Assembly (NCBI GenBank): GCA_031257095.1
Contig: JAIRPI010000011.1
Span: 62,001 to 126,000, forward strand
Source of the DNA: Mycoplasmataceae bacterium
GTDB lineage: Bacteria; Bacillota_I; Bacilli_A; Mycoplasmatales; Mycoplasmoidaceae
DNA length: 64,000 nucleotides
Reading direction: 5' to 3'
The notes beneath the pieces are model-generated. The model worked only from the letters and a program-made list of their open reading frames with translations, did not search any database and was not told where the DNA came from. The position numbers and the translations under genes were made by a program. Within the stretch, counting starts at the first letter, position 1; the number at the start of each line of letters is the position of its first letter. Shown one piece after another: positions 1 through 64,000 of this stretch.

Positions 1-163
1 GTTTATTCTTTTTTACTATATTATCCAATCTCGCATCAATTTTTACTAAATGTGCATCAATTCTGTTTAGCCGTGCATCATTCTCAGCGAGACGTTCATT
101 AATTTCACTAATGGCTGGGTCAAATCGCTTTTCTACAAATTCTCTAAATCATTTCGGTGCCAC
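1..163 (-). CDS. Coiled-coil paralog copy A, C-terminal part (runs off window)
   Basis: This is the C-terminal heptad half of the small paralog family seen intact at 393-644, 16097-16411 and 49564-49830. It opens with GTG at 163, preceded by a strong Shine-Dalgarno site (AAAGGAG, 5 bases upstream). It reads as a charged coiled coil with heptads of the form R-L-x-x-I, almost the same as the end of the copy at 49564. The stop lies outside the window. The N-terminal half of the ancestral gene is in a separate short frame just upstream (181-264). Either the copy is a broken pseudogene, or the coiled coil is now translated alone. Function unknown. Confidence 0.5.
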
Positions 164-180
164 GTTATCTCCTTTATTAA

Positions 181-264
181 TTATATGACATGACATTGAA
201 AAGTTACACCGATTCAGTCTTCTCTGTTTGATTTTGTTATTTCATATTCCTTATTCTCTTTCAT
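181..264 (-). pseudogene. Coiled-coil paralog copy A, broken N-terminal part
   Basis: ATG at 264 begins with the family start (MKENKEYEITKS), then diverges and stops at TAA 181-183 after 27 residues, before the conserved NKPPIWFQEFEK segment. The downstream half continues in a separate frame from the GTG at 163. It has the usual family upstream box (265-352). Seen directly: the family N-terminus and the early stop. Inferred: loss of the full-length product by small indels. Confidence 0.55.
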
Positions 265-352
265 TCTTGCATATACCTCCATATATATTTACAAGAATTT
301 CACCTATTTTTCTCAAATTATTTTTAAAATTTTTGAGTTTTATGAGCGTAAA
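265..352 (-). repeat. Conserved upstream box of the coiled-coil family (copy A)
   Basis: About 85 bases upstream of the ATG at 264 match the regions upstream of the other family members. They share a TTTACGCTC-like left part, an AAAATTTTAAAA core, TTTGAGAAAAA, and GTGAAATTCTTGTAAATATA before an AGGAG-type ribosome site. The box moves with the gene, so it is either its promoter and leader or part of a duplicated unit. Confidence 0.6.
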
Positions 353-392
353 GTGATAAATAACGGCAATAAATTTTTGTATGTAAGAACGC

Positions 393-644
393 TTATTTCA
401 GGCTGTTTCTTTGGAAAACATCAACCACATATTTCATAAAATCTTTAACTTCTTTATTAAATTCTAGTTGAGCTTTATTAAACTCTTCTTGTTTTGCTCA
501 ACGGGCATCGTTCTCTTTTTCAAATTCTTGGAATCAAATTGGTGGTTTATTCACAATCTTATTTATTATAACACATTCAAAAGTAGCGCCTATTAGTCTT
601 GAATAACTAGCTTTTGTTATTTTGTATTCTTTATTATTCTTCAT
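393..644 (-). CDS. Small coiled-coil paralog, copy B (83 aa)
   Basis: Intact 83-residue member of a window-wide paralog family. Residues 1-43 are the conserved head (MKNNKEYKIT..., FECVIINKIVNKPPIWFQEFEK). The rest is a charged heptad region rich in E, K, F and N that ends VDVFQRNSLK. No signal peptide, membrane segment or catalytic motif is visible, so a cytoplasmic oligomer is the simplest reading. The architecture (short conserved head plus interchangeable coiled coil) recalls lineage-specific coiled-coil families in other mycoplasmas, but I cannot assign it to one. Trp codons are TGA. Start chosen at the ATG after a GGAGAGT ribosome site. Confidence 0.75.
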
Positions 645-733
645 TCCCTTTTTTTACTCTCCATATATATTTACAAGAAAAAAATATTTTTTCTCTAGAT
701 ATTTTTAAAATTTTATGATTTTACGAGCGGAAA
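645..733 (-). repeat. Conserved upstream box of the coiled-coil family (copy B)
   Basis: Same unit as at 265-352. It is less well preserved: the GGGTGAAATT stretch is replaced by an A/T run, but CTTGTAAATATATATGGAG is kept directly before the gene start at 644. Confidence 0.55.
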
Positions 734-770
734 GTGATAAATAATGTTATTAAATCTTTGTATGTAAGAA

Positions 771-870
771 CACTTATTTTTGGTTGTTTCTTCGGAAAAA
801 CAACTACCTTAATAAGAGTTTTTCACAACGTGCATCATTCCCTTTTCGTGCTCTAGAATTTGAGAGTATA
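771..870 (-). pseudogene. Remnant of a third coiled-coil paralog copy
   Basis: On the minus strand, 771-800 matches the 3' end of family members (the FQRNN-type ending). About 820-870 resembles the segment around EFEKxNDAR, with the middle deleted. The remnant lies between intact copy B and the type III restriction-modification genes. A long plus-strand reading frame starts at 784 only because it overlaps this debris. No product expected. Confidence 0.4.
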
Positions 871-885
871 CTAATACTGTTTTGT

Positions 886-891
886 TATAAT
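886..891 (+). promoter_or_regulatory. Putative -10 box for the type III R-M genes
   Basis: A TATAAT hexamer lies 21 bases before the ATG at 913 and is the nearest good -10 ahead of mod. It lies at the edge of the repeat remnant, so mod appears to start immediately beyond the duplicated DNA. No clear -35. Confidence 0.35.
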
Positions 892-912
892 TATAGAAAA
901 TACACAAAACTT

Positions 913-1251
913 ATGCCTAAATCACAACCCACTCGTGAGAGAATGACGAACATAGAGAGCTCTAATAAACAAACCAAAGATTCTTTAATAGAATCTTTGG
1001 AAGCTGAAAAAAATGCTGGTAGTTTAGAACCAAACAATTTTGACTTATTAAAGAAATTAATTTTAAATGCCGACAACATTGATGAAGCGATATCGATTCG
1101 TTCATTAGGCTTAACGCTTAAAAAGACAGGGCTATATTATCAACAAAAACTTGAAAAAAAAGAATCAGACATGATTCATTATCTTAAAAAAGATAATAAA
1201 TTAAGTTTTGATCAAGGTGGCGTTAAACATAAATTAATTATTGGTGAATAA
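913..1251 (+). CDS. mod: Type III DNA methylase Mod, N-terminal fragment (frameshifted)
   Basis: N-terminal domain of a type III restriction-modification methyltransferase. The frame reads ...GLTLKKTGLYYQQKLEKK... and ...HKLIIGE, then TAA at 1249-1251. In the family this point continues into a GxNxxxAL segment, which here is in the +1 frame from 1241 (NNYQALKNLL). Two bases lost, or one gained, near 1245 would explain the break. No simple repeat sits at the break, so this is not an obvious phase-variation tract. The start is uncertain: ATG 913 or ATG 943. Alone, this fragment has no catalytic motif. Confidence 0.7.
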   Translation: MPKSQPTRERMTNIESSNKQTKDSLIESLEAEKNAGSLEPNNFDLLKKLILNADNIDEAISIRSLGLTLKKTGLYYQQKLEKKESDMIHYLKKDNKLSFDQGGVKHKLIIGE

Positions 1252-2506
1252 TTATCAAGCATTAAAAAATTTATTAATTACTCATAGAAATAAAATTGAT
1301 GTCATTTACATCGATCCACCTTATGGTTGTAACGATATGGGCGAATTTGCTCAAACCAATTATGTAAATAACATCACCAGGGATAATTTGTTATCAATGT
1401 TAGAACCAAGATTAAGGTTGGCTAGAGATTTGCTTAATGATTCAGGTGTAATATTTTGTAGTATTGATGATAAGAATCAAGCGTATATAAAATGTTTATT
1501 TGATGATGTTTTTGGTGAAAATAATTTCATCGCGAATTTAATTTGACACGCAAGACGAGGAGGGGGCAACGATGTTAAACATGTAGCGATAGATCACGAA
1601 TACATAATTACTTATTCAAAAAATAAAGATCAATGTTTGTTGATTGGTAAAGTTAAAGGGAATGAATCATTCAAACTTGAAGATAAATGAGTTAAAGAAA
1701 GAGGGAAGTATAATTTACAACAATTTGACTGAGCATCACTAACATATACCTTATCTCTTGATTATCCAATTATTTCACCTGACGGCAAAGAGATTTATCC
1801 GGGGCATGTAGATAAAAAAGAATGATTGAAAAGAAGAAAAGATAAAAGTAAAAGGAACGACTGGCGTTGGATGATGAGCGAAGAAACTTTTAAAAACGCT
1901 AAAAAAAATGATTTTATTATTTTTGATAAAAATAAAAATGGTGAATGGAATGTCAGAGTTAAAACCTATCAGTTTGTTGATTACAAGCTGCAATTAAAAA
2001 CACGATTATTAAAATTACGTAGTATATTGACATCAACAACAACACAAGATGGTAGAAAGTGTTTGGAGGAATTAGACATAAAAACATTTGACTACCCAAA
2101 ACCACCAAAACTAATTTCAGATTTATTAAAATGTTTTGACAATCAAAACGCCACAGTGTTAGATTTTTTTGCTGGTTCAGGAACTACTGGACAAAGTGTG
2201 ATTGAATCTAATCAAGAAGACAAAGGAAAACGAAAATTTATCCTTTGTAATAATAACGATAAAGACGATCGTAATCCAAACGGAATTGCTTATGATACTA
2301 CTTATAACCGTTTAAGGAAAATAGTTAATAACGATTCTCTAAACGTTTACACCATCGAAACAAACAATTGCATTTCTAAACAAATATTTGAAAAAATAAA
2401 CCCTGAAGATTATGACATTAATGACAAGAAAACTATTAAACAAAAAATTGAATGAATTTGTCAAAACTTTGACACAACAATGGATGAATTAAGAGACAAA
2501 GAATAA
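1241..2506 (+). CDS. mod: Type III DNA methylase Mod, catalytic part (frameshifted)
   Basis: Carries the adenine-methyltransferase core in beta-class order. DPPY (YIDPPYG, residues about 25-28 of this frame) comes first, the central region probably contains the target-recognition domain, and the AdoMet-binding DFFAGSGTTGQ lies near residue 310. Read with TGA as Trp it is open to TAA 2504-2506. Mod methylates the recognition site and is also the specificity subunit that Res needs. The frame lacks its N-terminal domain because of the frameshift near 1245. Its first codon (GTG 1241) overlaps the end of the upstream fragment by 11 bases. Activity therefore depends on frameshifting or on independent initiation, and the gene may be inactive. 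Confidence 0.8.
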
Positions 2507-2507
2507 T

Positions 2508-4523
2508 ATGACTAAACAAGCTATATTACTTCAAGATAATGCTGTTAAACAAATCATCCAGAAACTAAAAGAAAAAGATGAAATAACTTTTAAATCACCT
2601 ACTGGTAGTGGTAAAACAGTTATGATTGCTAAACTGATGAGCCAATTATTGCAACAAGATAAAAATCTTGTTTTTATTGTTTCATCACTAAGTAAATGTG
2701 AATTGGCACAACAGAATGATTACACTTTTCAAACATGAAAAACTAAATTAAAAAATATTGACCCTTATTTAATCGATTCATATTCAGGCACAGAACAAAG
2801 TGGTGTTATTATTGAATATGGGCACAACATATATACTGTGCCAAGGGATTTAACGAGAAAAGGTGGAAGAATTATGTCTGGTCCGCTAAATGCATTAATT
2901 TATAATTTACAAATTCAAAATAAAAAAATTATTCTAATCAAGGACGAATGCCATCAAGCGCAAAACAATATTGATGCAATTGCGGATGAACATAAGTTTT
3001 ATAAAAAAATAAACCTATCCGCTACTCCTCAAACCAGCAAATTCTACATTGATGTGGAAATTACTGATAATGAAGCTATTGAAGCAAAATTAATTAAACC
3101 TTATGAAATTAAAGGAAATGGTAATAGTTATGATATTGATAAATATAAAGAACTTAATCAAGCGATTGACATTTATAAAAAGACACGCTCTCAATATCAA
3201 AAATTATTTAATATGAACCCCTGTTTGCTTATACAGATTCCAAATTCGGAAAAAGGCGAGAACGAACTAATTCATTTAAAACAATTATTAAATAAAGAAG
3301 ATTTAGAAATTAAATGGATGTATATGTGTGATGATTTAAAACAATGAGATACGAATGATAAAATTAAATTAATCAATAAAAATCAATGGAAAAACGAATG
3401 AAAGAAAATCGCTAAATTATCAAATTCCCAAATAGATGTAATCATTTTTAAAATGGTTATTACTGAAGGGTGAGATATTCAAAGAGCTAATATGTTATTT
3501 CAAATAAGAGAAACGGATAGCGAAACGTTAACTGAACAAGTAATTGGCAGAATAAGAAGAAATCCTATTTTGACTAATTGGTTAGATTATTCAAAAGATG
3601 CACAAGATATTGCATTAAAATCATATGTTTGAGGAAATGTCAAAGACAAAGAACGAGAATTTAAAAGAGTTAAAAGTGTTGATATTCCAAAAATCGAAAT
3701 ACAAACAACCACATTAAAAGATTTGAAAAAGGTCTATGAGTCAAATAAAATTAATCTTGAAAAATTTATCGACAAACCAATAACAAATGTTCTAAATATT
3801 TTTGAGTTATATAAACATTGATCCTCTATTGAAGAAGATACACATAAAATTGTTTGAGATCACATTAAAACATATGCTGATTGATTTAAATTTAGTAATT
3901 TTATTCAGGAAATTGATCTCGAGAATAAAAGATTATTGCAAGATTATAAAAATTCAATTCAGCTAGACCAAAAAGTTGGGTTGGCGTACGAATCATATTT
4001 CGAAGTATTAAAAGTTGGCCCAAATAATATGCAATTTGGTCCGTGTGATATTGATGTTCAAAATGATAAATTTGCATGAAAAATTATTAGTGATCAGGAT
4101 GATATTGATTTCTTTTTTGATTCACAAGCCGAAAGAGAATTCGCCAACAAAATTAAAAGATTAGGTAAAAAAGTATGAGCAAAAAATTTTTATCCAAATT
4201 CAAAAATATCTTTTGAATATATAAATATTACTAAAAAGCACTCGTTTCCTGATTTCATCTTACTAGATAACAATAACCAATATCATATATTTGAAGTTAA
4301 GAGTTTTAATGTATCGAGAAATCATAATATCGACCCAGAAGAGTACAATGAAAAAGTGATGAGATTAAGAGAATTCTATAAAGAATTAGCAAACAAAACA
4401 AACTACATATTTTATATACCAATTAAATTTCTTAACGGTTGAATTGTTTATAAATATCGAAAAGGTAACGAGGAAGAAAGAACAATTGATGAAATAATCG
4501 GCGATATTAATTTAAACTTATAA
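2508..4523 (+). CDS. res: Type III restriction enzyme Res (helicase-nuclease)
   Basis: Intact 671-residue frame one base after mod. It is a superfamily 2 translocase fused to a PD-(D/E)xK nuclease. Walker A PTGSGKT is at residues 31-37, the DEAD-type motif DECH near 146, LSATP near 170, and the arginine-finger motif QVIGRIRR near 344. The nuclease motif is PDF near 581 with EVK about 14 residues later. In type III systems Res cuts after ATP-driven movement between two unmethylated sites and requires Mod. Six or more TGA codons fall inside conserved segments and are Trp. An intact res beside a broken mod is notable. Confidence 0.9.
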
Positions 4524-4531
4524 AAACCCAA

Positions 4532-5269
4532 TTAACCATAAAAAACTTTATACAAATATAAACCACAACCTTTTACTTTATCCACGCTTGTACCTTTTTT
4601 AGGATCATCTAATAATTTCTTAATATCATCTAATGATTTTCTATTTTCATTTATTGCTAATAAATTACCAACAATCATTCTTACCATGTTTCTTAAAAAA
4701 CCATTGCCATTAATATATAAACGAGTATAACTATTAGTTTTTTTTATCTTAATAAAATTAATAGTTCTTACTGTATCATTATTTTCTGCTCTACTAAAAG
4801 AAAGAAAATTATGTTTACCAACTAATAAATTAATAGCTGGTTTTATTTTTTTTAATGATATTTCTTTGTTATAAAATAATTCATAATTTTGTTTAAAAAT
4901 ATCAAAATGTTTATTAATAACGTATAAATATGTTTTTGATACAGCATTAAAACGACTATGAAACTTATTATCAACACATTTAACTCTGTTAATATGAATA
5001 TCATTTGGCAACAAAGCATTGAGTGCTAGTTGTAAGTTTTTTGGCTTTCAATCTTTCTTTGTTTTAAAATCAAAACATTGACCAAGAGCGTGAACATAAG
5101 TATCCGTTCGCCCCGCACAAAAAATAGATATTTTCTCATCACATATTTTTGTTAAAACATTTTCAATCTCTTGCTGTACTGTTCGTAAATTTAATTGTTT
5201 GGCCCAACCATGGAAGTTAGTTCCATCATAAGATACATTAACAAAATAATGTTTATTAATTTGCCCCAT
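4532..5269 (-). CDS. truA: tRNA pseudouridine(38-40) synthase TruA
   Basis: 245 residues. It converts uridines 38-40 of the tRNA anticodon arm to pseudouridine. The catalytic-Asp motif AGRTD is present with Asp at residue 56, and the C-terminal NGNGFLRNMVRMIVG segment is typical of the family. The start ATG at 5269 overlaps the end of ecfT by 14 bases, so it is the last gene of the ecfA1-ecfA2-ecfT-truA operon. ecfT-truA linkage is common in low-GC Gram-positives. One in-frame TGA (Trp). Confidence 0.93.
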
Positions 5270-6317
5270 ATAATAACCAACAATCGATTGGACCAAAAAG
5301 CCCAAAACAATATTTACGGATACAATAAAATATAAAAAAAGCAAAGACTAATAGCATTAAGACTAGCGCGCAATAATCAAAGACCTTTAACTTATATGAA
5401 CGATATCTTGTTCGTTTATTAGCAGGATTATAACCTCTTACCTCCATCGCATTTGCTAAATCATCAGCTGCATAAAATGCTAATACAAACAAAGGCACAA
5501 TTAACGATACAATGGCAACGAATTTATTCTTAATGTTACCGTTACGAATATCCACCCCACGTGAAGCTTGCGCATTTAATATTCTTCCTGCTTGATTTAT
5601 CAAAGTAGGAACAAATCTTAAAGCAATCGCAATGATCATCGCTCATTCTTGGATTGGTATCTTAATAAATTTTAATGGTGTTAATATTTTTTCAATACCA
5701 TAAGCTAACTGCACATTATTAGTTGAACTAATAGCTAAGGTAACAGTTAATAATGATAAAAAAATCATTCACGAAGTATTAATGGCATAGGTTAGTGAAC
5801 CTAAGCTCAATGTATATCAATGTTTTGTATATGTAATAACTAATCAACCATTAATGCTATTAAGCTTGACAAATATTTGATTAATTGTAGAAATTGGTTG
5901 GGCATAAATAATATCAATAGTATTTATTTTTCCACCAATTAATGGGAAATAAAAATAATTAAATGAATGATGACTATCATCAGATATTTTATTTCATAGT
6001 TTGTCAATGAAAAACATTGAGCGGTGATGTTCACTTACAATTAATCCTGGTGATTTCATCACCAACCAGTTAATGAAAACTAAAAGCACTAGCATTACTA
6101 ATGATATTCACAATGTTTTGGAAAATGTTTTAAACCCTAAACGTGATATAAAACAAAAAATAAAAACAATAATTGTTACAACTAACTTACCTAATAATCC
6201 GGATGGGATAAAAATTATTATTAACATAATAATTGCAAACATCAGTTTAATAGAGGGGTGTAATTTATGAAACACCGAGCTATTATTCTTATAACCGAAG
6301 CTGAAATTATTTTGCAT
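5256..6317 (-). CDS. ecfT: ECF transporter transmembrane subunit EcfT
   Basis: 353-residue integral membrane protein linking a substrate-binding S component to the EcfA1-EcfA2 ATPases. It has several hydrophobic segments and the two Ala-Arg-Gly coupling motifs near the C-terminus (QASRGVD and MEVRGYN) that contact the ATPases. It begins at ATG 6317 and overlaps ecfA2 by 11 bases. It is longer than the usual ~265 residues because of a polar stretch between the first membrane segments. No S component is encoded nearby, which fits a shared (group II) ECF module serving several vitamins. Confidence 0.9.
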
Positions 6318-7224
6318 ATTTTTTTTGCGTGATTATTGAATTAATAGCATTAGCTAATTGTTCAACCGTTCGTGGTTGAATATCGAATAATTTATTAAAA
6401 CGTTTATCTTTTTCAACTAAAGTTTCGATAGTATTAATAATCTTTGGTTTATTTAATGTAGTTTTTGTTAATATTTCATTATTAGTAAACACGTCGTATG
6501 GTTTACCAGCAACTAGTATTTTCTTATTGCCAAGAATTATCATTTCATCAGCAATTTCTAATACGTGATCCATAACGTGACTAATGATAATGACAGTTTT
6601 CCCAGTATTTTTATACTGTTTAATAATGTCAATCATTTCTCGTTCACCGTGCGGATCTAAACCGGCGGTTGGCTCGTCTAAAACAAGAATGTCTGGTTCA
6701 ATTGCTAGAATCCCAGCAATGGCAACACGACGTTTTTGCCCACCAGAGAGATCGAAAGGCGAACGGGGTAAGAAAGATTCGTCTAAACCTACAAGGTTGA
6801 TATATTTTTTAGCATTAATTAATGCCTGTTTTTTGTTAATCCCTAAAGCAATTGGTCCAAAAATAATATCTTTTTCAATTGTTGATTTAAAAAGTTGATA
6901 TTCTGGGAACTGAAACACCATCCCAATTTTTTTACGGAGTAATTTGTATTTACGAATTTTTCTTTTTTTCTCATCAATTAAAAAATCCTCAATTCAAATG
7001 TTGCCATGGCGCGATTTTAATATCCCATTAAAATGAGAGACAAGTGTCGTTTTCCCAGCACCCGAATCACCACAAATAAAGTAAATTTTATTTTTAGTGA
7101 ATTTATATGAAAAATCATCAATTAATTCTAAACGGTTTTCATTTTTTTCATTAAAAATTATTTTTAATGATTGGGCCTCAATCGCGTTATTCTTATTAGG
7201 TGTATAAAGAGTTTTCGCAGACAT
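6307..7224 (-). CDS. ecfA2: ECF transporter ATPase EcfA2
   Basis: 305 residues. ABC ATPase with Walker A GDSGAGKTTL near residue 53, a Q-loop in VFQFPEYQLF, signature LSGGQKRR, Walker B ILVLDEPTAGLDP and an H-loop IIISH. It forms the ATPase heterodimer with EcfA1. The start ATG 7224 lies one base from the end of ecfA1, so the two are surely co-transcribed. Confidence 0.92.
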
Positions 7225-7225
7225 G

Positions 7226-8047
7226 TTACTTTGTTATTTGTTTAATCAAATCATTAAACACTAACGTTGGATTAATTGGTAATTTTAATTTATTTAATTC
7301 ACTTGATAATTTTAACGAATACGGTAAATCTAAAAAAGCCGATTTAACTAAGTCTTCATTTTTAAAGATTTCAAATGGTGAACCTTGTTCAACAATTTTT
7401 CCTTTTCGTAAAATTATTACTCGATCAGCGTTAATTAATTCTTCCATATCGTGGGTAATCGAAATAATTGTTTTATTACATTTATTTTTTAAATAAAGCA
7501 TTAATTGTTTTAAATCTTCTTTAGCTTTTGGATCAAGCATACTCGTTGCTTCATCAAAGATAATGATTTCTGGGTTAATAGCGAGAATGCCAGCAATCGC
7601 GACTCTTTGTTTTTGTCCACCAGAAAGAATTGAGGCTTCTAAATGCAAAAGATTTTCAATATGCATTTGTTTAGCCACGCGGTTAATAATTTCCGGCATT
7701 AACTTCGGATCTACACCTTGGTTTTCTAAACCAAAAGCAATATCATCTTCAACTGATAATCCGACAAATTGGTTATCAGGGTTTTGAAATACAACCCCAA
7801 TCTTGTTTCTTATTAAATGAACATTTTTTTTTGATAATTCGGTATTAAGAATTTTAATTGTACCACTACGTGGTTTTAAAATCCCGGTAATAATCTTTGA
7901 TAATGTTGATTTGCCACTACCGTTATGACCAACAATACATACATATTCATTTTGACAAATCTTACACGATACATGGTCAATGTTTGTAACATTGTTGTGA
8001 TAACCAAAAGTTAAATTTGTCAATTCAACTACTGGTGTATTAGACAT
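7226..8047 (-). CDS. ecfA1: ECF transporter ATPase EcfA1
   Basis: 273 residues, first gene of the ECF operon. Walker A GHNGSGKSTLSK, Q-loop VFQNPDNQFVG, signature LSGGQKQR, Walker B IIIFDEATSMLDP and switch His in ISITHD. A TATAAT box ends 6 bases before the ATG and there is no ribosome-binding site, so the message is probably leaderless. Confidence 0.93.
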   Translation of the reverse strand: MSNTPVVELTNLTFGYHNNVTNIDHVSCKICQNEYVCIVGHNGSGKSTLSKIITGILKPRSGTIKILNTELSKKNVHLIRNKIGVVFQNPDNQFVGLSVEDDIAFGLENQGVDPKLMPEIINRVAKQMHIENLLHLEASILSGGQKQRVAIAGILAINPEIIIFDEATSMLDPKAKEDLKQLMLYLKNKCNKTIISITHDMEELINADRVIILRKGKIVEQGSPFEIFKNEDLVKSAFLDLPYSLKLSSELNKLKLPINPTLVFNDLIKQITK

Positions 8048-8053
8048 AAAGCA

Positions 8054-8059
8054 ATTATA
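8054..8059 (-). promoter_or_regulatory. -10 box of the ecf operon (leaderless)
   Basis: TATAAT on the minus strand, 6 bases before the ecfA1 ATG (8047). Transcription would begin at or next to the start codon. Confidence 0.6.
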
Positions 8060-8070
8060 TTAATAAGTTA

Positions 8071-9525
8071 CTATTTGTCTAATGAGGCTAAAACGTTTTT
8101 AACAATCTTGGTAATATTATTAGTAGATGTAATACTTAACTTCTCTTCGTAAGTATGAATGTTTGGATTGTTTGGACCAATCGACATACATTTAAAGTCA
8201 TGAATTTTGCTTGCAAAAACTCCTGTTTCTAATGCCCCAGCAGTAACAGTTATGGCTGGTTCATAATGTAAAACATCTTTCGCACATTTTACATATAAAT
8301 CCGCTAAATTGTTATCATGTTTTGGCATTCACGGATTATTTTCACTTAAGATTTTGTATTTTAAACCGAAAATATTAGCAATATCAATAATTCTTTGAGA
8401 TAAATATTTAATTTTATTAGTAAACATTGACCTTACCATTATTTCTGTTGAAAAATCATTCTTAATTAATTCAATAAATCCAACATTACTACTTACGTCA
8501 GAAATACCTAAATCACTACGATAGTTCAGTGTTCCGTTAGGAAAAATGGTTAATGCTTGAATAATTTTTTTGTTGTCATTAGCACTTAATGGATTTAATG
8601 TAGTTTTTGCTAAAGCAAATTCACAAGTAAGATTTTTGTGGCTTGCATAATGTTGTTTGGTAATTGTAAAATCTTCATTAATAATTCTTTTAACATCTTT
8701 GATATCTTTGTCTAATACATTAATGATGCAACGAAAGTTAGCAGGAATGGCGTTAAAAACACCAACGGTAGGTATTTCAACTAGTCTTACATCATACATC
8801 GCAATTAAGCTCGCTAAAATGCCAAAAACTTGCGTAATAGTATTTAAACGATGTTTACTAATATCTGCCCCAGAATGACCACCTAAAGCATTAGTCATAC
8901 TAATCTCATAGTTTTTGCTTTTCAAGCGTGATCGACTATCACGCTTTGTTGTGCAAAAACATCTTAATGTTTTTCCACCATTGCAACCAACAATAACATT
9001 TTTTTCACTAGAAGTATCAATGTTTATCATGTAACGAGCCTTGACTTTCTTAATATCTAATTTTTCTACTCCCATTAAGCCACACTCTTCTAAGGAAGTA
9101 AAGACTACTTCTAACGGCCCATGTTTACATGTTTGATCAGCAATTATTGCTAATATTATTGCTACACCAACTCCATCATCACCACCTAGGGTGGTGTTAT
9201 TAGCTTTTATTCAGTCACCTTCAATGATTAATTCAATTGGATCTTTAGCAAAATTATGCTTACTTTCATTAGTTTTTGCCCCAACCATATCGGTATGTGC
9301 TTGTAAAGCAACTGTCGGATATCGTTCAAATCCTTTACTTGCGGGAACATAACCAATAATATTGCCCGCTTTATCTTCAGAAAACTTAACTTTTAATTCG
9401 GTTAAAACTTGTTTTAAATATTTATTAATACGAACAAATTCTCTAACACGTGGAATTTGACTTAATTCATAAAAATATTTTCATACCAATTTGTTATCTT
9501 GTAATTTTAATATTTGATGTTCCAT
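8071..9525 (-). CDS. pepD: M20 family beta-alanyl/aminoacyl-histidine dipeptidase PepD
   Basis: 484 residues, the usual length for cytosolic PepD-type dipeptidases. Metal-site residues are visible: AHTDMV (His77, Asp79), GGDDGVG (Asp116) and SLEECGLMG (Glu146-Glu147). A lid domain and a C-terminal GALETGVFASK segment follow. It probably hydrolyses imported dipeptides for amino-acid supply. ATG 9525 follows a TATAAT box by 6 bases without a Shine-Dalgarno site. Two TGA codons encode Trp. Confidence 0.88.
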
Positions 9526-9531
9526 GAAAAT

Positions 9532-9537
9532 ATTATA
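9532..9537 (-). promoter_or_regulatory. -10 box of pepD (leaderless)
   Basis: TATAAT ends 6 bases before the pepD ATG at 9525. The short interval to carB therefore holds two divergent promoters. Confidence 0.6.
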
Positions 9538-9585
9538 AGTTTTATTTAATTTGTACAATAAACAACATTCATTCTAAATTTATAT

Positions 9586-9591
9586 TAAAAT
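9586..9591 (+). promoter_or_regulatory. -10 box of carB (leaderless)
   Basis: TAAAAT ends 7 bases before the carB ATG (9599). There is no Shine-Dalgarno site. Confidence 0.45.
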
Positions 9592-9598
9592 AATATAA

Positions 9599-12500
9599 AT
9601 GCCAAAAAATCCTTTAATTAAAAAGGTGTTAGTTATCGGATCTGGCCCAATTATTATTGGTCAAGCAGCCGAATTTGATTATGCTGGTACCCAAGCTTGT
9701 TATGAATTAAAAAAAGAAGGCATTGAAGTTGTATTGGTTAATTCTAACCCAGCCACAATTATGACTGATAAGAATATGGCAGATAAGATTTATTTTGAGC
9801 CATTAACGGTTTGTTCTTTAACAAAAATTATTGCTAAAGAACGTCCAGATAGTATTTTGCCAAACCTTGGTGGACAAACAGCCTTAAACCTTGCCATGGA
9901 ATTGCACGAGCAAGGGATTTTATCAATGTATAACGTGCGCATGTTAGGTGCATCAGCAGCAGCCATTAAAAAAGCCGAAGACCGTCAAGCTTTTAAAGAT
10001 ACAATGCAAAAGATTAATGAACCATGCATTCCATCTTTAGTTGTTAATAATGTTGATGATGCTATTTCGTTTGTTAAAACGATTGGTTATCCAGTAGTAA
10101 TCCGCCCCGCCTATACACTTGGTGGTTCTGGCGGGGGGATTGCTAACAATCAAGAAGAATTAATTACTATTACCAATTCTGGTTTACTTGCTTCACGTGT
10201 GAAGCAAGTTTTAGTAGAAAAGTGTGTATCTGGTTGAAAAGAAATTGAATTTGAGGTTGTAAGAGACAGTGCGGGTAATGTGGTTACCATATGTAATATG
10301 GAAAACATTGATCCAGTTGGTGTTCATACTGGTGATAGTATTGTAATTGCTCCGTGTCAAACACTTGCTGATCGTGAATTACAAATGCTAAGAACGGCTT
10401 CACTAAAGATAATTACTGAATTGCAAATTGAAGGTGGTTGTAATGTCCAATATGCCCTTAACCCAAATTCATTCGAATATGCAGTAATTGAAGTTAACCC
10501 GCGCTTAAGTCGTTCATCGGCTTTAGCTTCAAAAGCAACTGGCTATCCTATTGCCCGTGTTGCTACCCGCATTGCTTTAGGTTATCATCTAGATGAAATC
10601 ATTAATATGGTTACTAAAAAAACATATGCATGTTTTGAACCGGTATTAGACTATGTTGTTGTTAAAATCCCCAAATGGCCATTTAATAAGTTCGTTAGTG
10701 CTTCAAAACAATTAGGAACACAAATGAAAGCTACGGGTGAAGTAATGGCGATTGGTACGAACTTTGAAATTGCTTTAATGAAAGCCATCCGTTCTTTAGA
10801 AGAGAAGAATATTGACGGCTTACAATCAACTAAATTTGCTAACTACACTAATGAGCAAATAAAAGATGATTTAAAAGTTGTTCATAGTGAAAGAATTTGA
10901 GTTATCGCCCAAGCACTAAGAAAAGGTTTTAGTGTTCAAGAATTAAGTGCGATGACAACGATGGATTCTTTTTATATTAATAAATTTAAAAATATTGTTG
11001 ATTTAGAAAAAACCTTACAAACGACAACGCTAACTCCATCATTATTGCTTCAAGCAAAGCGCTATGGATTTACTGATGCATCAATTAGTAAATTAACAAA
11101 AATCGATGTAGAAAAAATTTATAAAATGCGATTGGACAATAATATTATTGCCAACTTTAAAATGGTCGATACTTGTGCTTGTGAATTTGCCGCATCAAGT
11201 GCTTACTATTACTCGGCTTATTTTTCTGGCAACGAAGTTAACACCAAGAAAAAACATAGTAAGAAAATATTAATTATTGGTTCTGGTCCAATTAGAATTG
11301 GACAAGGAATTGAATTTGATTATTGTTCAGTTCATTGCGTATGAGCATTAAAAAAACTTGGTTATGAAACAATCATTGTCAATTCTAATCCAGAAACTGT
11401 TTCGACTGACTTTGATATTGCTGATAAACTATACTTTGAACCGCTTACTAAAGAAGATATCCAAAACATAGTTTATCATGAAAAACCAGATGGGGCGATT
11501 GTCCAGTTTGGTGGACAAACAGCCATTAAACTAACTAAAGCTTTAGTTAATATGAACATTCCAATCTTTGGCACGAGCGAAAAGAACATGGATCGTGCTG
11601 AAGATCGGAAGGAGTTTAATGAAGCATTAAATAAATGTAATATCCCACAGCCTTCAGGGGGAACAATCTACACGGTTGACCAAGCGATTAATGTCGCGAA
11701 TACTTTGAAATACCCGATCCTTGTGCGCCCATCATATGTTTTGGGCGGACAAGGAATGGCGATTGTTTATGATGAACCGTCACTAATCGAAGCGGTTAAT
11801 CAAATTAACAAAGTTGAACAAAAACACCCCATACTTATTGATAAGTATGTTATGGGAAGAGAGTGTGAAGTCGATGCCATTTGTGATGGTGAAGATATCC
11901 TTATCCCTGGGGTAATGGAACACTTAGAACGTGCGGGAGTACATTCGGGTGATAGTATTTCTGTTTATCCTGCCCATAGTATTTATCAAAAGCATTTAAA
12001 CACCATATGTGAATACACACGAAAAATAGCAAAAGAATTAAATATTATCGGAATCTTAAATATTCAATTCATTATTGCTAGTGATATTATTTATATTATC
12101 GAAGTTAATCCACGTTCAAGTCGAACTGTCCCTTATATTAGCAAAGTCACAAACTTGCCGGTCATTGATTTAGCTACCAAAGTTATTTTTGGGGCCAAAT
12201 TAAAGGATTTAGGGTATGGGACAGGGATTTATAAGGCGAGTGCTTTTAGTGCGGTTAAATTGCCAGTCTTTTCATTTGAGAAAATTAAAGGAAGTGAAAC
12301 TTCCTTAGGACCAGAAATGAAATCTACTGGGGAAGTATTAGGTATTGATCGTTCTTTTCCTGATGCCTTATTAAAAGCTTTTATTGCTGGTGGGATTAAT
12401 ATTAAACGTTCGGGCGGAATGTTAGTAACTGTTCGGCAAAAAGATTATGCTGAAGTATTACCAATTGTTAAAAAATATGCACAGTTAGGATTTAATATCT

Positions 12501-12808
12501 ATGCCACCCAAGGTACAGGGACTTATCTAAAGAATAACGGCGTGCATGTACAAATACTATCTAAACTATGAGAAGGTGATGATAACATAATGCAATTGAT
12601 CATGCAAAACAAAATAAGCATTATTGTTAACACACCGACAACATTATCTAAACATTCAAATACTGACGGATTTAGAATTCGTCGTTTGGCAGTTGAATCA
12701 AAAGTTCCATGTTTTACATCATTAGACACGGTTAATGCTTTATGAGAAGCAATTAAAAACAACAAAGAAGAAAAAGATTTGGTGCCTGTCGATATTGCTG
12801 CAATATAG
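9599..12808 (+). CDS. carB: Carbamoyl-phosphate synthase large subunit
   Basis: Full-length 1069-residue CarB. It makes carbamoyl phosphate from bicarbonate, ammonia and two ATP for pyrimidine or arginine pathways. The two homologous halves are both present. The first opens with [20 protein letters not shown]; the second restarts near residue 557 with [19 protein letters not shown]. Each carries an ATP-grasp domain ([31 protein letters not shown]) and the ExNPR signature. A C-terminal MGS-like domain ([17 protein letters not shown]) completes it. There is no carA, pyrB or argF in the window. Several TGA codons are Trp. Confidence 0.95.
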
Positions 12809-12815
12809 TATTACA

Positions 12816-12821
12816 TATAAT
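12816..12821 (+). promoter_or_regulatory. -10 box of the lipoprotein gene (leaderless)
   Basis: TATAAT, 8 bases before ATG 12830, in the short gap after carB. Confidence 0.55.
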
Positions 12822-12829
12822 AGTGTAAT

Positions 12830-13702
12830 ATGACTAAGAGATGATTATTATCAATTCCAATAATTCCATTAAGCATTTTAATTGGTGTTTGCTTTACTAG
12901 TTGTGCGACTAATCACGACCCAAGCCATCCATTATTTAATTATGAAATGGTTGGTGCTAAACAACAAACTAGCTTAAATGGCAAACAAGGTATAGCGATG
13001 GATGATAATTGTTATTACATCAGTGACAATAACAAATTAATTAAATATGACAAGGATTGAAAACTGATTAAGGAAATTGATAATGTTAAGGATTACTTTA
13101 CAAATGTAAATGATCACCACCATATTGGCGATATTGAAGTGTATAATGGTATCATTTACACCGTTGGTGAGAATTTTGAAAACTCATTGGGGGGGGCAAT
13201 TGAAGTTGGTTTATTTAACACTAACCTCCAATGGATTGCAACAATAAATATTTATCAAGATGATCACGGTTTAAAAGAAGTATCAGGAATTACTATCGAT
13301 AAAACTGATAGTTTAATATGAATTAGTTCTTGATGCGATGGTGACTCTGGTCAATATTTATACGCTTATTCTTATCCTGATTTTAAATTTGTTAAAAAAA
13401 TTAAAACCAATCCATGAGTGCAAAAAATTCAAGGTATTAAATATTACAAAGGATTTATTTTTGCTTCATGTGATGATGATACGAAATGAAGCGGCGACAA
13501 ACAAGATAAAGATCATCTATATCGTATTAACCCAAAAAATGGACATGCCATATTAGAACATACATTAAATGAATTTGCTGATAATAAAGAAACGGAAGGT
13601 TTAACGATTGATTCTCATACTGGTGAGTTTTTAATAATGCAAAATGTTGATAATAAAGGTTTATTAACATATTTTAAAACTTCAAAATATAAAGCGCAAT
13701 AA
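12830..13702 (+). CDS. Predicted lipoprotein with beta-propeller-like ectodomain
   Basis: 290 residues. A hydrophobic signal ends in a lipobox-like FTSC with Cys25, predicting a membrane-anchored surface lipoprotein. The mature part has repeated segments of the type GIAMDD-YYISDN, IEVYNGIIYTVG, VSGITID-SLIWIS, LYRINP and EGLTID-GEFLIM. This pattern resembles a six-bladed propeller or NHL-like fold, inferred from pattern only. An 8-G tract at 13189-13196 lies in frame inside the gene, so any change in tract length would truncate the protein. A TATAAT box ends 8 bases before the ATG. Confidence 0.75.
13189..13196 (+). repeat. 8-G homopolymer inside lipoprotein gene (in frame)
   Basis: Eight consecutive G in the sense strand, about 360 bases after the start. 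The reading frame is open on both sides. This tract length matches the two other G/C tracts at 14918 and 46099. Confidence 0.8.
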
Positions 13703-13757
13703 TTTTTAGTTAATATATTTTTGAGAAAACCTTTCAACTAGAATAATTATTTTCTAA

Positions 13758-14941
13758 CTACAAAATTAATTCTTCTCAAGCAAAACTTGCATTATATAAA
13801 GCTAGAATTTCGGTATTTGTAGAATTACATCCAGGATTGGTTGAGGTATTTGAGTAAAAGTTATTATTAGTTCATGATGATGAAGCAGATGGTGACTTAT
13901 GGCAAGAGTAGCTAAAAGCAAATTGTTCAGAACTAGTATTTCCACTATCCATGCATGTAGTTATAGAATTATCGTTAACATTAATGGTTACTCAATTATT
14001 CGATACTATATCAATAAATGAAATGGCATGTGCTTTGCACAATATGGCGTTATTAGCGTTATGACATTCACTTTTCAAGACATTATGGTCAAACGTTATA
14101 GTTTGTCCTGTCTTGCCATTATAATTTGATGCAAAAGCTATATTGAAACTTCCATTTAAGGAAATATTAATAATCTTGTTTGAGCTAATATCAACATTGC
14201 CATAAACTGGGTCTTCAAATAAAACGCCGAACGATTGTGAATTTAAAGACAATCGATTACAAATAATTACATTTGATTTGATATTAACATTAGAATCAAC
14301 ATCTAATATATCAGTAAAAAGCAATCCCGTCGAACAGTCTAAAATCTTATTATTTTGAAATGTCACGTTTTGTGAAATTTCTTCTAACACGCAAACACCT
14401 GTTGTATTATCATTACCAATGATGTTAATGTTAGAAATATTTCAATTTATCTCGTTGGTAGGAGTGCTTGGCGAGGTATTTGGACTAGTCATCCCAAAAA
14501 TAATTCCTGCTGTTTTAGAATGTGAGCTTATAAGATTAATTGTTGCATTGTCTGTTCCAATAAGATCGCATGTGTATCCATCCGGACAAAATATTGGTGT
14601 ATTAATTTCTCCTTCAAGTTTAAATTTGTTAATTAAGCCATTTTGTTGGCTTATACTTTCTAAATTAATGCAAACCAAGTCATCGAAAGAAGACGTAGGC
14701 TTTTCAGCACGATAAATTTTCGGAACAGTCATAGTCGTGGTTTTGTCATTGATAACAAAATAATTATCATGATTATCACCACCACCATCATTATTATGCT
14801 TGTGATATCAAATTGCATACCCAATACCAATACCAATTCCGGCAAAAGATAACAACCCTAACGGGACAAACACCCCCAATAATATTTTGTTTTTTCTTAA
14901 GCTATCAGAATGTTTGTGGGGGGGGTTATTTGTCTTTTCAT
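13758..14941 (-). CDS. Phase-variable beta-helix-like surface protein (OFF: 8-C tract)
   Basis: ATG 14941 follows a TATAAT box by 9 bases. After five codons comes an 8-C tract (sense strand; plus-strand G 14918-14925). As sequenced, the frame stops after 14 residues. With one more C it stays open to TAG 13758-13760, giving about 394 residues. That product has a hydrophobic anchor (LLGVFVPLGLLSFAGIGIG), a His/Asn/Gly linker, and an ectodomain of short Asn-rich repeats such as NKILDCSTGL, SNVNIKSNVIICN and VDISSNKIINIS. These resemble right-handed parallel beta-helix rungs. There is no lipobox Cys. The fold is inferred by pattern; the frame offset is direct observation. Confidence 0.75.
14918..14925 (-). 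repeat. 8-base C tract controlling the reading frame of the surface gene
   Basis: Eight G on the plus strand, equal to eight C in the sense strand, starting 16 bases after the A of the ATG. The downstream frame is open only with 9 (or 6, 12) bases here. Confidence 0.85.
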
Positions 14942-14950
14942 ATTAAAATA

Positions 14951-14956
14951 ATTATA
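14951..14956 (-). promoter_or_regulatory. -10 box of the beta-helix surface gene
   Basis: TATAAT on the minus strand, 9 bases before ATG 14941. A promoter this good supports a gene that is intact apart from tract length. Confidence 0.5.
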
Positions 14957-15003
14957 GTAAATATTTAGTGAGCAATATTGCAAAAATGCTTTTAATTTTA
15001 TAA

Positions 15004-15186
15004 CTATATTTTACTAAAAATGCTTTCTAATCAAGACTTAGCAGCCGAAGTGCTATATGTGTTAACATATTTTTGTAAAGCATTTTTATAAGCAGTATTA
15101 AATGTAGTTTTTCTTTGATTAAATGGAGCGTTTACCCCACAAGTTTTAATTATACGAACTCAAAAATTAGGATTATTATTGTATAT
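15004..15186 (-). pseudogene. Possible 3' fragment of a lost gene
   Basis: The minus strand carries about 55 codons of plausible coding sequence (PNFWVRIIKTCGVNAPFNQR, then ...YKNALQKYVNTYSTSAAKSW) with two TGA-Trp codons, ending at TAG 15004-15006. No ATG or GTG opens it, and its 5' end meets the lemA promoter. It looks like the tail of a gene whose front was deleted. Not recognised. Confidence 0.3.
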
Positions 15187-15189
15187 AAT
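15184..15189 (+). promoter_or_regulatory. -10 box of lemA (leaderless)
   Basis: TATAAT ends 6 bases before ATG 15196. There is no Shine-Dalgarno site. Confidence 0.6.
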
Positions 15190-15195
15190 TATCCC

Positions 15196-15891
15196 ATGTT
15201 AGACACAAGAATTAAAAATGATGAGCAAAAAGGTTTTGACCCATCAGTTCAAAACGAAGAACGCACGCCACCAAAAAGTCAATCATCAACAGGGATGTTT
15301 TGATTTCTTTTTGTTTTAAGTTGATTAATCATTATCCCAGGAATTTGTTTGACTGTGTGATATGTACAAAGAGGAAATTGGCTACGTACGCAACAAGAAA
15401 AAATCAACGAGTCCGCTTCAGGGATTGAAGTACAATTAAAGAAACGTCACGATACTTTAATTAAATTAGTTGATGCGACACAAACATCAATTAAATTTGA
15501 AAAATCACTTTTAAGTGATATTACTAAATTACGTAATGTTAATTTAGCAGCCCACAACATTCAACAAACAGTGCAAACTGAAAGAGTTGGTGCTAGTGCT
15601 TTTGGTCGATTATTAGCAACCGTTGAAAACTATCCTAATTTAAAAACAACCGACACCATTAGAGATTTAATGCAATCAGCTGATTATATTGAAAGGGAAA
15701 TAGCTGCAGCACGACGTTTATATAATGCTGTTGCTTTAGAGTTTAACCAAAGAATTCAAAGTTGACCAACAATCGTGCTGGCTAATAAATATCAATTACA
15801 TAGCTTTGCATTATTTGGTGCATCAGCAGAAGACAAAAAAGATGTAAGTCTAAAAATGTCTATTGATACGACTCCAAATATAAGTAATTAA
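15196..15891 (+). CDS. lemA: LemA family membrane protein
   Basis: 231 residues. A polar, charged N-terminal tail (about 1-33) is followed by one membrane segment (34-57, WFLFVLSWLIIIPGICLTVW). The family helical domain follows, with EVQLKKRHDTLIKLVDATQ, LRNVNLAAHNIQQ, YIEREIAAARRLYNAVALEFNQRIQSWP. LemA proteins are widespread single-pass membrane proteins of unclear function. ATG 15196 is chosen over an upstream in-frame ATG because the promoter sits between them. Confidence 0.88.
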
Positions 15892-16007
15892 GTTTTATTG
15901 CTTGTTGTTAAATACCGTAGTGATTTAAACCCACCGCACCATAATATATCGTAAACTACGATATCTACTTAATTTTATATGCAGTGATTTAAAAACATTA
16001 TTATCTA

Positions 16008-16096
16008 TTTACGCTCGGAAAATTAAAGAATTTTAAAAATCTTTGAGAAAAACAGGTGAAATTCTTGTAAATATATGTGGAGGAGTAAAAGAGAAA
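16008..16096 (+). repeat. Conserved upstream box of the coiled-coil family (copy C)
   Basis: Carries TTTACGCTCGG, the AATTTTAAAAATCTTTGAGA core and GTGAAATTCTTGTAAATATA followed by GGAGGAG. Similarity to the copy at 49831-49921 continues further left (TTTTATATGC-GTGATTTAAAA), so the duplicated unit is longer than the box. Confidence 0.6.
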
Positions 16097-16411
16097 ATGA
16101 AAAGTAATAAAGAATATAAAATAACTAGGTCTAGTTATTTAAGACTAATAGGTGCAACTTTTGAATGTGTTATAATAAATAAGATTGTGAATAAACCACC
16201 AATTTGGTTCCAAGAATTTGAAAAACGTAATAACGCTAGGTTTGACAGAATCGAAACTCGTTTATCAGAAAACGATGTGCGTTGAGCAAAACAAGAAGAG
16301 TTTAATAAATATGTTGGTGATTTTATTAAACAACAAGTTGAGTTTAACAAACAACAAACAGAATTCAACAGACACGTACTAGATGTGTTTAAGAGAAATA
16401 ATTTAAGCTAA
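16097..16411 (+). CDS. Small coiled-coil paralog, copy C (104 aa)
   Basis: Conserved head (MKSNKEYKITRS..., NKPPIWFQEFEKRNNAR), then heptads of the R-x-D-R-I type followed by FNKYVGDFIKQQVEFNK and the FKRNN ending. It combines heptad blocks that occur separately in other copies, suggesting mixing by recombination. Start at ATG 16097, 12 bases after AGGAG. One conserved Trp is TGG here and TGA in other copies. Function unknown, probably a cytoplasmic coiled coil. Confidence 0.75.
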
Positions 16412-16473
16412 AAAATATAGTTTATTTATAAAATTAAAAATAAAAATATAAAATCAACTAAATCAGGTAAAAA

Positions 16474-17520
16474 TTAATATTTTGGTGCTTTTTTTGTTAA
16501 AACGATACAACCATTTTCCGTTGCTACAACTGTATCTTCAATTCTTATTCCACCAAACCCCTCAATATAAATTCCTGGTTCAACAGAAAATACATTGTTT
16601 TCTTTTATTATGTCTTGTGATACGGCATTAATTACTGGTCGCTCGTGAATATATAAACCAACACCATGACCAGTACCGTGTTCATATGTTTGATTTTTAT
16701 ATTTGTTTATTGTTTGTCTTGTAAAGACATCAATATCTTTAGCCTTCACCCCCGGTTTAACCATTTTAACCGCTTGTTGTTGGGCATTGGTTACAAGTTT
16801 TCGGATTCTAATTAGTTCTTTATTCTTTGCCCCCCAACATCTTGTTATATCAGAACAATATCCCTCATATATACAACCAATATCGGCCAAAATATTTTCT
16901 CCAGCCTTATATCTACGGTTGCTTGGTGTACCGTGAATATAAGCAGAGTGTTCACCAAATAAGATTATTGGACGAAAAGAAACGGTTGAAGCACCTTTAT
17001 CAATAAAAAAAGAAAGTAGTTTCTTTTCTGCTTCTAATTCGCTAACACCAGGTTTAATAAATTTTTTTAGCATGAATATACCTGCACAAGCAATATCAGC
17101 ACTCTTTTGCAATAATTTAATTTCCTCTTTCGTTTTTATTGAACGCATTTCATATGAGTTAAAGAATTTATTGACTTGCCATTTATCAAAGTATGCGGAT
17201 AATTCACTAACCGAAGTATCCATACTTAAAGCAATACTTTTAATTTTGTGTTGTTTAAAATATTTCGTTAATTCTTGTACGGTTTTAGCCGGGTTAATTT
17301 TAATACATTTTATTGGTGTTGATTTTAAACATTCGTTTATTTGTAGAGCATCACGTCCATCAAACATACAACCGATGTTATTTTTTGTAATGATGATGAA
17401 ACCAAAAAATAATTCGACATTGGTAATTCAATAAAAATCAAACGGTCTGTGGATTACAATAGCATCAACATCTAGCTTAATTAATAAATCTTTAACAGTA
17501 GCTATTTTTTGGCTAAACAT
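16474..17520 (-). CDS. pepP: Xaa-Pro aminopeptidase (M24)
   Basis: 348 residues. It removes N-terminal residues preceding proline. The pita-bread fold's five metal ligands are visible: ADIGCIYEGYCSDITR (two Asp), GTGHGVGLYIHE (His), VEPGIYIEGFGG (Glu) and IRIED (Glu). The N-terminal creatinase-like domain occupies about 1-125. Its ATG shares one base with the stop of rpmG (TAATG), so the pair is co-transcribed from the promoter at 17688. Confidence 0.9.
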
Positions 17521-17681
17521 TATTTAGCTTTAGTTTCTTTATGAAGTGTAACTTTTTTACACTTTTTACAGAATTTTTTTAATTCTAATTTCTCAGGAAC
17601 AGATTTTGGATTACGATATGTTAAGTAATTAATGCTTTTACATTCTGTACACTCTAATCTCACTTGTCTTTTTATCGCCAT
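17520..17681 (-). CDS. rpmG: 50S ribosomal protein L33
   Basis: 53 residues with the zinc-type cysteine pairs CTEC (11, 14) and CKKC (38, 41), basic throughout, ending HKETKAK. First gene of an rpmG-pepP pair. The ATG lies 6 bases after a TATAAT box, with no ribosome site. Confidence 0.93.
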
Positions 17682-17687
17682 TAAATC

Positions 17688-17693
17688 ATTATA
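17688..17693 (-). promoter_or_regulatory. -10 box of rpmG-pepP (leaderless)
   Basis: TATAAT on the minus strand, 6 bases before ATG 17681. Together with the glyS box at 17706 it forms a 36-base divergent promoter interval. Confidence 0.6.
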
Positions 17694-17705
17694 TAAGTTT
17701 TAAAA

Positions 17706-17711
17706 TATAAT
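17706..17711 (+). promoter_or_regulatory. -10 box of glyS-dnaG-deoD (leaderless)
   Basis: TATAAT, 6 bases before ATG 17718. Confidence 0.6.
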
Positions 17712-17717
17712 GTATTT

Positions 17718-19091
17718 ATGTTGTTAAAAAACAAACAAGACATTTATGTTAATTACTTAAAACAATATGGATTTGTTTTTGCTAATTCAGAAATTTATGG
17801 AGGGTTAGCAAACACATGAGATTACGGTCCATTAGGTGTTTTGTTAAAACAAAACATTAAGTCGTTATGATGAAAAGAATTTGTCACAAAAGACAAACAT
17901 GTTGTTGGTTTTGATAGCGCTATTTTAACTAATAATCAGGTATTAAAAGCTAGTGGACATTTGGCTAATTTTTCTGATCCTTTAGTTGATTGCAAAGAAT
18001 GTAAAAATCGTTTTCGCGCCGACAAACTAATTGAACAAGCTGATCTAGGCATAAGCATCAATGAGAATACTAATCAAGATACTTTGTATCAAATTCTTGT
18101 TGATAACAGAATAAAATGTCCTAATTGCCAAAAATCTAACTGAACTAAAATAAGGAAATTTAATTTAATGTTTGAAACAAAACAAGGAGTAGTTGAAGAC
18201 GATAAAAATACCATTTATCTCCGTCCTGAAACAGCCCAAGGGATATTTATCAATTTTCTTAATGTGCAAAGAACGTTAAGATTGAAATTACCATTTGGTA
18301 TTGGGCAAATTGGTAAAGCCTTTCGTAATGAAATTACCCCAGGAAACTTCATCTTTCGAACGCGTGAATTTGAACAAATGGAACTTGAATATTTTGTTGA
18401 ACCAAAAGATAGTGATAAAATTTTTGATTCGTTATTAAAAAAGCTAAAAACGTTTTTTATGAGCACTATTGGTTTAGATGAAAAAAATCTTCAATTTTAT
18501 GAACATAAAAAAGAAGAATTATCACATTATTCCAAAAGGACAATCGATGTTTTATTTAACTACCCACATGGGTTTAGTGAATTGTGTGGGATTGCAAATC
18601 GTACCGATTTTGACCTTTCGCAACATTCACAATTTTCTAATACAGAATTAGCAATTCTAAACCAAGAAACTAAACAAAAAACAATTCCCTATGTTATTGA
18701 ACCATCAATGGGTGTCGATCGATTATTTTATGCAATTATTGTCAATAATTACAAAGTTGAAAAACTAGATAATGGCGAAAGTCGCGAAGTCCTTGGCTTG
18801 CCTTATTCGCTTTGTCCATACAAAGTCGCAGTATTTGCTTTAACAAAAGAATTAGAACCGCAAGCGCAAAAAATATTGACGCAAATTCTTGATGCAAATA
18901 TTAGCGCCACAAGCGATAGTTCTGGTTCTATCGGTAAGCGTTATCGTCGGCAAGATGCTATTGGTACATATTATTGTGTAACAATCGATTACGATACACA
19001 AAAAGATCAGAAAGTTACTATTCGTTTTCGTGACAGCATGAAACAAGAGCGTGTGTTGATTAGCGAATTAATCCCACTATTGAGTAAATAG
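17718..19091 (+). CDS. glyS: Glycyl-tRNA synthetase (alpha2 type)
   Basis: 457 residues, single-chain dimeric class II enzyme. The N-terminal [16 protein letters not shown] segment, a zinc-like pair of CxxC motifs in the insert (residues about 90-140), class II motif 2 in RPETAQGIF / [21 protein letters not shown], motif 3 IEPSMGVDR and a C-terminal anticodon-binding domain are all present. Leads an operon with dnaG (8 bases downstream). Confidence 0.95.
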
Positions 19092-19098
19092 GTAAATA

Positions 19099-21009
19099 AT
19101 GGAAAAGAACCAATTTGATTCATTGATTAATCAAATAATTGATAGTGCAGATATTGTGCAAATAATTGGTAGTTTTATTCCATTAAAGAAACATGGTTCT
19201 GAATATTTAGCCGTTTGTCCGTTTCATCAAGACACAAACCCTTCTTTACACATTTCTACAAAAAAGAAAATATTTAAATGTTTTGTTTGTAAAAAAGGTG
19301 GAAATGTCATTACTTTTGTGCAGTTGTTTAAAAAAGTTCCTTTTTTAAAAGCTGCTGAAGAAGTTGCTCGCTTATCAGGTTTAGAACATCTTGCCAACCA
19401 ACTAACGCAAAGTAGTAGTTCTTATCTAAACCCTGCTTTGAAAAGAATTATTGCCGCTAACGAACAAGCAAATCTTTGGTATCAAAAATTTCTTCGTGAT
19501 CAAACCAACCAAGACAAGTTAGATTATTTAATTAAACGTTTTAAAAATAAACAAATTCTTGTTGATTTTGGTATTGGTTATGCTACAAAGCAAAATCAAC
19601 AAGATTATATTTATCGTATCTTAACTAATAAAGATAATATTTTAGGTGAAAACGTTAGCGATGATATTATTTTTAATGACAAGGAACTTGACGATGCTGG
19701 ATTAATCAACATTTTTGATAATGCAATCAAAGATGTTATGATTAATCGAATTACTTTTCCAATTCATAACGCAAGTGGTAATTTAATTGGTTTTTCTGGG
19801 CGAAGTATTACCGACGATTCGGCTAAATACTTAAATACAAGAGAAACAAAATTATTTAAAAAAAATCAGCTCCTTTTTAATTTTTACCGGGCAAAACAAT
19901 CATGTGTTGATAATTTAATTATTACCGAAGGTTTTGCTGACACCATTGCTTATCACCAAAGTAACTTGCCATTTGTTGTTAGTTTGATGGGAACGGCTTT
20001 ATCTAACTATCATTTAATATTAATTAATCGCCAATTACCATCGTGTTCAACAATTGTTTTATCTTTAGATAATGACCAAGCTGGTGTTGATAGTACAATA
20101 CAAATTGGCCAACAATTATTAGCCAAAGGAATAAATGTTGAAGTAGTTGACTATGATTTATTAACCCAAAAAGATCCTGATGAAATTTTTCAATCCTACG
20201 GTTCATCAAAACTACAAGAGATTTATAATAAGCGTTTAGATTTTATTTCATGAATAATTAAAAAAACCTTATCAACTTCTTTATCACCCCCCGCACTTAA
20301 AAAACAAGTTGAATACATTTTAAAACTAATGGTGGAATTTAATGATTTAACGGTACTTGACCGTTCCCGTCATTTAAATGAAATTGCCAATAAAACAACC
20401 ATCCCTGTTAACGATTTACAAACAAAAATAGATTTGTTAACTAACAAATCTAGCAGATCACCATATAATACCGCTAATCCAAAATCCACACTCAGACATT
20501 TGCCGGAAGATCGGTTAGCAATTGAATATGTTAATGCGCTAATAGATATTTACAATAAATTAATTATCTTCTTATTAGCAAATAATCATTTTATTACTAA
20601 CCCCAAATTATCTGAAGATATTTTAAGTTATGATATTGACGATTCAATAAGCCCTCATATTAAAATAATCAAAGCGATGAAATTATTTTTCAAAGAAAAT
20701 CATGCAATTTCATGCGAGCAATTATTGCAAATATTAGCCGATAGTCGTGATAAGTCTATTGATCAAAATATTCAAGAAACCTATCAACAAGCAATTAATA
20801 TTATTAATAATTTCATTATTAATAAAACTTATACACCATCATCGCACATTGAAAAAACGACGGAGTTCACTAACTTGCTTGCTGAAGTTGTCGAACAAAT
20901 ATATGAAGTACGTAACAAAAAAATTGATGAAGAAGAGAATGACGATAATAAAATTGTAATGAAAACAAAATTAATCGAATGGTATAATAAAAAAAATAAT
21001 CAACAATAA
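19099..21009 (+). CDS. dnaG: DNA primase
   Basis: 636 residues; makes RNA primers at the fork. N-terminal CHC2 zinc finger (Cys40, His43, Cys61, Cys64), catalytic core with TOPRIM motifs ITEGFADTIAY and LSLDNDQAG, and a C-terminal helicase-interaction domain rich in helices. Overlapping frames in the 3' part are shadows. A C6 run at 20287 is too short to suggest phase variation. Confidence 0.95.
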
Positions 21010-21010
21010 T

Positions 21011-21721
21011 ATGACTCCACACATAGCAGCGAAGAAAAACGAAATTGCCAAAACGGTACTAATGGCCGGTGATCCTAAACGAATTCAATGAATCGCTACT
21101 AACTACCTAAAAAAAGCTAAACTAGTTAGTGATGTCCGTTGTGCTTGCGTTTACACCGGTTTTTATAAAGGCAAACGCATTAGCATTATGGCTCACGGCA
21201 TGGGTATTCCATCGATTGGAATTTATTCTTATGAACTATATAAGTTCTATGGCGTAAAAAACATTATTAGAGCCGGAACATGCGGTTCTTATTTAGAAAA
21301 TGCTGATGTTGGTAGTTTAATGATTGCTGACACCGCTTTTAGTTCATCGTTGTTTGCTAAAGATGTTGGTGTACAAACAAAAAATGGTGTATTATCAGCA
21401 GCAAAAAAACTAGTTGAAAAAACAAAAGTTATTGCTAAACAAATGCACTTACCAATTATTGTTGGCAAGATATTATCTCACGATGTTTTTTATACCGCTG
21501 CACCATGAAATGTAGTTAAAAAATCTAGTCCAAATTTAATGGGCGTAGAGATGGAGGCTTTTGCTTTATATGCTAATGCTATAAAATTAGGTTGTAATGC
21601 CTTGACGATCTTAACCGTTAGCAATTCGTTCATATCAAATAACGAAATGACTGCGCAAGAAAGAACAACGTCATTAAAAAATATGATTGAATTAAGCCTA
21701 AACGTGGCGATTAGTTTGTAA
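21011..21721 (+). CDS. deoD: Purine nucleoside phosphorylase DeoD-type
   Basis: 236 residues. Phosphorolysis of purine (deoxy)nucleosides to base plus (deoxy)ribose 1-phosphate. Conserved segments are MAGDPKRIQWIA, AHGMGIPSIGIYSYEL, IIRAGTCGSY and the nucleoside-binding MGVEMEAFALY. It begins one base after dnaG. Works with DeoA and DeoC (about 61 kb) in nucleoside salvage. Its last 24 bases overlap the end of the convergent MATE gene. Confidence 0.93.
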
Positions 21722-23314
21722 TTTTTTTGTTTTGCAATTTTTATGTAAATAAATAATTGATCATATATTACATATGATTGCTGCGATACTAGCAATAATA
21801 ATTGGCGCACAAATAAACAATCATGGGTTGTTAGTGGTTTTGGCAATATATTCGGCTAAAAAGATTATTGGTATATAGCAAATTATTCCATACATTATTC
21901 CATTGATACATGCCTTTCACCATTGGTTAGTTGATTGGAATAACATCATCGCTGCCACGGTTAAACCAACCGGTAGACACACAATTAGATTAATCATCAA
22001 TACTTTTTTCGCATCATCTAAATTACGAACACTAAATAATGTTAACAATTGTGTGTTTAATGCTACCCCACATAATAAAAATACAAATATGGCTCAACCA
22101 ATCATTATTAATGATAAACAGAGGTATGAGCTTCTAACTCGTTGTCAATTTCCTGCACCATAATTGTAAGCACTAACCGTTCGTGCCCCATTAGTTGATG
22201 AAAGTGCAGCCGTAAATAATAATGTCACAATGGGATTTACTGCGCCATAAATACTTTGGAATTCTGCTCCTTTATTTGTCACACTAATAATTAATGCTAC
22301 TTGCAAAGTAGTGCCAACGGCAATCGAAATATTTCTTAAAAATGAGCATAAACCTAATTTACATAACGTTCAATACTCCTTAAAATTGAAAATAAATTTC
22401 TTTAAATCACTTAATATTAAATTAGTGCTTTTCTTTTTATCTAAATATCATATGTAAACAAAGCACATACAAAGATTCAATAATCATCCGCAACAAGTTG
22501 CTAACCCCCCGGCAAATGTATTCATTTTTGCATATCTAAGAAATATAAAATCCAATAGGATATTAAAAACGTTGCAAATAATTGCAAACATCATAACCGT
22601 CATTTGTTTTGCTTCAGCAATTACTAGTAAAGTTATAAAACTAGAAAAGATCGCAAAGACACATCCAACACCGATGGTGTAGATAAATTGGCGACTAAAT
22701 GTATAAACTGTATTAAAATATTTAGTATAGAAATCTCGAACAACATCTAATCGATGTTGATCTAATCATCCTAGTTTTTGTAATTCATTAATTTTATTTG
22801 TAATAACGTTTCCTTGTTCAAATCTAATAAATGCATCACAACTTGCACAAATAATAACCATTAGTAATAAACTTATAAATAAATTACATCAAAAACCAGT
22901 TATTCATGTTTTCCTAGCCATCGCAAAGTTTTTCTGTCCATTGTATCGATTGTAATTAACGGCTGTTCCATTACCAACTAATAATGCTGTGGCATTAATA
23001 ATGATGGTAACCGGCGCACAATATGCTACGGAAGTTCTTACAAGTTCACTAATATCTGGCACTAATAAATTAACACTAGCAAAATCTGTACGAATCTTGT
23101 TATATTCAGTTAATAATTCATTCCCTCATAATTTTTCTGGCGTAAAGTGTTCGGGAATAAATTTAACCATCATTAATTGGTCAGCAAAAATAAATAACCC
23201 AGTCATTAAACCTAAAACAATTGATGGTAAAGCGAACGATAGAATTGCTAATCATATATTACGATCATATAACAATCTTTTTTGTCGCTCAATTGCTTTT
23301 GTAGAAAAACCCAC
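21698..23314 (-). CDS. MATE-family multidrug/Na+ efflux transporter
   Basis: 538 residues with about 12 hydrophobic segments, read with TGA as Trp. A family-like N-terminus reads PSIVLGLMTGLFIFADQLMMVK, and each half has a polar loop. A C-terminal SSTNGARTVSAYNYGAGNW segment matches the MATE repeat (xxSYNYGAxxxxR). Starts at GTG 23314, 6 bases after a TATAAT box, with no ribosome site. The substrate cannot be inferred. It ends at TAG inside the last codons of deoD on the other strand. Confidence 0.85.
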
Positions 23315-23320
23315 GAGGTA

Positions 23321-23326
23321 ATTATA
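23321..23326 (-). promoter_or_regulatory. -10 box of the MATE gene (leaderless GTG start)
   Basis: TATAAT on the minus strand, 6 bases before GTG 23314. It supports this GTG as the start. Confidence 0.55.
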
Positions 23327-23385
23327 TGTTTTCTAATTATTTTATATAGATGCACTAACCCATATTAATCACAATTAATAAATAA

Positions 23386-23391
23386 TATAAT
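23386..23391 (+). promoter_or_regulatory. -10 box of ptsI (leaderless GTG start)
   Basis: TATAAT, 7 bases before GTG 23399, with no Shine-Dalgarno site. Confidence 0.55.
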
Positions 23392-23398
23392 ATTTCTT

Positions 23399-25123
23399 GT
23401 GTCAAATATAACAAAAGGAATTGCAGCTAGCGACGGTGTTTCATTATGTTCGGCTTATGTTTTAGTTGAGCCAGCATTTAACATTGATAAGACAAATAAT
23501 GCTAACCCAGAAATTGAACTAGCAAACTACCAACAAGCTGTTGCCAATACCAAGCAACAATTAATTAATATTAAAGAAGTAGCCAACAAAACAATTGGCG
23601 AAGAAAAAGCGGCTGTTTTTGAAGCCCATGTCCAATTGGCTGATGATCCAGAAATTAGTCAAGCTGTTGCGCAAATGATTAATGAACAAAAAGTATCAGC
23701 AGCATTTGCCGTTGAGACTATTTATGATCAATACCATAACACGTTTAGGCAAATGGAAGATGCTTATTTTAAAGAACGAGCCGCTGATATTTTAGATGTT
23801 AAAAAACGCTTGTTAAGCAATATTTTACATGTTGATTTACCAAATATTTTTGCCATCAAACAAGAAGTAATTATTGTCGCTAACGATTTAGCACCAAGCC
23901 AAACCGCATTGTTAGATAAGAAATATGTTAAAGGATTCATTACGCAACTAGGGGGAAGAACATCGCATTCAGCGATTATGGCAAGAACATTAGAAATACC
24001 GGCTATTGTTGGCGTTAATGAATGTACATCATTAATTAAAACTGGCGATTTAATTGGGATGGATGGAGCAACTGGTGAAATTGAAATTAATCCAACTAAT
24101 AAAAATACATGGGTTGATAAACAAAGCCATTATCTTCAACAAAAAGAAGAATTAAAATCTTTTATTAATGCCAACAGCGTAACAACCGATAACCACACAG
24201 TAAAACTAGAAGCCAATATTGGTCGTCCAGAGGATGTTAATAAAGCATTAGCAAATGGGGCAGAAGGGATTGGTTTATTTAGGAGTGAGTTCTTATACAT
24301 GGACAATGACCATTGACCAACCGAACAAGAACAATACGAAGCCTATAAGAAAGTATTAGAAGATATGGGTGAGAAGGAAGTTATTATTAGAACATTAGAT
24401 ATTGGTGGTGATAAAAAACTTCCTTACTATACCTTTGAAGAAGAAATGAACCCCTTCCTTGGTTATCGGGCAATTAGATTTTGTTTAGATAATAAAGAAA
24501 TTTTTAAAACCCAATTGCGTGCTTTAGGACGAGCAAGTGTTTATGGTAGTTTATGAATTATGTTCCCGATGATTGCGACAATTGATGAATTTAAAGAAGC
24601 TAAAGCTTTTGCTTTATCTGTTTTTGAACAACTAAAAAACGAAGGACACAAAGTAGCAGATAATATTAAAATCGGAGCAATGGTAGAAATTCCATCAATT
24701 GCCATTGCAGCTGATTTATTTGCAAAATATTGTGATTTCTTTTCAATTGGTACAAACGATCTTAATCAATATTCTTTTGCTTGTGACCGGATGAGCAAAA
24801 AAGTTGCTTATTTATATCAACCAAACAACCCATCCTTACTAAGATTAGTCAAAACGACAATTGCTGGTGGACATTTACATAATAAAATAACAGGAATGTG
24901 TGGGGAAATGGCTGGGGACATAATGTCTGTGCCCTTACTATTAGGTTTAGGATTAGATGCTTTTAGTATGTCGGCAACTTCTATCCCAAAAGCAAGAAGA
25001 TTAATTAGTAAACTAAATTATAAAGAATGTCAAGAATTAGCGAATCAAGCAATTCTTTGTGATTCAATTAATGATGTCAACGAATTAGTTAATAGCTTCT
25101 TAAAGCAACGCAATTTAATGTAA
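23399..25123 (+). CDS. ptsI: Phosphoenolpyruvate-protein phosphotransferase (PTS enzyme I)
   Basis: 574 residues. It transfers phosphate from PEP to HPr to drive sugar uptake. The phospho-acceptor His190 lies in [21 protein letters not shown] is the PEP-binding family segment, and the C-terminal PEP-binding barrel has the [10 protein letters not shown] signature and catalytic [11 protein letters not shown] start. ptsH is not adjacent. Two TGA codons are Trp. Confidence 0.95.
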
Positions 25124-25145
25124 ATTTTAAACGTTATTTTTCTAT

Positions 25146-25235
25146 TTTTACGCTCATAAAATCTTAAAATTTTAAAAATCTTTGAGAAAAATGGGTGAAA
25201 TTCTTGTAAATATATGTGTAGGAGTAAAAAAGAAA
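25146..25235 (+). repeat. Conserved upstream box of the coiled-coil family (copy D)
   Basis: TTTACGCTC, AAAATTTTAAAAATCTTTGA and GTGAAATTCTTGTAAATATA, then TAGGAGTAAAA before ATG 25236. Confidence 0.65.
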
Positions 25236-25553
25236 ATGAAAAGTAATAAAGAATATAAAATAACAAAATCTAGTTATTCAAGACTAATCGGTGCTATTTT
25301 TGAATGTGTTATAATAAATAAGACTGTGAATAAACCACCAATTTGATTCCAAGAATTTGAAAAGAGGAATAACGCTAGGCTTGATAGAATCGAAACTCGT
25401 TTATTAGAGAACGATGCAAGGTGAGCAAAACAAGAAGAATTCAATAAACATCAAGAACAGTTTAATAAATCTCAACTAGAGTTTAATAAAGAAGTTAAAG
25501 ATTTTATGAAATATGTGGTTGGTGTTTTCCAAAGGAACAACCTAAAATAGACG
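25236..25553 (+). CDS. Small coiled-coil paralog, copy D (105 aa)
   Basis: Conserved head (MKSNKEYKITKSSYSRLIGA; NKPPIWFQEFEKRNNAR), then LDRIETRLLENDARW heptads, a FNKHQEQFNKSQLEFNKEV block and the FQRNNLK ending. The tail matches copy B closely. It lies in tandem with copy E, 122 bases apart and each with its own upstream box, which points to recent local duplication. Confidence 0.75.
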
Positions 25554-25590
25554 TTCCTTTATACGAAGATCTAACTTTGTTGTTTATATA

Positions 25591-25675
25591 TTTACCCTCG
25601 TAAAATTTAGAAATTTTAAAAATCTTTGAGAATAATGGGTGAAATTCTTGTAAATATATATAGAGGAACATAAGA
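25591..25675 (+). repeat. Conserved upstream box of the coiled-coil family (copy E)
   Basis: TTTACCCTCG, AAATTTTAAAAATCTTTGAG and GTGAAATTCTTGTAAATATA, then AGAGGAACAT before ATG 25676. Confidence 0.65.
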
Positions 25676-25948
25676 ATGAAAGAAAATAAGGAATATGAAA
25701 TAACAAAATCTAGTTATTCAAGACTAATCGGTGCTATTTTTGAATGTGTTATAATTAATAAGATTGTGAATAAACCACCAATTTGATTTCAAGAATTTGA
25801 AAAACGTAATGATGCTCGTTGAGCTGAAAACGACGCACGATGAGCAAAACAGGAAGAATTTAATAAATATGTTGGTGATTTTATTAAACAACAAGTTGAA
25901 TTCAATAAACATGTAATAGATGTTTTTAAAAGAAACAACCTAAAATAA
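25676..25948 (+). CDS. Small coiled-coil paralog, copy E (90 aa)
   Basis: Conserved head as in copy D, then a doubled ARWxxND/ARWAKQEEF block and FNKYVGDFIKQQVEFNKHV with the FKRNNLK ending shared with copy C. Ends 16 bases before the convergent ychF stop. Confidence 0.75.
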
Positions 25949-25964
25949 TAATATAGTTTTTATT

Positions 25965-27065
25965 TTAAACATTAAATCTAAAATGACATACATCACCATC
26001 ATTAATTAAATAGTTTTTACCTTCAATACGAACTTTTCCAGCCTCTCTAACAGCTAGTTCAGTTTTTAATTCTAATAAATCCTCACAACTCATGATTTCG
26101 GCTTTAATGAACCCTTTTTCAAAGTCAGAGTGGATAACTCCCGCACATTGTGGGGCAGTCATCCCGTTAACATAAGTTCATGCTTTTACTTCCGATTTAC
26201 CAAATGTAAAAAATGTTTTTAAATTTAATAATTTATATGTTGCTTTTATTAAATTATCTAATCCTGATTGTTTAATGTTTAAATCTTCTAAAAACATTTG
26301 CTTATCATCGTTAGTCAATTTAGAGATCTCATATTCAATCGCAATTGACAAACCAATAATTTGGCAATTGTTTTCTTTGGCAAAAGTGAATAATGCTTGG
26401 TAATGAGGTGACTGTTTGGGGTCAGCCACATACTTCTCATCAACATTAGCGATATATAACATTGGTTTAATAGTTAACAAGTTATAACTTGTAATTAATT
26501 GTTTTTCTTCATCGGTTAAATTTGCATTGCTAGCAAATTTTTCTGCTTTTAATTGCTCCATTATTTTTCTACATGCACTTTCTTCTACTAAAGCAACTTT
26601 ATCACCACTTTTTGCTTTAGTAACGACGCGTGAAAATCTTTTTCCAATTAGTTCATAGTCACTAAGAATTAATTCGATATTAACAATTTTAGCATCACGC
26701 ACTGGATCAACGCCACTCATAACATGAGTTATTTGTTGATTATCAAAGCATCGAACAACATGGCAAATAGCATTTGTTTCTCGAATGTTAGTTAAAAACT
26801 TATTGCCCAATCCTTCCCCCTTGCTAGCACCAGCAACTAGTCCAGCAATATCAACAAATGTACATGTTGCTGGTGTAGTCTTATCAGGGTTGATTAATGA
26901 TGCTAGCTTATATAACCGTTCATCATTTACATAAACAACACCGACATTGGGATTAATTGTTGCAAAAGGATAGTTAGCCGCTTCAACTTGTGAATTTGTT
27001 ATTGTATTAAATAATGTTGATTTACCAACATTAGGTAAGCCAACAATTCCTGCTGATAATCCCAT
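25965..27065 (-). CDS. ychF: Redox/ribosome-associated GTPase-ATPase YchF (Obg family)
   Basis: 366 residues. Walker [12 protein letters not shown] at about 9-19, switch [17 protein letters not shown], nucleotide-base motif NVDEKY in place of NKxD (YchF prefers ATP), and a C-terminal TGS domain ending [10 protein letters not shown]. Conserved translation-associated protein. A TATAAT box ends 8 bases before the ATG. Confidence 0.94.
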
Positions 27066-27073
27066 TGGAATAA

Positions 27074-27079
27074 ATTATA
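27074..27079 (-). promoter_or_regulatory. -10 box of ychF (leaderless)
   Basis: TATAAT on the minus strand, 8 bases before ATG 27065. Confidence 0.5.
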
Positions 27080-27123
27080 TATTATTCGTAAAGTCGTTAT
27101 CGCTATTGTTTATTGCTAACTTA

Positions 27124-27129
27124 TATAAT
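27124..27129 (+). promoter_or_regulatory. -10 box of guaA (leaderless)
   Basis: TATAAT, 7 bases before ATG 27137. It lies downstream of the alternative in-frame ATG at 27113 and so argues for 27137 as the real start. Confidence 0.6.
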
Positions 27130-27136
27130 AAACTTA

Positions 27137-28669
27137 ATGAAGAAAATAATCGTTGTAGATTTTGGTAGCCAATATAACCAGCTCATTGTTCGTCGCGTTC
27201 GTGAGTTAGGGATATATAGTGAATTAGTCAACAACAAAAAAGCATTTGATAAGATTAAAAATGATAAAGATGTTGTTGGGATCATTTTTTCTGGTGGTCC
27301 AGATTCAGTTTATTTAAATAATAGTCTATCAATCGATAAGAATATTTACCAATTACATATTCCTATATTAGGAATATGTTATGGTATGCAATTGATTAGT
27401 CATCAACTTGGTGGAAAGGTTGGTAATTCAACAAAAAGAGAATATGGTAATACCCAAATAAACATTAACGATTGTCCATTGACTAAAAAAATTCCAAGTA
27501 AAACTATTGTTTGAATGAGCCATGGAGATTATGTTATTAAACCACCAGTTGGTTTTAAAACATACGCTAACTCACCAACGTGTAATCACGTTATTATTGG
27601 TGATGACAAACGAAAAATATATGCTGTCCAATTTCACCCCGAGGTTTCACATACTATGTGTGGCACCACAATTCTTGAAAATTTTATTAAGAATATTTGT
27701 GGTGTTAAAAATAAGAGTTGAAATATGCATTCATTTATCCAAAATGAATGTGAACATATAAACAAACTTGTTGGTGATAAAGATCAAGTTTTATGTGCTT
27801 TAAGTGGTGGGGTTGATTCCGCGGTGACAGCAGCTATCATTGCTAAAACAATTAATAAACGTTTGACATGTCTTTTTGTTGATCATGGTTTATTACGTAA
27901 AAATGAAGCCAACGATGTGATTAAAACATTTAAAAATCAATTTGATGTTAACTTTATAAAAGTCGATGCTAAAAAACGATTTTTAACGAAGTTAAAAAAT
28001 ATTACTAATCCTGAGCAAAAAAGGAAAATTATTGGGAAGGAATTTATTAATGTTTTTGAAGAACAAATTAAAAAACATCCTAACTTAAAATGATTAGCAC
28101 AAGGAACACTATATACCGATGTGATTGAATCGGGTACGAATACAGCTCAAACAATTAAATCACATCATAATGTTGGTGGGTTGCCAAAAAACATGAAATT
28201 AAAACTTATTGAACCATTAGCAACATTATTTAAAGATGAAGTGCGTTTATTAGGTAGAGAATTAGGATTACCAGTTAACTTGGTTAACCGCCAACCATTC
28301 CCTGGTCCTGGCTTAGCTGTTAGAATTGTCGGAGCAATTACCCCTGAAAAAATAAAGATTGTTCAAGATGCTGATTGAATTTTACAAGAAGAAATTAAGA
28401 AGCATGGATTGCACAATAGTATTTGACAATATTTTGCTTTATTACCAGGCGTAAAAACAGTTGGTGTTAAAGGTGATCAACGAGCATATGATTATGTTGT
28501 TGCTATTAGAGCAGTAACTAGCAAAGATGGTATGACTGCTGACTATGCGAAGATACCTTATAATGTGCTAGATATTATCTCTAATAGAATTGTTAACGAA
28601 GTTAAAGGTGTTAGTAGGGTTGTTTACGATATTACTTCTAAACCACCAGCAACAATTGAGTGAGAATAA
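27137..28669 (+). CDS. guaA: GMP synthase (glutamine-hydrolysing)
   Basis: 510 residues. It converts XMP to GMP. Glutaminase domain with nucleophile Cys81 in GICYGMQ and HPE in [11 protein letters not shown]-loop SGGVDSAV in the ATP-pyrophosphatase domain, and a C-terminal dimerisation domain ending KPPATIEWE. Several Trp codons are TGA. Confidence 0.96.
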
Positions 28670-28762
28670 TTAGTTAAAATCATTACCTAATAGGCATGAT
28701 AATTTCTCGAGATATTTAATATACACATTGCTATATAGAATAAATAATCACTACTATTATTT

Positions 28763-28786
28763 CAATTTTTAACATGTTAAAAATTG
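28763..28786. repeat. 24-base perfect palindrome between guaA and mraZ
   Basis: CAATTTTTAACA is followed directly by its exact reverse complement. It could fold as a 10-bp stem with a 4-base loop or act as a dimeric protein site. No U-run follows, so a classical terminator is doubtful. It lies about 100 bases before mraZ. Confidence 0.5.
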
Positions 28787-28835
28787 TTGCTTAAAAAATA
28801 TTTCAAAAAAGTTTTACTTTTTTTAATATTTGTAT

Positions 28836-28841
28836 TATAAT
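28836..28841 (+). promoter_or_regulatory. -10 box of the mraZ operon
   Basis: TATAAT with a weak TTTTAC -35 about 18 bases upstream. Predicted start near 28848, at the left edge of the MraZ boxes. Confidence 0.6.
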
Positions 28842-28848
28842 GTGTATT

Positions 28849-28865
28849 AAAGTGGGAGAAAGTGG
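28849..28865 (+). promoter_or_regulatory. MraZ operator (two AAAGTGG boxes)
   Basis: AAAGTGG occurs twice with a 10-base period (28849-28855 and 28859-28865), between the -10 and the mraZ ATG. Repeats of this kind are the known binding sites of mollicute MraZ. The second box also overlaps the ribosome site, so autoregulation is expected. Confidence 0.75.
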
Positions 28866-28866
28866 T

Positions 28867-29298
28867 ATGTTGTTAGGAAAATTTAAACATAGCATTGATA
28901 ACAAAAATCGTTTAGTTCTTCCTGCTAAATTTTTATTACAATTAGACAAGACAATTTACTTAAGTAAAGGATTTGATGGATGTCTAGAAATACGTAACGG
29001 TGATGAGTTTAAAAAACGATATGAGGAATTAAGTAAATTGTCAGAGAACAAGAAAGATACGCGTGATGCTTCACGTGTATATTTCATGAACACGCAAGAA
29101 ATTAAGATTGATAGCGCAAAAAGAATTTTAATTCCTAACGATTTGTTAAATGCGGCCGACATTAAGAGCACGGTAATTATTATTGGTGTTGGTAATAAAG
29201 TTGAAATTTGGGATGAAAAAAGATTTAATGCTTTTGAAAAGAATATTACCCCAATGTACGAACAAATCGTTGAGCGATTAGAGGATAAGAATGATTAA
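28867..29298 (+). CDS. mraZ: Transcriptional regulator MraZ
   Basis: 143 residues with two SpoVT/AbrB-like halves: FKHSIDNKNRLVLPAKF near the start and IDSAKRILIPNDLL in the middle. It controls the division operon through the boxes just upstream. The start at ATG 28867 follows the MraZ boxes; the upstream ATG at 28840 would overlap the -10 and is rejected. Overlaps rsmH by 8 bases. Confidence 0.95.
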   Translation: MLLGKFKHSIDNKNRLVLPAKFLLQLDKTIYLSKGFDGCLEIRNGDEFKKRYEELSKLSENKKDTRDASRVYFMNTQEIKIDSAKRILIPNDLLNAADIKSTVIIIGVGNKVEIWDEKRFNAFEKNITPMYEQIVERLEDKND

Positions 29299-30241
29299 TA
29301 ATTTACAAATCCATAAACCTGTTTTGCTAAACGAAGTAATTAAACTAATTAATGTTAAGCCTAACGGGACATATGTTGATTGCACCGCGGGTTTTGGCGG
29401 GCATAGTCAAGCAATCGCTAGTAAATTATCAAAGCAAGGGCGATTAATCTGCATTGATCAAGATCAAGATGCAGTTGATTATTTAAAAAAATTGTTTAAC
29501 AACGACCAGAGAATAGAAGTTGTGCATGACAACTTTGCTAATGTTAAAAGCATTTTTAAACAATGCAATATTCAAAAAGCTGACGGAGTTATTGTTGATC
29601 TTGGTGTGTCAAGTTTAATGTTTGATGAACCAACAAGGGGTTTTAGTTATCACAATGATGGTCCGCTAGATATGCGCATGAACCAAAAATTATCAACAAC
29701 CGCGGCTGATGTAATTAATAAATATAGTCAAAAACAATTAATTGAGATCTTTAAGAAATATGGTGAAATTAAAGATTGTTATAGTGTTGTTAATAAGATT
29801 ATTAGTTCACGACTAATTGCCACAATAACAACAACTAAACAACTAGTTGATATCATTAAAGCTAGTGTCAATCCAAAATTACTCCATACTATAAAACACC
29901 CAGCGCGTCAATACTTTCAAGCAATTAGAATTTATGTAAATGACGAATTAAATATTTTACATTCATTTTTAGAAGTTGTTAGTCAATTAATTGCACTTAA
30001 TGGAACATTAGCTATCATTAGCTTTCATTCATTAGAAGATAAAATAATTAAAGACCGTTTTAATTTTTTAACAACTAGCCATTTACCTAAAGAAGTGCCA
30101 TTAGTTGAAACTCCACCATTTCAATTAATTACAAAAAAACCAATCACCCCAACCAAAAAAGAAATGACAATTAATCGACGAAGCCGTTCAGCGAAATTAC
30201 GCGCAATTAAAAGAATTCACAACCAGGAGCAATATGTTTAA
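29291..30241 (+). CDS. rsmH: 16S rRNA (cytosine1402-N4)-methyltransferase RsmH
   Basis: 316 residues. AdoMet-binding motif VDCTAGFGGHSQAI near residue 30, DLGVSSLMFDEPTRGFSY, the HPARQYFQAIRIYVN segment and the C-terminal ISFHSLEDKIIKDRF. Second gene of the mraZ operon, overlapping both neighbours by 8 bases. Confidence 0.96.
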   Translation: MINNLQIHKPVLLNEVIKLINVKPNGTYVDCTAGFGGHSQAIASKLSKQGRLICIDQDQDAVDYLKKLFNNDQRIEVVHDNFANVKSIFKQCNIQKADGVIVDLGVSSLMFDEPTRGFSYHNDGPLDMRMNQKLSTTAADVINKYSQKQLIEIFKKYGEIKDCYSVVNKIISSRLIATITTTKQLVDIIKASVNPKLLHTIKHPARQYFQAIRIYVNDELNILHSFLEVVSQLIALNGTLAIISFHSLEDKIIKDRFNFLTTSHLPKEVPLVETPPFQLITKKPITPTKKEMTINRRSRSAKLRAIKRIHNQEQYV

Positions 30242-31487
30242 TCTCAATAAAGTTTATGCAACTATTTCATTTGATATTGATGAAGTTAAGATTTACGTTC
30301 ATGATCAACTAAACAACAATAGTTGTTTATATTACAACTCCCGTAAATTGCATAATGTTTTCTTAGAAAATTATTCACTAACAAATGACGAATTATTAAA
30401 GAAAACTATTTATGAAATTACAAGAAATTGCGATGATTTTCTAAAAAATCCGATTCGAAGATACATTCTTAATTTCACCAATATTTCTTTAAACTACGCT
30501 AATTTTACTAGTAAAGGTGTCGAAATCATAGAAACTATTACTAAAGAAGATTGTGATCGAGCTATTGAAAAGGAAATTCTTGATCACGAGTATTGCCCAA
30601 CCCAAGTTGCCCAAATGAAAATTGCTAAATGAAACGTTGATGGCATTGAGTATTTAACCCAACCTATTGGTGTTAAAGGAGGGCAATTAAGTTTTACTTA
30701 TTCCATTTTAAAATACCAATACACCCCACAATTAATTAAAATTATTGATACATTTAAAAAAATAAAATTAGAAGTAATTGATGTTACGGTTAATGCTTTA
30801 GCATTAGGTGAATATCAAAATGCTAAAAACGCTTTAATTGTTGATATTCGTAAAAACAAAATGTTATTTTCGTTCTTTGATGGTAATAGTGAATTTATTA
30901 AAGCAAATTATGTTGATGTTGGTTACGAAAACATTGTTGATAAAGTATTTGAATGTTTCGATAAACGAACACGTAATAAAATTATTAGTAGTTACAATAG
31001 TATTGCTAAAGTTGCTGCTAGTGGCTTCAATCCAATAGTTGTTATTCGCCACATGCCAGAAATTTTAACGATTAAATCTATCCACGCTGATAAACTTATC
31101 AGTATTTTCAAAGGTGTAATTTTTGCCGAATTTAAAAAAGTTATTGAATCATATTCTAAAAACAACAATGACTTATTAATTGAAAAAACATATGTGCATG
31201 CTAATAGTGATTTTATCCAATGCGTGCATTCACTTTTTGCTAATGATGGATATCACGCAATAGTTAATGGTAACAATACTATTGTTAACGACAATATTAC
31301 TGAAGCTATAGGTAGCATTCAATTAGCAATTAAAAACCAGGAAATTATTAAAAAACAAGTGTATAGCATTAACCCTTATGTGTCTGATGTCTTGGGTGAT
31401 ACACATATTAAAAAACAAATGCAAATGAAATTAGGCATGATGGCTATTAATTTCGTAGCAAAATTAGGAGAATCTTATGGAGAATAA
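30234..31487 (+). CDS. ftsA: FtsA-like division protein (divergent)
   Basis: 417 residues between rsmH and ftsZ, overlapping both, which is the position of the FtsA-like gene in pneumoniae-group mollicutes. Actin-like features are faint: YATISFDIDEVKIYV in the phosphate-1 region and NALIVDIRKNKMLFSFFDG resembling phosphate-2. The overall length fits FtsA. The membrane-targeting amphipathic helix is not obvious at the C-terminus. The assignment rests mainly on context. Confidence 0.7.
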
Positions 31488-32802
31488 AGTACTTAAAGCG
31501 ATAATTAACTCGCAAAAAGAAAATGATAATGAAAACGTTAACATTAATGCTAATGACAATTCATCGAATAAATCGTTTTTTAATAATTTTGATTTAAATG
31601 ATGAATCATTCGGGTTGGTTAATGTTAAAGTATTCGGTATTGGTGGGGCTGGTTGTAATGCCATAAAATATATTCTCGACAAAAAACCAAATATCCCGAA
31701 AAACATTAGTACTTATGCCATTAATACCGATGCAAAAGCTTTGAAAAGATTAAATAATCTTACTAATCAAATTGTGATTGGAAAAGATTTATTAAAAGGT
31801 TTAGGTGCTGGTGCTAATCCAATAATTGGTAAACAGGCTGCAATCGAATCAGAAGCCGACATTCGCAAAATATTAACTAGTACTCCGACTGATATCCTAT
31901 TTATTATTGCTGGCATGGGGAAGGGAACTGGTAGTGGCGCTAGCCCAGAAATTGCCCGCATAGCTAAAGAATTAGGAATTATGACAATTGGTATTATTAA
32001 TTTCCCATCTCTAAAAGCCGAAGGGAATATGGTTTTGCAAAATGCCCACGAACACTTCAATAATCTTAATCACTATTTAACATCATATACACTGATTAGT
32101 AATGACAAAATTATTGATAATGCTGATAATTGTGTTGGTTATTATGACGCTTTTGAAAGAGCTAATGATCAAATTGCCCATATTATTATTTCCACCGTGG
32201 AATTAATTAACGGTTCATCAGACCAAAACATTGACTTTTCTGACATTAAAACATTTTTTAATCGTAATCATATTTTTCAATGAGGAAAATTTACTTTTGA
32301 CAATAAAACCAACAAGGAAACAATATTACAAATCATTGAAGACAATGTTCGTAATAGTGTGTTTGATGTCTTGCTTGAAGATAAAAACACGACAATGCTT
32401 GTCGCAGCGAAAATCAATCACCAAACATTGTCAACATTTAAGAACGAAATAAAAGATAGTTTTAGCACGATTACTAGCGATAACAATTTATCAATTGTTT
32501 ATGATATTAGCTATCAACAAGGAGAAAACGTTGATATCTGTTATTTAATTTCTGCGACTGAATCTTCAAAACAACAAACAACATTTAAAAACATTAGTCA
32601 TCCTAAAGTTGATATCGATGAATTTCTCTTTGGTAATAACTCGTTTAAAAAGATCCAAACAGCTAATAACACCTCGTTTCCAACGAGAAATTCAACGAAG
32701 GTTATCAAGAGTAATAAAATTATTAATCAAGATATCGAAATTAGTGAAATATCTTCATCTTTATCTACTAGTGCAATCAAAAACACAAAAACATTAAATT
32801 AA
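31477..32802 (+). CDS. ftsZ: Cell division GTPase FtsZ (divergent)
   Basis: 441 residues. A ~50-residue Asn/Asp-rich N-terminal extension precedes the tubulin-like core with VFGIGGAGCNAI (53-63) and INTDAKAL. The T4 GTP-binding loop reads AGMGKGTGSG (about 145-154) instead of the standard GGGTGTG. A long polar C-terminal tail follows. Last gene of the mraZ operon. Enough core motifs remain to expect polymerisation, but the loop changes are unusual. Confidence 0.88.
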
Positions 32803-32807
32803 GTTTT

Positions 32808-32836
32808 TTGCAAAAATCTTAAAAATATGTTATAAC
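32808..32836 (+). promoter_or_regulatory. Promoter of the S10-spc operon
   Basis: TTGCAA (32808-32813) and TATAAC (32831-32836) with a 17-base spacer, immediately after ftsZ. The predicted start is near 32843, giving a leader of about 65 bases. Confidence 0.6.
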
Positions 32837-32843
32837 TTAATAA

Positions 32844-32896
32844 CCTACATAGACTACACACCAAAAGGTGTTGCTTGGAAACACCCTCTATATAGG
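32844..32896 (+). promoter_or_regulatory. Structured S10-operon leader with alternative hairpins
   Basis: CCTACATAG (32844-32852) can pair with CTATATAGG (32888-32896), 8 of 9 bases. Inside, GGTGT (32867-32871) can pair either with upstream ACACC (32858-32862) or, as GGTGTT, with downstream AACACC (32880-32885). The two inner hairpins exclude each other. The outer stem ends just before the AAGGA ribosome site of rpsJ. This suggests an autoregulatory or attenuator leader. Confidence 0.5.
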
Positions 32897-32908
32897 CGAA
32901 GGAAAATC

Positions 32909-33211
32909 ATGAACGATAAAGACATAAGAGTAAAGCTATATTCATACGATCATAAGCTAATTGATAAAACTGTTAATGTAATTAAAACCTTTGCTCGTGA
33001 TAAAGGTTGTGGCATTAAGGGGCCAATCCCTTTACCCACAAAAAAGGAAATATTTACTATTTGCCGTTCGGTGCATGTTGATAAACCTTCGCGTGAACAA
33101 TTTGAGCGTCGTACACACAAGCGTTTAATTATCTTAACCGCTGTTCAACCAGAGTTTATTAAAGAGTTTAGGAATCTTCGTTTCCCGACAGGAGTCGCTG
33201 TTAAAATATAA
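32909..33211 (+). CDS. rpsJ: 30S ribosomal protein S10
   Basis: 100 residues. The conserved GPIPLPTKKEIFTI and HVDKPSREQFERRTHKRLI segments are present. First gene of the S10-spc operon, preceded by a structured leader and an AAGGA ribosome site. Confidence 0.97.
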   Translation: MNDKDIRVKLYSYDHKLIDKTVNVIKTFARDKGCGIKGPIPLPTKKEIFTICRSVHVDKPSREQFERRTHKRLIILTAVQPEFIKEFRNLRFPTGVAVKI

Positions 33212-33219
33212 GGAGTAAT

Positions 33220-34086
33220 ATGAAGTGTATTGTTGGAACAAAGATCGGAATGACACAAGTATTCACCATTGAAGGTAAACGTATTCCCGTTACCATTATT
33301 CATTGTGAACCAAACCAAATTGTTGCTGTTCACAGCAAACAAAAACAAAACGTTGATGGTGTGCAAGTTGGTTATCAAACTATTGATGAAAAGAAATTAT
33401 CAAAACCAGCATTAGGTGTATTTAAGAAAAATAATATTACTCCTAAAAGACATTTATTTACCTTGACAAATATCGCTGGTAAAGTAGGTGACTTTATCAA
33501 AGTAAATACTTTTACTAAAGGTGAATTTGTTGATGTACAAGGTACTACAAAAGGTCGTGGAACAACCGGTGCTATTAAACTATGAAACTTTAAAATTGGA
33601 CCATTAAGTCACGGTGCTGGATACTTACATCGTTTCCAAGGTTCGGTTGCTTTTGGTCGTGGTGGTAGTGCCCCACAACGTGTACCAAAAGGTAAAAAGA
33701 TGGCTGCACGTTATGGTCACGAAATAGTTACCATTCAAAGCCTTATTATTGTCGATGTATTAGAAAAATACGATGTAATATTAATCTATGGTGCTATTCC
33801 TGGTCCTAAAGGTTCAATTGTTTTCATTTCATCTTCATTAAAGAAACCTAATAAGAAAGTTGAATACACAATTATTTCTAAAGAAATCCAAGAAGAGATT
33901 TTAAAACAAAATGAATCACTTGAAAACAAAGAAGCGCTGCATGCTGCTAACTTAGAAGCAGAAGAGAAAGCTAAAAAAGAAGCTGAAGCTGAAGAAGCAC
34001 GTAAACAAGCTGAAGCACTAGCTCGAGAAAAAGAAAAGCAAGCCGCTGAGAAAGCTGCTAATAAAGATAAAGAGGAAAAGAAGTAG
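33220..34086 (+). CDS. rplC: 50S ribosomal protein L3 with C-terminal extension
   Basis: 288 residues; typical bacterial L3 is about 210. The core has GTKIGMTQVF at the start and the GFQGSVAFGRGGSAPQRVPKGKKMAARYG loop, given here as two adjoining parts, reaching toward the peptidyl-transferase centre. Residues after about 220 are a charged Ala/Lys/Glu helix (EEKAKKEAEAEEARKQAEAL) not found in most bacteria. One TGA is Trp. Confidence 0.96.
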
Positions 34087-34095
34087 GAGTTTACT

Positions 34096-34725
34096 ATGGA
34101 ATTAAAAGTTTTTAATATTGAAGGAAAAGAAATTGAATCAATCACTGCTCCAAAAAATTTACTTGTTGATGCTCCGCATCAACAGTCAATGTTCGATAAT
34201 GTTTTAGGAGAAGCGGCTGCACGTCGTCAAGGCACACATTCAACTTTAACTAAAGGTGAAGTGCGTGGTGGTGGTAAAAAACCTTACGCACAAAAGCATA
34301 CCGGGAATGCTCGTCAAGGATCGATTCGTAACCCGCACTTTGTAGGTGGTGGTGTTGCTTTTGGACCAAAGCCAACTCGTAATTACAACCTAAAACAAAA
34401 CAAACGCGCTGCACGTTTAGCACTTTGTTCAGCGTTTAGCGTTAAAGCAAAAGAACAAACAATCATTGTTTTAGAAGATGGTGTTAAGTTAACCAAAGCA
34501 AAAACAAAATCATTTATTGCTTTTACTAAAGCAATAAAAGCCATTAATAAAAAAGTTTTATTAATTGCTAATGAAAAAGAAAACAACTTATACTTATCAG
34601 CTCGTAACATTAATCGTGTAACTAGTAAATTTGCTAATCAAGCATCAGTTAAAGATTGATTACACGCTGATTATGTTGTTATTCAAAAAGCAGCGCTAAC
34701 GCAAATGGCTAAAGGAGTAAACTAA
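34096..34725 (+). CDS. rplD: 50S ribosomal protein L4
   Basis: 209 residues. Conserved GTHSTLTKGEVRGGGKKPYAQ loop for the exit tunnel, and an ATP-like C-terminal domain. In other bacteria L4 can repress the S10 operon. Ends ...MAKGVN, one base before rplW. Confidence 0.96.
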
Positions 34726-34726
34726 T

Positions 34727-35218
34727 ATGGAATTAACAAGAATTATTATTCAACCGCTAAATACGGAAAAAAGTTATAAATTACGTGATTTATTAAATAA
34801 GGTATACACTTTCCAAGTTAATCCAAAAGCAACAAAACAAGAAATTGCTTTAGCTTTTGAATCAATCTATACTATTGTTCCATTAAAAGTACGTACGCAA
34901 CTTCGTAAGCCAGCAGCTATTCGTACAGGAACAATGAAACCCGGTTTTACAAAACTAACAAAGATTGCTTATATTACACTTCCACCTGGCACTGATATCG
35001 CTGAATCAAAAGAAGAAATTCAAAAAGTTTCTAAAGAAAAAACCCCACTTTCTTCAGACGTAACTAAAAAAGAAGTTAAAAAACAAGCAGTGACTGTTGC
35101 CAAAACAACTATTGCTAAAAAAGAAGTAGCCGCTAAAAAAACTGAAGTGAAAGAAGACAAGAAAGAAGTAGCTGCTAAAAAAACTGAAGTGATAGAAGAC
35201 AAGAAGGAGAATAAATAA
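34727..35218 (+). CDS. rplW: 50S ribosomal protein L23 with long repetitive tail
   Basis: 163 residues against about 95-100 usually. Core at 1-100 ([34 protein letters not shown]). The tail is Lys/Glu/Ala/Thr-rich and contains two exact-frame 14-residue repeats ([14 protein letters not shown]). L23 sits at the tunnel exit, where it docks trigger factor and SRP, so the tail is placed to affect nascent-chain handling. Stop and rplB start share one base. Confidence 0.95.
35117..35200 (+). repeat. Two-unit 42-base tandem repeat in rplW
   Basis: Two adjacent 42-base units (35117-35158 and 35159-35200) differing at a few bases, coding [14 protein letters not shown] twice. In-frame units could expand or contract. 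Confidence 0.8.
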
Positions 35219-36057
35219 TGGCTATTAAATCGGTTAAGACACGATCAAAAGGAAGACGAACAATTATTTTCGTTGACTATAAAAAACACTTAACAACTGA
35301 CACCCCTGAAAAATCATTAATTAAAAAAATTCATAATCAATCAGGGCGTAACAACCGTGGTGTTATTACCACCCGTCACCAAGGTGGAAGACAAGCACGA
35401 CAATATCGTCTTGTTGATTTTTTAAGAACTAATCCAAATCCAGCAGTTGTTAAAACAATTGAATACGATCCAAATCGTACTGCTTTCATTTGTTTAATAA
35501 CTTATAAAACCGGTGAAAAAGCCTATATTCTAGCGCCACAAGGAATCAAAGTTGGTGATACAATAATTGCTGGTGATAAAGTTGATATTAAGGTTGGTAA
35601 TGCAATGTTAATTAAAAACGTACCTGAAGGTACATTTGTTCATAACATTGAACTATCACCAAAAAAAGGTGCGCAATTAGTCCGTAGTGCTGGCAATGCT
35701 GCACAAGTATTAGGTAAAGATGAAACGGGTAATTTTATGATTGTTAAATTACCAAGTGGTGAAACAAGAAAAATCCCTAATGATTGTAAAGTAACCATTG
35801 GTATGGTTAGCAACGAAAACCACAATCTAATAAATTTAGGAAAAGCTGGTCGTAGTCGTCATTTAGGCATAAGACCAACCGTTCGTGGTAGTGCGATGAA
35901 CCCTAACGATCACCCACATGGTGGTGGTGAAGGACGTCAACCAGTTGGTTATGATGCCCCACGAACTCCATGAGGAAAACGTCACATGGGTGTTAAGACA
36001 CGTAAACATAAACAACCATCAACGGCTTTAATCATTCGCCGGAGAAATGATAAATAG
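35218..36057 (+). CDS. rplB: 50S ribosomal protein L2
   Basis: 279 residues. [17 protein letters not shown] at the N-terminus and the peptidyl-transferase-linked [14 protein letters not shown] motif with its conserved His near the C-terminus. Confidence 0.97.
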
Positions 36058-36065
36058 GACAATGT

Positions 36066-36374
36066 ATGAGTAGAAGTAAGAAAAAAGGATATTTTGTCGA
36101 CCAACATCTAAATAAGAAAGTCGAAAAAGCAATTGCTGAACAAAGCAAGAAACCAATTAAAACATGAAGTCGTCGTAGCACAATCATGCCAAATTTTGTT
36201 GGTTTAAACTTTGCTGTACATAATGGTAAAACACATGTTACTGTTTATATTACCGAAGATATGATTGGTCACAAATTAGGTGAGTTTGCTCCAACAAGAA
36301 TCTTTAAAGCCCACTCATCTAATAACAAAGCTGAAGACGCTGCTAAAGAAGGCGCATCAGAGGAAAAGAAATAA
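36066..36374 (+). CDS. rpsS: 30S ribosomal protein S19
   Basis: 102 residues, slightly long. [20 protein letters not shown] and [11 protein letters not shown] are diagnostic. The tail is acidic and Ala-rich. Start at ATG 36066, because ATG 36062 stops after three codons. Confidence 0.96.
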
Positions 36375-36376
36375 TT

Positions 36377-36877
36377 ATGAAAACACAAGCATCACAAGAC
36401 AATATTCATGTTTCTAGTCGTAAAGCCGGATTAGTTTGTGCTTTAATCCGTAACAAAAAAGTTACCGAAGCACAAACTATATTAGAAAATGTTGACAAGA
36501 AAACCGCTATCTTTTTTAAGAAGTTATTACATAGTGCAATTGCTAATGCTACTAACAATCATCAAGCAATTGGTAAAAATCTCTATGTATATCAAGCGTT
36601 TGCTAATCAAGGCAAAACGATTAAACGTAGTTTACCACGTGCGCGTGGCTCAGCGAATATGATTCGTAAACGTCATACAAATCTTGTGTTAGTATTAAGT
36701 GATGATAAACATCAAAAAATTAAAGACCAACAAGCGTTGTTAACTAAACATAACAAAATTAAGACAAAACCTGGTGCAAAAATTATTACTAAAGCTACTT
36801 CAACTATTAAACACGTTGATGACCAACATCACATTGTATTGGATGCAGAGAAAAAACCAAAGGAGGAGAATAAATAA
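36377..36877 (+). CDS. rplV: 50S ribosomal protein L22 with C-terminal extension
   Basis: 166 residues (usual about 110-115). The core includes SSRKAGLVCALIRNK and the tunnel hairpin KRSLPRARGSANMIRKR. A basic extension follows from about residue 115. Stop shares one base with the rpsC start. Confidence 0.95.
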   Translation: MKTQASQDNIHVSSRKAGLVCALIRNKKVTEAQTILENVDKKTAIFFKKLLHSAIANATNNHQAIGKNLYVYQAFANQGKTIKRSLPRARGSANMIRKRHTNLVLVLSDDKHQKIKDQQALLTKHNKIKTKPGAKIITKATSTIKHVDDQHHIVLDAEKKPKEENK

Positions 36878-37725
36878 TGGGACACAAAATAAACCCAAAC
36901 GGATACCGTTATGGGATTAATAAAAATTGACAGTCAAAATGAACTTATTTAAGCCAACCAGACAAACTTATTGCTAAATGAGTTGTAGAAGATGAAAAAA
37001 TTCGTAAATATTTTGATACAAAATATAAAGATGCGAAAGTTGTTCAAGTATTAATTGATCGTCCTGGTAACAAGCAAATTAATGTTACTGTTTTTGCAGG
37101 TCAACCAGGAATTATTTTATCTGGTAAAAAAGAACAACCAGTTTTAAAAACCGACACAGCAACATCTACTTCTGCTGAAAAACCTGTTGCTAAAGTTGCG
37201 AACACCGAATTAATTCTCAAAGATCTTTATAAGATTACTCACAACATTTACAAACCAGGTAAGACAAACAAAATGAATATCAGTCTAAATGTGTTGACAC
37301 ACGAAAACACCACTTGATCAGCTAAAATCGTTGCTCGTGAAATTGCTGATGATATTGAAAATCGTGTTTCCTTTAGACAAGCGCAAAAACAAGCAATTCG
37401 TCGGGTAATGGCTCGGGAAAATGGTGTGAAAGGTATCAAAACAAGAGTTAGTGGACGATTAGGTGGAGTTGAAATGGCTCGTGTTGAAGGATATAGCGAA
37501 GGAGTAATTCCTATGACAACACTAAGAACCGATTTAGATTATGCGGTGGCTGAAGCACATTGTACCTATGGTAAAATTGGTGTAAAAGTATGAATTAACC
37601 GGGGAATAATTCTTAAGAAAGGTTTAGATAATCAAAACAAACCAACCGCCCCAAAGATTGAACGTTTTGATTTTAAGCGTCCGTTTAATAAAAAACCTGG
37701 ATCGTTTAACAAAGGAGGAAAATAA
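36877..37725 (+). CDS. rpsC: 30S ribosomal protein S3
   Basis: 282 residues (usual about 215-235). N-terminal [13 protein letters not shown], a KH domain with an inserted Thr/Ser/Lys-rich stretch (about 88-110), and C-terminal [21 protein letters not shown] further basic tail follows. At least five TGA-Trp codons. Confidence 0.96.
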
Positions 37726-37727
37726 TT

Positions 37728-38258
37728 ATGATGCAACCAAAAAGAGTAAAATATCGTAAACCACACCGTACACGTTACGAAGGGAAAGCAAAGGGCAACA
37801 AGTTTGTTGCTTTTGGTGAATATGGACTTGTTGCTATTTCTGGCAAAGGAAGAAATTGCAACGGTAAACAAAAAACTGGAAACTGAGTTACTGATAAGCA
37901 ATTAGAAGCAGCCCGTGTTGTTTTAGCAAAAGTTGAAGCACTTTATTTAAAACAAGGAGCGAAAATGTATATTCGTGTTTTCCCACAACTATCAAGAACT
38001 AAAAAACCATTAGAAGTTCGTATGGGTTCAGGAAAAGGTAATCCAGAAATTCAATGCGCTGTTGTTAAAGCGGGAACTATTTTATTTGAATTGAAAGGTG
38101 TTCCTGAACACGAAGCACGTGAAGCATTAAGAAAAGCTGGTAACAAATTAAATGTTATTTGTAAAGTTGTTAGCAAAGCTGACTTACCAAACGAAACTAT
38201 TGCTGAACAAAAGCTAAAAAAATGGTTTAAAGAACCAAACATCATTGAGAGGAGATAA
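37728..38258 (+). CDS. rplP: 50S ribosomal protein L16
   Basis: 176 residues (usual about 137-144). [20 protein letters not shown] start, [20 protein letters not shown] and the KGN segments. The C-terminal tail is extended and charged. Either of two consecutive ATG codons could start it. Confidence 0.96.
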
Positions 38259-38259
38259 T

Positions 38260-38736
38260 ATGAATAAAGAATTAAGAAAGAAAACGGACATTGAACTTTG
38301 TGCATTGATTCTACGTTTGAAACTAGAACTATTACACATTCGTTTTGCGACAGTAGCAGGTGATGTTGCTAAAGCATCAAAAGCGAAAGCGGTTAGAGAA
38401 ACAATTGCTAAAGCAATTACGGTTTTATACCAACGTAATAAAAAAGTAAGTATTGGTAGTCACGGGGTAACTTTGTATGACATGAAAACTAACAAACCTA
38501 CTTCAATTACTTCGCAAGTACAAGAAATGTTAAAAGCTGATGCTACAAAAACTAAACAAGCTGTTAGTGAAGAAACCGTACAAGTGGTTAAACAACAACC
38601 AACTGAGCAAAAAGATAAAGATGCATCAGATGCTAAACCACAAGCAACACCAATTGTTAAAAAACAATTAAAAACACAAATGGAAAAGAAAGCAGAAAAA
38701 ACAATGATTCATAAAACAGTTGGAGGAGGATCATAA
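38260..38736 (+). CDS. rpmC: 50S ribosomal protein L29 with long C-terminal extension
   Basis: 158 residues against about 65. Residues 1-70 are L29-like (ELRKKTDIEL..., LLHIRFATVAG, IRET-type helix and VLYQRNKK). The rest is a Gln/Lys/Thr-rich, low-complexity tail. L29 lies beside L23 at the tunnel exit. ATG 38260 follows GAGGAG. Confidence 0.92.
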   Translation: MNKELRKKTDIELCALILRLKLELLHIRFATVAGDVAKASKAKAVRETIAKAITVLYQRNKKVSIGSHGVTLYDMKTNKPTSITSQVQEMLKADATKTKQAVSEETVQVVKQQPTEQKDKDASDAKPQATPIVKKQLKTQMEKKAEKTMIHKTVGGGS

Positions 38737-38738
38737 TT

Positions 38739-39008
38739 ATGGAAAAACAAATTAACGAAAGAAGTCGTAGAAAAATATTCGCAGGAATTGTTGTCTCAAC
38801 AAAAATGGCAAAGACCATTGTTGTTGAAGTTGAAACAAAAACGCTGCACCCACGTTATCGTAAGCTAGTTATTCGTCACAAGAAATATCATGTGCATGAT
38901 CCAAAAAGTGAAGCAAAACTAAACGATAAAGTAAGAATTATTGAAACAAGACCAATTAGTAAGACTAAATTTTATCGTTTATTAAAAATAACAGAGAGGG
39001 CTAAATAG
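38739..39008 (+). CDS. rpsQ: 30S ribosomal protein S17
   Basis: 89 residues with GIVVSTKMAKTIVVEVE and HDPKSEAKLNDKVRIIETRP, as in the family. Confidence 0.97.
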   Translation: MEKQINERSRRKIFAGIVVSTKMAKTIVVEVETKTLHPRYRKLVIRHKKYHVHDPKSEAKLNDKVRIIETRPISKTKFYRLLKITERAK

Positions 39009-39017
39009 GAGTAATTT

Positions 39018-39386
39018 ATGGTACAAGAACAAACAAGACTAATTGTTGCTGATAATACAGGCGCAAGAGAAGTAGGAGTAATTAAAGTTTTAGGTCACAC
39101 CCGCCAACGTTATGCTAATATTGGCGACATTGTTAGAGTATCGGTTAAATCATGTATGCCAAGTGGTGACGTTAAACGAAAAGAGAAATATATTGCCGTT
39201 GTCATTAGAACAAAAAAAGGAATTACGCGTGAAAACGGTACCGTTATTAAATTTTCTGACAATGCATGCGTGTTAATTAAAGAAGATTTAACCCCACGTG
39301 GGACAAGAATCTTTGGCCCTGTGGCTAGAGAATTACGAGAAAAGGGATTTATGAAAATTATTTCATTAGCCCCTGAGGTGTTATAG
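39018..39386 (+). CDS. rplN: 50S ribosomal protein L14
   Basis: 122 residues. [17 protein letters not shown] and the [20 protein letters not shown] end are diagnostic. Start preceded by AGGAG. Confidence 0.97.
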
Positions 39387-39394
39387 GAGAAAAT

Positions 39395-39751
39395 ATGCAA
39401 AGAATTAAAAAAGGTGACAAAGTAAGAATAATTTCCGGTAAACTTTCCACAAAAGAAGGAACAGTTTTGTCAGTTAATCCAAGAAATAATACGGCAATTG
39501 TTGAAGGCCTTAACAAAGTTAAGGTGCACAAGAAAGCTAGTGGTAAACAAGAAAAGGGTGGAATTTTTGAAATTGAACAACCAATTTATCTGTCAAAAAT
39601 AGCCCTTTTAGCACCAAAAGCCCCACAAGGTATTTCAAAAATCAAATACACCAAAAATAAAGAAGGCCACAAAATTCGTGTTGCTAAAAAAACTAACCAA
39701 GAAATTGTTTCGAGCAAGAGTAAAATCAACACCCCAGTAGGAGACAAATAA
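39395..39751 (+). CDS. rplX: 50S ribosomal protein L24
   Basis: 118 residues. KOW motif KGDKVRIISGKLSTKEGTV, then VEGLNKVKVHKK and the EQPIYLSKIAL segment. Confidence 0.97.
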   Translation: MQRIKKGDKVRIISGKLSTKEGTVLSVNPRNNTAIVEGLNKVKVHKKASGKQEKGGIFEIEQPIYLSKIALLAPKAPQGISKIKYTKNKEGHKIRVAKKTNQEIVSSKSKINTPVGDK

Positions 39752-39752
39752 T

Positions 39753-40307
39753 ATGAGTTTAAATTTAAAAGCAAAATATGAAAAATTAATAACCGATGCT
39801 TTTCTTAATGAAAAAGAAGCAACGGTAAAAATGGCAATTCCTCGTTTAGAAAAAATAGTTATCAATGCCGGGGTTGGTGATGGAGCGAGTGATGTTAAAT
39901 TAATTGAATCAATGAACAATGATATTAAAAACATTACTGGTCAAACACCAGTTTTAACAAAATCAAAAAAAGCAATTGCAACCTTTAAACTCCGTGAAAA
40001 TCAACCAATCGGGGTTAAGGTTACTTTACGTGGTGAACGTATGTGAAACTTTGTTAGTCAACTAATTAATGTTGCTTTACCACGTGTGCGTGACTTTAAA
40101 GGTGCACCACTCACATCTTTTGATGGACGTGGTAATTACACTTACGGTGTAAAAGAACAATTAATTTTCCCAACCATCAATTTTGATGACGTGAAGAAAG
40201 TTAGAGGTTTTGATGTAACGTTTGTTACTTCATGTAAATCCGACGCGAAAGCAAAATTATTGTTAACGGCAATTGGTTGACCTTTCGCAAAACCAAAAGG
40301 TAAATAA
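39753..40307 (+). CDS. rplE: 50S ribosomal protein L5
   Basis: 184 residues. Conserved [30 protein letters not shown], and [20 protein letters not shown]. Binds 5S rRNA. Two TGA-Trp codons. Confidence 0.97.
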
Positions 40308-40308
40308 T

Positions 40309-40494
40309 ATGGCAAAAACATCACAAATAGTAAGACATAAACGACATAAGAAATTCACAACTCGTAAATATCACCGTTGTATTCGTTGCGGAAGAACTCA
40401 CGCAATCATTACAAAGTTTGGTATTTGCCGAATTTGTTTCCGTGAACTAGCATACGAGGGGGCTTTACCAGGAGTAAAGAAATCATCATGATAA
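40309..40494 (+). CDS. rpsN: 30S ribosomal protein S14 (zinc type)
   Basis: 61 residues with four zinc cysteines (CIRCGR and CRICF). Ends GVKKSSW, with the conserved terminal Trp coded by TGA directly before TAA. That Trp codon overlaps the rpsH start. Confidence 0.97.
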
Positions 40495-40952
40495 CAACTA
40501 ACAAAACAAATAATCGAATTAAGAAAATCGTTAAAAAACGTCGTATTAAACACGTTGTTAAAGACCCGATTGCTGATTTTATTTTACGAATCAACAATGC
40601 TAGTCGTGCTCGCCATAGTCAAGTTTTAGTTTATTTTTCAAAAATGAACACCGCCATGTTAGAAATTTTAACGAATGAAGGTTTTATTAAAGGCTATAAG
40701 GTGATTGAGCGATCAAAACCAAAAATCAAAATGTATAACGTTGAGTTAAAATATAGTGCTAAAACACCAGTCATCAACGGGATGAAACAAATTTCAAAAC
40801 CCGGATTACGTGTTTATCAAGAATGTAAAAAAATACCAAAGGTATTAAATGGCTTAGGTATTGCCATTATTTCGACAAGCAAAGGAATAATGATTGATAA
40901 ACAAGCACGTGAAAATAATTTAGGAGGAGAGGTTATCGCTTACGTGTGATAA
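40488..40952 (+). CDS. rpsH: 30S ribosomal protein S8
   Basis: 154 residues. Begins with a basic extension of about 24 residues before the usual start [14 protein letters not shown]. The C-terminal [20 protein letters not shown] is typical. The terminal Trp is TGA before TAA. Overlaps rpsN by 7 bases. Confidence 0.95.
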
Positions 40953-40961
40953 TCAACAACT

Positions 40962-41540
40962 ATGTCAAGAAAAGGAAATAAATTAATAACAATCCCACAA
41001 AACGCAACTGTCACTATTAATGCTGATCATGTCATCATTAAAAATGGTGCAAATCAATTGCGTGTTAACTACCCAAATAAAATTATTAAAGTTGAAAATA
41101 TTAATAATGCGCTTAAAGTTTCACGATTAGAAGAAACGAAAGCAGGAAGAACATTCCACGGAACCGTTGCTTCTTCAATCATGAATGCGCTGCATGGTGT
41201 AACAACTGGGTTTCATAAATCATTAAAGATTGTTGGTGTTGGTTATAAAGCAGCGATAAGTAATAAACAACTAAAACTAGATATCGGCTTTAGCCACCCA
41301 GTAATTTTTGATATCCCAGCCGCATTGCATGTTATTTGTCCAGTGCCAACGCAAATTGATATTAATGGCTTTGACAAACAACTAGTTGGCGAATTTGCCG
41401 CTAATGTTCGGGCAACAAGAAAACCAGAACCATACAATGGTAAAGGAATTATGTATAGTGATGAAATCATTATTCGTAAAGTAGGTAAAACAGCTGAAGG
41501 TGCTGGTGCAACAGCATCAGCTGCTCCCGCAAAAAAATAG
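40962..41540 (+). CDS. rplF: 50S ribosomal protein L6
   Basis: 192 residues. FHKSLKIVGVGYKA and RKPEPYNGKGIMYSDEIIIRKVGK are diagnostic. Short Ala-rich tail. Confidence 0.97.
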   Translation: MSRKGNKLITIPQNATVTINADHVIIKNGANQLRVNYPNKIIKVENINNALKVSRLEETKAGRTFHGTVASSIMNALHGVTTGFHKSLKIVGVGYKAAISNKQLKLDIGFSHPVIFDIPAALHVICPVPTQIDINGFDKQLVGEFAANVRATRKPEPYNGKGIMYSDEIIIRKVGKTAEGAGATASAAPAKK

Positions 41541-41548
41541 GATAAATT

Positions 41549-41908
41549 ATGGCTAAGAAAACAAGTATCAATCGTAAACAAAGAACACAACTAAGACACA
41601 AACGTATTACTAACCGTTTGAAACAAACCGCGAATAGTAAACTGCGTCTTGTAGTTAGCAAATCAAATAAGCATTTAATTGCCCAAATCATTGACGATAC
41701 AAAAGGACATACAATTATTTGTTGTTCATCTAAACAAATGAAAAAGCATGCGAACATTGCTATTGCTAAGCAAATCGGTGTTGATATTGCTAAAAAAGCA
41801 ATTGAAAAAAATATTAAAGAAGTTGCTTTTGATCGTGGTGGTAATAAATACCACGGACAAATAAAAGCACTGGCTGATGCAGTACGTGAACAGGGGATAA
41901 AATTCTAA
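41549..41908 (+). CDS. rplR: 50S ribosomal protein L18
   Basis: 119 residues. [20 protein letters not shown] and [19 protein letters not shown] are conserved. Binds 5S rRNA with L5. Confidence 0.97.
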
Positions 41909-41909
41909 T

Positions 41910-42524
41910 ATGGAAAATCAACAAAATAAAACAACAACAAATAAACCACAACCAACAAAACAGGTTGGTAATAAACCAACAGGGGCAAGAACTTTCGCTT
42001 ACAAGCGTGGTTCTTTTAACAAAACTGCCGTTTTAGGTTTTGAAGAAAAAGTCGTTAAAACAAAACGTATTTCAAAAACCACCAAAGGTGGACGACGTAT
42101 GCGTTTTAGTGTTTTAGTTGTTGTTGGTAATAAAAAAGGACAAGTGGGTATTGGTTTAGGTAAAGCAACCGAAATTCCTAATGCAATCCGTAAGGCAATT
42201 AAAAATGCGCACAAATCAGTTGTTAGTGTTTTAATGAACAAACGCCATACGCTTTATCATGAAATTACTGGTAAGTGTGGTGCTTCAAAAGTTTTATTAA
42301 AACCAGCACCAGATGGTACAGGTATTATTGCTGGTGGGGTAATTCGTGCAGTTGTTGAACTAGCTGGTTATAAAGATATCTACACCAAGAATAAAGGATC
42401 AAACGCTTCCATCAATATGGCGTATGCTACTATTAATGGTTTAACAAAACAACGTTCACCTAGTGAAGTATTACGTTTACGTGGGATTGTTAAGAATAAA
42501 AAAACAGAAAACAATAAGGAATAA
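41910..42524 (+). CDS. rpsE: 30S ribosomal protein S5
   Basis: 204 residues with an N-terminal Asn/Lys/Thr extension of about 40 residues before [38 protein letters not shown] is conserved. The next gene is rplO directly: rpmD (L30) is absent, as in mollicutes generally. Confidence 0.97.
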
Positions 42525-42526
42525 AT

Positions 42527-42967
42527 ATGAAATTACATCAATTAAAATATACAAAAGGATCAAGACGACACAAAGTAAAAGTTTATGGACGTGGTTATGG
42601 TAGTGTTGGTAAACGAGGTGGTCGTGGTAACAAAGGACAAGGACAAAGAAAATCTGGTAATGTACGTTTAGGATTTGAAGGTGGTCAAACACCAATTTAT
42701 CGTAAAGTTGGTAAAGTTGGATTTAATAATGCTAACTTTAGACAACAATATAATGTTATTACCTTAAAACAAATTGAAGCTAATGGATTAGAAAACATTT
42801 CGCTTAAAGCATTAACCGAAAAAAGAATCGTAAAAAATAAATTACCAATTAAAATAATTGGTAATACAAAACTAACTAAAAAAGTTAATTTTGAAATTCA
42901 TAAAATATCAGCAGGTGCAAAAAAAGCCATTGAAGCAGCTGGCGGTAAAGTTAGTATAATTAAGTAA
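42527..42967 (+). CDS. rplO: 50S ribosomal protein L15
   Basis: 146 residues. Gly/Arg-rich N-terminus (GRGGNKGQGQRKSG) and the FEGGQTPIYRKVGKVGF segment. Confidence 0.97.
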   Translation: MKLHQLKYTKGSRRHKVKVYGRGYGSVGKRGGRGNKGQGQRKSGNVRLGFEGGQTPIYRKVGKVGFNNANFRQQYNVITLKQIEANGLENISLKALTEKRIVKNKLPIKIIGNTKLTKKVNFEIHKISAGAKKAIEAAGGKVSIIK

Positions 42968-42973
42968 TTAATA

Positions 42974-44404
42974 ATGGTTGTTAATCCTGTTGAAAAGAAA
43001 GTTAAGAAATCAGTTTGGCGAACACTTCGCGAAATTTTTTTCAACAAGAACGTTGTTATTACTATTTCAATTACTTTAATCTTATTACTTTTATTTCATA
43101 TTGGTTCATCAATTACTGTTCCAGTAATTTCTTTACCTAGCAATTTTGCCCAAGATGATTCATTTACTTCAATGCTAAACTTATTAGCCGGTGGTGGATT
43201 ATCGAAGATGTCATTATTTGCTGTTGGTGTTGGTCCATATATTACTGCCCAAATTATTGTGCAGTTGTTATCAACTGATTTAATCCCCCCAATGTCACGC
43301 ATGGCGAAAGCGGGAGAAAGAGGAAGAAGGAAATTAGAGGTTATTACCCGTTTTCTTACCCTACCATTTGCCATTGCGCAAGGTTATGCAATTATTGCAT
43401 TACTATTAAATAGTACAGGTGGGAGCGCTAGTCAAATTTCTATCTTTGGTAAAAGTGCAATTGGTGATTTGAGTGCGGGGGAGATTATTAGTTTGTTAGT
43501 AATCTTTACGGGTGGTACATACATTTGTATCTTTTTTGGTGATATGATTACTAAACGTGGTGTTGGTAATGGTGTAACATTAATCATTCTTGCTGGTATT
43601 GTGGCTTCGTTCGTTCCTAATTTTAGAGAGGCGATAACAATCATCAAAGGTAAATTTACGCCAACTGAACCAGATTATTTAACAAATGTTGTATTATCAT
43701 GTACTTTGTATGTCTTGTTCTTCTTTGTTATTTTGATTGTTGTTGTGTTTATTAATGGATCAACAAGAAAAATTCCTATTCAACAAACAGGACAAGGTTT
43801 AACAACAGAAATTAACAACTTACCTTATTTACCAATAAAATTAAATTCAGCTGGTGTTATTCCCGTTATTTTTGCTTCTTCACTATTAACTATTCCTGGA
43901 ACAATTGCCCAATTTTTACCAGACACAGCTTATGCTTCTAAATCCTTTATTACTTCGTATCTATCATTAAATAGTTGGTGGGGGTTAGCAATTTATTTTG
44001 TTTTAATCATTCTCTTTACTTTCTTTTACTCTTACGTGCAAATTAACCCCCACCAACTAACTGAAAACTTTGAAAAGTCAGGAAAATTTATTCCTGGTGT
44101 AAAAAACGGTGAAGCTACCGAAAAGCATATTACAAAGGTTTTAAATCGTGTGAACTGAATTGGTGGACCATTCTTAGCCATCATTGCTGTATTACCTTAT
44201 ATCCTTTCTAAAGCTATCGGTGTTCCTAGCGGTTTATCATTAGGTGGTACGGGAATGATCATTGTTGTAACTGGAGCAGTTGAATTATGAAATTCAATTA
44301 AATCATCAGCAACAACTAGTGGATATAATTTAACAAGAACAAGAATTGTTGGCACTAATCAACCAACTATTGTTAAAGAAGAAAAACAAGAACAATTATG
44401 ATAA
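42974..44404 (+). CDS. secY: Protein translocase channel SecY
   Basis: 476 residues with ten membrane segments. [24 protein letters not shown] and the [16 protein letters not shown] segment are diagnostic. Forms the Sec channel for the surface proteins seen elsewhere in the window. Ends with a TGA-Trp then TAA, overlapping the adk start by 7 bases. Confidence 0.96.
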
Positions 44405-45042
44405 ACAAGCAAACTATTGTTGTTTTAATTGGTGTTCCAGGTTGCGGCAAAGGAACATTAGCTAGTAATTTAATTAAAGAGTATGGATTTAAGCATATTT
44501 CTACTGGTGATTTATTTCGCGCAACAATTAAAAAAAACACCCCGCTTGGTATTCGTTTACGTAATATTGTTACAAGCGGTGCATTAGTTGACGACCAAAC
44601 AACTAACGAAGTTATGAAAAGTGAAATCGAAAAATTATTAGCCCAAAAGCATTCGATTATTCTTGATGGTTATCCACGAACTAAAGAGCAAGCAAAATTT
44701 CTTGAAGCTATTATTAAGCCATCATTAGTTCTATTAATTAATATTGATCATGAACTTGCTGAAAAAAGAATTCTCGGTCGTCGTTTATGTCCACTATGTG
44801 GGGCAGTTTACAACACATATTTTAATAAATCAAAAGTCGATGGTCTATGCGACAAGGATAACGCTAAGTTAATTGTTCGTAAGGATGATAACTTAGAATC
44901 ATTAAAAGCGCGCATGGATGTTTATGATAATGTTACTAAACAATTAACCGATTATTATCATAACGAACCGTGTTTTCATAAAATTGATGCTAATCAAGGT
45001 ATTGCTTCGATCATGCCGTTAATTCGTAGTTTACTTAAATAA
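44398..45042 (+). CDS. adk: Adenylate kinase
   Basis: 214 residues. P-loop GVPGCGKGTLA, NMP motif DGYPRTKEQA, and a zinc-type lid with Cys-Cys-Cys-Asp (CPLC ... CDKD). Shares one base with map. Confidence 0.96.
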   Translation: MINKQTIVVLIGVPGCGKGTLASNLIKEYGFKHISTGDLFRATIKKNTPLGIRLRNIVTSGALVDDQTTNEVMKSEIEKLLAQKHSIILDGYPRTKEQAKFLEAIIKPSLVLLINIDHELAEKRILGRRLCPLCGAVYNTYFNKSKVDGLCDKDNAKLIVRKDDNLESLKARMDVYDNVTKQLTDYYHNEPCFHKIDANQGIASIMPLIRSLLK

Positions 45043-45788
45043 TGGTTTATATTAAATCACCTGAAGACATCAAATTAATCAAGCAAGCCGCATCGATTTG
45101 AAAACAAACACGACAATTAATTATCGAGCATTGTCGCGTCGGTGTAAGCTTAAAGTCGATCGATGAATTAGTTAATAAATTTGTTCTTGAACAAAATGCG
45201 CGTTGTTCTTTTTATAAATATCGTGATTTTCCTGGACACATTTGCATTAACGTCAACGAACAATTAATACATGGTGTTCCTACTAATTACATCATTCAAA
45301 AAGATGATTTAATTAGTTTTGATGTTGGTATTGAATATCAAAATCATCATTGCGATGCTGCCTTTACTATTAATATGAATCCTAGCAACAAGCAAAATCA
45401 AGAAATTCTTGATGTCACACTTGGAGCATTAACTAATGCCATCAACCAAATTAAACCAGGTAATTATATTGGTGACATTGAAAATGCCATTGAAGTTTAT
45501 GTTCACCAACATAAATATGAAGTGATTAAAGATTTTGGTGGACATGGTTGTGGTAATAAAATTCATGAAGATCCAATGATTATGAATTTTGGACAACCAA
45601 AAACCGGAATCAAATTAATCCCCAATATGACCTTATGTATTGAACCAATGGTATTGACTAATTCTGATCAATATTATATTGATCCAAAAAATCACTGAAC
45701 CGTGATTGCTAAAAATAAAAAACTGACATGTCATTGTGAGCATATGGTTTTAGTTACTAATAATGGTTGTGAAATATTAACAGAATAA
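45042..45788 (+). CDS. map: Methionine aminopeptidase type I
   Basis: 248 residues. Metal ligands in FDVGIEYQNHHCDAAFT (two Asp), GGHGCGNKIHEDP (His), CIEPMV (Glu) and CHCEHMV (Glu). Removes initiator Met. Followed 16 bases later by infA. Confidence 0.95.
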
Positions 45789-45804
45789 TATAGAATATAT
45801 AAAC

Positions 45805-46020
45805 ATGGCAAAAGAAACTGGTATACAAGTAAAAGGTAAAATAATTGAAGTTATCTCAAATATAAAATTTAAAGTCGCATTAGAAAACAATATGATAATT
45901 AATGCTACCACTGGCGGTAAAGTTAAACAACACCACACGAAATTATTCCGTGGTGACAATGTCGTTGTCGAACTAAGCCCATATGATTTATCACAAGGGC
46001 GAATTATTGAATTAAAATAA
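45805..46020 (+). CDS. infA: Translation initiation factor IF-1
   Basis: 71 residues. S1-like OB fold with VKGKIIEVISNIKFKVALEN and the C-terminal SPYDLSQGRIIEL. Normally followed directly by rpmJ; here 4.15 kb of surface-protein DNA intervenes. Confidence 0.96.
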   Translation: MAKETGIQVKGKIIEVISNIKFKVALENNMIINATTGGKVKQHHTKLFRGDNVVVELSPYDLSQGRIIELK

Positions 46021-46050
46021 TTTTGTTGTATCATTATTAATTAAAAATTT

Positions 46051-46056
46051 TATAAT
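46051..46056 (+). promoter_or_regulatory. -10 box of the phase-variable surface gene
   Basis: TATAAT, 12 bases before ATG 46069, within an AT-alternating stretch. Confidence 0.5.
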
Positions 46057-46068
46057 ATATACATATAT

Positions 46069-47525
46069 ATGAATAAAATAAAAACAAAATCCCACTCAGG
46101 GGGGGGTTAAATAAAAACCACAAAAAGAAAGTTTTATTACTATCTTTATTAATTCCTATTGGATTACTTGCCGTTGCTGGTGCTACTGTTGGCGGATTAT
46201 ATGGAGCGGGTGTTATTGCCCCCAAAGCATCACCAACCAATATTGCTAGTATATTTACCGATGGTACTAGTGTATATCAATGATCAAATTCGGCAACAAC
46301 TAAAGACCAAACTAGTACTGAAGACCCATCTAAAGAAGGCTCAGCGGCAAAACCATGAAGCCTGGTTGACTCGCCGTCGACAGACGCCATAATAGATAAT
46401 CTTAATAGTTTTCTCACACGTAGTAATCAACAATCTAAAAATACTGTTTTCAACGATTTAACGTTTACTGCATGAGCACAAGATGGTTCTACTAATTTTT
46501 ATAAATGTACTGCATCAGCAAACACAGCAAGTTATGATGGTTCTTTTCAAATTGGTTTGTATTGAAACCAAACGCATGAACTTAGCGGTGCAGTCACAAG
46601 TCGCATTGTTGATTATTCTAGTATCACCACTACTAAAACTGCCGGTGACGTTTTAGCTTCATTGTCTACACAAAATTCTAGCTTCCATCCAGATGCTGTT
46701 GAGATAGGTTATACTAGCCAAAGCACTTTTTATTCTTATACTCTTTCAACACAAATGACACAAACCAATCTGACTAACTTATGAAAAGATATTGGCAATT
46801 CTAACGGTTATGGTTATGAACTAACTCTACAAGCTAAGACTGGTGGTTGATATAGTGGAAGCACAAATATAAATATTTATGTTAAATTAAAACGTATTAG
46901 TTTTAATCCTAATTTATTTGGTAATGATCGCTCATTAAATGATAATGGTGGTGCTAATCCTTTTATCACTATTCCTAATTTAGAACAAGCAACCCGCGCT
47001 TGAATTACTCGTTATAATTCTACCGCCTTTAATGATGGAACAGCCGCGTGGGCTAATTTTTATACAAGCAACACAAGCAACTGTAATTTAGAAATAGATA
47101 CTGGAAAATTGAAACTTCAATATGGTGATGCTAATCAATTTTATACAAGCGATAGCGGAACGGCAACTTTCTTTACTTTTAATGTTCAACAAAAAGAAAG
47201 TTTAGTTGATGTATTTGAAAATAATGATCATACAACAAGCATTCCTACCGATACCGCTACCAATAATCTTATTTATATTAATAAACCATTGGCTACTCAT
47301 GAATGTTGAGTTGACACCATTATTTTGCTAAAAGAACAATATTCTGATGGAACTTATTCAGACTTTCGTGGTGCCGACTTTACATCAATGTATATTTACA
47401 GTGTATCATTTAGTAATGGTACAACCGGTTTTAATGGGACATTAACAGTTAGTCCCTTAACCGGTTCATTGTTTTATGAAGACACAGTTACACTTTATTG
47501 AAAAACTTATAACTACACTGCATAA
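46069..47525 (+). CDS. Phase-variable surface protein (OFF: 8-G tract)
   Basis: ATG 46069 is followed after 10 codons by eight G (46099-46106), and the frame then ends at TAA 46108 after 13 residues. Read one base earlier, from 46107, the frame is open for 472 codons to TAA 47523-47525, with many TGA-Trp codons. A 9-G tract would join the two into a ~486-residue protein. The product has a hydrophobic N-terminal anchor (LLLSLLIPIGLLAVAGATVG) and a Ser/Thr/Asn-rich ectodomain with repeated Trp-Tyr-Asn motifs, and no lipobox Cys. A close match in layout to the gene at 13758-14941. Adhesion or antigenic role inferred only. Confidence 0.78.
46099..46106 (+). repeat. 8-G tract controlling the surface-gene frame
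   Basis: Eight G beginning 30 bases after the A of ATG 46069. The downstream frame needs 9 (or 6, 12) bases. Confidence 0.85.
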
Positions 47526-47534
47526 ACACAAAAA

Positions 47535-49424
47535 ATGAAAAAGATATCAAAGTGAATTTTTTCATTATTATTAATCCCAACCTCACTTTTTTGCGGTGTA
47601 ATAGGAATTAGGAGTATTTCTAATTCAACAACCACTATCCAACAAACAACAACTAAAAAATCATCTTTTGTAGCTATAGATATAAATACGATTATTGAAC
47701 ATCCTAATATGGGGACACTAAAGCAACTACCCACTCGCAATAATATATTGCAATATATCTATAATGATGTTGCTGCTACTTACAAAGATGTTGTCAATGA
47801 TTTGGATGTAGGTTCAATCGGCCAAACATCAACAATTGTAAGTACCAATTCTGATAGTGCTAGTTACACTGGCAGCGTAACAATAACTTACACAATAAGC
47901 AACACTAAAACTGATTTATCACAGATAATTTCACCCAATTCAACGATTCCAAGTAGAATTAGTTATGATTTTTGATCACAATCAGAAGATGTAGCTAAAT
48001 ATGGTTTAATTGACCAATTAACTCAACAGTACCCTACGTTAAATGGTAATCAAATAAAGGTTACTGCGATTGATTATGGTTCTGACAACGCACTAAGACA
48101 ATTTAAAGGAACGGCAACGATTGTTGCCAAAGACTCTTCTTCACTTTATACTGGATCAACCAACTTTTCTTTTAATATGAAGGTTAATTTAAATGCTATT
48201 TTCTCTGATCTCACTAATTTACAGTATTCTCCATATGACACATTAGATGCAGAAAAAGCCACTCATTTATTAGATGGAGTTATAGGAAAAAATAAAAGCA
48301 GAATAAATGACACATTAACCTTTGAAACTTATGTAACTTCATCCATAACCACTGGCTCAAATACAGTAACATTTCAACCCAACGCTACTGGCACTAATAA
48401 CTATTTGTTAACCAACCAAGTTTCCGGGACTTTTACACCATTTCACCCAACACCATCAGAAGTATTTAAGTATATAGACGATGGGAATGGTGGTTATGTC
48501 ATTGATGGTTTTGTCGATGCTAATGCAAACCTAAGTGCTTATGACACATTGTGAATTCCTGACAATTATCAAAATAAAACGGTAACAAAAATAAACCAGC
48601 AAGCATTTCAACGAGGAAGTGCAGATACAGGAACATCAAAGACTGGAGCAGCATATGATTGTTTAGCTCCTGGAGGCAATTTAAAATATTTACGTTTACC
48701 AAATGGAATTACCACAATTGAAGGTAATGCTTTTATGCACAATAGATCGTTTGCTGGATCTACATTGTTTTTGCCTGACTCATGGAGCGGTTCATATGTT
48801 TCGCAAGGTTTGCGGGGTCCATTTTATGACACTGGTTTTTCACGAATAGTGTTAGGAGCGGCATATAACTTTCAATCCCCTAGCGATAGCAATCATTATC
48901 GTTCATCATGATATGGATCAGCTGTTTCATACGGTACTATTTTAGATGTTTCTCCAAATAATCATTCATACGATGTGGTACGAAAATATGATAGTCAAGG
49001 AGTATTAACTGGTATGCAATGAGTTCCAACCACTAAATATACATCAACAACAATCCTTGGCAATGCTGGTTGAGGGACAGTTGATTTAGCAGATATGTTG
49101 CCTAATACTGTGAACACTTTGCCACAACACTTCTTTTCTTATTATTCAGGCAATAGTAGTACAATTATTAGGATACCGTCTTACATTAGATCATTAGCAA
49201 CCAATAGCTTTTATTCCTGCGCACAAAACGTAGCATTGACAATCAAGATAGAATATGAATATGATGGCGCCGGCATGTCAAATTTGGAAATGATAAATGG
49301 CGATTTCACCCCGCCGCGAGATCAAAATCGAATTTTTTTGGTACCAAATAACCTATTGAGTTGGTACAACACTCAATATTTGCAATATACAAGTGCTAGA
49401 AATTGAACGTTTCAAGGATATTAA
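47535..49424 (+). CDS. BspA-like leucine-rich-repeat surface protein
   Basis: 629 residues with an N-terminal hydrophobic export segment (residues about 6-26). There are Thr/Ser/Asn-rich beta-type modules up to about 320. A region with BspA/TpLRR-type repeats follows: LWIPDNYQNKTVTKINQQAF, LKYLRLPNGITTIEGNAFMH, TLPQHFFSY and IIRIPSYIRSLATNSFYS. Such repeats occur in surface adhesins of host-associated microbes. It begins 9 bases after the phase-variable gene with no clear promoter, so its expression may be coupled to it. Confidence 0.75.
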
Positions 49425-49563
49425 TTCTTTAAAAATAATATTTACTGAGATACTTCAACAAAATTTATTAACTATCTTATTTATCTTTAGTTATTAATGT
49501 AATAATATCATTCATAAATAGTTTGTAATTTTCATTTTTATCTAAACACAAAAATTCAAATAT

Positions 49564-49830
49564 TTATTCGACAAGTTTATTCTTTTTCACTATATTATCC
49601 AATCTCGCATCAATTTTTACTAAATGGGCATCAATTCTATCTAACCGCACATCGTTTTCTGATAAACGAGTCTCAATTCTATCAAGCCTAGCGTTATTAC
49701 GTTTTTCAAATTCTTGGAATCAAATTGGTGGTTTATTCACGATCCTATTAATTATAGCACATTCAAAAGTAGCACCTATTAGTCTTGAATAACTAGATTT
49801 TGTTATTTTATATTCTTTATTATTTTTCAT
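49564..49830 (-). CDS. Small coiled-coil paralog, copy F (88 aa)
   Basis: Conserved head (MKNNKEYKITKSSYSRLIGA; NKPPIWFQEFEKRNNAR), then five regular heptads of the type x-x-R-L-x-x-I (RLDRIET, RLSENDV, RLDRIDA, HLVKIDA, RLDNIVK). This tail matches copy A. It lies inside the island that splits the ribosomal operon, on the opposite strand. Confidence 0.75.
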
Positions 49831-49921
49831 TTTCTTTTCTTACTCCTACACATATATTTACAAGAATTTCACCCATTTTTCTCAAATTATTTTTAAAATT
49901 TCTAAATTTTCCGAGCGTAAA
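49831..49921 (-). repeat. Conserved upstream box of the coiled-coil family (copy F)
   Basis: Same box as upstream of the other copies (TTTACGCTCGG ... GTGAAATTCTTGTAAATATA ... TAGGAGTAAG). Similarity to copy C continues to about 49965. Confidence 0.6.
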
Positions 49922-50130
49922 TAGATAAATAATACTTTTAAATCACCGCATATAAAATTGAGCGGATATAGTAGCTAAAATATGTAAGATGCATAGTCTA
50001 ACCACTTGAACAACCATCAACATAATTAGCATCTACCCGATCAACTAATTAATTACTATGCACAAAACCGTAAGATAACTAATTCATCATCTACTTCCTG
50101 TTGCGCTTATTACCGATTATTAAAATAATC
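49922..50130. other. Gene-poor interval with possible coding debris
   Basis: Between the repeat box and the rpmJ promoter no complete gene is visible. The minus strand has two short coding-like pieces: about 49998-50050 reads LVDRVDANYVDGCSSG, and about 50060-50107 reads AQQEVDDELVILRFCA. They look like degraded surface-gene remnants. No tRNA-like fold noticed. Confidence 0.25.
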
Positions 50131-50158
50131 TTGACTTTTATCATACATTTAATATAAT
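50131..50158 (+). promoter_or_regulatory. Promoter of rpmJ-rpsM-rpsK-rpoA-rplQ
   Basis: TTGACT (50131-50136) and TATAAT (50153-50158) with a 16-base spacer, 12 bases before the rpmJ ATG. It is among the best -35/-10 pairs in the window, as expected if this half of the operon needs its own promoter after the island separated it from infA. Confidence 0.7.
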
Positions 50159-50170
50159 TTACAAACTATA

Positions 50171-50284
50171 ATGAAAGTTCGTGCATCAGTAAAGCCGATA
50201 TGTAAAGATTGTAAAATGATAAAACGTCATGGTGTTTTACGTGTTATTTGTAAAAACCCAAAACACAAACAAAGACAAGGATAA
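50171..50284 (+). CDS. rpmJ: 50S ribosomal protein L36
   Basis: 37 residues, [14 protein letters not shown] start, zinc ligands Cys11, Cys14, Cys27 and His32. Two bases before rpsM. Confidence 0.96.
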
Positions 50285-50286
50285 AT

Positions 50287-50661
50287 ATGGCGCGTTTATT
50301 AGGTGTAGATATTCCCAATAAGAAAAAAATTCCATATGCTTTAACAGCAATCTTTGGCATTGGTATTTCTAGTGGAAGAAAAATTTGTAAGATAGCAAAA
50401 GTTGATGTTGAAAAAAGAACTGAAGATTTATCGGAAAGTGAATTTGCTGCTATTCGTGATGCGGCAAGTAAATTTCAAATTGAAGGAGATTTACGTCGTG
50501 AACAACACAACAATATCAAACGTTTAATGGACATTAGCTGTTATCGTGGTATTCGTCACCGTAAGAAATTACCTGTTCGTGGTCAACGCACAAAAACAAA
50601 CGCCCGAACACGTAAAGGTCCGCGTAAGACAATTGCAAACAAGAAGGTAGAAACTAAGTAA
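50287..50661 (+). CDS. rpsM: 30S ribosomal protein S13
   Basis: 124 residues. [21 protein letters not shown] and [20 protein letters not shown] are diagnostic. Confidence 0.97.
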
Positions 50662-50662
50662 T

Positions 50663-51085
50663 ATGGCAGAAACTAAAACAAAAGCGAAAACTGAATCCGC
50701 ACCAGCAAAAAAACCTAAAGCGAAGAAAAAGAAAAAATTAACTGATGTTAATGGCATTGCCCACATTCATGCAACGGTTAATAATACCATTATTACTTTT
50801 ACCGATTTAAAAGGTAACACAATTGCTACTTGTTCTTGTGGCAAGGTTGGTTATAAAGGTTCAAAAAAATCTACTCCTTACGCAGCTGGTGTAGCAGCTG
50901 AGAATGCAACAAAACAAGTAATGTTATTAGGACTAAAGAACGTGATTGTGAAAGTAAATGGAACGGGCCAAGGTAAAGATACCGCAATGCGTCAAATTGC
51001 TGCTTCTGGACTTAACATAACACAATTAGAAGACGTAACACCAATCCCTCACAACGGCTGCACACCACCAAAAAAACCAAGATAA
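50663..51085 (+). CDS. rpsK: 30S ribosomal protein S11
   Basis: 140 residues with a Lys/Ala N-terminal extension. GIAHIHATVNNTIITFTDLKG and PIPHNGCTPPKKPR are conserved. Confidence 0.97.
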   Translation: MAETKTKAKTESAPAKKPKAKKKKKLTDVNGIAHIHATVNNTIITFTDLKGNTIATCSCGKVGYKGSKKSTPYAAGVAAENATKQVMLLGLKNVIVKVNGTGQGKDTAMRQIAASGLNITQLEDVTPIPHNGCTPPKKPR

Positions 51086-51104
51086 TATATAATAAAGGAC
51101 TAAC

Positions 51105-52133
51105 ATGGAAAAATTTCAAAAATTAGATATAAAACTCGATACACACAATAAAAACAATCAATTAGATCGTTTTATTATTGCCCCATTAGAAAGAGGCATG
51201 GGAACAACCATTGGTAATTCGTTACGCCGCATTCTTTTATCATATATTCCTGGTGCTAGTATTTTCGCTATTAAAATTGCTGGTGTTGCCCACGAATATC
51301 AAGCAATCGACGGTGTAAAAGAAGACGTAACAGAAATTATTTTAAATTTAAAAAATTTAGTTATTAAAAAAAGTGATGGTTCAATAATTTTTGATGACTC
51401 ATTAGACATTAATGAAAGTAACGCCTCATTAAAAATAATGTCTTGACCAACATTAAAGATTAAGAAAAAAGGCAAAGGCGAAATTCTTGCTAGTGATTTT
51501 GAAATTCCTCCTGGTTTTGATATTGTTAATAAAAATTTACACATCATGAGTGTAACTAACGAATCAACCGAAATTAATTTAGAAGTTTATATCCAAAACG
51601 GCATTGGTTATAAAACATTTAAACAAAATCAAGAAGTTATTCGCGCAACAAATAAAAATTTAATTCCTGTTGATTCTAACTTTACACCAATTGTTAAAGT
51701 TGGTTATGCAATTGATGAATACAAATTGACTAAAGACAAAATTGCTGATCGTTTAACTTTAGAAATTGCAACTAATGGAGCAATTGAACCAGCAGCAGCT
51801 TTAGCATTTGCTGCCAAAATATTAATTGGTCATTTAAATCCATTTGCTAATGTTGTTAGCAAAATTAATGAAGACATTAATGTCTTTGAAGAAAAGAAAC
51901 ACCAAGAACAAGTTCGTAATGAGACAATTCAAATACCAATTGAAGACCTTAATCTTTCTGTTCGTTCATTTAATTGCTTAAAAAGAGCAAACATCAATTA
52001 CCTTAATGATTTAACCGCCATGACACGTACTGATGTTAAAAAAATTAAAAACCTTGGTAATAAATCACTACGTGAAATTTATAACAAGGTTAAAGATTTT
52101 GGATTATCATTTAAAGAAGATTCACCACAATAA
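51105..52133 (+). CDS. rpoA: RNA polymerase alpha subunit
   Basis: 342 residues. N-terminal assembly domain with [21 protein letters not shown] and a C-terminal helix-hairpin domain ([32 protein letters not shown]) that contacts upstream DNA and regulators. One TGA-Trp. Confidence 0.97.
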
Positions 52134-52138
52134 AAATT

Positions 52139-52495
52139 ATGTCGTTTATCAATAAGCCAGGAAAAACATCAAGTTGAAGACAAATGGTTATTCGCCAACA
52201 AGTTAGCGATGTTTTTGCTTATGGAGCAATTAAAACTACTTTTACTAAAGCGAAAGAAACACAACGCCATGTTGATCGTATTATTACGTTAGCGAAGAAA
52301 AATACACTTGATGCGAAACGTCGTATTCTAAGTATTATTTTAAACACTACTAAAGTTTCACAAGAAGACTTACTGAAAAAGATCTTAGAAATCGCAAAAA
52401 AATATGCGACAAGAAAAGGTGGTTATACGCGAGTAGCACGTCTTAACAACCGCGCTGGTGATAACACACAAGTTGCATTATTAGAATTAGTGTAA
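52139..52495 (+). CDS. rplQ: 50S ribosomal protein L17
   Basis: 118 residues. KTSSWRQMVIRQQVSDVF, RIITLAKKNTLDAKR and the GGYTRVARLNNRAGDN end are typical. Last gene of the ribosomal cluster. Confidence 0.96.
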
Positions 52496-52518
52496 TAATT
52501 ATTAACATAAATTATTAC
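52492..52518 (+). terminator. Possible weak hairpin after rplQ
   Basis: GTAATAATT pairs perfectly with AATTATTAC across a 9-base loop and includes the rplQ stop codon. All but two pairs are A-T and no U-run follows, so termination is uncertain. Confidence 0.25.
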
Positions 52519-52525
52519 AATTATT

Positions 52526-52531
52526 TATAAT
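52526..52531 (+). promoter_or_regulatory. -10 box of pfkA (leaderless)
   Basis: TATAAT, 8 bases before ATG 52540. Confidence 0.55.
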
Positions 52532-52539
52532 AGTTAGAT

Positions 52540-53520
52540 ATGAAAATAGCTATTCTTGCATCTGGAGGAAATTCACCAGGGATGAATAACATTATTGTTG
52601 GATTAGTTAAAGCGGCTAACGAGCACAAAATTGAATCGTGATTAATTTATGATGGTTACGATGGCATCTTACAAAATAAATTTGTTAAAGCTGATTTAAG
52701 ATATCTTGAGGAGTTTATCACTAGAGGTAATGTTATTATTGGTTCTTCACGATCTAAAACATTTTACGACATTGAAGTTAAAAAGAAAGCGGTTAAAGCG
52801 TTAAAACAAAAAAAGATCGATGTGTTGATTGTTCTTGGCGGTGATGGTTCATATAATGGTGCTGCGCAATTAGCTAAGTTAGGAATGAAAGTAATGTGTT
52901 TACCAGGAACAATTGATAATGATATCGCTAGCACTAACACAACCATTGGTTTTTTCACTTGTTTGAATACGATTGTTAGCCACATTGATGCTTTACGTGA
53001 TAGCTTTGAATCACATAGTGGTATTTGTTTTGTTGAAGTTATGGGACGAGGTCATAGCGATCTTGCTGTCCGTTGTGGGATTGCCACTTGTGCTGAAGCC
53101 ATTATTACTAACAAAAACATTTTAACAACCCAAGACTTTATTGATATTGCTAACCAAACATGGAAAAATGGTAAACGTTCATGCATATTCGTTATTACCG
53201 AACAAATCTATGGTAAAAACAATCTTCCCCCATTAGCCCAAATTGCTAATAGTGTTGAAGAAGCTACCGGTCGTACAACAAGAATAAACGTCGTAGGCCA
53301 CGCACAACGTGGTGGGGTAGTAGCAGCGATTGACCGTTATTGAGCAATTGTTATGGCACGTCATTGCATCGAATGCATTGTTGCTAAAAAATTTAATAAA
53401 GCTATTGGTGAAGTTAATCGTAAAGTTAGTGATATTGACATTCAAGTAGCGGTTAATCTTCCAAAAAAGCCAGAAAGTTTTATTCTTGTAAAACAATTTG
53501 AAGAAATGAATAAGAATTAG
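52540..53520 (+). CDS. pfkA: 6-phosphofructokinase
   Basis: 326 residues. ILASGGNSPGMNN, IVLGGDGSYNGA (ATP loop), PGTIDNDI with the catalytic Asp, EVMGRGHSDLA, and C-terminal GHAQRGG. The MGR-GHSDLA segment departs from the common MGRxxGdlA. It precedes pyk by 3 bases, a glycolytic operon. Confidence 0.94.
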
Positions 53521-53523
53521 AAA

Positions 53524-55050
53524 ATGGAAAGTGTTGTTAGGATTAAACGTTATTATAAAAGGACCAAGATCATTGCCACCATGGGGCCAGCTATCACGCA
53601 AAAGCTTTGAGATTACAAAGCCTTTAATGATCCAACAAACGCTGACGTAAAAAAACTAGCCTATGAAAAAATGGAAGGCGTTATTATGTCAGGCGTGACT
53701 TGTTGTCGTTTAAATTTTAGTCATGGTTCATACGATGAACACCAAATAAGAATTGATCTTGCACGAGAAATTGCTAAAAAAACTAAACGTAACATTAGCA
53801 TTATGCTTGACACCAAAGGGCCAGAGATTAGAGTTGGCAAGATTGATAACGGCCCAGTTCCTATTAAAAAAAATAGTGAAGTTGTCATTTATACGACAAC
53901 TGATATTGTTGGTAATGCTAATAAATTTAGTGTTAGTGATTCCACTAATACTTACAACATGGCTAACGATGTTAGTGATGATGATATTGTTTTAGTTGAT
54001 GACGGTAAATTACAATTAAAAATTTCTAGTGTTGATGCGAAAAAAGGAATCATTAAAACGATTGCCTTGAACGATCACTATATTAATGATAAAAAACGCA
54101 TTAATTTACCTGGCGTAGAGTATTCAATTCCTTTTTTATCAAAGAAAGATCGAGAAGATATTTTATACGGCATTAAAAATAAAGTTGATTATATTGCTGC
54201 TAGTTTCGTTAATAGCGCCAAAAATGTTAATGAAATTAGAGATTTTCTAAAAGAAAATCATGGCGAATTTATTCAAATAATTTCAAAAATAGAATCAACT
54301 AATGCTATTAAAAATATTGATGAAATTTTAGCAGCTAGCGATGGAATTATGGTGGCCCGTGGTGATTTAGCTTTAGAAATTCCTTATTATGATGTTCCTT
54401 ATTGGCAAAAATATATTATTCGTAAGTGTCGTTTAATTGGTAAACCCGTAATCATTGCTACGCAAATGCTTGATTCACTAGAAAGAAACATTCAACCAAC
54501 AAGAGCCGAAGTGACTGATGTATATTTTGCAGTTGACCGTGGGGCTGATTGTACAATGTTATCAGGTGAATCAGCCCAAGGTCAATTTCCCGTTGAAGCA
54601 GTTTATACAATGCGCCGCATTAATAAACGAAGTGAATTATTATTTGATTACCAACGATCAATAAAATGATATTTTAAGAAAAATAAATACTTCCCAAAGT
54701 ATGCTAGAAAAACAGCAATTAAAATTGCCAAAGAATGTTTACCATTTGGTGAAGCAGTAGCACCAACATTTAAATACAACTTTGTTGTAATTTTCTCAAA
54801 CGATCAAACACTTATTCAAGCAATCTCTAATATTCGTCCTGCTGCTACAATTATTGTTATTACCGATCAAAAAGAATTATTAACCAGGTTTGGGATTAAC
54901 TACGCCATTCAAACCCATTACGTTGAGAATTTAGCACAAGCGATGAACGATTATAAAGCTATTTCACGAAGTGCCGTTAATCGTTTTGAACCAGAAGAAA
55001 AACAAGCAATCGCATTTATTAATAATAAATTTAAAACAATTAATGAATAA
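53524..55050 (+). CDS. pyk: Pyruvate kinase
   Basis: 508 residues. KIIATMGPA start, RLNFSHGSYDEH, MLDTKGPEIRVG, the active-site block IQIISKIESTNAIKNIDEIL and MVARGDLALEIP, GKPVIIATQMLDS, and a C-terminal allosteric domain. Overlaps nfo by 8 bases. Confidence 0.95.
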
Positions 55051-55909
55051 TCTACTTCTTGGTTGTCATGTTTCAATGAAAAAACCTGATTATTTATTAG
55101 GTTCGCTTCATGAAGCTCTAAGTTATGGAGCAAATTGTTTTATGATTTACAATGGCGCACCGCAAAATATTGTTCGCGCACCAATTGATACTTTAAAAAT
55201 CACAGAATTTCAACACGTTTGCAAGCAAAACAACATTGACTTAGCCAACGTTATTGTTCATGCACCATACATTATTAATTTGGCAACCAAGGATGCAAAC
55301 AAACATAAATTTGCGATTAATATTTTAATGGATGAAATTAAACGAACCAACGCTATTGGTTGTAAATATTTAGTAGTTCATCCAGGTAATGCGATTGGCA
55401 TAACAAAACAAGAAGCAATATGCAATATTGCTAGCGTTATTAATCATGTGCATAAACATAATGAAAATGTAATACTGTGTTTAGAAACAATGAGCGGCAA
55501 AGGTAGTGAAGTTGGGATTAGTTTTGATGAACTAGCACAGATCATAAAACTAGTTGACAACAAACACCTTATTGGTGTTTGTTTAGACACATGCCATATA
55601 AACGATGCGGGTTATAAAGTTAATAAGTTTGATGAGTTGTTAAATGAATTCGATAAAATAATTGGGTTAAAATATCTTAAAGTAATTCATTTAAATGATT
55701 CGAAGAATCTTTGTGGATCACGTAGTGATCGTCACGAAAATATCGGTTATGGAACAATAGGATTTAATAATTTATTATCTGTTGTTTATCATCACAAACT
55801 TCTCCACTTACCTAAAATATTAGAAACACCATATTTTAGTGATAAACCACCATATAAATATGAGATTGAAATGATAAGACAAAAGAAGTTTATAAAGTTT
55901 AAAGATTAG
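55043..55909 (+). CDS. nfo: Endonuclease IV (AP endonuclease)
   Basis: 288 residues, TIM-barrel base-excision repair nuclease. Zinc-site segments include IVHAPYIINLA, YLVVHPGNAIG, CLETMSGKGSEVG, CLDTCHINDAGY, VIHLNDSKN and ILETPYF. The start ATG 55043 lies within the last codons of pyk. Confidence 0.94.
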   Translation: MNNLLLGCHVSMKKPDYLLGSLHEALSYGANCFMIYNGAPQNIVRAPIDTLKITEFQHVCKQNNIDLANVIVHAPYIINLATKDANKHKFAINILMDEIKRTNAIGCKYLVVHPGNAIGITKQEAICNIASVINHVHKHNENVILCLETMSGKGSEVGISFDELAQIIKLVDNKHLIGVCLDTCHINDAGYKVNKFDELLNEFDKIIGLKYLKVIHLNDSKNLCGSRSDRHENIGYGTIGFNNLLSVVYHHKLLHLPKILETPYFSDKPPYKYEIEMIRQKKFIKFKD

Positions 55910-55994
55910 TGCGCTATTTTATTTAATTTAAAAGTTTTTTGAATATTTTACCTGTTTTTCTTGTAAATATACATGAAGGAGTAAAGAAAAAAAC

Positions 55995-56270
55995 ATGACA
56001 AAACCAATAAAATACCGTGTCATCTCGTTTAAAGATGATATAATAATATTGCAAAGAATGACTGGTGATGTAATTAAACCTGGTGTAAAAAAGAAACCAT
56101 TACGTGAAATTGTAATGTCCATACAAGAGGCCGTAAGTTCTTTACAAGCAACTGTAATGGCCTTACAAGAAGCTGTGATTAGAGGCTTTAAAGAAGTAAA
56201 TGATCGGATGACAAATCTTGAGAATAGATTAGACACAGTTATCAGACTTAATAATTTACGAACTGAGTAA
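55995..56270 (+). CDS. Small coiled-coil protein related in layout to the paralog family (91 aa)
   Basis: 91 residues: a different head (MTKPIKYRVISFKDDIIILQ) and a C-terminal coiled coil (IQEAVSSLQATVMALQEAV; NDRMTNLENRLDTVIRLNN). Its head is not alignable with copies A-F. Its upstream 30 bases share TTCTTGTAAATATA and the AAGGAGTAAAGA ribosome site with them. Function unknown; a second subfamily or independent gene under the same control. Confidence 0.6.
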   Translation: MTKPIKYRVISFKDDIIILQRMTGDVIKPGVKKKPLREIVMSIQEAVSSLQATVMALQEAVIRGFKEVNDRMTNLENRLDTVIRLNNLRTE

Positions 56271-56334
56271 TTAAAAGCTGAAATTAATAAACTGCTATTT
56301 TATAAATCATAATATTTATTTAATAATTAAATAG

Positions 56335-58743
56335 ATGTACAATCATATCACTTGTGAAGCTAAATGAATTAAACAATGAGAAGAGACACGATTAAATCAA
56401 TTTAGATTCACCAACGCTGATAAGAAGTATTACATATTGGATATGTTCCCATATCCTAGCGCGAGTGGGTTGCATATCGGACACGCCCGTAGCTATACAA
56501 TAAGCGATATTATTGCTCGTTATAAAAAACATTGCGGTTTCAATGTTTTACATCCCATAGGTTGAGATGCTTTTGGACTACCAGCTGAACAATTCGCTAT
56601 TGCGAACAATAAAAACCCACGCAGTTTTAATGAACAAAATATAAATATTTTTCGACAACAATTAAAAAGTTTGGGTTTTTATTATGACTATGATTATGAA
56701 ATAAATACGAGCGATCCAAAATATTACCAATGAACACAATGAATATTTTGCCAATTAGTTAAAAGCAATCTCGCCCATTTAAAAGAAGTTGATGTTAACT
56801 GGTGTGAGCAACTAGGAACTGTTCTTGCTAATGATGAAATCATCATCAAGAACGATAAGATGTTTTCTGAGCGTGGCAATTATCCTGTCATTAAGAAAAA
56901 ACAAAAACAATGAGTAATTGACATCACCAAGTATGCGGCTAGGTTAGCGAAAGATCTTGAACCACTAACGTGGGATGATTCAATTAAACTACCTCAACAG
57001 CAATGAATTGGTCTATCTTCTGGTTGTTTAGTTGAATTTAAGACAACTAACAGTGTTGATATCCATGTTTATACGACTCGTCCCGATACAATTTATGGCG
57101 TTGGGTTTATCGCCATTGCTCCCGAGAATAAGTTAATTGATAAAATAACCGCTTCTACCCATGCACACGAAGTCAAAGAATATATTACGCGTGCGAAAGA
57201 GAAAACCGAATTACAACGTAAAGAAGATAAAAATAAAACCGGAGTTTTTACTGGAACATACGCCATTAATCCGTGTAACGAACAAAAAATACCAATATAT
57301 GTTGCTGATTATGTTCTAAATGATTACGCGACCGGAATGATTATGGGTGTGCCCGCACACGATCAACGCGACTATGATTTTGCAATTAAATATCAATTAC
57401 CAATAGTTAAAGTTATCGATAATTCTTTTGATAATTGCGCATACGAAGGTGATGGTAAACACATTAATTCGCCACTTATCAATGGATTAAATATTAAAGA
57501 AGCAACTAAAAAAATAATTAATTATTTAATTGAAAATAAAATTGGTAGTGAACAACAACAAACAAAACTACACGATTGAATCTTTAGTCGTCAGCGTTAT
57601 TGAGGCGAACCATTTCCGATTCTCTTTACTAATAAAGATGAATATGTTGTTGCTGATTTAAAAGATTTGCCAATCGTTTTACCTGAATTAGATGATTATC
57701 GCCCCGATCATTCTGGCTTACCACCACTAGCTAGAGCCCATGCGTGATCAAAAGTATTAATTAATAATAAACAATATACACGTGAATTATCAACTATGCC
57801 TGGAAGCGCAGGTTCAAGTTGATACTTCTTAGCATACTTAATGAAAAACCCTGATGGTTCATACTTGCCGATTGATAGCAAAGAGGCCATTGAGCGCTTC
57901 AATAAATGGATGCCAGTGGATTTGTATGTCGGTGGTAACGAACACGCTACCGGCCATTGTTTATATGCTCGCTTTTGACATAAATTCCTTCACGACCTCA
58001 AACTAACAAAGCATCCTGAACCATTTGCTAGATGCATTGATCATGGAATAATTTTAGGGCCCGATGGTAATCGCATGTCTAAATCAAAAGGAAATGTTAT
58101 TAACCCAATCGATATTATTAATACGCATGGCGCAGATGCTTTAAGATTATATAGCGCATTTATTGGCCCAATTAATGGAACGTTTCCGTGAAATCCAAGC
58201 GGATTAGATGGAATGAGAAAATGATTGGAACGTGTTTATCGTTTATTTGACGGGGCAATTAGTATTAACGATAAAGTAAGTAAAGACACCATTCGCGCGT
58301 ATCATACTTTTATTAAGAATGCTACACAGTACATGGAAGAATTTAAATTAAATCTTGTCGTTAGTCAAATGATGATTTTTACTAACCATTGTTATGAAAC
58401 GAAAAATATTAGTAAACTAATGTTAAGTAGTTTAGTTATTATCTTAAGTTGTTTTAGTCCATTTATTGCCGAAGAATTATGACACAATAATCTCGGCAAT
58501 AAAGATTCGGTTGTGACACAACCGTGGCCAACCTATGATGAAAAGCTAACACAAGTTACCGAAATAACCTTACCAATTCAAATTAATGGCAAACTTAAGG
58601 CAACTATTAAAGTAGCGATAGATACTTCTGAACAAGAAGTAGTTGCGTTAGCGAAACAGGAACAACATATTAGCGAATTGTTAAAAGGTAAGATAAAAAA
58701 AGTTATTTATATTAAAAATAAAATTCTTAATTTTATTATTTAA
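56335..58743 (+). CDS. leuS: Leucyl-tRNA synthetase
   Basis: 802 residues. Class I HIGH motif ([10 protein letters not shown]) near residue 47, editing (CP1) domain with [12 protein letters not shown] and [20 protein letters not shown] near residue 582, and anticodon-binding end. Many Trp codons are TGA. The -10 region is not clear (TAATAAT-like stretch before the ATG). Confidence 0.96.
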
Positions 58744-58786
58744 TTACTTAGTTATTTCTACTATCAGAACATCTCAAAAAAATAAA

Positions 58787-58813
58787 TTAGCACTCTTTGT
58801 ATTAAAGTGCTAA
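58787..58813 (+). promoter_or_regulatory. CIRCE element (HrcA operator)
   Basis: TTAGCACTC, 9-base spacer, AAGTGCTAA: the consensus inverted repeat with one mismatch (AAGTGCTAA for GAGTGCTAA). It lies just upstream of the dnaK -10 box, so HrcA repression of dnaK is expected. hrcA is not in the window. Confidence 0.92.
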
Positions 58814-58821
58814 TTTTGTTA

Positions 58822-60619
<1,798 letters not shown>

Positions 60620-60620
<1 letters not shown>

Positions 60621-61261
60621 TGACTTACAATCATTATATTGATCATACTGCTTTAAAAGCGACTACTACCAAGCAGGAAATAGAAACATTATGTGCAGAA
60701 GCAAAAGAACATAAGTTTGCTTCAGTATGTGTAAACCCATGTTTTGTCCCTTTGTGTAAAAAGTTATTAGAAGGAACAAAAGTAAATGTTTGTACGGTGA
60801 TTGGTTTTCCTTTAGGTGCAAACGGCACTTCGACAAAAGTCTTTGAAATTACTAAGGCGATTAGCGAAGGTGCGACAGAAATCGACATGGTAATGAACAT
60901 TTCATTATTTAAATCTCATCAATACGATGAAGTTATTAATGAAATTAAAATGTGCAAAACTGCATGTTCCAATGCGATTCTAAAAGTTATTGTTGAAACA
61001 TGTTATTTAGACGATGAAGAAAAAAAACAAGCAGTGGCATGTGTTAAACGCGCTGGAGCTGATTTTATTAAAACTTCTACTGGTTTTGGCCCGAGCGGAG
61101 CAACGGTTAAAGACATTCAATTATTTAAGAAATATGCTGGTAAAGGATTAAAAATAAAAGCATCGGGTGGGATCAACACTCATGCGCAAATGGTAGAATT
61201 GATTAAAGCTGGTGCCAATCGAATTGGCACAAGCAAAGGAACATTAATTTATAAGAAATAA
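60620..61261 (+). CDS. deoC: Deoxyribose-phosphate aldolase
   Basis: 213 residues. Cleaves deoxyribose 5-phosphate to glyceraldehyde 3-phosphate and acetaldehyde. Schiff-base Lys151 in FIKTSTGF, second Lys180 in IKASGGI, and IDMVMN near residue 90. The start overlaps the dnaK stop (TAATG), implying translational coupling. Confidence 0.95.
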
Positions 61262-61266
61262 AAAAT

Positions 61267-62571
61267 ATGATAAATATATTTACATTAATTGAGAAGAAAA
61301 AACACAAACAGGAACTAACCAAACAAGAGATTGATTACTTTGTTGATAATTACGTAAAAACTAATACTATTCATGATTATCAAGCAAGTGCTTTATTAAT
61401 GGCCATTTGTCTTAATGGTTTAAGTCGCAAGGAAACATTTTTTCTTACCGACGCCTACGTTCGTAGTGGAAAAACATACGACTATAAAAAATACTTATCG
61501 CCAGTCATTGATAAACATTCACTAGGTGGTGTGGGGGATAAAGTATCATTAATCTTTGCCCCAATCATTTGCGCTTTAGGTATTGGTGTAGCAAAGATAT
61601 CGGGAAAAGGCCTAGGTTGAACTGGTGGAACAATTGATAAATGTAATTCAGTAGGTATTAATTGTAATATTTCTGAACAACAAGCAATTTCGTCTTTAAA
61701 GAAAAATAAAATGTTCATTACTACGCAAACTGCCGATTTAGTTCCAGCTGATAAAAAAATCTATGATTTACGTAATGCAACTAGTTGTGTAGATAGTGAT
61801 GGATTAGTTGCTGCTAGTGTCGTTAGTAAAAAAATAGCACTTAAATCCGACTATGTTTATCTAGATGTTAAAGTTGGTGATGGTGGACTTATTGGTAAAT
61901 ATGAAAAAGCATTAAATCTATCAAAATTAATGCTTGATATATTTAAAAGCGCTAACCGCAAAGCGGCCGTTCACATTACCGACATGACCCAACCGCTAGG
62001 ACGTTCTATAGGTAATGCTTTAGAAGTTAAAGCATCTTTAGAATGTTTACTTGGTAAATGAGAAGATGCAAGAACTAAAAAGCTTATTTATGAGTTTGTT
62101 AGTGATGTTTTATTGGACTTTAAAATGTGTAAAGACAAAAAAAGTGCTTATAAAAAAATTGATGAAGTTATTAATAATAAAAAAGCATACAATCAATTTA
62201 TTGATTGAGCAGCAACTAATGGAGCGAATAAACAAAAACTTACTAGCAATTTCTTCAAGCCTAAATACACGGCATTAATTAAAGCTAAGAAAACCGGATA
62301 TGTTTTTTATAAATCGGCTCGGGCTTTTGGTTTAACTTCACTAGAAATAGGGGTTGGTAAAAAAACTATTACCTCAAATGTCGATTTTATGGCTGGTATT
62401 TATTTAAATAAAATTAGTAGTGAAAAGGCAAATAAAGGCGATACAATAATGACTGTTTATTCAAGTAACCCCATTTCGCAAGCAGTCATTAAATCGTTAG
62501 AAGATAACATAGAATATTTAGCAAAACCAAAAACGCTACCACCAATAATTTATAAAGTATTACATAACTAA
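61267..62571 (+). CDS. deoA: Pyrimidine-nucleoside (thymidine) phosphorylase, divergent
   Basis: 434 residues with the family layout. It differs at signature positions: DKHSLGGVGDK for DKHSTGGVGDK, SGKGLGWTGGTIDK for the usual RGLGHTGGT, and VDSDGLVAASVVSKK for the usual VxSIPLIASSIMSKK. The binding Ser and Lys of SKK are kept, as are the DKHS His and the Arg of LRNATSCVD. Start ATG 61267 is 5 bases after deoC. It probably acts with deoC, but the specificity may be altered. Confidence 0.85.
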
Positions 62572-62589
62572 AAATAAATCTTTGTATTT

Positions 62590-63861
62590 TTAACTGTTAT
62601 GATACTTATTTAATTGTTGATAGAATTGCTTGACTTGGTTAGAAACTTTAATTTGTTGTGGATTAAAGTTAATAACTTTAAGGTTTTTAAGATTACGTAC
62701 TCTTGATAAAGCAACGTACAATTGACCACAAGCAAATATGCCTTCACAATCAATAATTGCACTATCTAGTGTTAAACCTTGGCTTTTATGGATTGTTAAT
62801 GCATATGCAGGTAGCAGCGGTACTTGCTTGAATTTTGCTTTTGGTCGGCCATCAAATCCTAAACGACACCAAACATAGCGACGTAATTTTATTACTTCGT
62901 TGTTGTGGTCGAAACGGACACTAACTATATAATTGGCTTGATCACAACCAACAACTGTCCCAGTTGAACCATTCATATATCGTTGCTTCTTATCATTAAT
63001 TAAGCAAATTACTCTTGCCCCAACCTTTAAATTTAAAATTTCTCTTGCCAAGCAATCACGAACAATAGCAATTTTATCATGTTTGTATTTTTTATTGCGC
63101 TTCCCTTTAATTTCAGCTTGAAATGAATACATTTTACCGGGAATAGTATTTAAACGCTCCATGTTATATTTTTCGCATTTGTCATTTGTTGCAAAGAAAT
63201 GGGTAACATCTTCGTTAACTTTGTTATTTTTGCATTTCGTTAATATTTTCTTTGCCGATTCATCTCAATGCCCAGTACGAATAGAATTAAGAAATTTAAT
63301 AAAGCTTTCATCAGTTTGTCGGTAAACTTTTGTTAGTTGAATAGTTTTAATATTCGCACTTTTCCAACTTGGCGAATCAAATAATCATTGTTCTTTCTTC
63401 TCTCATGATTTTACTACCGGCTCTAGCTGGTAAAAGTCACCAGTAAATATTAAAACTTTTCCACCAAATGGCTTATCGCATTTGGTAGTTTGTTTCAATA
63501 TTTCATTAATTAACTCAAATGTATCAGCCCTAAGCATCGACACTTCATCAATAATGATATAATCAACCTTGGTCATGCGTTTGGTGATACCCCTAAACAA
63601 AAATGATGATTTCATAAAACCAATATAACCCTTATCACTTCTATTTTGCAACCCCATTAATTTATGAATCGTAATTCCGCCAAGGTTTAAAGCGTTAATT
63701 CCTGTCGTGGAAGTTAAAACAATCTTTTTATTCTCTGCTTTTAGCTTTTCATAAATTTTCTTTAACAAATATGTTTTACCAACCCCAGCAGGGCCTGTAA
63801 TAAACAATGATTGTTTATCATGAACAATTAATTTGATAATCTGTTCAAAATTATATTCCAT
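62590..63861 (-). CDS. Pif1-like superfamily 1 DNA helicase
   Basis: 424 residues. Walker A GPAGVGKT at 23-30, motif Ia TSTTGINALNLGG with THKLMGL-like IHKLMGL, DEVSML (motif II), GDFYQLEPV (motif III), and C-terminal YALTIHKSQGLTLD and YVALSRVR (motifs V-VI). This order matches bacterial Pif1/RecD-like helicases, which unwind forked or structured DNA. Three or more TGA-Trp codons. It starts 7 bases after the stop of an upstream gene on the same strand. Confidence 0.85.
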
Positions 63862-63868
63862 TGATTAA

Positions 63869-64000
63869 TTAGAATTTATTCGGAACAAATTCTTCGTAAA
63901 CTTCGCTAATCGAACCTTTACGGCTATGATAAACATTGATTACTTTTGCTAAATATTTATCTAAACTACAAACAGTTGTGTTTGGAAGATTAACTTCGTT
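63869..64000 (-). CDS. C-terminal end of an unrecognised protein (partial)
   Basis: Forty-three codons enter from the right edge and end at TAA 63869-63871. The visible end reads VCSLDKYLAKVINVYHSRKG and ...SEVYEEFVPNKF. Not recognised. The short gap to the Pif1-like gene suggests one operon. Confidence 0.55.
   Translation of the reverse strand, partial: NEVNLPNTTVCSLDKYLAKVINVYHSRKGSISEVYEEFVPNKF

Follow-up and report, generated by a model that had tools for sequence, protein, structure and literature searches.

A surface-protein gene on the minus strand of the analyzed DNA (the window, 64,000 nucleotides of an uncultured mollicute genome) stands one base out of frame behind a run of eight C residues near its 5′ end, and we consider it, with a probability of roughly 85%, to be a phase-variable (contingency) gene whose product is a surface protein anchored in the membrane. 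The organism has at least 16 such tract-bearing genes for surface or secreted-type proteins. In the mechanism that we propose, slipped-strand mispairing would alter the C8 run by one base at high frequency, and each change would move the ATG of a probably leaderless mRNA into or out of frame with the membrane anchor and a predicted beta-helix ectodomain. The allele in the present assembly would be the OFF state and, with run length slipping this frequently, cell populations would hold mixed coats.

Organization of the C8 gene

The window corresponds to positions 62001-126000 of contig 5 in an assembly of 664,759 bases (27 contigs, 83% complete). TGA is read as tryptophan (table 4): the long frame of the C8 gene is open under this code, with five TGA codons, and breaks up under table 11. 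The C8 gene (13758-14956, minus strand) and a second gene of like design in the window have the following features:

14951-14956, minus strand: -10 element TATAAT, 9 nt 5′ of the ATG
14926-14941, minus strand: ATG (14941-14939) and 16-nt head, encoding MKRQI and the first base of T
14918-14925, minus strand: C8 tract, the proposed slippage site, coding T-P-P (reads G8 on the plus strand)
14897-14941, minus strand: 14-codon reading that starts at the ATG and is closed by a stop, the putative present OFF state (from translation)
13758-14942, minus strand: long open frame encoding the surface protein, with 394 codons from stop to stop, 388 of them past the tract (from the open reading frame)
14808-14885, minus strand: membrane anchor ILLGVFVPLGLLSFAGIGIGIGYAIW (helix 14-46 in the structural model; relatives have similar anchors)
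13896-14765, minus strand: ectodomain, predicted right-handed parallel beta-helix (from structure prediction)
46069-47525, plus strand: 46 kb gene of like design, OFF, with its ATG at 46069, a G8 tract at 46099-46106, and a long frame to 47525

The original prediction, made from the letters of the window, had described a promoter, an ATG, a short head, an 8-base C tract, and a long frame one base off, and its coordinates and frame statement proved right. The ATG frame reads MKRQITPPTNILIA and then stops, with the tract occupying codons 6-8, and the long frame is one base out of register with this ATG. At the base composition of the window, 388 open codons would be met by chance with a probability of ~7e-11. 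Elsewhere in the genome, three more C8 genes likewise have 16 nt from ATG to tract. Judging from the position of the TATAAT element, a leader on the mRNA is probably absent or very short. Because TATAAT lies similarly close to the ATG in 8 of the 16 tract genes (6-12 nt 5′) and in 7 of 57 other genes of the window (6-8 nt 5′), leaderless mRNAs seem usual in this organism.

The 46 kb gene had been expected to share the design, and it does, carrying a G8 tract and likewise being out of frame. When the two proteins were compared, only 14 residues of the membrane anchor aligned (E 0.03); by this measure, the ectodomains are unrelated, which agrees with the original prediction.

The convergent neighbor of the C8 gene, a lipoprotein gene at 12830-13702 (plus strand), has a G8 run of its own at 13189-13196, which is mid-gene, in frame, and 1.7 kb from the C8 tract. 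The locus is also adjoined by a gene for the carbamoyl-phosphate synthase large subunit (9599-12808), which is unusual in a small mollicute genome.

Genome-wide set of G and C runs

A whole-genome search for C7 on both strands returned 24 separate C or G runs of at least 7 bases in 665 kb, 19 of which are at least 8 bases long, compared with 0.8 and 0.5 runs of at least 8 expected under order-1 and order-2 Markov models of the window, respectively. Order-3 and order-4 models, whose training sequence still includes the runs, expect 3-5. Two-thirds of the runs (16/24) are close to a gene's 5′ end (p ~3e-9 if 600 genes are assumed and the initial 50 codons of each are counted). All 16 genes encode lipoproteins or membrane proteins with an N-terminal helix, and the run is located before, in, or just behind this helix. 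Where the tract precedes the anchor, the run mostly starts at the second codon position and codes T-P-P or R-G-G. The remaining runs are mid-gene, including those in an infB-like gene (assigned by eye) and in several large genes.

Frames were read in stretches around every G/C run and, with ON/OFF calls coming from one draft, metagenome-like assembly, both frame states were found among the 16 N-terminal tract genes, seven being in frame and nine out of frame with the promoter-proximal ATG:

In frame: C4:7609 (C8), C6:3010 (C8), C6:4270 (G10), C14:48553 (G8), C8:24997 (G8), C17:1915 (G8), C14:24567 (C8)
Out of frame: window C8 gene, 46 kb gene, C5:131088, C11:1349, C21:30087, C22:38404, C17:674, C4:10662, C4:1006

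The OFF call for C5:131088 is less sure because a further in-frame ATG, without a promoter match, is present upstream. The in-frame G10 surface gene C6:4270 (L049:4270-4279) lies directly 3′ of the in-frame C8 gene C6:3010.

Sibling genes and alternative explanations

C6:3010, a full-length sibling with 66% identity to the window C8 gene, shares its C8 tract and 16-nt head length and is in frame. The two genes differ with a dS of ~1.25 and a dN/dS of 0.18, whereas shifted-frame readings of the same alignment give pN/pS values of 1.0-1.2, which argues that the long frame of the window gene is under purifying selection as a protein. The C8 run has been kept in both copies although synonymous sites are near saturation and CCC makes up only 7.6% of proline codons in the window. 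A further sibling, C4:7609, matches the window gene in its C8 and head length and is in frame. Alignment of the window gene with its in-frame siblings, C4:7609 among them, is compatible with a one-base difference either within the C run or in the few bases that follow it.

A change in tract length itself is caught in a trio of siblings that are nearly identical around the run: C8:24997 has G8 and is in frame, C17:674 has G7 and is out of frame, and C17:1915 has G8 and is in frame. The trio alignment spans 200 nt, and its portion from the basic segment preceding the anchor onward has a single gap, which is in the tract. The trio (L056:674-680, L056:1915-1922, and L051:2498-2505) also has LDLSGAVFA-type repeats behind the anchor.

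The equal tract length and offset of the window C8 gene and the 46 kb gene had been put forward as an argument against random decay. The genome-wide set of 24 runs bears out that the pattern is not chance, but the argument itself is weak evidence, because C4:7609 and C6:3010 have the same C8 and head length and are in frame. The strong evidence comes from the set of runs across the genome and from the G8/G7/G8 trio. Three features of contingency loci are thus found together: a 5′ run longer than chance, an intact and selected frame behind it, and both frame states among close relatives.

The out-of-frame state of the window copy could also be attributed to the following: (i) An ordinary frameshift struck this copy, which would be a pseudogene with no switching, its in-frame sibling serving as a possible replacement. 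We regard this as unlikely, since the 388 codons contain no other lesion and the long frame shows purifying selection, since the long frame is intact in each of the tract genes, whether among the nine out of frame or the seven in frame, and since G/C runs are far above expectation. (ii) The gene is expressed as it stands, with some full-length protein arising from slippage during transcription or from −1 frameshifting by the ribosome at the C8 run. Such a run could plausibly be slippery, and slippage on poly(A) tracts gives in-frame mRNAs in Buchnera (as cited in PMC2831843). However, the siblings that share the C8 and the head length need no shift to be in frame, so the family lacks the fixed offset that programmed frameshifting would need, and we give this explanation only a small chance. 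(iii) Translation begins after the tract, for example, at the TTG at 14879, which opens a 373-aa reading frame (13758-14879), so that the gene is not off; this is very improbable, as such a start loses the basic residues before the membrane helix, which the siblings keep, and leaves the head and tract without explanation. (iv) A homopolymer error in sequencing or assembly, to which runs of 8-10 are prone in some technologies, mimics the out-of-frame state; this too we hold to be highly improbable, given that the excess and position of the runs are not those of errors and that the other long genes in the window show no interruption. Slippage of the C8 run as a phase-variable switch is therefore the reading that we retain.

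Predicted structure of the ectodomain

The ectodomain had been expected to form a parallel beta-helix. A Pfam profile search with the window C8 protein had no match at E 0.1, and hence pointed to no named adhesin or beta-helix family. An AlphaFold2 model was built from a five-sequence alignment including the sibling (66%) and three other sequences (24-27%). Its mean pLDDT is 62, rising to ~85 in residues 61-130, and it has a helix at the N terminus and about 25 short strands. Foldseek matches to the model were weak (best E 0.05) and mostly to right-handed beta-helices, including lyases, tailspikes, and the adhesins PfbA and SRRP. Alignment of the model with the leading beta-helix matches by VIA-align gave Z values of 15-19 over 205-266 residues. 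The expected fold was thus predicted, at limited model confidence and with weak database matches, and the ectodomain is likely a right-handed parallel beta-helix. Its role would probably be adhesion or glycan binding. A scan of named genomes for the window C8 gene family, using two peptide patterns, found none.

Fused and putative attenuator forms in related species

HisS encoded in the window is 54-64% identical to HisS of 32 other species of its genus. Based on a HisS identity of 62-63%, the MAGs Pq454_bin21 and Po218_bin18 (both titled Mycoplasmataceae bacterium) are probably congeners.

The TATAAT-ATG-run pattern is present in several related species, most often in the genomes G024, G027, and G023, and reversed-pattern controls were nearly empty. 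Genome G008 has the fused form, as in the window, in two genes that have the heads MKHNTPP and MKTRTPP before anchors resembling the one in the 46 kb gene and that are out of frame. In G024, G027, and G023, the element consists of TATAAT, a probably leaderless ATG, a 4-codon head, a run of 8-11 (G8-11), a conserved short stretch, and a small hairpin; an intrinsic terminator follows ~44-85 nt behind the run and, in copies whose contig extends so far, a surface gene begins behind the terminator at its own start codon. Both stems, small hairpin and terminator, show compensatory changes. One of the three frames enters or passes the terminator, and in the other two a stop codon mostly comes 1-31 nt past the run. 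Of 56 copies, 18 have their ATG in the long phase, which is one-third, as a randomly phased run would give.

With a covariance model (E <0.01), 44, 20, and 16 matches were obtained in G024, G027, and G023, respectively, the weakest of which are doubtful, for ~80 copies in all (G024: L202-L215 and L253-L270; G027: L273-L289; G023: L271, L272, and L290-L294). The same model gave a single borderline match in the genome of the window (E 0.003), without TATAAT-ATG nearby. Rfam returned no family match in the window or in the four putative attenuator loci scanned. The G024 repeats were also considered as further fused genes; this was rejected because no long frame lies directly behind the tract and the terminator and a separate start codon intervene before the surface gene. 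In G015:C49, two similar TATAAT-ATG-C11/C12 elements (L297 and L298) have no long frame behind them and are perhaps another leader type.

In Streptococcus gallolyticus, Pil1 is controlled by a phase-variable leader-peptide attenuator with GCAGA repeats (PMC3894217). The elements in G023, G024, and G027 resemble it in having a tract, a short leader ORF, an intrinsic terminator, and a surface gene, but they have a G8-11 homopolymer instead of GCAGA, a choice of frame instead of graded leader length, and dozens of copies per genome. The arrangement looks like a variant of Pil1-type logic that has not been described before. The window C8 gene was itself considered as a Pil1-type attenuator, which was rejected, as its tract is in the head of the structural gene, the same as in the in-frame sibling.

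We think it somewhat probable that one genus uses one module (TATAAT, leaderless ATG, short head, and G/C run) in two ways. In the genome of the window, the module would be fused to surface genes. In G024, G027, and G023, it would form ~80 leader ORFs before an intrinsic terminator, where one frame in three, by taking the ribosome into the stem, would turn on the surface gene, amounting to a genome-wide tract-phased attenuator system.

Relation to known contingency loci and biological meaning

Poly(C) and poly(G) contingency loci are known from Neisseria, Campylobacter, and Helicobacter. The set described here resembles these in that many genes per genome have frame-shifting simple repeats, including G/C runs of ~8-10, and differs in its mollicute host, table 4 code, probably leaderless mRNAs, and products anchored in a single membrane. 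Simple-repeat contingency loci of Neisseria are treated in PMC5084427. Within the mollicutes, Vaa of Mycoplasma hominis and P78 of M. fermentans vary in phase by frameshifts in a 5′ poly(A) run, as summarized in PMC2831843. As far as that summary describes them, the run lies close to the 5′ end of the gene for a surface protein, and a one-base change in its length switches the frame, as proposed here for the window C8 gene. The differences are that Vaa and P78 are single genes with poly(A) runs, whereas the genome of the window, though AT-rich, uses C or G runs in at least 16 genes. The window C8 gene thus adds to a known type, frameshift phase variation by a homopolymer run; we found no earlier description of poly(C)/poly(G) switching in uncultured mollicutes in the open-access literature.

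For gene annotation, the consequence is that gene callers will call about half of the tract genes broken or miss them. For the cell, a coat protein gene that stands one base out of frame at a slippery run can probably be switched on and off, which would vary the surface in the way that other bacteria do. If the attenuator reading is true, the genus offers a natural comparison of two wirings of one contingency module. The 0.66 Mb draft genome of this uncultured mollicute would, very probably, encode a coat of at least 16 proteins that are switched on and off in combination by C and G runs, which are otherwise rare in the genome.

Follow-up and report, generated by a model that had tools for sequence, protein, structure and literature searches.

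A G8 tract early in a predicted surface-protein gene of an uncultured Mycoplasmataceae genome: very probably one switch of an on/off surface repertoire

Poly-G tracts are known to set the reading frame of mycoplasma surface genes. The M. bovis P68 gene carries 8-10 G, and nine G give the full protein; the P48-like gene of M. agalactiae has a poly-G frame switch, and in the spma genes the poly-G lies in the 5' untranslated region (PMC2824730). The first two genes bear out the statement of the first-pass annotation of this DNA that slipped-strand variation of G tracts is established in mycoplasma surface genes. Another mycoplasma poly-G case, gsmA, is cited in PMC9187656. In metagenome reads of Ca. 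M. girerdii, repeat-length variants were found in BspA-like genes, several of which are OFF in the majority of reads; the organism also has a type III mod gene controlled by a G(8) tract (PMC5476646). In S. gallolyticus, the phase-variable attenuator of Pil1 was demonstrated by experiment (PMC3894217). As the mycoplasma examples show poly-G frame switching of surface genes to be an established mechanism, the gene described herein is read as a further case of a known switch.

The gene lies at positions 46069-47525 of the window, which is the whole stretch of 64,000 nucleotides analyzed (C5:62001-126000). The window belongs to a MAG of 665 kb in 27 contigs that is 83% complete (G000), and its genes are read correctly only with TGA as Trp. 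Promoter and terminator calls throughout are pattern-based and are themselves no proof of function. The features of the gene are as follows.

46051..46056, + strand: TATAAT, -10-like hexamer 12 nt 5' of the ATG, read directly
46069..46110, + strand: assembled start ORF of 13 residues from the ATG to its stop, MNKIKTKSHSGGG, read directly
46099..46106, + strand: G8 tract, candidate frame-setting switch, read directly and from run counts
46107..47525, + strand: predicted surface-protein main frame of 472 codons and a stop, in a different register from the ATG; sister species have homologs over the full length
46131..46181, + strand: N-terminal hydrophobic segment, predicted signal anchor without lipobox, from N-terminus scoring

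The G8 tract begins 30 nt, or 10 codons, after the ATG at 46069-46071, which is the position expected of a homopolymeric coding-frame switch. The frame from this ATG ends at the TAA at 46108-46110, and the frame that follows the tract remains open for 472 codons from 46107 to the stop at 47523-47525. The ATG and the main frame are one base out of register; this had been claimed from the letters alone, and its coordinates and arithmetic were confirmed. A tract length divisible by three gives 485 residues, and 7 or 8 G give 14 or 13 residues, with no further lesion in the frame. The earlier claim that one added G restores an anchored protein of ~486 residues thus stands for the length within one residue; the anchoring amounts to a single hydrophobic segment, as the in-frame reading has no lipobox in its first 50 residues. 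No alternative start lies upstream of the tract, where the main frame hits a TAA at 46074 with no ATG, GTG, or TTG between, and the first candidate start 3' of the tract is the TTG at 46557, 150 codons into the main frame. The window gene is OFF in the assembled genome. The G8 run is its sole lesion, because no stop interrupts the 472-codon frame, which can be aligned over its full length with intact homologs of 38-41% identity.

A promoter had also been described as present. The TATAAT at 46051-46056 is there and would imply a nearly leaderless transcript; the promoter scan scored none for this gene, no -35 partner above chance was found for the hexamer, and the region holds 25 promoter-like sites versus 24.5 in shuffles. 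With regard to surface exposure, the protein has the single N-terminal hydrophobic segment and no Pfam, NCBIfam, or PDB relative. Matches to SurE and MGDG_synth (E 0.01-0.03, one family member each) were taken as chance. AlphaFold2 on the single protein sequence gave a pLDDT of 32 and no usable model.

These features suggest the following mechanism. The poly-G at codons 11-13 would determine in which frame a protein of ~485 residues, secreted or signal-anchored, is read, and slipped-strand mispairing in replication would alter the tract by single Gs. A length that is not a multiple of three would lead to a stop within 14 codons and no surface protein, and the assembled G8 would represent this OFF state. 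The TATAAT at 46051-46056 presumably drives the gene, the tract would vary in the living population, and the protein would be displayed on the surface.

In layout, the gene resembles M. bovis P68 and the M. agalactiae P48-like gene: a mollicute surface protein, here a predicted one, with a 5' coding poly-G (8-10 in those genes), of which one phase gives the full protein with signal peptide. The likeness drawn here is one of layout. P68 and P48-like are lipoproteins, whereas the window protein has a putative signal anchor, and membership in their family was rejected on the missing lipobox. Length variation between strains is documented for P68 and P48-like, whereas the window tract is known here from one assembly. 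The case of Ca. M. girerdii is similar in that an uncultured mollicute has surface genes OFF in the majority allele and a G(8) tract. However, dinucleotide repeats act in its BspA genes with variation shown at read level, whereas poly-G/C dominate here and were read from the assembly.

The tract is one of many. G8/C8 runs occur three times in the window versus 0.02 expected from dinucleotide shuffles, and the two others are listed below.

14918-14925, - strand: C8 tract of a second N-terminal tract gene, frame on to 13758; out of frame, in-frame reading 394 aa, MKRQITPPHKHSDSLRKNKILLGVFVPLG...
13189-13196: G8 run deep in a 290-aa lipoprotein-like gene; in frame, internal control

Genome-wide, there are 24 G/C runs of at least 7 versus 4.6 expected, and 19 of at least 8 versus 0.8 expected, an excess of ~20-fold (first-order Markov estimates from the window). 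The surroundings of all 24 runs were read, with "early" defined as no farther than ~300 nt into a reading frame and with the ATG nearest a TATAAT-like box taken as the start. Eighteen runs lie early in reading frames of secreted or membrane-type proteins, 10 out of frame and 8 in frame. A membrane-type hydrophobic segment was found in the first ~50 residues of all early-tract genes scored (17/17), with a lipobox in some.

Early tracts out of frame (10): window gene; C5:76918 (= window 14918-14925); C5:131089; contigs C11, C21, and C22; contig C17 (G7); contig C4 (two, C7); contig C3 (G9)
Early tracts in frame (8): contig C6 (C8, G10); contig C8 (G8); contig C14 (G8, C8, and G8 at C14:9300); contig C17 (G8); contig C4 (C8)

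At C5:131089, an upstream ATG would be in frame, and the ATG after the TATAAT-like box was used. One of the 24 runs, at C14:25212, was left out of both classes because its frame is broken elsewhere too. A lipoprotein-like gene on contig C14 (L076:4613-5770) has a frame seemingly broken at more than one place, its G8 run being just one of them.

The five deep-internal runs are all in frame, one of them in an infB-like gene, versus 10 of the 18 early runs out of frame (Fisher p=0.046, a small contrast with only five internal runs). The proportion 10/18 fits random phase, for which 2/3 is expected (binomial p 0.32). Across loci, the early tracts have several lengths and phases (7-10). Three related genes share the leader M.TSQTK...; the G8 on contig C8 and the G8 on contig C17 are in frame, and the G7 on contig C17 is out of frame. 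Position, gene class, and phase mixture of the tracts point the same way as switching, with small numbers limiting the test, and the pattern fits poly-G/C slipped-strand phase variation, a known mechanism. We consider it highly likely that the window gene is phase-variable, a contingency gene for a surface protein and one of ~18 early G/C-tract genes in this genome, and its tract is very probably one of the switches in an on/off surface repertoire that spans the genome. With ~18 such genes, cells would differ combinatorially in their set of surface proteins.

These counts also bear on the other readings of the locus. The first is a decaying gene, that is, a young pseudogene whose frame broke once in a chance G run. 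The species is represented by one genome, the relatives lack the tract, and the intact neighboring gene of the pair may be enough. A chance run, however, does not account well for a ~20-fold excess of long runs concentrated at surface-gene starts, about half of the tracts are in frame, as switching predicts, and no second lesion is found over 472 codons; decay is improbable. A homopolymer error in sequencing or assembly, with the true tract in frame and the gene simply expressed, has a slightly smaller probability. The genome is a MAG of many contigs, some technologies tend to make errors in G homopolymers, and trouble of Illumina on G tracts has been published (PMC9187656). Such errors would not be expected to spare all the deep-internal runs while affecting more than half of the early ones, and an error would still leave a hypermutable tract in place. 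Transcriptional slippage or -1 ribosomal frameshifting at the G run could also allow expression with no switch in the genome. Such expression is very improbable: a G8 run with a stop directly behind it could slip, leakage at a low level is plausible, and frameshifting was also weighed for the M. agalactiae P48-like gene (PMC2824730), but the RNA at 46069-46200 folds no better than shuffles (z 0.24), which gives no stimulatory structure, and the tracts of other loci vary in length and phase with no single conserved slip site. A programmed frameshift gene was rejected on the same folding result and on homologs without a slip site.

Several concordant results favor a reversible switch over a dead gene, and the switching of this locus, offered as an inference in the first-pass annotation, has gained from each of them: the genome-wide tract pattern, the G8/G8/G7 paralogs, the single lesion, the (GA)n-led homologs described below, and the mycoplasma precedents.

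G8 runs also occur in other genomes of the family. In six genomes of genus g21 (G114, G125, G131, G134, G158, and G165), dozens of G8 runs were seen soon after an ATG, partly as arrays of similar starts; the position after the ATG is not specific in these genomes, because a reversed-pattern control was similarly high.

The window protein has a paralog on contig C3 of the same genome and homologs in sister species, at ~40% identity in G024, 38% in G020, 32% in G023, and 36% over part in G015. The congener sample codes are presumably those of a termite-gut MAG series, and "gut" is taken as a lead. The setting of the gene is given below.

45805..46020, + strand: infA, upstream edge of an insertion in the ribosomal-protein operon
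47535..49424, + strand: intact, tract-free second member of the surface gene pair, encoding 629 aa; BspA-type LRR hit too weak for the Pfam cut-off
49564..49830, - strand: 88-aa coiled-coil ORF present in ~40 copies across the 665-kb genome, in many cases next to surface genes; Pfam gave no accepted match
50131..50158, + strand: predicted promoter-like TTGACT-16-TATAAT 5' of rpmJ, marking the insertion's downstream edge
50171..50661, + strand: rpmJ (50171-50284) and rpsM (50287-50661), adjoining infA in most of the congeners that keep both near each other

A second surface gene follows the homolog in G024, G020, and G015, as it does in the window, judged by gene order and N-terminal resemblance, so the two look like a conserved pair. 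A relative of the second gene, on contig C6 with an in-frame G10, has a strong BspA-type LRR match (1e-17). In the window, the pair is inserted between infA and rpmJ-rpsM (46021-50170). Among congeners with both on the stretch examined, infA and rpmJ-rpsM are close together except in G023, where a different lipoprotein gene is inserted at the same spot.

The three closest homologs (G020, G024, and G023) have no G tract in the N-terminus; the G8 switch of the window gene is known only from this genome for this reason. Each of the three is instead preceded by a leader ORF with (GA)n, a stem, and an intrinsic-type terminator (stretches L036, L035, and L037). The (GA)n copy number is 17 in G020, 9 in G024, and 11 in G023, and the end of the repeat lies 91-119 nt from the ATG of the homolog. 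In each leader, exactly one of the three repeat phases runs into or past the terminator, the position of which was set by eye; this phase is the observed one in G020 and a neighboring one in G024 and G023. The (GA)n leaders thus appear, from their frames, to have a switch-like logic in the layout of the Pil1 attenuator, where a terminator follows a separate leader ORF. This makes a phase-variable window gene more credible, because its family is linked to repeat-controlled frames in four species and by two repeat types.

The leaders of the sister species are like those of S. gallolyticus Pil1/Pil3 in that a repeat lies in a leader ORF of which at least one phase translates into an intrinsic terminator (PMC3894217). 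They differ in that the repeat is poly-G or (GA)n and not GCAGA, the ATG mostly stands right after the TATAAT, and up to ~35 copies are present per genome. The window gene itself was rejected as a Pil1-type attenuator: its tract is inside the gene, and no terminator-like site was found on the + strand between the TATAAT and the gene. It was also not classed as one because the poly-G leader element R1 was not found in G000 by covariance model (E 0.001).

This element was found elsewhere in the genus. In G027, G023, and G024, the leader consists of TATAAT, ~6 nt, ATGCAA..., G8 or more, and then a conserved stem and terminator, with the ATG of the surface gene 108-122 nt after the leader tract in most cases. 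Examples from these genomes are given below.

L108:2643-2808: leader cassette with poly-G mini-ORF
L116:2779-2951: leader cassette with poly-G mini-ORF
L123:2352-2498: leader cassette with poly-G mini-ORF

An alignment of 25 leaders has 18 pairs, 13 of which have at least one double compensatory change, and no Rfam match was found for the element. The covariance model found 21, 14, and 35 copies in G027, G023, and G024, a few in G020, G005, and G033, and none in 59 genomes of the other genera of the family (E 1e-4). Each of the 35 distinct leaders has one frame, and only one, that extends to the terminator, and 10 of the 35 are in this phase, near one third. In shuffles, 48% per leader show a single terminator-reaching frame, and the 35 leaders are far from 35 independent cases because they form only three clusters at 70% identity. 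From this frame pattern, the mollicute leaders may act as phase-variable attenuators of the Pil1 type.

Taken together, a slight balance of probability favors one surface-gene family being kept phase-variable across an uncultured mollicute genus while its switch changes both repeat type and level: coding-frame poly-G in the window gene, and terminator-gating leaders with (GA)n or poly-G in sister species, the poly-G form being amplified genome-wide into as many as ~35 copies 5' of surface genes. For an uncultured lineage with few descriptions of such repertoires, the window gene adds a clear new example of a switch already known. If the wider result holds, the randomization of a surface repertoire via tract lengths can be tested from metagenomes alone. 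Similarly, it can be tested whether the layer of the switch, translation frame or transcription attenuation, is exchangeable between species with the gene staying phase-variable. The Pil1-type attenuator, which we found described only for streptococcal pili, could then be a genome-wide regulatory cassette.

Two further observations concern the leaders. Divergent C...CATG...G pairs were considered as an inverted repeat or mobile element, which was rejected when the downstream genes showed leaders with terminators. In many G027 leaders, a poly-C tract lies just 5' of the TATAAT (L108:2643-2651, L112:2419-2426, and similar). This tract may vary in length as a second such site within the promoter spacer, or it may belong to a divergent leader.
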